From: Candidatus Aenigmatarchaeota archaeon
GTDB lineage: Archaea > Aenigmatarchaeota > Aenigmatarchaeia > GW2011-AR5 > JACRMX01
Length of the DNA stretch: 32,762 bases
Assembly (NCBI GenBank): GCA_018304635.1
Contig: JAGVVW010000008.1
Location: 1 to 32,762, forward strand
Reading direction: 5' to 3'
Shown: in pieces, positions 1 through 32,762 of the stretch
How the letters are laid out: each line of letters opens with the position of its first letter
How positions within the stretch are numbered: the first letter of the stretch is position 1
Notes under the pieces: model-generated
What the model saw: the letters and a program-made list of their open reading frames with translations, nothing else
The model's database searches: none
Told to the model about the DNA's origin: nothing
Program-made: the position numbers and the translations under genes

Positions 1-99
1 TGCAACCCTTTTTGGAGAAATGAAATTTATGCCTACCAAAAAGCGTTGACGGAAAGTATATTATTTTCCTGATTGCAACCCTTTTTGGAGAAATGAAAT
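1..99 (+). repeat. Dispersed palindromic repeat, copy 1 (two direct repeats, 73-bp period)
   Basis: An identical 26-nt motif starting TGCAACCCTTTTTGG lies at 1-26 and 74-99. Within the unit, CTTTTTGG (8-15) pairs with CCAAAAAG (36-43) across a 20-nt loop, followed by a GTTGACG block and an AT-only stretch. Related units recur at 11001, 16689, 23164 (inside a tRNA-Ala intron) and 23446. The stem sequence differs between copies, but pairing is kept. The region between the direct repeats is itself conserved from copy to copy, so it is not a CRISPR spacer. The unit may begin upstream of the window. Confidence 0.8.
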
Positions 100-587
100 G
101 AAAAAGGTGTTGGGAATTTCTCATCTCGCCCATTGCATTCTTTTTTTCTTTTTTAAGTTTTCATGATATATTTTTGTCATGGTATTAACAATGCAGAAAG
201 CTGAAATGTTGTATAGAATAGCTCGGCAGAATGGAAGCCCGGTGTCATATGAATGGTATATTGACTAGAGATATGGAAGGACAGATACTATGAAACACCG
301 TAAGAGAGATGAAATGATTGAAAGGTGGCCTTGGATATTTGATTATCAGTGCTTAAATGCGCACTAATGTTTGAATTATTAGTTCACAAATGAGAACTTT
401 GATTAACCTCTGAATTTTGTTTCTTTGACATCTGAAAAATTTTTGCTGTCATAATTTTTTCTACTTTCCCTTCGGTATTAGGTGGAAAGAGAAAAAAACC
501 TGCACATAGAAAACATGGGAAATATCCAAAAGGAGTTTTTCAAAGCCCTCAAATATAGTTGATCTTGTAAAATAAAAATAAAAAGAA
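100..587. other. Gene-poor stretch with gene fragments
   Basis: No convincing full gene. Short open stretches look like remnants: a 29-codon plus-strand frame at 179-268 and a 25-codon frame at 290-367 preceded by GGAAGGA. There is also a basic stretch ending at about 558 (GGKRKKPAHRKHGKY...) with no start codon. At 122-134, CTCAT-CTCGCCC-A reads like the 3' end of a tRNA (T-stem, acceptor strand, A73). It is followed by TTGCATTCTTTTTTT, the same context that follows the tRNA-Ala at 23445. This is suggestive only, since any 5' part would lie outside the window. Confidence 0.35.
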
Positions 588-734
588 TCCAAGGCTGGAC
601 CAACGCGCATAGTTTAAGACTATGTATCTATCCAAGATACGGGGGTTCAAAACAACCTTTTTTTGAGACTGTAGATTTATCTCCACGAAAAATATATTAG
701 TCTCGATGGAAGGGAAAATCCCTCTCCCGGCGCT
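588..734 (+). tRNA. tRNA-Leu(UAA)-like gene, 5' end missing, T-loop interrupted
   Basis: A perfect anticodon arm CATAG-TTTAAGA-CTATG (anticodon UAA) is followed by a class II variable arm TATCT/AGATA and T-stem GGGGG plus TTCAAA. The T-loop is then interrupted. The 3' side resumes as T-CCCTC-TCCCGGC at 719-731, giving a 7-nt loop TTCAAAT if 652-718 (67 nt) is removed at position 59/60. The insert folds: 656-670 pairs with 699-713 in 14 of 15 positions, counting G-U pairs. No 5' acceptor strand complementary to the 3' strand is present, the D-arm is poor, and no reading of the 3' end gives the A73 expected for Leu. It is therefore either a decayed tRNA, a partial copy left by integration, or the 3' piece of a split tRNA. 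The insert starts CAACCTTTTT and carries ACGAAAAATATATTA like the dispersed repeat. Confidence 0.6.
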
Positions 735-760
735 AAAAATTATTCAGAGTATTGGTCCTT

Positions 761-1663
761 TCACAAAAGCCCGCCTTTTAATAACCTGAATTTTCTGTTT
801 GTATTATAGATTTTCTGCAGTTTAAAAAAGTTATCATCAGGTCTTTGCATCAGCAGTGCAAGATTGTCTATTTCTTTTAATTCATTTTTTGACAGTTTGT
901 TAAATTTCTTGTATGTGCCTGGTTCTGGAGTATGGACATAAATTATTTCACTGTTCATCAGGCAATGAAAATCGTAGAAAAGTGACCATAAGACAACTAT
1001 CATTCCTCTCTCAGGTTTGGCATTACAAAATCTGTTTGGGTCATCTTTTCCGTTTCTTATGTTCAGCCATGCATCAGCAGGAAAATCAAATCTGCCTTCA
1101 GGAATATCGTAAGGATTAAAATTTTCATTCAAACTCCAGCTTCCATCAACATCTATTGTAACCCACCTCTTTTGTTCAGAGTTCCAGTACTGATTTATCC
1201 AGTGATCAGCACTAAGTTTTCCTAATTTACCCATGTTAAAGTAGGGTGCATTTCCTGATCTTACTCTGCACGGCACATTCTTTGATTTTAATATAGAAGC
1301 CATGAGAACAGCAACAAACCTACAGGTAAGGATCAGCTTATTTTCAACCTTTCTATCATTAACAAAGCCTCTTTTGTCCCGCCTGTATAATTCAGCAAGA
1401 ATTGCAGAAGCAATGGGCAAGAAGTCATCTTCCGGCTGCCTATACCATGGAATTTTTTTCATGTCACCGAACTTTTTGTCTGCATTGGTTCCAGTATTTC
1501 CAGCAGCCAAAGTTGTCCTGTGTATTATCTGTTTCCTTACAAGATTTCCGATCTTTGTAATGTCATCTGGTAAATCATTTTTCAAAATATTTTCATATAA
1601 GCCCGGATTTGTATAAACAGAAAACTCTCGGTAATGATCAAGTACTTTCTTTTTCATAATCAA
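761..1663 (-). CDS. Transglutaminase-like superfamily protein
   Basis: A 300-residue soluble protein with a transglutaminase-like papain fold in the middle. A plausible Cys-His-Asp triad is C114 (LTCRFVAVLMASILKS), H154 (SADHWINQYW) and D171 (VTIDVD), in the usual order and spacing. No signal peptide or membrane segment is seen, so it is probably cytoplasmic. Members of this superfamily are proteases, amidases or cross-linking enzymes; the substrate here cannot be told. Two starts are possible: TTG at 1663, six nt after an AAGGAG site, or ATG at 1657, 12 nt after it. The gene stands alone, flanked by the tRNA-Leu-like sequence and a transposase remnant. Confidence 0.75.
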   Translation of the reverse strand: MIMKKKVLDHYREFSVYTNPGLYENILKNDLPDDITKIGNLVRKQIIHRTTLAAGNTGTNADKKFGDMKKIPWYRQPEDDFLPIASAILAELYRRDKRGFVNDRKVENKLILTCRFVAVLMASILKSKNVPCRVRSGNAPYFNMGKLGKLSADHWINQYWNSEQKRWVTIDVDGSWSLNENFNPYDIPEGRFDFPADAWLNIRNGKDDPNRFCNAKPERGMIVVLWSLFYDFHCLMNSEIIYVHTPEPGTYKKFNKLSKNELKEIDNLALLMQRPDDNFFKLQKIYNTNRKFRLLKGGLL

Positions 1664-1854
1664 ATATATCTCCTTTTATATAATCTTAAAAGATGGGGCA
1701 TCAAGTTCGTAATGAAAATAAAGAAAAACGCTGGTCCAAACAAAGCCAGCTTAATGTTTCTGGCACATCCGGATTGATCACACGATTAAATAATAATAAG
1801 AACTATAAACATTTAAAGTTTTTCTATAGCGAAGCTGGAATGACGAACGGCAAT

Positions 1855-1945
1855 GACGCATCTGGTTAAATTTGTCAGAATGCGTCGGGTCGTTTCGGCT
1901 AAATGCGCCTGGCTTATGACCAGGTTGGTCACACGACCAGCGAGG
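1855..1945. repeat. Cluster of inverted repeats beside transposase remnant
   Basis: GACGCAT (1855-1861) pairs with ATGCGTC (1880-1886). CCTGG (1908-1912) pairs with CCAGG (1920-1924), and GACCA pairs with TGGTC across 3 nt just after. The area is more GC-rich than its surroundings and lies directly downstream of the broken transposase. It may be the remains of the element's end or of an extragenic palindromic repeat. No gene is seen here. Confidence 0.45.
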
Positions 1946-1982
1946 GTCCAAAGCTTTCGAAACCGAATGATGCATCCAGAAA

Positions 1983-2250
1983 GACAAACTCAGCAACGAA
2001 TACAGTGTTCCTGATATTGAAATCTTTTTTGAGATTTTTTACAGCTTCTTTAAGGGTTGTCTTATCTGTAGTATTTCCTGGCCATATAGGACTTCAGAAG
2101 ACCTTTCTCAATATGAAGTTTGTGTTTCTTAAGTTTGTCCAAATTAACGCTTCCGGTGTAAGCATCGTTTTTCATCCACTCATATGCACACAGATCACTT
2201 GATGGATTGTTCAATCGATTTACTGTGAGCAAAAACACAATACGTTCCAT
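1983..2250 (-). pseudogene. Remnant of IS1634/IS4-type transposase, internally deleted
   Basis: The minus strand begins with a frame reading RIVFLLTVNRLNNPSSDLCAYEWMKND, matching the N-terminal RLxxPxSKLAxYEWL region of IS1634-family (DUF4277) transposases. After about 50 codons the frame shifts. A second frame then reads WPGNTTDKTTLKEAVKNLKK followed by DFNIRNTVFVAE, matching the PGNTxDKTTL...VFVAD segment around a catalytic Asp of the same family. Roughly 130 residues that normally lie between the two blocks are gone, and nothing recognisable follows, so the copy is dead. I see no clear terminal inverted repeats. Confidence 0.75.
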
Positions 2251-2287
2251 ATCAAATTCTACATCCTAACTGTTTCAATAGCAGAGC

Positions 2288-2875
2288 TTATGGTTTTTTA
2301 CATCCTCTGAAAATCCTTATAATCTCATCTGTTAGTTCATCCGGCATTTTCACAGACGTGTCAATTACCAGATCAGCGTCTTTTTTCTGCGAGTAAATAT
2401 CAAAGCCATATATTTTTTTGTAGAGTTCGTGTTCATCCCGTTCTTTTTCATTCAACCGTTTTCTGGAAGCTTCTATTGTTGAATTATCACGCTCAGCAAA
2501 CCTCTTTATGCGCACAGTGCGGTCAGCTTTTATCCAGACCTTGAAAATACCAGACATGCTTTTCAGAAAATAAATCCCAAGCTTTGAATCAATTACAACA
2601 CTGCCTTTTTTAGCTTCTTTTACCTGAATCTTATCCAGAATGCGGTGAAACTTAGGATCCTGACTTTCTTTCATCTGATGAAATTTCAGGGCTTTTTCAG
2701 TCTGATTTTTTCCAGAGCCAAATTTTTTAAAGTAGTCACCAGCTGAAAAGTGCCTGTAGCGCAATTTCTTTGCCAAAAGCTTGGCTATGGTTGACGAGCC
2801 CGCGCCTGTCTGGCCGCATACAACAACGACATTCACTATGCTTTTTTTATTTTTCATACTGATCCCATAATTCAT
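2288..2875 (-). CDS. cmk: Cytidylate kinase, archaeal type
   Basis: A nucleoside monophosphate kinase expected to phosphorylate CMP/dCMP with ATP in pyrimidine nucleotide supply. The N-terminal P-loop GQTGAGSSTIAK lies near residue 20. It is followed by the archaeal Cmk signature HFSAGDYF, a VVIDSKLG strand, the arginine-rich lid RIKRFAERD...KRLNEKERDE, and the typical tail LYKKIYGFDIYSQKKDADLVIDTS. The frame is open to 3001 inside cysS, but the start chosen at 2875 has GGAAGGAAAAGGAT directly before ATG; another Met lies six codons later. It sits 67 nt downstream of cysS on the same strand, probably co-transcribed. The GSS in place of GSGTT in the P-loop is a minor variant. I am fairly sure of the family, less so of substrate specificity. 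Confidence 0.8.
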   Translation of the reverse strand: MNYGISMKNKKSIVNVVVVCGQTGAGSSTIAKLLAKKLRYRHFSAGDYFKKFGSGKNQTEKALKFHQMKESQDPKFHRILDKIQVKEAKKGSVVIDSKLGIYFLKSMSGIFKVWIKADRTVRIKRFAERDNSTIEASRKRLNEKERDEHELYKKIYGFDIYSQKKDADLVIDTSVKMPDELTDEIIRIFRGCKKP

Positions 2876-2942
2876 ATCCTTTTCCTTCCATGTTGCAGTT
2901 TCATCACCAACTTTCCTGAAATATAATATTATTACCATATTT

Positions 2943-4337
2943 CTATCCTGCAACCCGCTTCCACACAACACCAGTTTCGCTGTCTTCCAGTGCAATGCCA
3001 AGTTTTTTCAATTTTTCCCGTATTTCATCAGCTTTTTTAAAATCCTTGTTTTTTCTTGCCTCTTCACGTTCGTCTATAAGCTTTTTTATATTATCATCAA
3101 TTTCTATTTTTTCATAAGACAGTATGCCGAGAACATGATCAATTTCATTCATGAATTCAGTTATTTCACCGCTATTTTTTTTTGAAATTTTTCCGCTGTC
3201 AATTAATACATTAACTTCACGGATAAATGTGAAAATTGATTTAAGTGCATTCGGCACATTAATGTCATCGTTCATTGCAATTTCAAATTCATATTTTGCA
3301 TTCTTGATTAATGATGAAACATTATACTGCCTTCCATCTGATCTTCCTAACCTAAGCATGAAATCATCTATGCGCGTAAGTGCTTCATGAGCTGATCGCA
3401 TGTTTTCATCAGTATAATTAATATCCGACCTGTAGTGCGTAAATATCAAAAAAAACCTTACATCACGAGGAGAGTATGTTTTGATTACATCCTTTAATGT
3501 CAGGAAATTTCCAAGACTTTTGGACATTTTCCGGCTGTTAACAAAAAGATGGCTACAATGAACCCAGTATCTGACAAACTGCTTTCCTGTAACTGCTTCT
3601 GATTGCGCTATTTCATTTTCATGATGTGGAAATATCAAATCTATACCTCCGGTGTGAACATCAATCTGCTCACCTAGATATTTCATTGCCATTGCAGAGC
3701 ATTCAATGTGCCATCCAGGTCGACCTCTGCCGAAAAATATTTTCCATACAGCACCAACTTTTTCATCCTGTTTCTGCGAGCTTTTCCATAGTACAAAATC
3801 CCGGGCATCTTCTTTTTTATATTCGTCAGAGTCCACACGCGATTTTGTCTTGTGTTGCATTACATCAATGCCTGAAAGTTTTCCATATCCCCGGAACCTG
3901 CTTATTTTATAATAAACAGAACCGTTGCTTTCATATGCATAGCCTTTTTTTATCAGAACTTCAACCAGCTTTATAATGTCAGCAATAGTTTCAGTTGCAC
4001 GTGGCATTATAGTAGGCTTGAGAACATTAAGCATTTCCATATCATTCATAAATGCTCTTTCATAAAAGGTTGTGTATTCTTTCAAATTCATGGATTTTTT
4101 GGCAGCGCCTTTTATTGTTTTGTCATCAATGTCAGTTATATTCATAACATGTTCAACATTATAACCCGAATAAAGAAGATATCGCCTAAGAATGTCAGCT
4201 GATATGAATGCACGCCAGTTCCCAATATGTGCATAATCATAAACAGTTAGTCCACAGGTATACATTTTGACTTTTCTGCTGTTTAAAGCTGTGAATTTTT
4301 CTTTCTTACGTGATAAGGTATTATACAACATTAACAT
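2943..4337 (-). CDS. cysS: Cysteinyl-tRNA synthetase
   Basis: A class I aminoacyl-tRNA synthetase that charges tRNA-Cys. HIGH motif variant HIGN is at 37-40 and KMSKS at 270-274. The zinc ligands that sense cysteine thiol are all present: C28 (YTCGLTVYD), C213 (HIECSAM), H238 and E242 (FPHHENEIAQ). At 464 residues it matches the usual CysRS length, with the C-terminal helical anticodon-binding domain and the EREEARKNKDFKKADEIREKL helix. The ATG at 4337 has no Shine-Dalgarno, but an AATATAAA box lies 24-31 nt upstream, so the mRNA is probably leaderless. It is followed on the same strand by cmk. Confidence 0.95.
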   Translation of the reverse strand: MLMLYNTLSRKKEKFTALNSRKVKMYTCGLTVYDYAHIGNWRAFISADILRRYLLYSGYNVEHVMNITDIDDKTIKGAAKKSMNLKEYTTFYERAFMNDMEMLNVLKPTIMPRATETIADIIKLVEVLIKKGYAYESNGSVYYKISRFRGYGKLSGIDVMQHKTKSRVDSDEYKKEDARDFVLWKSSQKQDEKVGAVWKIFFGRGRPGWHIECSAMAMKYLGEQIDVHTGGIDLIFPHHENEIAQSEAVTGKQFVRYWVHCSHLFVNSRKMSKSLGNFLTLKDVIKTYSPRDVRFFLIFTHYRSDINYTDENMRSAHEALTRIDDFMLRLGRSDGRQYNVSSLIKNAKYEFEIAMNDDINVPNALKSIFTFIREVNVLIDSGKISKKNSGEITEFMNEIDHVLGILSYEKIEIDDNIKKLIDEREEARKNKDFKKADEIREKLKKLGIALEDSETGVVWKRVAG

Positions 4338-4360
4338 ATGAGTATATTATGTACAACCAA

Positions 4361-4368
4361 AATATAAA
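4361..4368 (-). promoter_or_regulatory. TATA box of cysS
   Basis: The minus strand reads TTTATATT here, 24-31 nt upstream of the cysS ATG with no ribosome site between. This is the spacing expected for a leaderless archaeal transcript. Confidence 0.55.
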
Positions 4369-4435
4369 AATGGCGATTATTATACTCGTACTTTATATAT
4401 GATTCAGAATAAAGCTAATCAGGGGTGAGAAATAA

Positions 4436-4675
4436 ATGGTAACGCTGATACTGGGTTTGGATATAATGTTTTGGGCTGCTGCTGCTTTAACAATAGTGTT
4501 CTTTATAGATCTGTTAACATGCTGGTGGTATAATAGTCTAAATTGGGGACCTCTTAAGAAATATAGAAACAAGCTAACAAAATACCACAAATATACAAGA
4601 GTAATTCTTATAGCGCTTGTAATAATTCACATTATTTTGCATATTTTATTTCAGGTTTATGGAATTGTGATTTAG
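4436..4675 (+). CDS. Small two-helix membrane protein, possible haem-binding His pair
   Basis: A 79-residue protein with two hydrophobic helices (about 5-28 and 54-74) separated by a short basic loop rich in Lys, Arg and Tyr. It is a paralogue of the protein at 31541-31783. Both share ILG...FW near the N terminus, FFI...TC ending helix 1 (C29) and HKY...IHIIL in helix 2, with His at 51 and 65 (52 and 66 in the paralogue). A bis-His spacing of 14 inside a membrane helix region recalls small b-type cytochromes, but this is inference only. A strong AGGGGTGA site precedes the ATG. A broken secreted peptide gene follows 10 nt downstream. Confidence 0.65.
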   Translation: MVTLILGLDIMFWAAAALTIVFFIDLLTCWWYNSLNWGPLKKYRNKLTKYHKYTRVILIALVIIHIILHILFQVYGIVI

Positions 4676-4685
4676 GAGATAAGAC

Positions 4686-4844
4686 ATGAAAAGATTCTGG
4701 TCTTTGATACTATTATTTGTATTTGTGGTAAAATTAAAAATATGTAACACACGGTTTCACAATAAACGAGTTTGGTGTGAATGAGAAACTCGAACCAGGA
4801 AAAATGATGAAAGAAGAAATCAAAAACAACAAAAAATATTTTTA
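4686..4844 (+). pseudogene. Broken small secreted-protein gene
   Basis: An ATG at 4686 follows a good TAGGAGATAAGAC ribosome site directly after the two-helix membrane gene. It opens with a signal-like stretch MKRFWSLILLFVFVV. The frame soon becomes uncharacteristic and stops after 32 codons. In another frame, a stretch starting about 4754 (GFTINEFGVNEKLEPGKMMKEE) runs to a stop at 4844. This looks like one short exported protein broken by a frameshift or deletion. The similar locus at 31305 has an intact small exported peptide next to the paralogous membrane protein. Confidence 0.45.
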
Positions 4845-4848
4845 AATA
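4841..4848 (+). promoter_or_regulatory. TATA box of valS
   Basis: TTTAAATA lies 23-30 nt before the valS ATG, with no ribosome-binding site in between. This is typical of a leaderless archaeal promoter. Confidence 0.6.
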
Positions 4849-4870
4849 CCTTGCTTTAAAATTATGAATT

Positions 4871-7225
4871 ATGGCTATTGAGAAAATGTGGAAAAAAGAG
4901 ATGGAATCTGGTGTTCAGAAAAAATGGAATTATGATTTCAATGACAATGGAAAAGTGTATTCCATAGATACACCGCCGCCGTATGTTAATACGCCTATAC
5001 ACATAGGTCATGCTGCTACTTATTCTATAATGGACATGATTGCACGATATAAAAGAATGAACGGTTTTAGTGTTCTTTTTCCTCTTGGTCTTGACAGAAA
5101 TGGCCTGCCGATTGAAGTGGCTGCTGAAAAGAAATTCAAAGTAAACATGTCAAAAATGAGCAGAGAAGAATTCGTCAAGCTGTGCAAAAAAGTTCTGGAA
5201 GAATCCAGTACATATTCTATGGATTCGTTTAAGAAATTAGGAATAAGCTTTAATTCGTGGAAAGTTGGCAGCAGAATCGGAGATGCGTATTTTACTGATT
5301 CTGATGAGTATAGAATACAAACTCAGTCTAGTTTTATCGAGCTTTGGAGAAGGGGGCTTATTTACGAGGACGAAAGAATAAATAATTATTGCCCGGGATG
5401 CAAAACAACAATAGCTGATGCTGAAATAGATTATAAAGAACTGGATTCAAAATTCTACGATGTGGTTTTCATGGTAAAGGAAACCAACGAAGATATCATC
5501 ATAGGTACGACAAGGCCGGAATTAATTTGTACATGCGGAATGATTATTTTTAATCCTGACGACGAAAGATGGAAGCACCTGGAAGGTAAAACAGCAATAA
5601 CACCTGTTTTTGGCAAAGTTGTTCCTATTAAATCCCATTCTCAAGCTGATATGGGGAAAGGAACAGGGCTTGTTATGATGTGTTCAGCTGGTGATATCAG
5701 TGATATAAGATTTTTTAGGGAAATGAAACTGGAACCAGTCATTGCAATTAACAGCGATGGAAAAATGAACAGACATGCTGGTGTGCTTGAAGGACTTGAA
5801 GTAGAAGATGCAAGAAATAAAATCGTGGAAGTTCTAAAAGAAAAAAATCTGATAATCAAAGAGCGCCACATTAAGCACAGAACACCTATATGTGAAAGAA
5901 GCAAGGATCTGATAGAATTCATATCAATGCCTGAATTCTATCTGAAGCAGGATGAATTCAAAAAAGACATGGAAAAAATAGCTGATGAACTGAATTTTTT
6001 TTCTCCCGAGAGCAGGCAGTTATATCTTGACTGGATAAACACAATATCAGCTGACTGGCCTATATCCAGAAGAAGATATTACGCTACAGAAATACCTTTA
6101 TGGTACTGTAAAAAATGCAGATATGTCTATATTCCCGAAAAAGGAAAATATTACAAGCCATGGAAAGAGAAGCCGCCTGTTAAAGAATGTCCTGAATGCA
6201 GCAGCACAGAATTTATCGGTGAAGAACGGGTCTTTGATACGTGGTTTGATTCTTCAATATCGCCGCTGTATATTCTTGGGTATGAGAGGCATAATATTTT
6301 TTTCAGAAAACATCAGCCATGTTCTTTAAGACCGCAGGGCAAGGAAATAATACGCACTTGGCTGCATTATACCCTGCTGAAAAATTTTCTTATGACAGGG
6401 AAAACTATTTTCAAAGACGTATGGATTCATCACCATATTGTTGATGACAAAGGATATAAAATGAGCAAGTCTATTGGGAATATTATTGATCCTCATGTTA
6501 TACTGGATAAATATGGTGCTGAGCCCTTTAGGCTATGGGTTAGTTTAGAAGGCAATATAACACAAACAGACCTGAAATGTTCTTTCGAAAGAATTGAAGG
6601 TGCTGGAAAAACCCTGACAAAATTGTGGAACATTGCAAGATTTGTTTCAGGATTTAAAAAACCTGATAAATTTGAACCAGAAGAACTGGACAAATGGATT
6701 ATTACAGAAGTTGACAGGTTAATAGAGACTTCGAAGGGAAGTTATGAAAATTATGATTTTCATGTTCCTGCTGTTGAAATCAGGCACTTTATCTGGGAAA
6801 CATTTGCATCACATTATATAGAGCTGGTAAAAAACAGGGCGTATAATGATGAAAAAAATTTCAGCAAAAAAGAACAGGAAGCTGCTATTGGCACTCTTTA
6901 CCATTGCCTAGAAAAAATACTGGAATTGCTGTCGCCGATAATTCCTATGTTTACCTATAAGCTTTATGAAGATATATGGGGAAAAGCAATTGACAGTATT
7001 GAATTTCCAAAACCTGTTAAAATGAAAACAAAAATCAAAACCGAAGAAATTGAAAAACTGAACAGCATTATATGGAAAGCTAAAAAAGAAAAGGGGCTTT
7101 CTTTGAAAGATAAAATCAAAAAAGCTATAATTACCAAAAGACTTGAACCGATTAAAAATGATCTGATTCAGACACATGGAATTGAGAAACTGGAATTCGG
7201 AGAAAATATCGAGATTATGGTATAA
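4871..7225 (+). CDS. valS: Valyl-tRNA synthetase
   Basis: A class I synthetase charging tRNA-Val. HIGH is at 44-47 in the context IDTPPPYVNTPIHIGHA and KMSKS at 530-534. DTWFDSSISPL, rather than the DVWFDSG of IleRS, favours ValRS. A CP1 editing domain carrying GTTRPE follows a zinc knuckle YCPGC, and a second cluster CKKC...CPEC lies near residue 420-445. At 784 residues it is shorter than many ValRS (about 870 or more). The C-terminal region after the anticodon-binding domain is short, and no long coiled-coil arm is seen. A TTTAAATA box at 4841-4848 lies 23-30 nt before the ATG, so the mRNA is probably leaderless. Confidence 0.93.
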   Translation: MAIEKMWKKEMESGVQKKWNYDFNDNGKVYSIDTPPPYVNTPIHIGHAATYSIMDMIARYKRMNGFSVLFPLGLDRNGLPIEVAAEKKFKVNMSKMSREEFVKLCKKVLEESSTYSMDSFKKLGISFNSWKVGSRIGDAYFTDSDEYRIQTQSSFIELWRRGLIYEDERINNYCPGCKTTIADAEIDYKELDSKFYDVVFMVKETNEDIIIGTTRPELICTCGMIIFNPDDERWKHLEGKTAITPVFGKVVPIKSHSQADMGKGTGLVMMCSAGDISDIRFFREMKLEPVIAINSDGKMNRHAGVLEGLEVEDARNKIVEVLKEKNLIIKERHIKHRTPICERSKDLIEFISMPEFYLKQDEFKKDMEKIADELNFFSPESRQLYLDWINTISADWPISRRRYYATEIPLWYCKKCRYVYIPEKGKYYKPWKEKPPVKECPECSSTEFIGEERVFDTWFDSSISPLYILGYERHNIFFRKHQPCSLRPQGKEIIRTWLHYTLLKNFLMTGKTIFKDVWIHHHIVDDKGYKMSKSIGNIIDPHVILDKYGAEPFRLWVSLEGNITQTDLKCSFERIEGAGKTLTKLWNIARFVSGFKKPDKFEPEELDKWIITEVDRLIETSKGSYENYDFHVPAVEIRHFIWETFASHYIELVKNRAYNDEKNFSKKEQEAAIGTLYHCLEKILELLSPIIPMFTYKLYEDIWGKAIDSIEFPKPVKMKTKIKTEEIEKLNSIIWKAKKEKGLSLKDKIKKAIITKRLEPIKNDLIQTHGIEKLEFGENIEIMV

Positions 7226-7302
7226 ACTGGAATCGCAATCTGAAGTATGCATGATGATATTTAATAACATATTTCGTTGGTAGATGGTCAATTGAATTAT
7301 AA

Positions 7303-8523
7303 ATGAAAGCATTTGACAGCCAGGTGATAAACATCGATGAGACACAATACAAATTGAAAAAACTTATTAAGCTTTTGGAAGCCAAGAAAGGCAGACATAC
7401 TGAACTGGTTACTGTTTATGTTCCTGTCGGGTACAGCCTGTATGAAATCACGAATCAGCTGCGGCAGGAGCAGGGAACAGCTGAAAATATAAAATCCAAG
7501 CCTGTCAGGAAAAATGTTGTTTCTGCACTTGAAAAAATAATGCGCCATTTCCAGCTTTATAAACAAACGCCAGAACACGGGCTTGCTGTTTTCTGCGGTA
7601 ATGTTTCTGAAAAAGAAGGTGAAAGTGACATTGAATTATGGGCTATTGAACCTCCGGAGCCTGTTAAAGTGAAAATGTATTGGTGTGATCAAAAATTTGA
7701 TGTTGGGCCATTGATGCAGATGATTGCTGAAAAAGATATTTATGGCATTGTTGTGTTGGATAAAAGTGAGGCTAATGTTGCATTAATAAAGGGAAAAAAA
7801 ATTGAAAATATTGCACATTTTGATTCAATTGTTCCTGGAAAGTCACGTGCCGGAGGCCAGAGCAGTGCTCGTTTTGCACGGGTGCGTGAAGGATTGTTGA
7901 ATGACTTTCTGAAAGAAGTTGGTGATGCCACGAACAAGGCATTTCTTGGAAAGGATGAAATTCGAGGAATAATGATTGCAGGTCCCGGACCTATTAAAGA
8001 ATATTTTATAAACGAGAATTATTTGGATAATAATGTTAGTAAGAAAATCATAGGCACTGTTGATACTGGAAGTACCGGAGAACCAGGCATACACGAAGCA
8101 TTGAACAGAGGTGAACATTTAATAAAAGAAGCTCACATTGTAAAAGAAAAGAAAATCCTGCAGGATTTTTTTTCAAACCTGAAAAAAGGGGATCTTGTTG
8201 CGTATGGATTGAGAGAAGTTATTAAGGCTGTTGAGATGGGAGCTGTCCAGACGCTGATTGTTTCTGAAGTAGCACTGTTTTCAGAAGTTGAATATAAATG
8301 CAAGTGCGGTTTTAAAAAAGATTTCCTGAGAAATGACAAACGCGTATGCAGGGTATGCGGCGAAAACGTGCGTATAATAGGTGAAAAAGATTTAATTGAG
8401 TCTGTAACAGAGCTTGCAAAAAATTACTCTACAAATGTGGAAATCGTATCTGGAGATACACCAGAAGGCCAGCAGTTTCTGGAACTTGGAGGTATTGGTG
8501 CGATACTGAGATATAAGATATGA
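7303..8523 (+). CDS. prf1: Peptide chain release factor aRF1
   Basis: The archaeal/eukaryal class 1 release factor, which reads all three stop codons and triggers peptide release on the ribosome. Domain 1 carries NIKS (62-65) and YWCDQKF (126-132, the YxCxxxF motif) for stop-codon decoding. Domain 2 carries the catalytic GGQ (184-186) within GGQSSARFARVREG. Domain 3 follows, with a Cys4 mini-domain (CKCGF...CRVCG) and the typical ending GDTPEGQQFLELGGIGAILRY. At 406 residues it has the usual archaeal length. It lies 77 nt after valS on the same strand, with no obvious ribosome site. Confidence 0.96.
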   Translation: MKAFDSQVINIDETQYKLKKLIKLLEAKKGRHTELVTVYVPVGYSLYEITNQLRQEQGTAENIKSKPVRKNVVSALEKIMRHFQLYKQTPEHGLAVFCGNVSEKEGESDIELWAIEPPEPVKVKMYWCDQKFDVGPLMQMIAEKDIYGIVVLDKSEANVALIKGKKIENIAHFDSIVPGKSRAGGQSSARFARVREGLLNDFLKEVGDATNKAFLGKDEIRGIMIAGPGPIKEYFINENYLDNNVSKKIIGTVDTGSTGEPGIHEALNRGEHLIKEAHIVKEKKILQDFFSNLKKGDLVAYGLREVIKAVEMGAVQTLIVSEVALFSEVEYKCKCGFKKDFLRNDKRVCRVCGENVRIIGEKDLIESVTELAKNYSTNVEIVSGDTPEGQQFLELGGIGAILRYKI

Positions 8524-8689
8524 TGCCTTTGAATATATCAGAGAATTTAAAGGTTTTGTGAGACGTAGACCTGAATCATCTGATTATACAGAAGCGGAAA
8601 TAATTTCTAAAGAACTTCGAGTTAATCATGTATAACAGAGGAGGCAACACAGCATCTGAATTTCAGTGCTATCCCATTCATATCCCAAT
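8524..8689 (+). other. Short gap holding a possible gene remnant
   Basis: A frame without a start codon runs from inside the end of prf1 to a stop at about 8634. It encodes a plausible peptide, ...DAFEYIREFKGFVRRRPESS and on to ISKELRVNHV. It may be the tail of a lost small gene. No RNA gene or repeat is recognised. Confidence 0.25.
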
Positions 8690-10135
8690 TCAGTATGTCT
8701 TCGCAACATAGCCTTTTTTTGCCGAAGGTTTTCCGCAGGCAATGCATTTTCCAGAATGTTTTTTCAGGTCTGCACCAAAAAGCTCTATTCCTTCTTCAAA
8801 TTCCTTTATTTTATTCCAGCACTCTTCGCTTTCGCACCATGGTACTTTGGCTATTTTCTTTTGCTCAATTATATTTTTGAGTTGTTTTCTGTCCGCAGCT
8901 TCAGTAATTTTTTCATCATAAAATTTCTCTGCTTTTTTCAGAAGGTTTTTTTGTATTTCTGTTAATAAACGAATGCATTCAGGAACTATGTTTTTTTCAC
9001 TCATGGATATCTTTATATTTTCATCCCGCCTAAAAACAAAATAATTTTTGCTTTCAATATCTTTTGGTCCAACTTCGATTCGTAATGGAACGCCTTTTAT
9101 TTCCCATTCAAAGAATTTTTCACCTGGAGTTTTTTCATCTGCATCTACATATACGCGAATACCGGACTTCTCTAATTGTTCTGATATCTCTTCAGCCTTT
9201 TTCATCACCTTATTTTTTTCGCCTTTGACATTTATTGTTGTTATAACAGCCTGTACAGGTGCAATTTCAGGCGGAAGCACAAGTCCTTTGTCATCTCCAT
9301 GAACTGAAATCACAGCTACTAAATATCTTGCACCATTTCCGGTGCATGTCTGCCAAACAAATTTTTCTTTATTATCTTTGTCCCTGAACTTTATATTAAA
9401 TTTTTTTGCATAAGCCTGTCCTAAATGATTACAAGAACCGTTTTCCAGAACACGGCCATCAGGCATTATGCTGTAATATTCTATAGCTCCAACTGCACCT
9501 GGAAAACACTCCCATTTTGGCTTCTCAACTTTTAGTACGGGTATTGACAATTTGTTCCATATTATATTATTAATTCTGACAGCTTCTTCTATTTCCTTAT
9601 CAGCCTCTTCTTTTGTCTGGTGTGCTGTGTGAATTTCATACCAGAATGTTATTTCCCTGTCCCTTATTATGGGTCTGGTCATTTTTGTTTCATACCTGAA
9701 GCTGGAAACAGTTTCATATATTCTCAACGGCAGATCCCGATAGGTTCTTATCCACAATGCAAACATCGGATACATTGCAGGTTCCCCTGTTGGCCTGAGA
9801 ATATGACTTGCATTGTTTTCATCCATTGTTTTGACCCAGAAAGCTTCGCTCTTAAAGCCTTCGAACCATGAACTGTTTTGCTGTGCATATTTCATTGGAA
9901 TTATCAATGGAAAATACATTTCCTTTATGTTGGATTTTTTAAACAACCCATCCCATGTATCTTTTATAATTTTCATTGTTTCTAGTCCATAATTTAGCCA
10001 GACAAACATTCCCTTTACATTATATCGTTTGTCTATTAAGCCAGCTGCAGCTATTGCCTGATCATACCATTTACTGAAATTTTCCATTTTTTTCACAGTA
10101 ATAGCTCTTGGAAGCTCTTCATTTTCCATAAACAT
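8690..10135 (-). CDS. proS: Prolyl-tRNA synthetase, archaeal/eukaryal type
   Basis: A class II synthetase for tRNA-Pro, of the short archaeal form without the bacterial editing insertion (481 residues). RPTGEPAMYPMFALWI, the motif 2 region RYETKMTRPIIRDREITFWYEIHTAH, and the motif 3 region GNGARYLVAVISVHGDDKGLVLPPEIAP are all visible. The anticodon domain follows, then the archaeal C-terminal zinc domain (CESEEC...CIACG) ending in Tyr. The start ATG at 10135 faces a divergent DUF202 gene, and an AT-only ATATATATA stretch between the two genes probably provides the TATA boxes. No ribosome site is seen, so the message is probably leaderless or nearly so. Confidence 0.95.
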   Translation of the reverse strand: MFMENEELPRAITVKKMENFSKWYDQAIAAAGLIDKRYNVKGMFVWLNYGLETMKIIKDTWDGLFKKSNIKEMYFPLIIPMKYAQQNSSWFEGFKSEAFWVKTMDENNASHILRPTGEPAMYPMFALWIRTYRDLPLRIYETVSSFRYETKMTRPIIRDREITFWYEIHTAHQTKEEADKEIEEAVRINNIIWNKLSIPVLKVEKPKWECFPGAVGAIEYYSIMPDGRVLENGSCNHLGQAYAKKFNIKFRDKDNKEKFVWQTCTGNGARYLVAVISVHGDDKGLVLPPEIAPVQAVITTINVKGEKNKVMKKAEEISEQLEKSGIRVYVDADEKTPGEKFFEWEIKGVPLRIEVGPKDIESKNYFVFRRDENIKISMSEKNIVPECIRLLTEIQKNLLKKAEKFYDEKITEAADRKQLKNIIEQKKIAKVPWCESEECWNKIKEFEEGIELFGADLKKHSGKCIACGKPSAKKGYVAKTY

Positions 10136-10161
10136 TATTTAAATAGCAATTATATATATAA

Positions 10162-10485
10162 ATGTCTCTGAGTATGAATATGAGAAAACGTTTCAAGCCA
10201 TCTTTATTTCAGAAACAACTTTTGTTTGCTGAAGAGCAGACTATTTTGTCCCGTGAACGTACCATACTTTCGTTTATGCAGGTCGGTCTGGCGTTCATAG
10301 GTGTGGGGCTTATTATAATCAATGTTTTTCATAATTCTTCTATTACACTACTTGGTGTGGTACTGGTTTTTATAGGGATTTTAGAAGTCGGCGAGTCCTT
10401 GCGCAGGCTGCATGTTTACAAAAAGAGCATGGAAAAAATCAAAAGGAGAAAGAAGACATTTGTAATTAAGGGCAGGTCTGTATAG
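10162..10485 (+). CDS. DUF202 family small membrane protein
   Basis: A 107-residue inner-membrane protein. After a basic N terminus comes EEQTILSRERTILSFMQVGLA, the LAxERTxLAxxRTxLA-like signature of DUF202/YidH. Two hydrophobic helices follow (about 37-55 and 60-78), then a strongly basic tail (KKSMEKIKRRKK). Function is unknown. The ATG at 10162 directly abuts the TATATATA box. A leaderless transcript would more naturally start at Met5 (10174) or Met7 (10180), so the first residues are doubtful. It is divergent from proS and converges on the gene at 10489. Confidence 0.7.
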   Translation: MSLSMNMRKRFKPSLFQKQLLFAEEQTILSRERTILSFMQVGLAFIGVGLIIINVFHNSSITLLGVVLVFIGILEVGESLRRLHVYKKSMEKIKRRKKTFVIKGRSV

Positions 10486-10488
10486 CAA

Positions 10489-10968
10489 TTAATCTTTTTT
10501 CTGATCAATCACTTTTCCATTCAAAAGTATTTGATATAAATCTTCCAGTGATTGTATAACATAATCCAAGTATTCTTTCTGTCTATCTTCATCAGATGAA
10601 TGTATACGCTCAACTTCATCTAAAAAATCAGAATACGTCCCAAAGGTTACATGATCTGTTTCATAAGGAAATATGAAAGGAGCAGGTTTATGACCTACAA
10701 ATATTTCTGTACTATATGGATTAATCTGGAGTACAAAGACAGGATATTTTTCACAAATTTCATCAAAACAACCAATTATTGCACTACCATTCACATGGCC
10801 ATTATAACGTCTATTATTATAAACTACATCAAGAAGATTATGACCTCCGGAATATCTAAGAACGTTTTCATATAAATCTTCTTCCAACATCTCAAGATGC
10901 GTTCTAATTTTTGACCGTTTGGTGGCATTTCCATCCACGAATTTTCTGAGAAAACTTTCAAGATCCAT
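10489..10968 (-). CDS. Hypothetical protein
   Basis: 159 residues, acidic and soluble, without signal peptide or membrane helix. I do not recognise the family. The N-terminal helix-rich part (ESFLRKFVDGNATKRSKIR) is followed by a strand-rich centre (HNLLDVVYNNRRY, YPVFVLQINPYSTEIFVGH) and an acidic helical C terminus (EVERIHSSDEDRQKEYLDYVIQSLEDLYQIL). A TTTAAATA box at 10992-10999 lies 24-31 nt upstream of the ATG, suggesting a leaderless transcript. A copy of the dispersed palindromic repeat begins immediately beyond that box at 11001. Confidence 0.6.
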   Translation of the reverse strand: MDLESFLRKFVDGNATKRSKIRTHLEMLEEDLYENVLRYSGGHNLLDVVYNNRRYNGHVNGSAIIGCFDEICEKYPVFVLQINPYSTEIFVGHKPAPFIFPYETDHVTFGTYSDFLDEVERIHSSDEDRQKEYLDYVIQSLEDLYQILLNGKVIDQKKD

Positions 10969-10991
10969 GAAACACTTATTAGTAACTTAAA

Positions 10992-10999
10992 CTATTTAA
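10992..10999 (-). promoter_or_regulatory. TATA box next to repeat copy 2
   Basis: The minus strand reads TTTAAATA, 24-31 nt before the ATG of the gene ending at 10489. The dispersed repeat starts 2 nt further upstream, so the repeat occupies the upstream control position of this promoter. Confidence 0.55.
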
Positions 11000-11000
11000 A

Positions 11001-11090
11001 GCAACCTTTTTGCAAGACTTATGAACTAATCTATGCAAAAACGTTGACGAAAATATATTATTTTTCTCAGCAACCTTTTTGCAAGATTTT
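11001..11090 (+). repeat. Dispersed palindromic repeat, copy 2
   Basis: GCAACCTTTTTGCAAGA occurs at 11001 and again at 11070 (69-bp period). TTTTTGCA (11007-11014) pairs with TGCAAAAA (11034-11041) across 19 nt, and then ACGTTGACGAAAATATATTA follows. Compared with copy 1, both stem strands have changed together (GG/CC to GCA/TGC), which supports a selected hairpin. Confidence 0.8.
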
Positions 11091-11135
11091 CGAAATATTG
11101 TCAGAGATTCCGGAAAAATAGAAAACAAAAAAATT

Positions 11136-11465
11136 TCATACAGTTTCATCATGATATTCTGCAATCCATACAGTGTCGCCAACAGCGACAACAGTATCAT
11201 TCATTCCTCTTCCTATATCATATCCCGTAGGATGCAGTGTCATTCCGCACATTCTTCTGGGTTCTCCAGGAGTATATTCCTCATGACACATTTCTATGTT
11301 ATCTTCTTCATCGTTTCCAGATATTTCAGAGCTTTTTATATATGGGAGTTCATGTCCTGGTTTATATTCTGGTTCACACATTCCAGGTTTTTGTAAATGA
11401 AGAACACCTTCTTTATCATGTAGTTGACTACCATCAACTATCCTGTTAAAATCTTCATATCTCAT
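11136..11465 (-). CDS. Hypothetical protein with duplicated Cys motif
   Basis: 109 residues from the ATG at 11465, which sits 8 nt after a strong AGGTGGAGG site; the frame stays open upstream to a TTG. The protein is acidic and soluble. It contains two similar segments, MCEPEYKPGHE and MCHEEYTPGEP, followed by MCGMTLHP, giving three Met-Cys pairs with nearby His and Glu. These could bind metal or be redox-active. The C terminus is strand-rich (DTVVAVGDTVWIAEYHDE). The family is not recognised. It is divergently arranged with the HxlR-type regulator at 11604, with a perfect palindrome between them, so it is a likely regulatory target. Confidence 0.6.
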   Translation of the reverse strand: MRYEDFNRIVDGSQLHDKEGVLHLQKPGMCEPEYKPGHELPYIKSSEISGNDEEDNIEMCHEEYTPGEPRRMCGMTLHPTGYDIGRGMNDTVVAVGDTVWIAEYHDETV

Positions 11466-11507
11466 TTTTCTCAACCTCCACCTTTTAATAGTTTAAATTG
11501 TATACTA

Positions 11508-11522
11508 CTTCATATTATGAAG
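11508..11522. promoter_or_regulatory. Palindromic operator candidate between divergent genes
   Basis: CTTCATA-T-TATGAAG is a perfect 15-bp palindrome. It sits between the TATA-like element of the leftward Cys-motif gene (TTTAAA near 11492) and the rightward HxlR-type gene. Its position suits autoregulation and control of the divergent neighbour by the HxlR protein. Confidence 0.5.
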
Positions 11523-11603
11523 CAATATAAAACCTATAGTATCAAAAACTAAAACTGCTTCAGAAACGTGGAGTTGATTTAAATTACTAAAGCATCCTAT
11601 TGC

Positions 11604-11915
11604 ATGATACAAGAAATTTTCAAAATTATGGGGAAGAAATGGACATTTCATATAATGAAAATCCTAAAAGTGAACAAAAAGATGCGGTTCAATGAAATGA
11701 CGCGTTCGCTTTCTGGCATAAGTCCAAAAACCCTTTCAGATAGGCTCAGAGAGCTTGAAAAAAATAAAATAATCAGAAAAATGATATTTCCTGAAATTCC
11801 GCCTCATGTTGAATATGAGCTGACAAAAAAAGGCGAAAAAATAACCTCATGCTTTAATCTGGAATCAAAAATATGCGTTCATCACAGAGAATGCATATTT
11901 TCAGCTAGACGGTAA
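11604..11915 (+). CDS. HxlR-family winged-helix transcriptional regulator
   Basis: A 103-residue DNA-binding protein. The HxlR core starts with IFKIMGKKWTFHIMKIL (5-21). It continues with the recognition region RFNEMTRSLSGISPKTLSDRLRELEKNKII (28-57) and a wing ending VEYELTKKGEKI. Family members bind palindromes as dimers and often respond to redox or electrophile stress. The usual N-terminal Cys is absent, but a C-terminal C83...C91-HH-C97 cluster could sense redox state or metal. A TTTAAAT box about 20-28 nt before the ATG suggests a leaderless mRNA. The divergent Cys-motif gene and the palindrome at 11508 fit local control. Confidence 0.85.
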   Translation: MIQEIFKIMGKKWTFHIMKILKVNKKMRFNEMTRSLSGISPKTLSDRLRELEKNKIIRKMIFPEIPPHVEYELTKKGEKITSCFNLESKICVHHRECIFSARR

Positions 11916-11957
11916 CTCCAAAATACCACTGAGACGAATTAATTATAAAATAATATA

Positions 11958-12194
11958 TTATCTTTTGTATACCCTCTCGGGCCTGTCTTCAGGACGATAA
12001 GCCATTAATCTAAAATCACTATCACTATCAAAACCACTATATCTTTCGACATCCGCCGTCGGAGCACCATATTCATCAGAAATTTTTCGATGCCTTTCAT
12101 TGTCATTAGAAACTTTATTGTATGCTAATGCTGCAACAGTAGTTGTGACTAAAACCGGGAATTTCAGTTCATTCAAAACATCTCTCCAATTCAT
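11958..12194 (-). CDS. Small hypothetical protein
   Basis: 78 residues from the ATG at 12194, which follows GAGGT by 7 nt; the frame is open to 12254, but upstream codons lack a good site. The N-terminal third has a short hydrophobic segment (FPVLVTTTVAALAY) that could be one membrane helix or a buried strand-helix. The rest is charged and looks disordered (DNERHRKISDEYGAP...RPEDRPERVYKR). I do not recognise it. It is convergent with the HxlR gene and divergent from the Lrp-type regulator. Confidence 0.5.
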   Translation of the reverse strand: MNWRDVLNELKFPVLVTTTVAALAYNKVSNDNERHRKISDEYGAPTADVERYSGFDSDSDFRLMAYRPEDRPERVYKR

Positions 12195-12343
12195 ATTCAT
12201 TACCTCATTAAATTTATAGTATTCTGTTTTGTTTCTAAACACTATACTCTTCATTTCTTATACTTAAGTTTTATCAGGAACTTTTTTTATTTTTTTATAT
12301 TTGGGGTAAAAAAAGTATTAATAAATAAAAAATAAATAAGTTT

Positions 12344-13327
12344 ATGACAAAGATTGATTATAATCTTCTTTATCTGCAGTCTGAGAATGCACGAATGAGC
12401 CTGAAAAATATGTCGCAATATCTTAAGAAAACGCCGCAGCGTCTGAAATATTCCATTTCTATCCTAGAACGTGAAGGCTTCATCAAAAATCCATACTGCA
12501 TATTTGATTATTCATATTTTAGCCTGATATTATTTCGTGTTTATTTTCGTGGCAGCTATTCCAATGAAAAAGAAAAGACAAAAATAATCAAAAAACTTTC
12601 TACTAATCCGTATATAATATCTGTTTATGAACTTACGGGTGAATTCGACTTGTCAGCTGAATTTGCCGCGCCCAACCCGTCAAAGTTTAACAAAGAATTT
12701 AAAAAAATAATATCAGCTATTCCGACACTGGATAATTATAAAATTATTTTGAACATTGTAACACACACGTATCCGAGATATTATCTTACGAAAAAAGAAT
12801 CCTTTCACACTTTTTATGCAGAAAGAGTAGTTGGCGGCGACCGGGAAAAAGAAGCATTTAATAAAAAAGATAAGGCAGTAATAAAAAATCTGCTTCTGAA
12901 TCCTAGAATGCGCATGACAGAATTAGCAAAAAAATCCCAGCTGAATATGAAAACAGTCAAATCAATTCTAAAAAAATTCCGACAGAAAAACATAATTAAG
13001 GGTTTCAAGTACACACTGAACACAGAGAAAATCGGAATAAACAAATGGGTTCTATTCTTAAGGCTCCATAACCTGAACCTGAAGAAGGAGCTACGATTAA
13101 TGAAATATATTTTTCAGACAAAGGAAATAATCCAGCTCAATAAAACTGTAGGCGACTGGGACATGGAAATTTATATCGAATCACTGGATAAGAACAGGGT
13201 ACGGGAGGTTGTAATGAGTATACGTGAAGAGTTCAAGGACATTGTTGCAGGTTTCAACTTAATTGAATTCTATGACCAGTATAAAAAATCTTATCTACCG
13301 ATGCACTTGTTTATAGAGTCGCCATAA
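12344..13327 (+). CDS. Duplicated Lrp/AsnC-type transcriptional regulator
   Basis: A 327-residue protein built as two tandem HTH plus ligand-sensing (RAM-like) units. The first HTH is at about 5-47 (SLKNMSQYLKKTPQRLKYSISILEREGFI) with a sensing part to about 150. The second HTH is at about 175-222 (LNPRMRMTELAKKSQLNMKTVKSILKKF), with a second sensing part (VGDWDMEIYIESLDKNRVREVV). Single-unit Lrp proteins are about 150 residues, so this is a full internal duplication acting as a pseudo-dimer. Lrp-type proteins respond to amino acids or related metabolites; the ligand here is unknown. An AT-only leader upstream holds TATA-like sequence and no ribosome site. Confidence 0.8.
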   Translation: MTKIDYNLLYLQSENARMSLKNMSQYLKKTPQRLKYSISILEREGFIKNPYCIFDYSYFSLILFRVYFRGSYSNEKEKTKIIKKLSTNPYIISVYELTGEFDLSAEFAAPNPSKFNKEFKKIISAIPTLDNYKIILNIVTHTYPRYYLTKKESFHTFYAERVVGGDREKEAFNKKDKAVIKNLLLNPRMRMTELAKKSQLNMKTVKSILKKFRQKNIIKGFKYTLNTEKIGINKWVLFLRLHNLNLKKELRLMKYIFQTKEIIQLNKTVGDWDMEIYIESLDKNRVREVVMSIREEFKDIVAGFNLIEFYDQYKKSYLPMHLFIESP

Positions 13328-13353
13328 GTATTTAATATCATAGTAACTTATGG
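13322..13353 (+). terminator. Hairpin over the stop codon of the Lrp-type gene
   Basis: CCATAAGT (13322-13329) pairs perfectly with ACTTATGG (13346-13353) across 16 nt. The left arm contains the TAA stop. It is a probable 3'-end structure. Confidence 0.45.
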
Positions 13354-13415
13354 GTAATAAACTAATGAAAGCTTTATAGATATGCTGGGTTGATTTCGTT
13401 TTGTGTATGATGAAG

Positions 13416-13453
13416 ATTTTCTTTGCCCAGATTTCATCGGAGGCAAAGAAAAT
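13416..13453 (+). other. Strong hairpin with an overlapping alternative pairing
   Basis: ATTTTCTTTGCC (13416-13427) pairs perfectly with GGCAAAGAAAAT (13442-13453). GATGAA (13409-13414) can instead pair with TTCATC (13433-13438) inside the loop, so the two folds partly compete. It lies in the 393-bp gap between the Lrp-type gene and the HerA-like gene. That gap otherwise holds only a possible 39-codon ORF and an AT-rich promoter region (TTTAAATA at 13674-13681). Confidence 0.5.
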
Positions 13454-13516
13454 TTGTTATGGTTTGAAACGTAAAATCATATAAAATATGTTGTGTACTA
13501 TAAAAACAGAAAAGAT

Positions 13517-13636
13517 ATGCAAACATTAAGAAAATCTCCTGAAGAAGAACAAAGAGAAGTCAACTCAATAATAGATGAATCTGGTTTGGATTTAAATCCA
13601 AGAGTTATGACTCTTGCAGAATATAATTCTGTCTAA
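13517..13636 (+). CDS. Possible small protein or gene remnant
   Basis: A 39-codon frame, MQTLRKSPEEEQREVNSIID and onward to MTLAEYNSV, has a coding-like acidic/helical composition. It lacks a clear ribosome site. It may be a true microprotein or the tail of a lost gene. Confidence 0.3.
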   Translation: MQTLRKSPEEEQREVNSIIDESGLDLNPRVMTLAEYNSV

Positions 13637-13720
13637 CGTTTTTTTCTCATATATACAGAATCCAAAACAATACTTTAAATAAATCCAATCCAAATTTTAC
13701 AAAAAGAGTGGATTATTGTT

Positions 13721-14944
13721 ATGAATGAGATTATAATTGGCCGCGAGCCTGAAGATTTTGAAAAGTATGGAAAAAAAGCAACACTTTATCTTGGAAAAAA
13801 TGTTGTCGGTACCGGCGAGGATGCACATATGACAACGCCGGTCATTATGGATGTTTTAAGGCCGCATGTTGTTTTAATAACTGGCAAGAGAGGCTGTGGT
13901 AAGTCGTTTACAATGGGCGTAATGCTTGAAGAAATTTTAAAACTGGATTCGTATACAAGACAACGTTTGTGCGGGCTGATGATAGATACGCAGGGAATTT
14001 TCTGGACAATGAAAATTCCAAATGAAAAAGACTATTCTTTACTGGCACAATGGAATCTTCCTGCATGTGGTTTTGATATTGAAGTGAGTGTTCCAGAAGG
14101 TCAGGTAAAAAATTTTTCTGAAGCTGATGTTGATTTTGACAGCGTATTTTCAATAAAACCTTCTCAGCTGACACCCGATGACTGGCTGACTCTTTTTGAT
14201 ATCAGTATAAATGATTCCAAGGCGTTGATATTTCAGCGCGCATTACAAAAGTTAAAAGAGGATTACGGTCTGGATGATATTATAGACCATGTCAGCAAAG
14301 AGCAAGGTGAAAAAAAAGATATAGAGTCCATGATGAATCATTTATATGTTGCTAATTCGTGGGGAATTTTTGGTACTGCTCCAATGCCAAAAATTATTTC
14401 TCCTGGAAAAATTACAATTTTGGATGTTTCACTTACACCGCAAAATGTAAGAACACTAATAGCTTCGATTGCTTTGCGCCATCTTTTAATAGAACGGATA
14501 AAAGCAAGAAGAAAAGAGGAAACTGAGAAATATCTCGGAGAGCCTGTGCCATTTCCGTGGATCTTCATAGACGAGGCTCATAATTTTGCACCTGATTCCG
14601 GAGAGTCTTCATCATTGCCAGTTATTCTTAAAATTGTAAAAGAAGGGCGCCAGCCAGGCTTATCGATGGTAATGGCAACACAGCAACCAAATAAACTCCA
14701 TTCTGATGTTTTGTCTCAGGCAGATATTGTTATATCGCACAAGCTTACGTCAAAAGAAGATATCAATGCATTGCGTTCAATTATGCAAACATATATGCTT
14801 TATGATATTCAGAAATATATGACAGAGCTTCCAAAATGGAAGGGCGTTGCATTAGTACTAGATGACAATTCAGAGAGGATTTACAGAATTCGTGTTCGCC
14901 CAAAACAATCATGGCATGCAGGTGCGAGCCCGAAAACAATCTAG
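13721..14944 (+). CDS. HerA/DUF87-family P-loop ATPase
   Basis: 407 residues of the HerA/FtsK-type ATPase superfamily. Walker A is GKRGCGKS at 55-62, Walker B is WIFIDEAH with D284-E285, and the polar sensor is MATQQP at 318-323. The segment KEGRQPGLSMVMATQQP...LSQADIVISHKLTSKEDI and a conserved late Arg are typical of HerA-type hexameric motors, which process DNA ends or translocate DNA with NurA-like nucleases or other partners. No nurA, rad50 or mre11 lies nearby, so this is probably a stand-alone HerA-like ATPase whose partner is elsewhere. TTTAAATA lies about 40-47 nt before the ATG, implying a short leader. Confidence 0.85.
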   Translation: MNEIIIGREPEDFEKYGKKATLYLGKNVVGTGEDAHMTTPVIMDVLRPHVVLITGKRGCGKSFTMGVMLEEILKLDSYTRQRLCGLMIDTQGIFWTMKIPNEKDYSLLAQWNLPACGFDIEVSVPEGQVKNFSEADVDFDSVFSIKPSQLTPDDWLTLFDISINDSKALIFQRALQKLKEDYGLDDIIDHVSKEQGEKKDIESMMNHLYVANSWGIFGTAPMPKIISPGKITILDVSLTPQNVRTLIASIALRHLLIERIKARRKEETEKYLGEPVPFPWIFIDEAHNFAPDSGESSSLPVILKIVKEGRQPGLSMVMATQQPNKLHSDVLSQADIVISHKLTSKEDINALRSIMQTYMLYDIQKYMTELPKWKGVALVLDDNSERIYRIRVRPKQSWHAGASPKTI

Positions 14945-15033
14945 TAATGAAAGGCATAAAGAGCATAAAACAGATTTATGAAGCTTTAAATATATTTTCT
15001 CTAAATTACTATATAATCATAGGAGAAATTACT

Positions 15034-15282
15034 ATGGGAATTACCAGAGTAACGCGAAATTATCAGGTGACACTGCCGAGGGATGTGAGAGAAATGAAAA
15101 AAGTCTGTATAGGTGATAAATTCGTTATTACTGTAGAAAACAATGAAATCATTATGAAAAAGATAAAAGGAAAGTTACTTGAACGAAGTTTCGGGGCGTG
15201 GAAAGGCGGTTTATCCGGTGTTGGTTATGCAAGAAAAATAAGAGATGAAGCTGAATCAAGGGAAAGAGGGCTAAAACTATGA
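15034..15282 (+). CDS. AbrB/VapB-type antitoxin
   Basis: 82 residues. The N-terminal swapped-hairpin DNA-binding domain reads MGITRVTRNYQVTLPRDVRE...GDKFVITVENNEIIMKKI. A C-terminal tail (SFGAWKGG...ARKIRDEAESRERG) is expected to wrap and inhibit the toxin. The frame is open upstream into the end of the HerA-like gene. The start at 15034 is chosen for its AGGAG site 7-8 nt upstream and a TTTAAATA box about 45 nt upstream. The gene overlaps the PIN-domain gene by ATGA. Such pairs normally autorepress through the antitoxin domain. Confidence 0.85.
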   Translation: MGITRVTRNYQVTLPRDVREMKKVCIGDKFVITVENNEIIMKKIKGKLLERSFGAWKGGLSGVGYARKIRDEAESRERGLKL

Positions 15283-15662
15283 TAAGAGTTTTGATAGATA
15301 CTGATATTCATATTGATTTTTTGAAGAATATCGAAGCCAGTAAAAAAATTTTTCAGGGTGTGGTAGATGAAAAAGTTACCGGATTTTCATCAGTGATAAC
15401 AGAAGCTGAACTTTTTTCCGGCAAGGAATGTAATGATGTTGAAAAAAGAATAGCAGTTGAAGAACTTCTCGCTGTTACAGAGAGGATAACAGTGAATTCC
15501 TTTATATCGCGAAAAGCAGCTGATTTCCGAAGAATTTACGATGTTCCCATGCTGGATGCATTGATAGCTGCTTCTGCTATTGTTTCTAATTCAATGCTTT
15601 GTTCCAGAAATACAAAACATTTTAAAAAAATAAAAGAACTGAAACTAAAAGTGCCATATTGA
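15279..15662 (+). CDS. PIN-domain toxin (VapC family)
   Basis: A 127-residue ribonuclease of the PIN fold that would cleave RNA using Mg2+ or Mn2+. Conserved acidic positions are present: D7 (LIDTD), E44 (TEAELFSG) and D93 (MLDALIAASAI). The final conserved block CSRNTKHFKKI carries N111 where many relatives have TxN or TxD. It overlaps the antitoxin stop by 4 nt, so the two are translationally coupled. A strong hairpin (15694-15731) ends the unit. Confidence 0.88.
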   Translation: MIRVLIDTDIHIDFLKNIEASKKIFQGVVDEKVTGFSSVITEAELFSGKECNDVEKRIAVEELLAVTERITVNSFISRKAADFRRIYDVPMLDALIAASAIVSNSMLCSRNTKHFKKIKELKLKVPY

Positions 15663-15693
15663 CACTTTGTAGGTCATTTGAACTTCACACATC

Positions 15694-15731
15694 TTTTTTC
15701 AATTCCCCTATCAGGTGGGGGATTGAAAAAA
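15694..15731 (+). terminator. Long hairpin between convergent genes
   Basis: A TTTTTTCAAT...CCCC arm (15694-15708) pairs with GGGGGATTGAAAAAA (15717-15731), with one mismatch or bulge and an 8-nt loop. It lies between the VapC-type gene and the leftward gene at 15809. With T-runs on either strand it could end transcription from both sides. Confidence 0.6.
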
Positions 15732-15808
15732 CTTAACTGATATTAAAAACAGATTCCTTGCAGTTATGGTGGATTCATATAATATTAAGTTTTACCCTGA
15801 ACCCGCTA

Positions 15809-16021
15809 TTACTTTGTCAGTCCTTCTCTTTTATCAATCATCCAGAGAATTATGACTACAGCCATTGCAACAACAGAAGGAAACCACAGGTTGTATATTG
15901 ATGTTGACAAGCCAACACCGAATGCAAGTCCTGTAACGAATAACAGAAGCTTGTGTTCGTCGTGGATATTGTCTATACTCAACGGGTGTCTTCTTTTTTG
16001 AACTCTTCTTCGCTTTGCCAT
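15809..16021 (-). CDS. Small two-helix membrane protein
   Basis: 70 residues. A very basic N terminus (MAKRRRVQKRRHPLS) is followed by two hydrophobic helices (about 24-42 and 48-62) and a short charged tail. The basic N terminus should stay in the cytoplasm. No family is recognised. CTTTATATACC lies 20-31 nt before the ATG on the minus strand, so the message is probably leaderless. It lies between a bidirectional hairpin and the methyltransferase gene on the same strand. Confidence 0.6.
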   Translation of the reverse strand: MAKRRRVQKRRHPLSIDNIHDEHKLLLFVTGLAFGVGLSTSIYNLWFPSVVAMAVVIILWMIDKREGLTK

Positions 16022-16080
16022 GAGTATAATTTGTTTGGGTGTGGTATATAAAGCTTAACGAAGAAAAAAATGTCAAGTAA

Positions 16081-16686
16081 TTAATATAATTTTACTGCGT
16101 GTCCAATAATATTCTTTGAAAACAGCAGATTTTTATCGCGGCTATAACTGATTTTAATTTCATTGAACCCTGCTTTATTTAACAAAGCTTTTAATTTTCC
16201 AGCACTGACAAATTTATAATACCGCATGTGAATTTTATCCCCGACTTTCCACGGCCGATGTGTAATATTATTTTCCCTGAATAGTCCGGGCTGAAATTTA
16301 TTCCAGACAGTAATAATTATTTTTCCCTCTGGCTTAAGCACGCGAAATGCTTCTGCTACTGGCTTCTCCTGATTTTCAACACAGTGAAGTGCAGCTGCAA
16401 ATATGATATTGTCGAAAGAATTTGTTTTAAATGGAAGGTATGAAATATCTGATACTGAAATTTTTTCAGATTTTTTCTTTGCCAGCTTTAACATTTCATA
16501 TGAGAAATCGCAGCCAGTTATATTGGATTTTATCAAATGTCTGCCACTGCCGCATGCTATATCCAAAATACTTCCTTCAGCCTGCTCTATGAATTTTTTG
16601 ACTTCTTCAAGTGGCTTTTGCCTGTGCTGGTTCCAGGACATAGCAATAGAACCCCAAACCTGCTTTTGATTAATTTTTTCCTCCAT
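16081..16686 (-). CDS. Class I SAM-dependent methyltransferase, Trm9-like
   Basis: 201 residues with a Rossmann methyltransferase fold. Motif I is LDIACGSGRH (41-50), followed by the acidic strand end TGCDFSYEML, motif IV FDNIIFAAALHCVEN and FRVLKPEGKIIITVWN. The pattern WNQHRQKPLEEVKKFI...ITVWNKFQPG resembles Trm9/ALKBH8 tRNA wobble-uridine methyltransferases; a metabolite or other RNA substrate is also possible. The frame continues to 16725, but ATG 16686 is the best start. The dispersed repeat begins 3 nt upstream and supplies TTTTAAAT 25-32 nt before the start, so the repeat appears to contain this gene's promoter. Confidence 0.8.
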   Translation of the reverse strand: MEEKINQKQVWGSIAMSWNQHRQKPLEEVKKFIEQAEGSILDIACGSGRHLIKSNITGCDFSYEMLKLAKKKSEKISVSDISYLPFKTNSFDNIIFAAALHCVENQEKPVAEAFRVLKPEGKIIITVWNKFQPGLFRENNITHRPWKVGDKIHMRYYKFVSAGKLKALLNKAGFNEIKISYSRDKNLLFSKNIIGHAVKLY

Positions 16687-16688
16687 AA

Positions 16689-16885
16689 TAACCCTTCTTG
16701 GAGAATTAAAATTTAAAACTACCAAAAGCGTTAATGGAAAAAATATTATTTTCTTTAGTAACCCTTTTTGGAGAATTAAAATTTAAAGCTACCAACAGCC
16801 TTTTTGGAGAATAGTGTTGTTGAACTCTATGACTTTGCATCTACCAAAAACCCCGGGGAAAAATATATCTAAATAAAATATAAAA
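16689..16885 (+). repeat. Dispersed palindromic repeat, copy 3 (three successive units)
   Basis: Units begin at 16689, 16759 and 16798. The first two share AACCCTTYTTGGAGAATTAAAATTTAAA and CTACCAA; in the third, TTTTTGG (16801-16807) pairs with CCAAAAA (16844-16850). Stems in the first two are eroded. The GTTGACG block is altered to GTTAATGG in unit 1 and CCCCGGGG in unit 3. The left edge abuts the start codon of the methyltransferase gene. About 70 further nt to 16957 hold nothing recognisable. Confidence 0.75.
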
Positions 16886-16957
16886 AATTCTGAAACCGGA
16901 AAATGAAAATTCATTGCGCTTCGCGGCATCATGCGGTTTCGAAGAAATATCAATCCT

Positions 16958-17362
16958 TTACGGACAAACCGATGTGTCTTCTGTTGCTGTAGAAGAAACT
17001 TTCACAGTCTGAGTTGTTGTGCATAATGTTCCTGATGCTACTGTACATGAAGCAAATGCACTTGAGTCTATTGTTGCTTTATCCCACGTGCATGTCTTAG
17101 ATTCATTATCTACATAAACAACCAGTGTTGCCGTGTTAATGCTTGTTACACCAGTGTTTCTGACAGTAACAGATATGCTGTTTACATTTTCAATGCGCAC
17201 AACACCTGTCATTTGTTCTGTGCCGGTTTCTACCTGTTCAGATGCTTTTTGTGTTGTAGCTGTCATTATTTTCTGGAAGAATCCGAAGGCAAACCCAACA
17301 ATAACAACGGTAATCAGCAACAAAAGTATTACAGCCAAAACCGGCGTTATTCCCTTATTCAT
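16958..17362 (-). CDS. Archaeal class III (type IV-like) pilin
   Basis: 134 residues from ATG 17362, preceded by AGGTGACAAC; an open frame extends to 17389. The N terminus is MNKG-ITPVLAVILLLLITVVIVGFAF, a class III signal. Cleavage by an EppA/FlaK-type prepilin peptidase is expected at G|I, leaving the hydrophobic helix for filament assembly. The rest is a Thr/Ser/Val-rich beta domain with four Cys (CTWD, SCTV, LCTT, VCP) that could form two disulfides. This matches archaeal DUF1628-type pilins. It lies 54 nt downstream of the rhomboid gene on the same strand, possibly in one operon. Confidence 0.8.
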   Translation of the reverse strand: MNKGITPVLAVILLLLITVVIVGFAFGFFQKIMTATTQKASEQVETGTEQMTGVVRIENVNSISVTVRNTGVTSINTATLVVYVDNESKTCTWDKATIDSSAFASCTVASGTLCTTTQTVKVSSTATEDTSVCP

Positions 17363-17416
17363 GTTGTCACCTATAATTCTATTTATCAATAATTTATTCA
17401 GCCTGTTCTTAAAGCT

Positions 17417-18112
17417 TTAGCCAAACATTAATTTAATAATATACGGTACAGCCAGTACTATCATGGTGCCAACAGCTATTAGTATAATGCCTCTTTTCAG
17501 ACCTTTTGATTTAAATCCATGTATTAATCCTACGATCAAGCCGCCAAAATGTGCTACATAAGATATATTACCTTCAGCTGTCATAAAGCCGATGATATTG
17601 TAAACTATATAAAGTGAGCCTATTATTATCAAAGGCAATGGCACAAACAAAGGATAAGACGACAGGTCAATGGGATGGGTTATCATGCCTATTCCTACTA
17701 TGGTAAAAATGCCTGCACTTGCTCCGATAGAAACAACGCCCGGCGAATAGAACACCATTGACATCAGATCTCCGGCAAATGCACCCATGAAAAATAATGC
17801 TAAAAATTTAAAAGGTCCAATTCCTTTTTCAACAGCCAGACCGAAAAACAACAGAACCAAGACATTTGATATTAGGTGCTCAACGCTTCCGTGTAGAAAT
17901 ATTGAACTTAATGAAATCCACGGCCTTTCAAAAAAATTCTTTGTACTGAATCCGTAATAATCTATGAAGCTGTTGGGATCAGGTACGAAGAATAATACAT
18001 ATACAAATCCTATGATGCACAGTGCAATTAGAAATATGGTTGCTTTCATTAATAACTTATTGTGAATTGCGTAATTTATACCTATTATTTTTGATGCTTT
18101 TCCAGAAGCCAT
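17417..18112 (-). CDS. Rhomboid family intramembrane serine protease
   Basis: A 231-residue multi-span membrane protein with about six hydrophobic helices. The rhomboid dyad is visible: S132 in SIGASAGIF (GxSx motif, Ala instead of the commoner Gly after Ser) and H188 in AHFGGLIVGLIHG. The oxyanion-side H74, H79 and N83 lie in FLHGSVEHLISN. Rhomboids cut single-pass proteins within the membrane. Its neighbour on the same strand is a class III pilin, a possible substrate or merely an operon partner. The start has only a weak AGG site. A cluster of perfect hairpins lies upstream, between this gene and ftsZ. Confidence 0.85.
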   Translation of the reverse strand: MASGKASKIIGINYAIHNKLLMKATIFLIALCIIGFVYVLFFVPDPNSFIDYYGFSTKNFFERPWISLSSIFLHGSVEHLISNVLVLLFFGLAVEKGIGPFKFLALFFMGAFAGDLMSMVFYSPGVVSIGASAGIFTIVGIGMITHPIDLSSYPLFVPLPLIIIGSLYIVYNIIGFMTAEGNISYVAHFGGLIVGLIHGFKSKGLKRGIILIAVGTMIVLAVPYIIKLMFG

Positions 18113-18219
18113 CCTGAAAATTTTTTAGCAGAAGATGCATCTGTTGAAATGTTCTGAACTTTCCAGCGTTGGTGGTTGCAAAATACAATTTCATATGTTT
18201 ATCATGAATTTGAAAAAAT

Positions 18220-18364
18220 CAAATACCCTGTGCTAAAGCACAGGGTATGTATTTGCTCAAAGAACCAAAGGTTCTTTGGCATGTCAGAAAGCCTCGCTTT
18301 CTGAACATCACATTCAAAAGCTTATATCCATCCATATGCTAAAGCATATGGTATTTTTGAATGT
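18220..18364. repeat. Array of four perfect hairpins between rhomboid gene and ftsZ
   Basis: Four back-to-back perfect palindromes occupy 145 bp. ATACCCTGTGC/GCACAGGGTAT lies at 18223-18248, CAAAGAACC/GGTTCTTTG at 18258-18278 and TCAGAAAGC/GCTTTCTGA at 18284-18304. CCATATGCT/AGCATATGG lies at 18332-18351, nested in ACATTCAAAA/TTTTGAATGT (18310-18364). Loops are only 2-4 nt, and the first and last share GCTAAAGC. The array lies upstream of both divergent genes and before the ftsZ TATA-like element (TTAAATA near 18386). Confidence 0.85.
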
Positions 18365-18423
18365 AAAATAAAAACTTAAATTCTGTTAAATACATAATAT
18401 ATCAAGAAACTGGGGGGTTTTTA

Positions 18424-19527
18424 ATGAGCGATGATGATTTATTTGAAGCACAAAAAGCAAAAATTCTGATAGTTGGATCTGGCGGAGGCGGGTGCAATAC
18501 AGTTACCAGATTATATGAAATGGGGATTACTGGCGCTAAAGTAGTTGCACTTAATACAGATGCAAAACATCTTTCAATAACAAAAGCTGATAAGCGAATT
18601 CTACTTGGAAAAAATATCACCAAAGGTCTTGGTGCTGGAGGTTATCCGGAAGTTGGTAAAGATGCTGCCATAGAAGCTAAAAATGAAATTATAGATATTT
18701 TAGATGGCGTAGATCTTGTTTTTGCAACTTGCGGCTTAGGCGGTGGCACTGGTACAGGCTCTTTGCCGGTTGTTGCCAGATTAGCAAAGGACAGAGGTGC
18801 AATTGTTATTGCAGCTGTTACATTGCCATTTAAATTAGAAGGTTCGCGGGTTGATAAAGCTGAAGAAGGCTTGGCTGTTCTGCGGGAAAACTGTGATACT
18901 GTTATAGTTATTGAAAACCAGAAACTTCTGGCATTTGCAGGCAATATGCCTTTGAAAAAAGCGTTTGGCGTTGCAGATGACCTGATCGCAACTATGATAA
19001 AAGGAATAACAGAAACTATCAGTGAACCTTCATTGGTTAATCTTGATTATGCTGATGTCAAAGCTGTCATGAAGTCAGGTGGGGTAGCTTCAATAGGAAC
19101 TGGCAGATCCAATGATACAACAAATAGAGCACAGCAAGCTGTTATGAAAGCTCTGAATCATCCATTATTGGATGTAAATTATGCTGGTGCAAGCGGAGCT
19201 TTGATACAAATTATAGGCAGTGAAGATATGACACTGGATGAAGTCAATACAATCGGAGAAGCTGTCAGTAGTCATCTGAATAAAAACGCACAAACTATAT
19301 GGGGTGCGAGAATAATACCAAAATTTGACGGCATTCAGGTTATCTCTATTATCACAGGTGTAAAAAGTGCCTATATTCTTGGGCCAACTGGTGCAGAAGA
19401 CAAAAAGGCATCTGCAATGAAGCATAGTACTAAGGATAGTGATGGTTTCAGAAGTAGCGATAGTTCTAAAGGCAGTGGTAGTTCCAAAAGCAGTGGTGAT
19501 AATGACTTGGGAATTGATATGCTGTGA
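18424..19527 (+). CDS. ftsZ: Cell division GTPase FtsZ
   Basis: 367 residues. This tubulin homologue polymerises into the division ring. The N-terminal GTPase domain starts KILIVGSGGGGCNTVTRL, and the GTP-binding signature GGGTGTGS lies at 106-113, followed by the synergy-loop region (NLDYADVKAVMKSGGVASIGTG). A Ser/Gly/Lys-rich flexible linker begins at about 328, and the protein ends in a short conserved tail, DLGIDML, of the type used to bind membrane-anchoring partners. The ATG follows a GGGGGG run by 6 nt, with a TTAAATA element about 35 nt upstream. Paralogue class (FtsZ1 or FtsZ2) cannot be settled by eye. Confidence 0.96.
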   Translation: MSDDDLFEAQKAKILIVGSGGGGCNTVTRLYEMGITGAKVVALNTDAKHLSITKADKRILLGKNITKGLGAGGYPEVGKDAAIEAKNEIIDILDGVDLVFATCGLGGGTGTGSLPVVARLAKDRGAIVIAAVTLPFKLEGSRVDKAEEGLAVLRENCDTVIVIENQKLLAFAGNMPLKKAFGVADDLIATMIKGITETISEPSLVNLDYADVKAVMKSGGVASIGTGRSNDTTNRAQQAVMKALNHPLLDVNYAGASGALIQIIGSEDMTLDEVNTIGEAVSSHLNKNAQTIWGARIIPKFDGIQVISIITGVKSAYILGPTGAEDKKASAMKHSTKDSDGFRSSDSSKGSGSSKSSGDNDLGIDML

Positions 19528-19531
19528 AACG

Positions 19532-19630
19532 ATGATGCTGGGAAATGATTTTGCTATTTACAGTAAAGAAGGGGAAAATTTAGAGAAAGAACAATTGAAA
19601 CGATGTGAATATGAAATTTTGGAAATTTGA
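19532..19630 (+). CDS. Possible 32-residue peptide after ftsZ
   Basis: A short frame, MMLGNDFAIYSKEGENLEKE followed by QLKRCEYEILEI, begins 5 nt after the ftsZ stop. It has protein-like charged, helical composition. The ribosome site is weak (GTGA). It could be a coupled microprotein or chance. Confidence 0.25.
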   Translation: MMLGNDFAIYSKEGENLEKEQLKRCEYEILEI

Positions 19631-19642
19631 GACTGATTAGGA

Positions 19643-19969
19643 TCAATTTCGTGAATATTCAGGCCATCTGATATATAACGGAAGACCCAGACGACCCCGG
19701 CGATCATTTCCAATTCTTATTGCCAGTCTTTTGTATGCCTGGCTGATTTGCTCTCTTGTGTTTTCATTTATCACAGCAAGTTTGTCCGGCTGTAGATATA
19801 TTATGTAAATGCCTTCCAGATCACGTCCTAGTTCATCTAATAGTCCATATAATTTTGCAGGAGAAAGTTTTTCATTTTTAATAGCGTCTTCATCTATAAA
19901 ATAATCTGTTTCAACTTCCAATAAACGCCTCATGACTTCATTTCCTGAAAATTCTCTTCTTCGTGCCAT
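19643..19969 (-). CDS. Hypothetical protein
   Basis: 108 residues from ATG 19969; the longer frame to 19984 has no supporting signal, whereas TTATAAAATT lies 22-31 nt before 19969, suggesting a leaderless mRNA. It is a soluble alpha/beta protein with a basic N terminus (MARRREFSGNEVMRRLLEVE) and a central strand pair (GIYIIYLQPDKLAVINENT). The C terminus is Arg-rich (YKRLAIRIGNDRRGRLGLPLYI), so nucleic-acid binding is conceivable. I do not recognise a family. It is convergent with ftsZ and followed upstream, on the same strand, by the NAD kinase gene. Confidence 0.6.
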   Translation of the reverse strand: MARRREFSGNEVMRRLLEVETDYFIDEDAIKNEKLSPAKLYGLLDELGRDLEGIYIIYLQPDKLAVINENTREQISQAYKRLAIRIGNDRRGRLGLPLYIRWPEYSRN

Positions 19970-20024
19970 ATAATAGAATTCCAATGCAAAATTTTATAAG
20001 CTTGTGGTGGGAAAATAATTCTGA

Positions 20025-20807
20025 TTATTGTTTCATCAGTTGCTTCAGTTTCTGATAAAAATTATCCTTAGAAAGCCTGATAATTCTAGCAGGCTCGCTT
20101 CTTTCGATTGTAAATTCCTGGCCTTTTTTTGTGGTGCTTTCATAATATCCGTCAACGACAATTATGCCACTGTTGTTTTGTTTAATGTCTATTTTTTTAT
20201 CCGCAGGAATTATCATCGGCTTTAGTGTAGTGTAAAAACTGTTTAGCGGGACAATTGAAATTGCATCCAATGAAGGATCTATGACCGAACCTCCAGCTGA
20301 CGAATTGTAAGCTGTTGAACCTCTCACAGTTGATATCAATACTCCATCGCCGCGAAATTCAAAATTTACATCATCAATGCTTATATCAATGTTCATGATT
20401 TTTGAAGGGAATTTTCTGGATATTACTATTTCATTCAAAGCAGGCAGGCAGTCATCAATGCCGCATGCTTTTATTCTGTTCCACTTTTCAATGATGTAGT
20501 TCTGCTTGTTTATGTCATTCATTTTTTTAAGCAGGTGTTCATAATCTATTACTGTCAGGAATCCAGTCCCTCCGGTTCTGACAGGAAGAATTGGCTTTTC
20601 TGTTTTGGAAGCGACCCATAAAAAAGTGCCATCACCGCCCAATGTAATGATTAAATCGCCGTCAAATTCAGGAACTTTTTCAGTATCAGCAGAAAGCTTC
20701 TGGCCGGTATATGTATCAAAAATTACTTCTGCATGAAGTTTCTCAGCCAACTTTTCAGCCATCTTATCTATGCCTTCATCAGTCTTGGCAACAATTAATA
20801 TCTTCAT
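20025..20807 (-). CDS. nadK: NAD kinase
   Basis: A 260-residue ATP(or polyphosphate)-NAD kinase making NADP. The diagnostic GGDGT is at 57-61 (LIITLGGDGTFLW), followed by the NE motif in ALNEIVI and the NAD-binding GDGVLISTVRGSTAYNSSAGGSVIDPSL region. The C-terminal beta domain (IIVVDGYYE) completes the usual archaeal length. A TTTAAATA-like box 20-30 nt upstream of the ATG overlaps the divergent promoter of the beta-propeller gene, and no ribosome site is seen. Both transcripts are therefore probably leaderless. Confidence 0.93.
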   Translation of the reverse strand: MKILIVAKTDEGIDKMAEKLAEKLHAEVIFDTYTGQKLSADTEKVPEFDGDLIITLGGDGTFLWVASKTEKPILPVRTGGTGFLTVIDYEHLLKKMNDINKQNYIIEKWNRIKACGIDDCLPALNEIVISRKFPSKIMNIDISIDDVNFEFRGDGVLISTVRGSTAYNSSAGGSVIDPSLDAISIVPLNSFYTTLKPMIIPADKKIDIKQNNSGIIVVDGYYESTTKKGQEFTIERSEPARIIRLSKDNFYQKLKQLMKQ

Positions 20808-20858
20808 AAATAAATTGTAAGACGAATGTTTAAATATTATATATGTAATAAGTTATTT

Positions 20859-23093
20859 ATGTCAAGAGTCGTGGGTAGTACAAAATCTATGATATTTGTC
20901 GTTTTATTGTTTATTTTATTAACTGTATTTTTTGTTTTTTACAGGGATTTGCTGTTTTTTCCAAGTGGAAATTTTTCTTCAACTACTACAACTTCAACCA
21001 GCACTACAACAAGTACAACAACGAGTACATCCACAACTATAAGTTCGATAACGACAACTACGAGTACGACAACCACGAGTACGACAACAATAACTACAAC
21101 AACGATAGTTCCTTCTTTTGATCAATGGGTATTGATAGGTCCGGGAAGTTCTGGTCTTAGTCCGAGTATTGTTCAGTCAGGAAATAATATATATTTAGTA
21201 ATTAATTGTGGCGGGGCAAGAGTAAGCAGGGATTCGGGTGAAACATGGCAATTTGCAAACAAAGGATTTGATTATCAGAAATTCGGTTCAGATGCAGATG
21301 ATATGCAGGTTATAGAACCACATCCGAAAATCAAAGATCTTGTTTTTGCCGGAGGAAAAACAGGTGTATATAGAAGTACGGATAATGCTTTAACATGGTC
21401 ACGTGTTTTATCCGGAGAAGAAGCAAAAATTGGTGACATAGCTTTCAACCCCTTAAATAATAATATTATTTACGCTGCTACCGGCAGACTTGATGCTAAT
21501 GAACCATATAATAATGTGGCAAAATCCGAAGGAATTATTTGGCGAAGCGATGATAAAGGTTTAACATGGATCGAAGCGGGAAAAATAGAAAATGCAAATA
21601 TATATTCTTTGGCGATATCTCCGGAAAATAAAATTTATGCTGCTACAAACACAGGATTATGGAAAAGTCTGGATAATGGAAAATCATGGCAAAAACTTTC
21701 TGGCCTTCCTCATGATCGTCCAGTGACTGTAAAATTAGACAGATTTGATCCAAAAACAATTTACGTTGTTCTGCTTACAAATCCTCAAAATAAAGGAGGA
21801 GTATGGAAAAGCATTGATGAGGGAGAGACCTGGCGAGATATTACTTCAAATCTTATCAGTCCCAGAATTATTAGACCCGGAAAGGAAGTTTACAATGTTA
21901 TTCAGTATAAAGATTTTGAACAGCACCCAACTGATAATAATACGATTTTCATTACTTCTCTGTATATTAAAGGCGGAGGAATCTGGGTTTCCAGGAACAA
22001 CGGTTCCAGCTGGGAAAGCCTGACAACAGAAGAAAATATGGCAGAGGGATGGGCTGACAACAAACAGTTTTTCGGCATAGATCTAAGTATTAACGAGTAT
22101 AATCCACTGGAAATGGTTTTCACATCAGGTGGGGAATCCAATGGGTTTAAAACAATAGATGGTGGAAAAACATGGGTTCCTCTGCATACGAAAAAAACAG
22201 GTGTTGTTCAGGGAAAAAATACTTATTCCAATAAAGGCATGGAAAGCTATAAAGGTGCAATAGCTGTTCATCCTGATAATACAGGTATCATTCTATTAGG
22301 ATACGGTGACCATGGAATTTTCAAAAGCGTTGATGGTGGCAAAAATTTTTTCAGGGTTGCAGACAAGGCTTCAGATGCTAATTTTATACGCTTTTCAATC
22401 GCAGACCCAAACAAAGTATATATGGTTTCATGGCAGCCTGAAAAAAATATGTGGATAAGCAATGATGCAGGGTCAACATGGGAATTAAGAAATCAGGATA
22501 ACATGGAAATGCTTGATGTTCTGCCGCATCCGAGAAAAAAAGATATTGCTTTTGCTGTATCCAACAAAGGATTGCTTAAAACTGAAAATGGAGGTGACAC
22601 ATGGAAAGCTATTGAAATACCGGATGCAAAAAATATAAAATCCATTTCATTTATGAATAATAAACTTTTGTTTGCTGCCGGAGGAAAGGAAGTCTATATG
22701 AGTTCAAATGACGGGTCAACGTGGTTGCTGGCTTATAAATTTGATGCATCTGTAAGAATTTATTCTGTTTTTAGTCCGAAAAGCAATATATTTGTGGCAA
22801 CTGATGATGGTGTTTATAAATCAGAAGTTACAAACGAAAAGATAAATGAATGGTTTCTTGTTCTACCGGAAAAAGGTATGACAATTGTTAACGGTGGAGG
22901 TGATTTTGTTTATAGTGCATCTTTTAATGGCAATGGCATATGGATGTCAAGACTGAATGGAAATTCCGGGACATGGACACAAATAACTGGTGAGTGGTCA
23001 GGTGACATAGAACACATGACAGCTGACCCGAAAAATCCAAATATTGTATATGCATCAGGAAAATGTGCAGGCGTATGGAAAAGAGTTAATTGA
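20859..23093 (+). CDS. Membrane-anchored or secreted Asp-box beta-propeller protein
   Basis: 744 residues from ATG 20859, chosen because the TTTAAATATTATATA box lies 20-30 nt upstream; an in-frame ATG at 20826 overlaps that box. One hydrophobic helix (about 11-31) acts as signal or anchor. It is followed by a Thr/Ser-rich linker (about 42-85), probably O-glycosylated and extended. The rest is a repeat domain with 11 Asp-box motifs of the S-x-D-x-G-x-T-W type, such as SRDSGETW, SDDKGLTW, SIDEGETW, TIDGGKTW, SNDAGSTW and SSNDGSTW. This gives a sortilin/GH74-like beta-propeller pair facing outside the cell. Whether it is an enzyme or a binding surface protein cannot be told. Confidence 0.82.
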   Translation: MSRVVGSTKSMIFVVLLFILLTVFFVFYRDLLFFPSGNFSSTTTTSTSTTTSTTTSTSTTISSITTTTSTTTTSTTTITTTTIVPSFDQWVLIGPGSSGLSPSIVQSGNNIYLVINCGGARVSRDSGETWQFANKGFDYQKFGSDADDMQVIEPHPKIKDLVFAGGKTGVYRSTDNALTWSRVLSGEEAKIGDIAFNPLNNNIIYAATGRLDANEPYNNVAKSEGIIWRSDDKGLTWIEAGKIENANIYSLAISPENKIYAATNTGLWKSLDNGKSWQKLSGLPHDRPVTVKLDRFDPKTIYVVLLTNPQNKGGVWKSIDEGETWRDITSNLISPRIIRPGKEVYNVIQYKDFEQHPTDNNTIFITSLYIKGGGIWVSRNNGSSWESLTTEENMAEGWADNKQFFGIDLSINEYNPLEMVFTSGGESNGFKTIDGGKTWVPLHTKKTGVVQGKNTYSNKGMESYKGAIAVHPDNTGIILLGYGDHGIFKSVDGGKNFFRVADKASDANFIRFSIADPNKVYMVSWQPEKNMWISNDAGSTWELRNQDNMEMLDVLPHPRKKDIAFAVSNKGLLKTENGGDTWKAIEIPDAKNIKSISFMNNKLLFAAGGKEVYMSSNDGSTWLLAYKFDASVRIYSVFSPKSNIFVATDDGVYKSEVTNEKINEWFLVLPEKGMTIVNGGGDFVYSASFNGNGIWMSRLNGNSGTWTQITGEWSGDIEHMTADPKNPNIVYASGKCAGVWKRVN

Positions 23094-23095
23094 TT

Positions 23096-23104
23096 TTTAA
23101 AGTT
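23096..23104 (+). promoter_or_regulatory. TATA-like box of the tRNA-Ala gene
   Basis: TTTTAAAGT lies about 23-31 nt before the first base of the tRNA-Ala (23127), just after the stop of the beta-propeller gene. This is the normal spacing for archaeal transcription. Confidence 0.45.
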
Positions 23105-23163
23105 CTATTAGATAAAATAAACCAATGGGCTGGTAGATCAACTGGAAGATCGCTTCCATGGCA

Positions 23164-23293
23164 CAACCTTTTTGAAGAATTGAAATCTGCATCTATCAAA
23201 AACGTTGACGAAAAATATTATAGATGAAGAAAAAAGCATGTATGGAAAAAAGAACAGTTGCAATCCTTTGATTTGTATATTAAAAATCCAGAA
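23164..23293 (+). other. tRNA-Ala intron 1 (37/38), made of the dispersed repeat (copy 4)
   Basis: The intron starts CAACCTTTTTGAAGAATTGA. TTTTTGA (23169-23175) pairs with TCAAAAA (23196-23202), followed by CGTTGACGAAAAATATTA; a decayed second start GTTGCAATCCTTTGA lies at 23258. This is the dispersed repeat with another co-varied stem. Junction structure: exon TGG (23159-23161) pairs with intron CCA (23288-23290), bulge CAC (23162-23164) is cut after A, and bulge AAT (23292-23294) is cut after the second A. Confidence 0.85.
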
Positions 23294-23315
23294 TGGAAGA
23301 GGCTGCGAGTTCAAG

Positions 23316-23431
23316 CTAACCTTTCTTTTCAAACGAAAGACGCATCTTCGATGCGTCAAGTCGTTAAAGAAAGCTTAAGGTCACCAAAGAAAGACATCTG
23401 GCTTTGCATATAAAATGAAAGGCTATGAAAA
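23316..23431 (+). other. tRNA-Ala intron 2 (59/60, T-loop)
   Basis: Exon TTCA (23310-23313) pairs perfectly with intron TGAA (23426-23429). The 3-nt bulges AGC (23314-23316) and AAT (23430-23432) hold the cut sites. An inner helix TAACCTTTC (23317-23325) pairs with GAAAGGCTA (23417-23425) with one mismatch. Inside is a perfect hairpin GACGCATC/GATGCGTC (23339-23357). This is a textbook bulge-helix-bulge at a non-canonical site. Confidence 0.85.
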
Positions 23432-23445
23432 TCTCGTCCAGTCCA

Positions 23446-23550
23446 TTGCATCTTTTTCAAGAATTAAAATATATGTCTATGAAAAACGTGCACGAAAAAT
23501 ATTATTTTTATCAGACACCTTTTTCAAGAATTAAAATATATGTCTATTGT
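23446..23550 (+). repeat. Dispersed palindromic repeat, copy 5, abutting tRNA-Ala 3' end
   Basis: TTGCATCTTTTTCAAGAATT begins one base after A73. TTTTTCA (23453-23459) pairs with TGAAAAA (23480-23486), then CGTGCACGAAAAATATTATT follows. The second direct repeat starts near 23515 (67-bp period). The stem bases differ again from other copies, yet stay paired. The rest of the gap to 23692 holds nothing else I can name. Confidence 0.8.
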
Positions 23551-23692
23551 TGTTTTATCTTCCATGATTTCAATATTTTCATAAAATAATAGTGTAAATA
23601 AAGTATAAAAAATCCATATGCCACCCGCATTCGACAAATTTTCATTTTTCATCTAAATCACCCACTGTTACGACAGAGAAATACAAATTAAT

Positions 23693-23727
23693 CTTTAAAT
23701 ACTTTTAGTGTATATGTAAACACTAAA
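23693..23727 (+). promoter_or_regulatory. TATA box plus perfect spaced operator of the 23796 gene
   Basis: TTTAAATA at 23693-23700 is followed by TTTAGTGT (23704-23711), 8 nt, then ACACTAAA (23720-23727), a perfect 8+8 inverted repeat covering the expected transcription start. This is the classical position for a repressor site. Confidence 0.6.
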
Positions 23728-23731
23728 TGAT

Positions 23732-23770
23732 CCTTTTTCTTTTCCTTTGATATTTATGGAAAAGAAAAGG
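23732..23770 (+). other. Leader hairpin upstream of the 23796 gene
   Basis: CCTTTTTCTTTTCC (23732-23745) pairs with GGAAAAGAAAAGG (23758-23770), with one extra T in the left arm and a 12-nt loop. It lies in the predicted 5' leader, 5 nt before a distal TATACAC and 13 nt before the GAGGGTGAT ribosome site. Confidence 0.6.
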
Positions 23771-23795
23771 TACCTATACACGAGGGTGATATACT

Positions 23796-24149
23796 ATGAT
23801 GATAATAAAAAAAAATAAAGCTGTACTTATCACCTTTGATACGGACAAAAATAAATTTAAATCCGATTATGAGCGAAATAAATTTTACCGCGGACTACAT
23901 GGCTGGAAGCAGATAATTCCGGCTGAAAAAGGAAATTATTGCTATGACAGGAAAGGTTTGTTGAATGATATTCCACATATCAAGGTTGCGGATTCAGCTT
24001 TTATAGTTGAACTGCGAAATATGCAAAAGATGATGGATTATTTTGAAGAATGGGCTGATAAGGTTCATTGTGAGATGATGCGAATAACACTGGATCATAT
24101 GAAGATAACTGAAATGAGAAAAAAGGGGCATCATGTGGAAATAGAGTAG
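23796..24149 (+). CDS. Hypothetical protein, possible ferredoxin-like fold
   Basis: 117 residues with no signal or membrane helix. The start is supported by GAGGGTGAT 7 nt upstream. The order of elements looks like beta (KAVLITFDTD)-alpha (SDYERNKFYRGLHG)-beta (WKQIIPAEKG), then beta (SAFIVELRN)-alpha (MQKMMDYFEEWADKV)-beta (CEMMRITL). That order fits a ferredoxin-like fold such as in Cas2/VapD-type proteins, but no family-specific motif proves this and no cas genes are near. It has the most elaborate control region in the window (spaced palindrome and leader hairpin). It lies 116 nt upstream of the CDC48 gene on the same strand. Confidence 0.65.
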   Translation: MMIIKKNKAVLITFDTDKNKFKSDYERNKFYRGLHGWKQIIPAEKGNYCYDRKGLLNDIPHIKVADSAFIVELRNMQKMMDYFEEWADKVHCEMMRITLDHMKITEMRKKGHHVEIE

Positions 24150-24225
24150 TGTGCGAAAACTTATCTAAAGAATAATACGGATATAACAGAACATATAGTT
24201 GAAATCCTATTAAGGTGTGAGTATT

Positions 24226-24249
24226 TTCAAAAAGCGAGAGCTTTTTGAA
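24226..24249 (+). other. Hairpin with GNRA-type loop next to the CDC48 ribosome site
   Basis: TTCAAAAAGC pairs perfectly with GCTTTTTGAA across GAGA, a GNRA tetraloop, ending one base before the GGAGG of the CDC48 gene. It is a likely mRNA leader structure or processing site affecting translation. Confidence 0.6.
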
Positions 24250-24265
24250 TGGAGGTTTGATGAAC

Positions 24266-26542
24266 ATGAAAGCAAGTACTGTACCAGAAGTGAAATTAAA
24301 AGTAGGTGAACTGAGTGAACGGGGAGACTTTGGCCGCGGAATTGCGAGACTGAGCGCCAGAAGCATGAACAAGTTAGATATCAAAGAAGGTTCTATTATC
24401 GAGATAATTGGCAAGCGGTCAACAGTTGCTGTTGCTGTGCGTTCCTATCCGTCTGATGCTGGTGTTGAAATTATTCGAATGGATGGACTAGAGCGAAAAA
24501 ATGCAAGTACTGGTATAGGTGAGATTGTTATAGTCAGGCAGGCCGATATAAAAGAAGCAAAACACGTTACTATTGCGCCTGCGAGAAAAGGAATTATTAT
24601 TCATATGGGTGACAATCTTCTGAAAAGAAATCTTATAATGCGGCCTGTGGCAACTGGTGATGTTATTATTCCAAACCCTCTTGTCAGAAGACGAATGACT
24701 ACAGGCAATACATTTTTTGATCAGTTCTTTAACATGGATGATGTTTTTTTTGCACCATTTGGCGAAGAAAAATTTCAGGTTGTTTCAACAAATCCAAAAG
24801 GTTATGTTCAGATTACAGAAGCAACTGAAGTTGAACTTTTACCAGAAGCTGCAAAGCCCATGGAGGAAAGTAAAGTTCCTACAGTTACTTATGAAGATCT
24901 TGGTGGTTTAGGAGATGCTGTTCTAAAAATACGTGAAATGATAGAGCTTCCAATGAGGCATCCTGAAATATTTCAGAGAATCGGAATTGATCCGCCCAAA
25001 GGTGTTATTTTGCATGGACCTCCAGGCACCGGAAAAACACTGCTTGCAAAAGCTGTTGCCAATGAATCAGGAGCGCATTTCACTGTAATAAATGGTCCAG
25101 AATTATTATCCAAATTCTATGGTGAATCTGAAAGCAATCTAAGATCAGTTTTTGAAAATGCAACTAAAAATGCACCTGCAATTGTTTTCATAGATGAAAT
25201 TGATTCACTAGCTCCAAAAAGAGATGAGGTTTATGGTGAAGTTGAAAAGAGAATGGTTTCACAATTATTGACATTGATGGATGGAATGGCTGCCCGGGGT
25301 GATGTTATTGTTATAGCAGCTACAAACAGGATAAATGCTTTGGATCCTGCTCTGCGAAGGCCGGGCCGTTTTGACCGCGAGATCGAAATCGGAGTTCCGG
25401 ATAAAAAAGGCAGAAAAGAAATTCTACAAATTCATACAAGAGGAATGCCGCTTGATAAAAATGTTGATATTGATAAAATAGCTGAAATAACTTATGGCTA
25501 TGTTGGTGCTGATATTTCAGCACTCTCAAAAGAAGCTGCAATGTATGCACTGCGGCGTGCATTGCCTGACTTCAGTGAAATTAAAAAAGACGAGCCATTA
25601 TCAGATGAAATTTTAAAAAAACTCATTGTAACTGAGGAAGATTTTTCAAATGCAATGCGAATGGTTGAGCCTTCTGCTATGCGTGAGGTTTTAATAGAAA
25701 AACCGAAAATAAAATGGACTGATATTGGAGGGCTGGATGATATTAAGCAGTCTGTTAAAGAAGCTGTTGAATGGCCGCTGAAAAAGCCGGAAATGTTTGA
25801 AAAGCTCGGTATTAAACCACCAAAAGGAATTTTACTTTACGGGCCGCCGGGCACCGGGAAAACATTAATAGCACGGGCTGTTGCAAATGAAACCGATGCA
25901 AACTTTATTCTGATAAATGCTGGCCAATTGCTTTCCAAATGGGTTGGTGATTCTGAAAAGCATGTTCGTGAGATTTTCCATCGTGCAAAGCAGGTTGCAC
26001 CAAGCATAATTTTCTTTGATGAAGTTGATGCACTGGCTCCGCGACGTTCACAAAGCCGCGATTCAGGCGTGACTGAAAGAGTTGTAGCGCAAATTTTGAC
26101 AGAAATGTCTGGTCTTCAGGACCTGAAAGATGTAGTTATTGTAGCTGCTACGAACAGGCCGGATATTTTAGATCCTGCTTTATTAAGGCCGGGCCGTTTT
26201 GATCGCCAGATTTTAGTTTCAAGTCCTGACAAGGATACCAGATTAAAAATTTTCAAAGTTCATACAAGAAATACGCCACTGGCATCTGATGTCAATCTCG
26301 AGAAGTTAGCAGAGCGCACTGAAAACTATACAGGAGCTGACATTGAAGCGCTGATACGCGAGGCTGCGATGAGTGTTATAAGAGAAGGTAGTAAAGTTGA
26401 AAAGATTTTCATGAAGCACTTTGAAGAGGCACTGAGAACTGTAAAGCCGTCAGTTTCAAAAGAATTAAATGATGCATATCGTGGCATTGTGGCGAAAAAG
26501 AAGAAGCAGGAAATGAATGATGATCTGGATTACATGGGATGA
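24266..26542 (+). CDS. CDC48/VAT-type AAA+ ATPase
   Basis: 758 residues from ATG 24266, which has GGAGGT 9 nt upstream; an ATG six nt earlier is too close and the open frame begins at a TTG. The N-terminal double-psi barrel (about 5-90) and the second N-subdomain (about 95-165) bind substrates. D1 carries Walker A GPPGTGKT (251-258), [11 protein letters not shown] and an RRPGRFDRE second-region motif. D2 carries GPPGTGKT (526-533), [12 protein letters not shown] and RPGRFDRQ. The hexamer unfolds proteins and works with the archaeal proteasome. The C terminus DLDYMG lacks a clear HbYX motif. A hairpin precedes its ribosome site. Confidence 0.96.
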
Positions 26543-26780
26543 AATGATTTTTAGTGCAATGATGCCGAGAACTTTATGATTGAAGAAATCAAAAAGGAAT
26601 GTAAGAAAAATGCCAGATAAAAAATTGTGGACAAAGGAGCAAGAAATCGATTTTTTCACAAAGTCATTAGAGGTGGCGTCTCCTGAGTAATTATTCTACA
26701 CTACAAAAGATAAAAAATATTATGATTATAAATGAAGTATTGGAACAGAAGAAACAACAAAAAATAACAAGGTTTTAAAT

Positions 26781-27455
26781 ATGTCGAAAGATATTATAGC
26801 AGAATTAAGAGATACTGTAACAGAAGCTGTAAGAGAAACTGGAAGTTATGCATTAAACTGTATTGGAAATTATGGAGAAATCAGAGATAAGTCTTCCAGA
26901 GATTTTGTTACTGAAATTGATGAAAAGGCAGAAAGAAGAATTATAAGAGGAATAACGGAAAGATTTCCTGATGCTGAATTTTATGGAGAAGAAACCGGAA
27001 GGCAAGGAAGCGGAAGATATTTGTTTGTAATTGATCCAATTGATGCGACTACAAATTACATAAAAGGGATTAATGGCGAAAGAATTCATGTTTCTGATAT
27101 TTCAGAACTTGGAAGATCAGTGGTTGGATGGAACAGGAGCAACCATCCTCCTGAAATAATAGAATCATCAAAAAGAGTTTTAGCAAAAATTATTGATCAG
27201 GCTGCGACATTCAGGGTTTTTAGAACCGGTAGTTTAGATTATTGCTATCTTGCAAAAGGAAGTTTTGATGCATGCATAACCCCGCTTGCTGAACCATTCC
27301 ATAGTGCTGGTTATATTATTATGGAAGAAGCTGGAGCAAAAGTTACTGATTATTATGGCAGACCTCATAGTTTAGAATCAAAAACAATTATTGCAGGAAA
27401 TCCTGAATGGTATCCTGAAATCCTGAGTCTGGTAACTGACACGAAAACAGATTAG
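26781..27455 (+). CDS. Inositol monophosphatase-family protein, internally shortened
   Basis: 224 residues, against about 260 for SuhB/IMPase relatives. The metal-site motifs GEETG (E70, E71) and DPIDATTN (85-92) are present. Directly after NYIKGI the sequence jumps to NGERIHVSDISELGRS, skipping the roughly 40 residues that normally form central strands (SIAL...GVVYxP...ELFxAxxGxGAxL). The third metal ligand, normally D in PWDxAAG, is replaced: EPFHSAGYI has H174. The reading frame is intact with good codon character. It is therefore either an altered-function protein or an early pseudogene. Family function would be dephosphorylation of inositol phosphate, fructose-1,6-bisphosphate or NADP. 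Confidence 0.75.
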   Translation: MSKDIIAELRDTVTEAVRETGSYALNCIGNYGEIRDKSSRDFVTEIDEKAERRIIRGITERFPDAEFYGEETGRQGSGRYLFVIDPIDATTNYIKGINGERIHVSDISELGRSVVGWNRSNHPPEIIESSKRVLAKIIDQAATFRVFRTGSLDYCYLAKGSFDACITPLAEPFHSAGYIIMEEAGAKVTDYYGRPHSLESKTIIAGNPEWYPEILSLVTDTKTD

Positions 27456-27463
27456 TAAATTTA

Positions 27464-27533
27464 AACCCCAATCTGACATTTCCTAACATTTTTTCAACCC
27501 AGGTTTGACACTTCTCGGCATTTCTCTAATTTT
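27464..27533. repeat. Imperfect tandem repeat between convergent genes
   Basis: CCCAATCTGACATTTC...CATTTTTT and CCCAGGTTTGACACTTC...CATTTCT follow each other with a period of about 33 bp. It lies in the short gap between the IMPase-like gene and the leftward amidotransferase-like gene. Its role is unknown. Confidence 0.35.
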
Positions 27534-27566
27534 TAAAAATCCAAAATGGTCTTTCTTCTTAAATTC

Positions 27567-28103
27567 TTACTTGTGATATTTTTCCCAGACTTCTGCGAAA
27601 TTCCGAAAGTTTCTGATTATTGCTATTGTTTCAGCATCAATTTCCGGGTTGAACTGAATTCCAAAGCACGGATTCTCAATATCATTTATTATTGCAATTT
27701 CACGGCCAGCTGTTGCAACTACATCATAGCATTCGGGCAGACTGTCTATGAAAAAATTATTTTCCCGCACAGCTTTAAATTTCTTTTTCATTTCATTTGT
27801 AAGCGGATTTATCTGGTTCACGCTCACTAAAATGTTTTTTTCATTTTTTCCTTCTCGAATTGTACCGCCAAATGCAGCTACCATATACAGACAGCCGAGG
27901 CCAATGCCAAGCATAGGCCTGTTAAAATTCTGTATAAGCTCTATGCATTTCTGATTATTTTTCTGCGGAGCGCCGTCTGAAATAATCACTGCAGATAAAT
28001 TTTCTTTTCCAATCTCTTCGGGTTTTATAATTTTTTTAGGACATGTAAGTATACCAGATATTTTGTCAGCACCTTTTCCATTATCTATTATTGTTATCGG
28101 CAT
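27567..28103 (-). CDS. GuaA-type class I glutamine amidotransferase homologue without catalytic residues
   Basis: 178 residues matching the glutaminase subunit fold of archaeal GMP synthase (GuaAa) and related amidotransferases. It has VIISDGAP, PMLGIGLGCLYMVAAFGG, AVRENNFFIDSLPECYDVVATA and CFGIQFNPEID...IIRNF. The nucleophile elbow normally reads GxCxGxQ; here it is G66-I-G68-L-G-C71-L, so the Cys is Gly. The catalytic His of QFHPE is Asn152 (QFNPE), while the Glu is kept. Glutamine hydrolysis is therefore unlikely. It may serve as a regulatory or scaffold subunit, or be specialised for ammonia channelling. The start has AGGTG 6 nt upstream. It is divergent from the XPD-like helicase. Confidence 0.82.
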   Translation of the reverse strand: MPITIIDNGKGADKISGILTCPKKIIKPEEIGKENLSAVIISDGAPQKNNQKCIELIQNFNRPMLGIGLGCLYMVAAFGGTIREGKNEKNILVSVNQINPLTNEMKKKFKAVRENNFFIDSLPECYDVVATAGREIAIINDIENPCFGIQFNPEIDAETIAIIRNFRNFAEVWEKYHK

Positions 28104-28184
28104 ACAAACACCTAGTAATAATTATTTATCTGAATTATTTAAATGTTGTTATTGCTATTAATCTTTTTAATCCAAATACAAATC

Positions 28185-30047
28185 ATGTCATTCTTTCCAT
28201 TTGAAAAAATCAGGTCGGGACAAAAAGAATTTATGGACGATGTAAAAAAAACAATTGATTCCGGCTCGATTCTGCTTGCTGATGCTTCAACGGGTATTGG
28301 AAAAACAGCTGCTGTACTCGCACCAACCTTAGAATATGCAGTTGAAAACAATAAAGTAATATTTTTTCTCACTCCAAGACATTCACAACACGCTATAGTT
28401 GTTGAAACAATTAAAAAAATCAACGAACAGCCTGAAAATATCAGGCAAATAATAGTTGCAGACATTATAGGAAAAAAATGGCTGTGCAATCAGGAAGCAG
28501 TTGATGTTTTGCCATCGTCGGATTTTTTTGAATATTGCAGGAGAATTAAAGAGCAAGGCAAATGCGCATTTTACAGCAATACTATTCACGATCAGAAATA
28601 TACAAAGACTGCCTATGCCTGTTTAAATAATTTAAAAAAAATCCCGCATCATGCGGAAGAAATAAAAAACATATGCAAAAATACATGTCCCTATGAAGTA
28701 GCATTAATGCTTGCCAAAGACAGTAACGTAATTATCGGAGATTATTACCATTTTTTTTCTCTGGTCAGGGATCAGATGCTTGCTAGAATAAAAAGAGATC
28801 TTAAAGACATCATTCTCATTGTGGATGAAGCGCATAATCTTCCGTCACGGCTGAGAGATTTATTGTCCTATAAAATATCAACTACTACTACGCATTACGC
28901 TACAAAAGAAGCTGTGGAATATCAGGAAGAGCTCGATGACGAAATTATAAAATGCATTGATTATGTTGACAATATCCTCAAGAAAATGTATAAACAAGAC
29001 AGCTTTGTAACAAAGGAACAATTTATGAGGGTAGTTCAGCAGGAATATGATTTCTCAGATATGATTACACTGTTTATGAATTCTGCTGAAGTTGTTCGTG
29101 ATTATAAAAAACGTTCAAGCATAGGAACATTGGCTGTTTTTATGACAGCATGGTCGGGTGAAAATAATGGTTTTTCTAGAATAATTGAAAAGGAATTTTC
29201 ACGAGGAAAAAATTCAATCAGCCTGAATTATAACTGTCTGGACTGCTCTATTCCTGCGAATCCCGTTTTCAACGGTGTTCATTCTGCTGTTTTGATGTCA
29301 GGTACGCTAAGACCTGTTGATATGTACATTAATCTTCTTGGCCTGAATTCAAGGAACTCAATGTATAAATCTTATCAATCAGATTTTCCACCAGAAAATA
29401 GAATAAACATTTCTGTGCCTGAAGTAACTACAAAATATACTGAGCGAAATGATTTACAGTACAGGAAAATATCTGATTATATAAATAAATTTTGTGCAAA
29501 AATTTCCGGCAATACTGCTGTGTTCTTTCCGAGTTATGATATCAGAAATAATGTTTCCCAGTTCATAGAAACTGACAAAGCAGTGTTTCTTGAAGAGCCT
29601 GAAACTACAAAACAAGAGAAAACACTGCTTTACAAAGATTTTATTGAAAGCCATAGAGAAGGTGCTTTGCTGCTGGGTGTTCAGGCTGGGAGCATGTCAG
29701 AAGGAGTTGATTATTACGGAGATGCATTAAGTGCTGTAATTGTTGTTGGAGTTGCACTGGAAAAACCAACACTTCACACTCAGGCTTTGATTGATTATTA
29801 TAACCAGAAATTTGGAAAAGGCTGGGATTATGCTTATGTTTATCCGGCGGTTCTCAAGGCTTTGCAGACAGCTGGTCGTTGCATTCGCTCAGAGACAGAC
29901 AGAGGAATATGCGTTTTCATGGATAAAAGATTTCACTGGTCAACATACAGAAAGCTGTTTCCATCCGGAATGAATATTCAAGTTGTTGCAAATTCTGATG
30001 AACTGGCGAAAGCAGCTGAAAGGTTTTTCGCTGATAAAAAGCTTTAA
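28185..30047 (+). CDS. XPD/Rad3-type Fe-S DNA helicase
   Basis: 620 residues from ATG 28185, where the family's usual N terminus begins (MSFFPFEKIRSGQKEFM); an upstream ATG at 28143 would add a hydrophobic, non-family stretch. Superfamily 2 helicase, 5'-3', used in nucleotide excision repair or related DNA processing. Walker A is STGIGKT (35-41) and the DEAH box is at 214-217. Fe-S cluster Cys candidates are C101, C118, C127 and C164 or C168. LMSGTLRP and QTAGRCIRSETDRG (motif VI) complete the set. The length is typical of archaeal XPD. ATTATTTAAATG near 28131-28142 is a likely promoter. Confidence 0.92.
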   Translation: MSFFPFEKIRSGQKEFMDDVKKTIDSGSILLADASTGIGKTAAVLAPTLEYAVENNKVIFFLTPRHSQHAIVVETIKKINEQPENIRQIIVADIIGKKWLCNQEAVDVLPSSDFFEYCRRIKEQGKCAFYSNTIHDQKYTKTAYACLNNLKKIPHHAEEIKNICKNTCPYEVALMLAKDSNVIIGDYYHFFSLVRDQMLARIKRDLKDIILIVDEAHNLPSRLRDLLSYKISTTTTHYATKEAVEYQEELDDEIIKCIDYVDNILKKMYKQDSFVTKEQFMRVVQQEYDFSDMITLFMNSAEVVRDYKKRSSIGTLAVFMTAWSGENNGFSRIIEKEFSRGKNSISLNYNCLDCSIPANPVFNGVHSAVLMSGTLRPVDMYINLLGLNSRNSMYKSYQSDFPPENRINISVPEVTTKYTERNDLQYRKISDYINKFCAKISGNTAVFFPSYDIRNNVSQFIETDKAVFLEEPETTKQEKTLLYKDFIESHREGALLLGVQAGSMSEGVDYYGDALSAVIVVGVALEKPTLHTQALIDYYNQKFGKGWDYAYVYPAVLKALQTAGRCIRSETDRGICVFMDKRFHWSTYRKLFPSGMNIQVVANSDELAKAAERFFADKKL

Positions 30048-30051
30048 ATAA

Positions 30052-30648
30052 GTCCTCTGCTATTATGAGTTTTGTCTGTTTGGCGGCTATCCAAGGGTAA
30101 TAATAACAGAAGATAAAAAAGAAAAGGAAATTGTTTTAAAAAATATATATAACACATATTTTCTTAAAGAAATAAAAGAAATTTTGAATCTTCCAGATGA
30201 CTATATGTTGAGTAGGCTTTTAAATTATACAAACAAAAGAACAGAACTTGTGAAAGCTCCAAAAATATTTTTCTTGGATAATGGTTTCAGAAATATTGTA
30301 GTAAAAAACTTTCAACCTCTGGAAAACAGGCAGGATAAAGGATTCCTGTATGAAAATTTTGTGGCCACTGAACTTGTAAAGGCAGGTTTTGATGTCAGAT
30401 ATTGGCGTTCCAAATCAAAGGCAGAAGTTGATTTTGTAGTTGAGAAAAGTGGAGAAATAGCTCCGTTGGAAATTAAATCTATTTTGTCCGAACCTAAAAT
30501 AACAAAATCTTTCCACAGTTTTGTTGGTCACTACAAACCAAAAACCGGTTATGTGCTTTCTGAAAAATTATGGAAAGATACTGGGAAAGTAAAGTTCAGA
30601 CCCGTATTTTTTGTAGAAAGTCTATTCAGAAAATATAAATTCTTATAA
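30052..30648 (+). pseudogene. Truncated DUF4143-type AAA ATPase
   Basis: Directly after the XPD-like stop, an open frame without proper start reads YYEFCLFGGYPRVIIT...KNIYNTYFLKEIKEIL. This is the beginning of the second half of AAA_14/DUF4143 ATPases. It then jumps from LNLPDDYMLSRLLNYTN to NKRTELVKAPKIFFLDNGFRN, losing the winged-helix segment, and ends with the intact restriction-like nuclease part RYWRSKSKAEVDFVVEK...PLEIKS. The N-terminal AAA domain is absent. The surviving frame from ATG 30184 (154 codons) could still yield a C-terminal fragment. This is a remnant of a transferred or decayed gene. Confidence 0.8.
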
Positions 30649-30766
30649 TCATGTACACAAACACTTAAATATTTACCCATTATGTGGTTAAATGTTGACG
30701 AAAACATTGGTTTAAAAGCTTAACTGGGTTAATAGAACCATAAATAAAAATGGAGGCGTTGATAAA

Positions 30767-31000
30767 ATGGCTGATGTTGAATTTGAAACGCTAAAAGCTG
30801 AAGAAATAAAATTCGGAAACAACAATTTCATCGAAGTTGCCAGAAAAAAGGCAAGAACAGAAGACGGTGAAAATACCTTTATATCCCTGAGCCGTGGTTT
30901 TATAACACCAAAAGGCGAAAAGAGATACAAAAAGTCGTTCACTGTTCCTGTAGACAGCGATGTTATAGAATTTATTTCCAAGACAATCAAAAAGGTTTAA
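30767..31000 (+). CDS. Small basic protein, conserved-looking, function unknown
   Basis: 77 residues, well supported by GGAGG 10 nt upstream. There are about four strands and a C-terminal helix: EEIKFGNNNFIEVARKKAR, ENTFISLSRGFITPKGEKRYKKSFTVP, then DVIEFISKTIKKV. The strand-turn-strand plus helix plan and many Lys/Arg recall single-strand nucleic-acid binders of the PC4/Whirly type, but identity is not proven. The leader contains small hairpins (AATGTT/AACATT at 30690-30707 and TTAAC/GTTAA nearby). A GNRA-loop hairpin follows the stop. Confidence 0.7.
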   Translation: MADVEFETLKAEEIKFGNNNFIEVARKKARTEDGENTFISLSRGFITPKGEKRYKKSFTVPVDSDVIEFISKTIKKV

Positions 31001-31006
31001 AACATT

Positions 31007-31022
31007 CCTGATGCGAATCAGG
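31007..31022 (+). terminator. GNRA-loop hairpin after the small basic gene
   Basis: CCTGAT pairs with ATCAGG across GCGA six nt after the stop codon. A run of eight T follows at about 31127-31134, a more typical archaeal termination signal. The 304-bp gap to 31305 otherwise holds only the 17-bp tandem repeat and AT-rich sequence. Confidence 0.45.
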
Positions 31023-31077
31023 CTGGAAACGATTTGATTAGAAAGGAAATGATATAAAAAAGGACCCAGCACTAAAT

Positions 31078-31111
31078 CAGGAAGGGACCGATTTCAGGAA
31101 GGGATTGATTT
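31078..31111. repeat. 17-bp tandem duplication
   Basis: CAGGAAGGGACCGATTT is followed at once by CAGGAAGGGATTGATTT. There are two units only, in a non-coding gap. Confidence 0.6.
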
Positions 31112-31304
31112 GAGCAGAAATTATTCTTTTTTTTAATCCTTTTATTTTATATTCATTCTACTGAATGTGAAATTATTTTATATTCAAAATTTTCGCAGGA
31201 ATTCTGCAAACATATTTTTTATTAAACTGTTAAAGAAATTTCAATAAGAGAATGTAGATAGAGTTTTTTGACCTTTTATATATGCTTTACAATATTTATA
31301 AACA

Positions 31305-31535
31305 ATGAATAAAAAATACCTAATACTTCTTGTAGTTATATTTTTTGTGATTACTCTGATATTTATTGCACTCTTATCAAATAATCAAAATAAAGACTGT
31401 GACCCGATCAGCGACCAAAATACCAGGAATGATTGTTATCATACTTTTGCACACGAAACAGGCAATAAAACTGTTTGCAGTAAAATATCCGACAGCGAGA
31501 AAAAAGAACACTGTTCAGTTCACATTCCGGAGTGA
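31305..31535 (+). CDS. Small exported Cys-motif protein
   Basis: 76 residues. A basic start and one hydrophobic helix (about 5-25) act as signal anchor. An external part follows with the pattern C-x2-ISD-x3-RNDCY...A...GNKTVCSKISDSEKKEHC, giving four Cys in two C...C pairs. This repeat type (CxxISDxxxRDxCY...A) recurs in exported proteins of small archaea and probably forms disulfides. A TATATAT box 25-30 nt before the ATG suggests a leaderless mRNA. The stop overlaps the region of the next gene's GTG, and the two-helix membrane protein follows within 6 nt, so they form one unit. Confidence 0.65.
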   Translation: MNKKYLILLVVIFFVITLIFIALLSNNQNKDCDPISDQNTRNDCYHTFAHETGNKTVCSKISDSEKKEHCSVHIPE

Positions 31536-31540
31536 TCAAA

Positions 31541-31783
31541 ATGACAACTTTTATTCTAGGGCAAACACTTATTTTCTGGAGTGGCATTTTAGCCGGAGTA
31601 TTTTTTATTTTTCTAATGTTTACTTGCTCATTTAATTTAGGTTGTATGAATGGCATATGTTCTGATGAAAAAAGAAGAAAATTATTTGGCTTACATAAAT
31701 ATTTCGTTTGGTCAACTATTATTACTGTGTCTATCCATATAATTTTAGCATTTTTATCATCAATTTTTCATATATGGTTATAA
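31541..31783 (+). CDS. Two-helix membrane protein, paralogue of the 4436 gene
   Basis: 80 residues from ATG 31541, supported by GGAGTGA just upstream; a GTG at 31532 overlaps the previous stop. Helices lie at about 5-28 and 54-77. Residues shared with the protein at 4436-4675 include ILG, FW at 12-13, FFI...TC29 and HKY...IHIIL with H52 and H66. This copy has extra Cys in the loop (C35, C40). The conserved Cys and His pair suggest a redox or metal/haem role, but that is inference. It is translationally close to the exported Cys-motif gene. Confidence 0.65.
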   Translation: MTTFILGQTLIFWSGILAGVFFIFLMFTCSFNLGCMNGICSDEKRRKLFGLHKYFVWSTIITVSIHIILAFLSSIFHIWL

Positions 31784-31848
31784 TGTCATTGTACCATCAG
31801 CATGTCGCAGGTCTATGAAAAACACTATTTATTTTTCACCCTTTAATT

Positions 31849-32406
31849 TTATTTTACACTTATATCTGAAATAAAATTTTCGATTCTTTCTTTATCATAA
31901 CTATCCAATATTTCTATTTTCCCATGTCTTGTCAAAACAATCTTTGCATTCATATTTGGAAATGGTGCAATATAAACAAAAGTATATTTTTCAGCAAATG
32001 CTTCCAGATTTTCAATTAAACCATCTTCACAGTTATAATCTTCACAATTATAATTTATGACAACTCCGGGAGGACCATATCCATCTGCATGTTCAAGCAT
32101 ATGTTTCTGTATCTCTATTGGCATTGGTTCTTTGAGTATATGCGATGAGGGGTTTGCTTCAATGTGTCCCTGTATGTCTGTGGGTGGTAAAGTTTTGGTG
32201 CTGGAAGTGAGGAAATAGACACTACCAGCAAAAAGAACTGTGATAACAATGAAAATCGACCAATTTCTTATTTTTCTTTTCTGTCTCTCATTCAATTGAA
32301 ATCTAAGCTTTTTTACTTCTTCGGTGTGTTTTGCTTGTGTATGCTGATATAATGCTTCCTTTGAACCAAATTCTCTCTCACATTTGGTGCAAACAAATTT
32401 ATCCAT
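31849..32406 (-). CDS. C2H2 zinc-finger membrane protein with DUF3105-like domain
   Basis: 185 residues from ATG 32406 (AAGGGAT 6 nt upstream); the frame continues to 32493 and would add a CxxC segment. A C2H2 finger is at about 5-27 (FVCTKCEREFGSKEALYQHTQAKH), then a basic linker and one membrane helix (about 50-67). The outer domain resembles DUF3105: LPPTDIQGH, EPMPIEIQKHMLEHADG, GVVINYNCEDYNCED, FVYIAPFPNMNAKIVLTRHGK. The finger would face the cytoplasm and the His/Cys-rich domain the outside. Function is unknown. The combination of finger, helix and DUF3105 is typical of small archaeal genomes in my experience of such families. Confidence 0.7.
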   Translation of the reverse strand: MDKFVCTKCEREFGSKEALYQHTQAKHTEEVKKLRFQLNERQKRKIRNWSIFIVITVLFAGSVYFLTSSTKTLPPTDIQGHIEANPSSHILKEPMPIEIQKHMLEHADGYGPPGVVINYNCEDYNCEDGLIENLEAFAEKYTFVYIAPFPNMNAKIVLTRHGKIEILDSYDKERIENFISDISVK

Positions 32407-32493
32407 TTTATTATCCCTTCCCGTTCGCATATTATAGCATTTGGAACATTTCATTAGAAACTTAACTTCGCCACTTTTATAGGTTTCTTTCAA

Positions 32494-32712
32494 TTTGGCT
32501 GTGGGACAAAACCTCTAAAATTCTAATTCAATAACATGATATTATGCCAAACACCTTTGCATAACAATGCAGTATCAATTCTTTCATCTTTCTTCTGCCA
32601 CACTTTCCATCTGCATGCTCGATGCTTCTTTGATTCTCATAGCAAGAGACGCTTCATAAATCAAAAAGGCATAACTGGCGGAAAACTATTTTTAAAAGAC
32701 GGTGAGATTTCA
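32494..32712. other. Short non-coding stretch at the right edge
   Basis: On the minus strand a startless frame (YEASLAMRIKEASSMQMESVAEER, then stop) spans about 32587-32660 and may be a gene tail. Nothing else is recognised. Confidence 0.25.
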
Positions 32713-32762
32713 ATGGTATATGAAAAAAGAATCACTGCATATGGAAATGGAGCAAAAATAGA
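32713..32762 (+). CDS. 5' end of a DUF2080-like small gene, cut by window edge
   Basis: The frame MVYEKRITAYGNGAKI runs off the window. The ATG has GGTGA 7 nt upstream. The KRIT-x-YGNGA pattern is like the start of archaeal DUF2080 (AbrB-like, often transposase-associated) proteins. With only 16 residues visible the assignment is tentative. Confidence 0.4.
   Translation, partial: MVYEKRITAYGNGAKI

Follow-up and report, generated by a model that had tools for sequence, protein, structure and literature searches.

A probable tRNA-Ala(GGC) gene with two introns in a DPANN archaeon and a dispersed hairpin repeat in its intron sequence

Organization of the locus

The window, the whole stretch of 32,762 nucleotides that was analysed, belongs to a genome of 1.08 Mb in 52 contigs that is 88% complete. 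The host is a DPANN archaeon. The valyl-tRNA synthetase of the window groups within DPANN in our tree, with mixed phylum labels among the nearest rows, and similar tRNA-Ala genes are present in two genomes labelled Aenigmatarchaeota. Between an ORF ending at position 23093 and an ORF starting at 23796 lie 702 nt, which had been noted as an apparent gap of about 700 bp. Three separated segments of a tRNA-Ala(GGC) gene are found there (Table 1). The joined exons give a 73-nt sequence that ARAGORN calls tRNA-Ala(ggc), with an acceptor stem of 7 bp, a D stem of 4 bp, and anticodon and T stems of 5 bp each. The tRNA-Ala identity features, the G3-U70 pair and A73, are present in the joined sequence, and the three-segment tRNA of the preliminary description is thereby confirmed. 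The 246 nt removed consist of introns of 130 and 116 nt. The gene had been described as easily missed, and on the unspliced window neither ARAGORN nor Rfam at the gathering score gave a tRNA call at the locus.

Table 1. Features of the tRNA-Ala(GGC) locus and copies of the hairpin element in the window
Feature	Position	Strand	Description
TATA-like sequence TTTTTAAA, putative promoter	23094..23101	+	about 29 nt upstream of the tRNA; read by eye
Exon 1, tRNA positions 1-37	23127..23163	+	acceptor 5' strand, D arm, 5' anticodon stem, anticodon GGC, A37
Intron 1, 130 nt, site 37/38	23164..23293	+	dispersed hairpin element at its start
Hairpin element copy inside intron 1	23164..23222	+	CAAC-c-TTTTTGA...TCAAAAA-c-GTTG, then ACGAAAAATATTA
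3' half, relaxed BHB of intron 1	23288..23299	+	CCAG with U33-G35 (3 bp plus A.G), bulge AA^T, anticodon stem GGAAG
Exon 2, tRNA positions 38-59	23294..23315	+	U38, 3' anticodon stem, variable loop, 5' T stem, T loop to G59
5' half, canonical BHB of intron 2	23305..23325	+	T stem GCGAG, central helix TTCA, bulge AG^C, inner helix TAACCTTTC
Intron 2, 116 nt, site 59/60 in the T loop	23316..23431	+	homologue of the tRNA-Val(GAC) 59/60 intron
3' half, canonical BHB of intron 2	23417..23437	+	inner helix GAAAGGCTA, central helix TGAA, bulge AA^T, T stem CTCGT
Exon 3, tRNA positions 60-73	23432..23445	+	U60, 3' T stem, acceptor 3' strand, A73; CCA not encoded
Second hairpin element copy	23448..23506	+	directly behind the tRNA gene
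Third hairpin element copy	23515-23547		truncated, after the second copy
Further hairpin element copies	4-63, 11003-11060, 16690-16748, 16796-16870

We ran a mechanical search that required acceptor, D, anticodon and T stems together with a T loop split by a BHB. It gave one match in the real window and four matches in 4173 dinucleotide-preserving shuffles. A relative has an uninterrupted tRNA-Ala(GGC) to which the joined tRNA is 89% identical. In an alignment with seven relatives, whose exons were joined using the tRNA structure as a guide (introns removed where present), so that pair counts need a cautious reading, the stem pairs are standard in all 168 cells (21 pairs in eight tRNA-Ala(GGC)) and double-sided changes occur at 11 of the 21 pairs, against a shuffled mean of 4.1. 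Of these 11 covarying pairs, the anticodon stem contributes four and the T stem three; these are the stems that the introns interrupt. The G-U pair G3-U70 is unchanged in all eight sequences.

The preliminary description had named a second, uninterrupted tRNA-Ala(GGC), combined with a lack of spliced reads from this locus, as a finding that would speak against it. A search of the 88%-complete genome with the joined tRNA revealed no further tRNA-Ala(GGC), the next match having E = 0.13, and the gene is the only one detected there for the GCC and GCU codons. Due to the incompleteness, another copy could be missing from the assembly. The locus contains hairpin repeats that are also found outside tRNA genes, and one could read it as a dead tRNA gene disrupted by these repeats, with an intact tRNA-Ala(GGC) elsewhere serving the cell. 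We regard this as very improbable. The stems have no disabling change, both interrupted stems carry compensatory changes, the BHB is intact, no second copy was found, and further tRNA genes here have the same appearance. From the observed sequence, pairing, BHB geometry, encoded enzymes and shared intron sequence, we read the locus as a functional tRNA-Ala(GGC) gene with two archaeal BHB introns, with a probability of about 0.93.

Splice sites and splicing enzymes

The BHB geometry places the intron boundaries at 37/38 and 59/60, the sites that had been proposed. Intron 2 has a canonical BHB, composed of the T stem GCGAG/CUCGU, a 4-bp UUCA/UGAA helix, and the 3-nt bulges AG^C and AA^U. Its inner helix, UAACCUUUC/GAAAGGCUA, is paired at eight of nine positions with one A.C mismatch. 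This motif appears unforced in the best fold of the 319-nt precursor when the cloverleaf alone is imposed. At 37/38, a strict BHB is not formed. The UGG/CCA helix has 3 bp plus an A.G mismatch, and a local hairpin at the start of intron 1 stands in place of an inner helix. Because the inner helix is lacking and the helix has only 3 bp, we classed the motif as relaxed (hBH-like). Adding the UGG/CCA helix to the precursor fold has zero energy cost. The unconstrained precursor fold is 5.7 kcal/mol more stable and has the D and anticodon arms mispaired, which calls for caution toward the proposed fold.

The host genome encodes RtcB and EndA. The EndA is a single alpha-like protein of 186 aa with two domains, encoded at L112:1474-2034 on the minus strand. 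It has an insert before a His residue that we take to be catalytic. The insert aligns without gaps to 3iey_A, presumably the N. equitans EndA alpha subunit, and is absent from 1a79, which we take to be an archaeal EndA. Searches of the 88%-complete genome at E up to 10 gave no second EndA-like gene or beta subunit besides one weak match (C31), which was rejected since its ORF reads as a glycosyltransferase. Relaxed motifs are said to require (alpha-beta)2 or epsilon2 EndA (PMC6379350), and the relaxed 37/38 BHB alongside an alpha-like protein as the only EndA found counts against splicing.

Judging from the mechanism of these enzyme families, we infer that EndA cuts and RtcB joins the tRNA in the host. 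Transcription would start from the TATA-like box, and the 319-nt precursor would fold with every exon-intron boundary in a BHB motif. EndA would then release intron 1 by cuts behind A37 and in front of U38, and intron 2 by cuts behind G59 and in front of U60; the three exons would be ligated by RtcB to the 73-nt tRNA. CCA would presumably be added to the spliced product.

Interrupted tRNA genes in the genome and its relatives

The double intron highlighted in the preliminary description is real but does not stand out in this genome: almost all tRNA genes that we read are interrupted. Among about two dozen genes, tRNA-Val(CAC) is the only uninterrupted one, in a partial census of stretches around search candidates; these were partly picked for intron-like repeats, so the count is not an unbiased rate. 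A 59/60 intron with perfect T stem, acceptor and central helix is present in 11 tRNA genes, tRNA-Ala(GGC) and 10 others that share its BHB layout. The last bulge residue is T60 in 11 of 11, which the filter did not demand. Three introns each (D loop, 37/38 and 59/60) are apparent in tRNA-Glu(CTC) (L034:782) and tRNA-Leu(CAA) (L044:3506, minus strand). Eight tRNAs of this genome score above the Rfam cut-off, compared with three in one genome of the same family and 5-40 in other relatives.

The tRNA-Ala genes of relatives also have 37/38 introns, some with a plain hairpin directly after the 5' splice site (L015, L016, and L019), and the T loop is uninterrupted in the tRNA-Ala(GGC) loci of relatives that were read. 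One Aenigmatarchaeota-labelled genome has a tRNA-Ala(TGC) whose T loop is split, at the site of intron 2 here, by an intron of 55 nt with AAU as the 3' bulge (L113, genome of L069). A tandem duplication of the intron 3' part and the 3' exon, 50 nt apart, was seen at another tRNA locus (L026, genome G021).

A dispersed hairpin element

The element at the start of intron 1 is about 60 nt long; the preliminary description did not mention dispersed repeats in the introns. With a covariance model, 52 copies were detected in the genome at E < 1e-5, and the best match of the model across 39 relatives is weak (E = 1e-5). Most of the copies listed alongside intron 1 in this genome show 72-88% identity to it across some 60 nt. 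In a typical copy, 3-5 bp form an outer stem, which a C.C or CC.CC mismatch separates from an inner stem of 7-8 bp; the loop is AGA...CTA, and the tail (A)CGGAAAAATATTA follows the hairpin. The outer arms differ among copies and keep their complementarity, with 59 of 66 pairs being Watson-Crick against 42.6 in shuffled arms (P = 5e-5), in a test that leans towards pairing because the alignment of each copy was chosen first. Arms that vary yet remain complementary point to a strand that folds and not to a conserved sequence at the ends.

At least 13 copies are located in tRNA introns or directly after a TTCRA T loop, and both T-loop and D-loop introns contain the element. Other copies are nested in the loops of copies, arranged in tandem, or, in the majority, placed outside recognised tRNA genes. 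The T-loop intron of tRNA-Thr(CGT) consists of tandem copies, two full and one truncated (L042:192-312, minus strand). Many tRNA introns, here and in relatives, open with elements of this architecture whose sequence differs. Hairpin elements of this architecture also lie directly upstream of endA in the opposite orientation (L112:2065-2220).

We considered several known identities for the element and rejected them. It is not a BHB by itself, as its mismatches are 1x1 or 2x2 internal loops and not 3-nt bulges on opposite strands. A box C/D or H/ACA guide RNA was rejected because no boxes were seen by eye and Rfam had no match in the window. The variation of the outer arms between copies led us to reject a transposon with fixed terminal repeats.

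Origin of the intron sequence

The 59/60 intron of tRNA-Val(GAC) (L153:49-350, inner BHB helix of at least 9 bp) matches intron 2 of tRNA-Ala at both ends and over most of the sequence, although the tRNA bodies differ. The Ala intron has an extra hairpin of about 31 nt compared with Val(GAC), which recurs in the D-loop intron of tRNA-Gln(CTG). With the dispersed element in intron 1 and an intron 2 shared with tRNA-Val(GAC), a gain of introns by transposition is likely, in which past insertion of repeats would have supplied the intron sequence. The sequences suggest that this transposition may be linked to the dispersed hairpin repeat.

In eukaryotes, introner elements are short dispersed repeats that double as spliceosomal introns in unrelated protein genes. 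The element described here appears comparable in being a short dispersed repeat that also serves as intron sequence in unrelated genes, whereas its introns are of the BHB type in tRNA genes and its mobility is putative. We hypothesized that it may be an archaeal introner. It would insert into the T, D and anticodon loops of tRNA genes and into its own loop, a BHB would form around it, and tRNA introns would arise. Two such steps might be visible in tRNA-Ala, namely the copy in intron 1 and the hairpin that intron 2 has in addition to the Val(GAC) intron. This proposal is tentative, and we think it is rather more apt to fail than to hold.

The introns could also be old and vertically inherited, and their likeness across the genome could reflect a shared structural need for a hairpin near the splice site instead of recent movement. 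The 37/38 introns in the tRNA-Ala of relatives, some with the plain hairpin behind the 5' splice site, agree with such a history, as does the repetition of the hairpin architecture in other families despite little sequence identity. However, the 72-88% identity of most listed copies here contrasts with the weak matches in the 39 relatives, and most copies are outside recognised tRNA genes, some of them tandem or nested. One T-loop intron is common to Ala and Val in spite of different tRNA bodies, and the tRNA-Ala(GGC) T loops read in relatives are uninterrupted. Vertical inheritance seems unlikely to us.

A movement at the DNA level is a serious possibility, which we place somewhat short of an even chance. 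The hairpins may be a REP-like or MITE-like repeat moved by a single-strand transposase, and those in tRNA genes may be tolerated because BHB splicing removes them. The nested and tandem copies, the copies outside tRNA genes, and the hairpin form with mismatches and covarying arms are consistent with such a repeat. The genome has one match to a Y1 (IS200/IS605-type) transposase domain (L157, G000:C7:7388-7522). However, it is a partial match that spans positions 77-120 of 121, there is no tie between Y1 and the repeat, and no fixed insertion or target sequence was seen by eye in the element flanks. Movement as RNA, by reverse splicing and then copying into DNA, fits as well.

Relation to known systems

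The existence of two introns in one archaeal tRNA, for which the preliminary description pointed to Thermoproteales, agrees with the literature, including site 59/60. A tRNA of Thermoproteales can carry as many as three introns, and the non-canonical intron sites known there include 59/60. Large-scale intron transposition was proposed because introns of different tRNAs resemble each other (PMC4090602, PMC4033280, citing Sugahara 2007/2008, Fujishima 2010). According to PMC4090602, the mechanism of such transposition is still unknown. The present genome resembles the Thermoproteales described there in having several BHB introns per tRNA, site 59/60, and similar introns in different tRNAs. It differs in its DPANN host, in the intron sequence being a covarying hairpin repeat mostly outside recognised tRNA genes, and in that only an alpha-like EndA was found. 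Since multi-intron tRNAs and site 59/60 are already known, the double-intron tRNA-Ala gene adds to a known kind.

Atabeyarchaeia and Freyarchaeia (Asgard) are reported to have introns in 92-95% of tRNA genes (PMC11291895). As in these archaea, nearly all tRNA genes read here are interrupted, often at non-canonical sites and more than once. They are, however, an unrelated lineage, and the sections of that report consulted do not mention a dispersed repeat for them. ARMAN-1 and -2 are likewise small DPANN-type archaea with multiple and relaxed-BHB introns (PMC4033280, PMC6379350). Unlike their epsilon2 EndA, the enzyme here is a single two-domain protein and not a three-unit epsilon protein. For one tRNA of Caldiarchaeum, disruption has been modelled as the work of a mobile element, which similarly ties intron gain to a repeated genomic element (PMC3293823). 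That element is 1.8 kb long, has a recombinase gene and integrates at the tRNA, whereas the hairpins here are about 60 nt without coding capacity. We found no description, in the open-licence literature searched, of intron sequence that is also a covarying hairpin repeat outside tRNA genes.

Implications

The finders that we used miss tRNA-Ala(GGC) and many other tRNAs of this genome. Counts of tRNAs for genomes of this kind can therefore be badly underestimated. The covarying repeat occurs outside tRNA genes and often at the same T-loop site within them, which makes the question of intron transposition testable by strain comparison. The dispersed hairpin repeats in the introns suggest a route by which such introns may spread.

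Follow-up and report, generated by a model that had tools for sequence, protein, structure and literature searches.

A short hairpin repeat shared by introns of structural RNA genes and intergenic DNA in an Aenigmatarchaeota genome

Results

The tRNA-Ala(GGC) intron carries a copy of a dispersed repeat

A hairpin repeat of ~62 nt, detected with a covariance model, is present in about 60 copies in the 1.08-Mb MAG of an Aenigmatarchaeota archaeon (88% complete and fragmented), and its copies lie both within introns of structural RNA genes and between genes. The relatives of FtsZ from this MAG place it within Aenigmatarchaeota. Taken together, the data are best explained, and we think likely so, by a mobile hairpin repeat that can be removed as a bulge-helix-bulge (BHB) intron, that originated in introns and that underwent a recent burst into intergenic DNA. 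Our analysis centers on a stretch of 32,762 nucleotides, referred to here as the window, for which the original prediction held that the anticodon-loop intron at 23164-23293 is a copy of a repeat dispersed between genes. Both a repeat finder and a covariance model (R1) built from seven copies assign the intron and the dispersed copies to the same family, in agreement with that proposal. The 130-nt sequence is the exact intron between A37 and T38 of tRNA-Ala(GGC), in a gene that is interrupted twice:

23127..23163, plus strand: tRNA-Ala(GGC) exon 1 (100% match to the spliced query; ARAGORN on spliced exons)
23164..23293, plus strand: tRNA-Ala intron 1, position 37/38, anticodon loop, with an element copy at its start (R1 match; exon match; ARAGORN splice)
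23163..23225, plus strand: element copy within intron 1, hairpin and purine tail (R1 71.2 bits, E 2e-11)
23294..23315, plus strand: tRNA-Ala exon 2 (spliced-query match; ARAGORN)
23316..23431, plus strand: tRNA-Ala intron 2, position 59/60, T-loop, 116 nt, canonical BHB (TTCA/TGAA, 4/4 pairs)
23432..23445, plus strand: tRNA-Ala exon 3 (ARAGORN; T-loop junction analysis)
23447..23509, plus strand: element copy immediately 3' of tRNA-Ala (R1 70.8 bits)
about 23515-23555, plus strand: 3'-truncated copy after the 23447 element (repeat finder)

As anticipated, intron 1 opens with CAACCTTTTTG, and its first 62 nt are a copy of the repeat, with a hairpin of the form CAAC-C-TTTTTGA...TCAAAAA-C-GTTG that is followed by ACGAAAAATATTA, and with the shared block CGTTGACGAAAAATATTA also present. 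Intron 2 differs in sequence from the element-bearing intron 1. ARAGORN accepts the spliced tRNA-Ala(GGC) as a 73-mer, and the BHB of the anticodon-loop intron, read by eye, is imperfect, with 3/4 pairs in the central helix and a poor inner helix. At default settings neither ARAGORN nor Rfam reports a tRNA within the window, because introns break the T-arm of the tRNAs located there. Orthologues differ in this intron: tRNA-Ala(GGC) is intron-free in three relatives (G026, with 89% identity, G058 and G037), and carries introns of unrelated sequence in three others (G028, G016 and G015); in several relatives the intron lies at 37/38.

Within the window, the repeat finder groups the sequences at 23164, 23448, 16690, 16760, 4 and 654 into one family. 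R1 scores the copies at 2-66 (85 bits), 16688-16751 (79), 11001-11063 (76), 23163-23225 (71) and 23447-23509 (71), with E-values of 1e-11 to 1e-14 in the genome search, all five being among the seven copies from which R1 was built. Additional features in the window are:

1..118, plus strand: 3' part of a tRNA-Ile(GAT) T-loop intron, with element 2-66, partial copy 74-99 and closing strand (R1; flank reading; ARAGORN)
119..132, plus strand: tRNA-Ile(GAT) 3' exon (ARAGORN)
652..718, plus strand: T-loop intron of 67 nt, consisting of a degenerate copy of the element, in a type-II tRNA-like gene that is incomplete (repeat finder; R1 E 1.5)
11001..11063, plus strand: intergenic element copy, with a truncated second copy at 11070-11097 (R1)
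16688..16751, plus strand: intergenic element copy touching the start codon of a minus-strand gene (R1; flank reading)
16758..16821, plus strand: second element copy of the 16688 array, partly degenerate (38.4 bits, E 1.8e-4)

Intergenic copies had been proposed at positions 1, 11001, 16689 and 23446. The last three are intergenic, but the first resides in the T-loop intron of tRNA-Ile(GAT), the 5' part of which is found on another contig (C31), and represents the 3' end of a tandem array. At most dispersed sites, a complete unit precedes a second copy that has the sequence peculiar to that locus but is truncated at its 3' end (1/74, 11001/11070, 16688/16758 and 23447/23515). The tRNA-like sequence at 596-732 of the window comprises a type-II 3' part with an anticodon-like TAA, discriminator G and a T-loop intron, with no recognisable 5' half upstream, and it could represent a pseudogene or one half of a split tRNA.

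Genomic contexts of the copies

Across the genome, R1 recovers about 33 copies at E <1e-5 and about 50 with E <0.006, including ~45 further copies outside its training set at E <0.005. The final tally of about 60 copies comprises 27 in introns of structural RNA genes, 33 in intergenic DNA and none clearly within a protein gene. Contexts were read from the flanks of all copies, in stretches around the matches, with several assigned by eye; an earlier count of 26 and 34 changed when the copy at C8:9995 was reassigned to a tRNA D-loop intron. Because the exons of such genes account for only ~1% of the genome by our own estimate, the share of copies in structural RNA genes is far above a random spread. 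Two near-identical two-element arrays at contig ends of this genome (C3:44899-45034 and C44:159-294) possibly reflect strain variation within the MAG.

Element-bearing introns are found in the T-loop (Ile(GAT), Ile(UAU), Thr(CGT), Gly(CCC), Ser(GCT), Leu(CAA) and others), in the D-loop (Leu(UAG), Leu(CAA) and Ile(GAT)) and in the anticodon loop (Ala(GGC), Ile(GAT) and Asn(GTT)) of tRNA genes. Going beyond the original prediction, the family also extends to 23S, 16S and SRP RNA genes: in this genome, the 23S rRNA carries a copy within 137 nt that are extra relative to the LSU model, and the SRP RNA gene contains an intron with an element copy. The Thr intron is made up of two full units and one partial unit, whereas the 51-nt intron of a probable tRNA-Pro on contig C47 is a single unit. 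Copies are also inverted (23S rRNA, the Leu(CAA) T-loop, Asn(GTT) and tRNA introns on contigs C5, C6 and C28), nested (on the same three contigs) or arranged in tandem. Some of these loci are unusual in other respects. A tRNA-Ile gene with anticodon UAU has three introns (C30:1603-2667); a second Ser-like type-II tRNA of odd identity, with anticodon GTC (Asp), sits beside a three-intron tRNA-Ser(UGA) gene (C11:7437-7620); and at the left end of contig C45, the 3' end of a TnpB-like gene lies beside tRNA-Leu(UAA) and an element array.

Several intergenic copies begin 0-4 nt from a stop codon on the same strand, and others touch the start codons of genes on the opposite strand. Reading the flanks of the copies revealed inverted arms and no clear target-site duplication, and insertion points have no common flanking motif beyond the TTCAA of the T-loop and gene edges. 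At C37:12000-12700, a short-loop unit and an element copy are located roughly 50-200 bp upstream of the start of the single splicing endonuclease gene, an arrangement through which the element might exert feedback on endA.

On sequence grounds, intron and intergenic copies are one family. The top intron-intergenic pairs, from three subfamilies, are 93, 91 and 87% identical, loop bases that are free of pairing constraint included, and near-identity of unpaired loops at distant loci points to recent copying. On a tree of the copies, the intron/intergenic label changes 15 times, compared with 19.0 for shuffled labels and 1 for a single split.

The element encodes nothing and has no gene of its own, as had been proposed in describing it as a mobile element without an encoded enzyme; its movement is putative. 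The reverse transcriptase domain RVT_1 is absent from this 88% complete genome, no transposase or integrase could be tied to the repeat, and no intact Y1 transposase was found; the only Y1_Tnp match is a truncated TnpA remnant on contig C7, with ends unlike those of the element.

A covarying hairpin with a candidate third strand

The 5' arm of the element, xAACCYTTTT, pairs with the internal strand AAAAGCGTTx around a conserved C.C mismatch, and a purine tail (ACGGAAAA...) comes after the hairpin. This hairpin is a genuine structure. Of the cells in the model alignment, 95.1% are paired, and double changes are seen in 10 of 14 pairs, with a covariation score of 0.417 compared with 0.128 for shuffled and at most 0.09 for slid strands, numbers that are biased upward by an alignment fitted to the model. 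Inner-stem variants include TTTTTGCA/TGCAAAAA, CTTTTTGG/CCAAAAAG, TTTTTTCG/CGAAAAAA and TTTTTCA/TGAAAAA, and outer-stem variants include CAAC/GTTG, TAAC/GTTA, AAAC/GTTT, GAG/CTC, AAG/CTT and GCA/TGC. The 3' outer stem is spanned by a nearly palindromic 8-mer (CGTTAACG, CGTGCACG, CCCTCGGG) that is retained while both of its halves vary (A5/A6 alignments).

Where the 5' arm is a pyrimidine run with an internal C, the purine tail is its parallel complement; for example, an arm of C-TTT-C-TTTTT-G is accompanied by a tail of G-AAA-G-AAAAA-C. Arm and tail match at 259 of 280 positions, versus 229 +- 4 with tails exchanged (0/5000), a permutation count that is not a clean probability given that the copies are related, and a reverse-order control has no significant excess. 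In 22 of 25 distinct cases, as many A residues precede the G as T residues precede the C. A direct repeat of the form G-A(n)-G, present in both the 3' arm and the tail, may still be a simpler source of this equality; however, the C-T-C arms of the Gly and Ser-UGA introns and the G-to-C ends of the Pro-like and Leu-CAA introns favor a mirror over direct repetition. Long-loop copies offer about 6-7 triplets, against an expected stem of ~7 or more, and in 29 loci from distant genera the signal past the fixed TTTT/AAAA is borderline, with p 0.015-0.06 when the first 1-4 positions are considered. A firm claim for a third strand is therefore limited to copies in which the arm contains an internal C. 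The layout of the tail is that of a purine-motif intrastrand triplex, which the element would be predicted to form. According to Semerad and Maher 1994, as cited in PMC4666352, RNA strands cannot take part in purine-motif triplexes, which would suggest that the element has a role as DNA.

Predicted removal by the bulge-helix-bulge endonuclease

Unspliced, the loci yield no tRNA in ARAGORN, and nine reconstructions were accepted once spliced. Only 8 tRNA matches at E <= 0.001 are obtained in this genome, versus up to 40 in relatives, because the element introns leave few intact tRNAs for tRNA finders to recover. For 15 T-loop introns at the 59/60 junction, the BHB central helix TTCA/TGAA forms 47 of 60 pairs, compared with 24.4 +- 3.6 for shuffled introns (0/5000); the central helix is perfect in 5 of the 15, the inner helix mostly reaches 7-8 of 10 pairs, and the fit is poor for Leu-UAA, the Ser-like gene on C11 and the intron at 652-718. 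The inner helix is composed of the 5' arm of the element and the 3' end of the intron, and several of these 3' ends are the arm of an inverted copy. A 16S intron of relative G045, read by eye, has a canonical BHB. The genome has a single EndA gene (one PF01974 match of 94.9 bits in a 187-aa frame). The intron copies are thus very probably removed by the bulge-helix-bulge endonuclease, which is how the original prediction explained survival of the element in a tRNA, and we infer that splicing takes place in vivo.

Rfam gives no match to group I or group II introns, either in the window or at the element loci, where the introns measure 50-180 nt; identity as either type was rejected, as a ribozyme core has no Rfam support.

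Distribution across the phylum

Among 59 relatives, R1 gives more than 3 matches in the present genome only, and identical models find about 60 copies here versus 0-4 in relatives. A core pattern, CCTTTT-N(6-36)-AAAAGCGTTNACGGAAAA, is more widespread, with about 77 matches among 156 genomes from the phylum, 32 of which carry it, compared with 0 for the reversed pattern. Of 31 core loci (30 from genomes and one from a viral contig), 11 yield a tRNA when simply spliced, compared with 4 of 118 control windows, and two more (L180 and L181) do so when an anticodon-loop intron is allowed. Two core loci are in 16S rRNA, and by eye about 26 of the 31 are in tRNA genes and three are intergenic. Relative G045 has 16S rRNA introns with the core motif, and G016 has an SRP RNA intron with it. 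In viral contigs, the core was found in one of 2.9 million, adjoining a tRNA.

Since tRNA and 16S genes hold most occurrences of the core motif across the phylum, introns appear to be the old home of the element and the intergenic burst an event of one lineage; the ancestral form in the phylum is probably the intron. The original prediction had offered two alternatives, that tRNA introns spawn intergenic copies or that a small palindromic element invaded a tRNA. The data favor introns as the ancestral home, with a recent intergenic burst and re-invasion in this lineage.

At L186 1480-1680 and L185 1480-1600, a tRNA gene is immediately preceded by a repeat of its own 15-nt 5' end joined to an element, with an inverted copy of that tRNA end closing the unit (two such units in tandem in G045), as if the tRNA 5' end had been duplicated by the element.

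Discussion

The origin and movement of archaeal tRNA introns are a long-standing question. The family described here appears to be an intron family caught in the act, with intergenic, arrayed, nested and inverted copies, four kinds of structural RNA gene as hosts, and a lineage-specific burst on a phylum-wide background. Under the explanation that we prefer, the element is a non-coding hairpin repeat that would be mobile at the DNA level, with the hairpin and third strand serving as the putative signal for the spread of copies, by a route that may be replication-linked or may depend on an enzyme acting in trans. In its intron form, the 5' arm would also pair with the 3' end of the intron to create the BHB inner helix, leading to removal by the host endonuclease. 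Since the same fold would also make the BHB, insertions in RNA genes could survive, and since the hairpin is nearly palindromic, splicing should be workable in either orientation. Introns would have come first, followed in this lineage by the intergenic burst and by re-invasion, as suggested by nested, inverted and tandem copies. More tentatively, and less probably than not, the element may be an archaeal introner, in which hairpin-triplex DNA drives spread and the same fold gives a BHB intron that can be spliced either way in tRNA, rRNA and SRP RNA. The element sequences lend themselves to tests of splicing in both orientations and of triplex-driven copying.

A different reading is that the hairpin and A-rich tail are a shared functional RNA, a binding or stability element of introns and 3' untranslated regions that was spread by selection and recombination. 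In both settings, different genera keep the structure and tail, a number of intergenic copies begin within 0-4 nt of a same-strand stop codon and copies lie just upstream of the EndA gene, all of which would fit; however, copies also touch opposite-strand start codons and are inverted, nested or tandem, and the near-identical unpaired loops of distant loci argue for recent copying. We regard a functional RNA as unlikely.

Spread at the RNA level, in which spliced and often circular introns are reverse-transcribed or reverse-spliced and then integrated so that tRNA introns give rise to intergenic copies, would account for the many loci at which tandem units share a locus-specific sequence and the last of them is truncated at its 3' end, since full-plus-partial arrays are what more than one round of copying a circle would leave, and it suits a core motif that is mainly intronic across the phylum. 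Nevertheless, this genome lacks RVT_1, and the closing strand that ends many introns is missing from intergenic copies, which are therefore not simply excised introns. This route seems improbable to us.

We also give little credence to the element being a non-autonomous relative of IS200/IS605, similar to REP or PATE sequences, whose hairpin would be the substrate of a Y1 single-strand transposase that moves it. The imperfect hairpin with a conserved mismatch, the small size and the intergenic insertions are reminiscent of such elements, and IS remnants do exist in the genome (the TnpA fragment on C7 and the TnpB-like end on C45), but the remnant IS ends (CACCACTTTAGTGGTG-type) are unlike the element, no intact Y1 transposase was found in the genome and insertion points show no conserved flanking tetranucleotide. 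Membership in the IS200/IS605-derived REP/PATE families was rejected, with only a truncated TnpA with dissimilar ends to be found. Finally, it is scarcely credible that U-rich tRNA introns of AT-rich genomes converged on similar hairpins by coincidence: the motif is rich in A/T runs, but the reversed pattern has no matches against about 77, the GCGTTNACGG core is conserved, covariation is far over that of shuffles, and identity reaches 91-93%, loops included.

Returning to the preferred explanation of a mobile, BHB-removable hairpin repeat, its parts have parallels in several known systems. The original prediction knew of no described system of intron-like mobile elements without an encoded enzyme, a view that is not supported in that form: in Thermoproteales, similar introns have spread among different tRNA genes (Fujishima 2010, as cited in PMC4090602 and PMC4033280). 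As there, similar introns occur here in non-homologous tRNA genes and are missing from orthologues. The present element differs from the introns described there in being dispersed between genes as well, in either orientation and as tandem arrays, in keeping a structured core across a DPANN phylum and in occupying 16S, 23S and SRP RNA genes. An interspersed, structured, multi-target intron repeat of this kind was not found in the literature searched.

The bacterial PIT, BoxC and TMECO repeats are intrastrand-triplex repeats, dispersed in intergenic DNA, with copy numbers that differ strongly between related genomes (PMC4666352; Hoyne 2000). The element shares with them the Y-loop-R-loop-R' architecture, intergenic dispersal and uneven copy numbers, but it is A/T-rich and archaeal, has an extra covarying outer stem and a C.C mismatch, and occurs in introns, and its triplex is a predicted one. 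In Caldiarchaeum, a 1.8-kb insertion encoding a recombinase recombines at a tRNA, with intron gain (PMC3293823). There too, gain of a tRNA intron is tied to a mobile element; here, however, the ~60-nt non-coding repeat is itself the intron. With archaeal BHB introns in general, the element has in common 3-nt bulges and a 4-bp helix at the exon-intron borders, clear in the T-loop introns and weak in the Ala anticodon-loop intron, a host with a splicing endonuclease and restoration of the tRNA on predicted removal.

Eukaryotic introners are short repeats, non-autonomous, that give rise to large numbers of introns within a single lineage and whose insertions are tolerated because they are spliced; their hallmarks are inverted ends and target-site duplication, with a transposase supplied in trans. 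The element is likewise short, non-autonomous and intron-making, with a burst in one lineage, but it would be spliced by a BHB protein endonuclease and not by the spliceosome, and its targets are structural RNA genes. By this analogy, it appears to be the archaeal equivalent of those eukaryotic transposons that make introns.

Follow-up and report, generated by a model that had tools for sequence, protein, structure and literature searches.

Positions 23316-23431 of the window, as we call the whole 32,762-nt stretch of DNA analysed here, hold 116 nt that interrupt the T-loop of a tRNA gene in a DPANN archaeon (assembly of 1.08 Mb, 88% complete). Is this insert a genuine tRNA intron, would its removal call for an unusual endonuclease, and where did it come from? 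Introns at position 59/60, several introns in one tRNA and the transposition of introns among tRNAs have all been described before, chiefly in Crenarchaeota (PMC4090602, PMC4033280, PMC8450103), and archaeal splicing endonucleases recognise a local RNA motif (PMC12397907).

Results

When the three exons (Table 1) were joined, ARAGORN recognised a tRNA-Ala(ggc). The spliced molecule has 73 nt, CCA not being encoded, and with both introns out it is a clean tRNA-Ala whose stems and identity elements are all preserved and whose loops have the right length: the acceptor stem GGGCTGG/CCAGTCC, in which G3:U70 and the discriminator A could be read directly, the D-arm GATC-AACTGGAA-GATC, the anticodon arm CTTCC-ATGGCA...T-GGAAG and the T-arm GCGAG-TTCAAG...T-CTCGT. 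Two introns split the gene, one at the canonical position 37/38 (intron 1, 130 nt) and one at 59/60 in the T-loop (intron 2, 116 nt). A two-intron tRNA finder, which demanded all four stems and allowed introns, gave this gene a score of 24.0, the top rank in 377 kb of the host genome; a Markov-shuffled control of one strand of the same 377 kb yielded nothing at 18 or above. The tRNA-Ala(GGC) of a relative, G021, matches it in acceptor and D-arm sequence and in anticodon, the 5' halves being nearly identical. This ortholog (L041) has a 15-nt anticodon intron and an uninterrupted T-loop; the 116 nt are therefore an insertion relative to an ortholog.

Table 1. Features of the tRNA-Ala(GGC) locus, in positions of the window.
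Feature	Position	Strand	Remark
tRNA-Ala(GGC) gene	23127..23445	+	ARAGORN on spliced exons, finder score, relative G021
Exon 1	23127-23163	+	
Intron 1, 130 nt, canonical 37/38	23164..23293	+	relaxed splice-site fold, central helix 3/4
Exon 2	23294-23315	+	
T-stem, 5' strand	23305-23309	+	
BHB central helix, TTCA / TGAA	23310-23313 / 23426-23429	+	
BHB bulges, AGC and AAT	23314-23316, 23430-23432	+	3 nt each
Intron 2, 116 nt, T-loop 59/60	23316..23431	+	
Dispersed repeat element	23316..23411	+	5' end is intron base 1; 3' limit approximate
BHB inner helix, TAACCTTTC / GAAAGGCTA	23317-23325 / 23417-23425	+	8/9 paired
Outer triplet pair of element, TAA with TTA	23317-23319, 23375-23377	+	
Element stem, CTTTCTTT with AAAGAAAG	23321-23328, 23366-23373	+	
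Nested palindrome in element loop	23331..23365	+	arms GACGCATC 23339-23346 / GATGCGTC 23350-23357
Third arm of element, AAAGAAA	from 23386	+	
BHB tail region: GAAAGGCTA, TGAA, AAT, then T-stem 3' strand CTCGT	23417..23437	+	missing from intergenic copies
Exon 3	23432-23445	+	
Two further repeat units after the gene	23449-23505, 23516-23547	+	related to 5' part of intron 1

The splice site of intron 2 is a bulge-helix-bulge (BHB) of the strict hBHBh' type, with a central helix paired 4/4, an inner helix paired 8/9 and the T-stem as outer helix. An earlier, sequence-only reading of this DNA had placed the same TTCA/TGAA helix, 3-nt bulges and 8-of-9 inner helix at these positions, and had noted that the standard bulge cut restores a 7-nt T-loop. 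The coordinates bear this out: cutting after base 2 of the bulge on both sides removes exactly 23316-23431 and leaves TTCAAGT flanked by GCGAG and CTCGT. When the intron was shuffled 20,000 times with its dinucleotides preserved, a 4-bp central helix combined with an equally good inner helix occurred once; taken singly, the central helix was in place in 1.7% and an inner helix as good was present in 0.2%. The earlier call of a clean BHB and a non-canonical intron in the T-loop was thus upheld by the sequence, by the shuffles and by the ortholog without the intron. The computed minimum-energy fold paired the 5' splice site in a different register (-36.5 versus -34.5 kcal/mol for the BHB) and gave the inner helix of intron 2 a low probability. 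The BHB lies 2 kcal/mol above the minimum because a hairpin of the repeat described below competes for the inner pyrimidine strand, and we speculate that, given this competition, the order of folding during transcription may matter.

Most of intron 2 is a copy of a dispersed repeat. The tRNA-Ala gene region matched about 40 further places in its own genome at E<0.001. An exact 32-nt core is common to intron 2 and the intron in the tRNA-Val(GAC) T-loop (L059), and 49/51 nt are identical between intron 2 and the D-loop intron of tRNA-Gln(CTG) (L007). Similar introns in the tRNA-Ala T-loop, the tRNA-Val T-loop and the tRNA-Gln D-loop are the pattern by which transposed introns are recognised; copies of the repeat were also seen in anticodon introns of other tRNAs. 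Seven apparently intergenic copies align from CTAACC, that is, from intron base 1, and the DNA before this point is unrelated; in none of the seven is the ...GAAAGGCTATGAAAA tail visible that completes the BHB. Element-like units in the 377-kb sample lay mostly outside ORFs (24/28), although ORFs make up 81% of it; for this analysis of location only units with a C before the pyrimidine stem were used, since the scan also returns chance matches. Intergenic copies (L101, L102, L105, L110, L111, L116, L124 and others) often stand 4-20 nt ahead of a start codon that is read from the other strand; their reverse complement (AAAGAAAGGTTAG...ATG) would thus be a gene leader or promoter.

The repeat belongs to a wider superfamily. 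One tandem-type unit of it makes up the 5' part of intron 1, and a related unit sits inside the T-loop intron of another tRNA (L004). The two units directly downstream of the tRNA-Ala gene contain 54 nt at 83% identity to this part of intron 1. G001 and G077 contain related units too, and in G021 and G028 such units adjoin the tRNA-Ala genes. More copies of the downstream repeat occur in the window at 11008-11102 (78% identity) and 16694-16785 (74%). The T-loop introns L004, L065 and L114 are tandem arrays of a unit of about 60 nt that starts exactly at intron base 1.

The units have the layout NNN-C(C)-stem-loop-stem'-N(N)-NNN'-(N)CGG-third arm, where the third arm repeats the start of stem'; the subfamily of intron 2 has one C per side, not two. 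The search for elements used the stem as its criterion and left the NNN/NNN' pair free. This pair was complementary in 26/58 units against 4.8 expected by shuffling (maximum 11 in 300), a count that takes related units as separate and so overstates the number of independent events. The triplets seen were AAG/CTT, CAA/TTG, TAA/TTA, GCA/TGC, TCA/TGA, ACA/TGT, CAG/CTG and ATG/CAT. As judged from this comparison of units, the stem of the repeat covaries strongly. A scan for the triple repeat over 755 kb, both strands counted, gave 78 matches versus 21 in shuffled DNA, the shuffled count of G001 being left out because its control was degenerate. The perfect hairpin that had been reported inside the intron is indeed there, but as a smaller palindrome that is itself repeated and lies within the element it is not peculiar to the intron: the GACGCATC palindrome recurs at about 8 other places, and nested palindromes are present in element loops.

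These copies could be explained without any mobile repeat if intron 2 were an ordinary intron that recombination had copied among tRNAs, the intergenic copies then being decayed excised introns or chance low-complexity hairpins. Transposition of introns among tRNAs is known from Thermoproteales (Fujishima et al. 2010, as cited in PMC4090602 and PMC4033280), and a single genome does not show which way a transfer went. The intergenic copies, however, retain the 5' boundary of the element and its covarying stem while being devoid of the BHB tail, and many are antisense and close to start codons, which is unexpected for decayed introns. We therefore regard this explanation as unlikely. Our tentative preference is for a repeat that entered tRNA genes, not one that left them.

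As to the enzyme, one EndA was found in the host, a single-domain alpha protein of 186 aa that can be aligned over its full length to M. jannaschii EndA (E 1.5e-32); the N. equitans alpha subunit gave the next-best alignment. Aligned in this way, Tyr116, His132 and Lys164 are the catalytic residues. Between Tyr and His lies a six-residue basic insertion, KRGPKS (123-128), present as (K/R)(K/R)GPK in 30/30 EndA proteins of the class that were aligned (L070-L099); a similar insertion occurs in N. equitans alpha and is absent from M. jannaschii EndA. No CSL or ASL loop precedes the catalytic domain, the alignment with M. jannaschii being ungapped where the ARMAN-specific loop is expected. The host genome yielded no beta subunit and no fused three-unit EndA (about 390 aa), although a MAG that is 88% complete could hide a second subunit. 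RtcB is also present, in one copy.

The sequence-only reading had held that this site implies an endonuclease of broad specificity, advised a look for a heteromeric or three-unit EndA, and named the absence of any endA gene as an objection to the intron. The last point falls, an endA gene having been found. A need of the tRNA-Ala gene for a heteromeric or three-unit enzyme would agree with genomes rich in non-canonical introns, where broad specificity is usual (PMC12397907, PMC4090602), with the imperfect central helices of intron 1 and of some T-loop introns of the host, and with the likeness of the basic insertion to that of N. equitans alpha. We nevertheless consider it improbable: the only enzyme found is the 186-aa alpha without the ARMAN-type loop, neither a beta subunit nor a three-unit form came to light, and the BHB of intron 2 is strict. 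With a strict BHB and one alpha EndA, no broad-specificity enzyme is required at intron 2, and the implication drawn earlier is unsupported. Going by PMC12397907, even alpha'2 enzymes limited to canonical BHBs should cleave a strict BHB at any location, and so probably that of intron 2. Some relaxation of EndA is possible in view of its basic insertion and of the imperfect central helices elsewhere, but does not follow from intron 2; the class-wide insertion would be a candidate for relaxed cutting of less perfect sites.

In the host, endA adjoins the genes for tRNA-Asn and tRNA-Phe (G000:C37:11852-13900), and it lies beside them in many class relatives as well (L070, L076, L084, L088, L089, L091, L097). 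A second weak EndA-domain match, on contig C31, was rejected, as it sits in a glycosyltransferase-like ORF.

The tRNA-Ala gene is missed by standard tools: neither ARAGORN with introns permitted in the anticodon loop nor Rfam found it in the raw window. On the host assembly the Rfam tRNA model gave 8 tRNAs above threshold and 22 including weak matches. Allowing introns raised this to about 30 tRNA genes across the loci fetched, nearly all of them interrupted in the D-loop, the anticodon loop, the T-loop or several of these, and in L065 and L058 in all three; the sole uninterrupted gene was tRNA-Val(CAC) (L002). The host genome was covered by searches and by targeted stretches, including a 340-kb sample of large contigs. 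T-loop introns were present in 15/27 high-scoring host tRNAs (the central helix was not a criterion), a biased estimate, as the loci came from weak tRNA and repeat matches, despite which an Rfam search would rank intact tRNAs first. T54-T55-C56 pairs with the intron 3' end in the exact BHB register in 13/15 T-loop introns of the host and in 16/17 of class relatives; support was less clear in the sister genome G001, with just 4/7. Other host introns, intron 1 and some T-loop introns among them, have imperfect central helices. Near-identical T-loop introns were also seen in different tRNAs of single class relatives (L039 and L197 of G063; L186 and L196 of G082), an example being GCAAATCCCTTTTCCGAAAAGG... 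in tRNA-Ala(TGC) and in a second tRNA.

Failure of standard finders, an AT-rich genome and exons lying far apart might also be taken as signs of a tRNA pseudogene or remnant, with decayed exons separated by random AT-rich DNA. This is highly improbable: the four stems and the identity elements are intact, the spliced exons form a clean tRNA-Ala(GGC) of which the genome holds no other copy (its 5' half is single-copy), and about 30 other tRNA genes are likewise disrupted, with BHBs. A group I or other self-splicing intron, though some archaea do have group I introns (PMC6125680), has a negligible probability, since no Rfam intron model matched at the gathering level or at a relaxed threshold and the BHB fit is exact.

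Discussion

Our data make it very probable that intron 2 is both a real, enzymatically spliced T-loop intron at position 59/60 of tRNA-Ala(GGC) and a copy of a dispersed structured repeat. In the cell, EndA would cut the strict BHB after base 2 of each bulge, and RtcB would join the tRNA-Ala exons. The 5' end of the repeat would serve as the 5' end of the intron, and the other BHB strand would come from a 3' tail some 20 nt long (GAAAGGCTA-TGAA-AA).

The T-loop appears well suited as a landing site, since TTC(A/G)A is present in almost all tRNAs and a single tail ending in ...GAA-NN can therefore form the central helix in any tRNA. With the T-stem serving as outer helix and the universal TTCA providing the 5' half of the central helix, a match is needed only from the 3' tail of the intron. 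This universality would let one intron serve many tRNAs. We tentatively put forward, as a possibility somewhat short of even, that the short, non-coding, structured repeat is an archaeal counterpart of eukaryotic introners, inserting into tRNA loops and intergenic DNA alike: its 5' end would provide the 5' splice site, an acquired 3' tail would turn it into a BHB intron, and the universal T-loop would be where it lands. The manner of its movement is inferred along with this proposal.

Several known systems resemble this one in part. The 59/60 introns of Crenarchaeota and Nanoarchaeota (PMC4090602) are alike in position, in BHB type and in the canonical intron of the same gene, whereas here the host is of a DPANN class, its EndA is a single-domain alpha protein and T-loop introns occupy more than half of the high-scoring tRNA genes recovered. 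The transposed introns reported in 2010, as far as PMC4090602 and PMC4033280 relate them, are also near-identical introns of different tRNAs in one genome; compared with that account, there is here in addition a dispersed intergenic hairpin repeat with a covarying stem, whose 5' end is the 5' splice site. For Caldiarchaeum, a model in which tRNA introns are gained through mobile elements (PMC3293823) likewise ties intron gain to mobile DNA, but it involves an integrase-bearing element with attachment sites, while the present units are non-coding, palindromic and about 60-100 nt long. Pyrobaculum calidifontis (71 introns in 46 tRNA genes, PMC8450103) has multiple introns per gene, up to three, too; it is of an unrelated lineage, and the present host differs in having the T-loop as a major site and a single uninterrupted tRNA among those seen. 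In the openly accessible literature on tRNA introns of DPANN, Woesearchaeota and Nanoarchaeota, we found no earlier report of this pattern, no account of class-wide T-loop introns in this DPANN group and no tRNA introns described as copies of an intergenic hairpin repeat. What is new is the identity of intron and dispersed repeat in this lineage; 59/60 introns and transposition were already known.

One sequence that occurs as T-loop intron, D-loop intron and intergenic repeat with a common 5' edge makes the source of an intron testable. This bears on how archaeal tRNA introns arise and spread, transposition among tRNAs having previously been inferred. Standard finders also badly undercount the tRNA sets of such genomes, which affects estimates of completeness for DPANN.

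Two observations concern the neighbouring genes. Downstream of the tRNA-Ala gene lies a CDC48 gene whose closest named relatives are from Pacearchaeota, Woesearchaeota and Nanoarchaeota MAGs (48-57% identity). Just upstream, a 755-aa ORF (20826-23093), read by eye, appears to start in a low-complexity linker rich in Thr and Ser, after which come repeated motifs that resemble sortilin/glycosidase-like beta-propellers.
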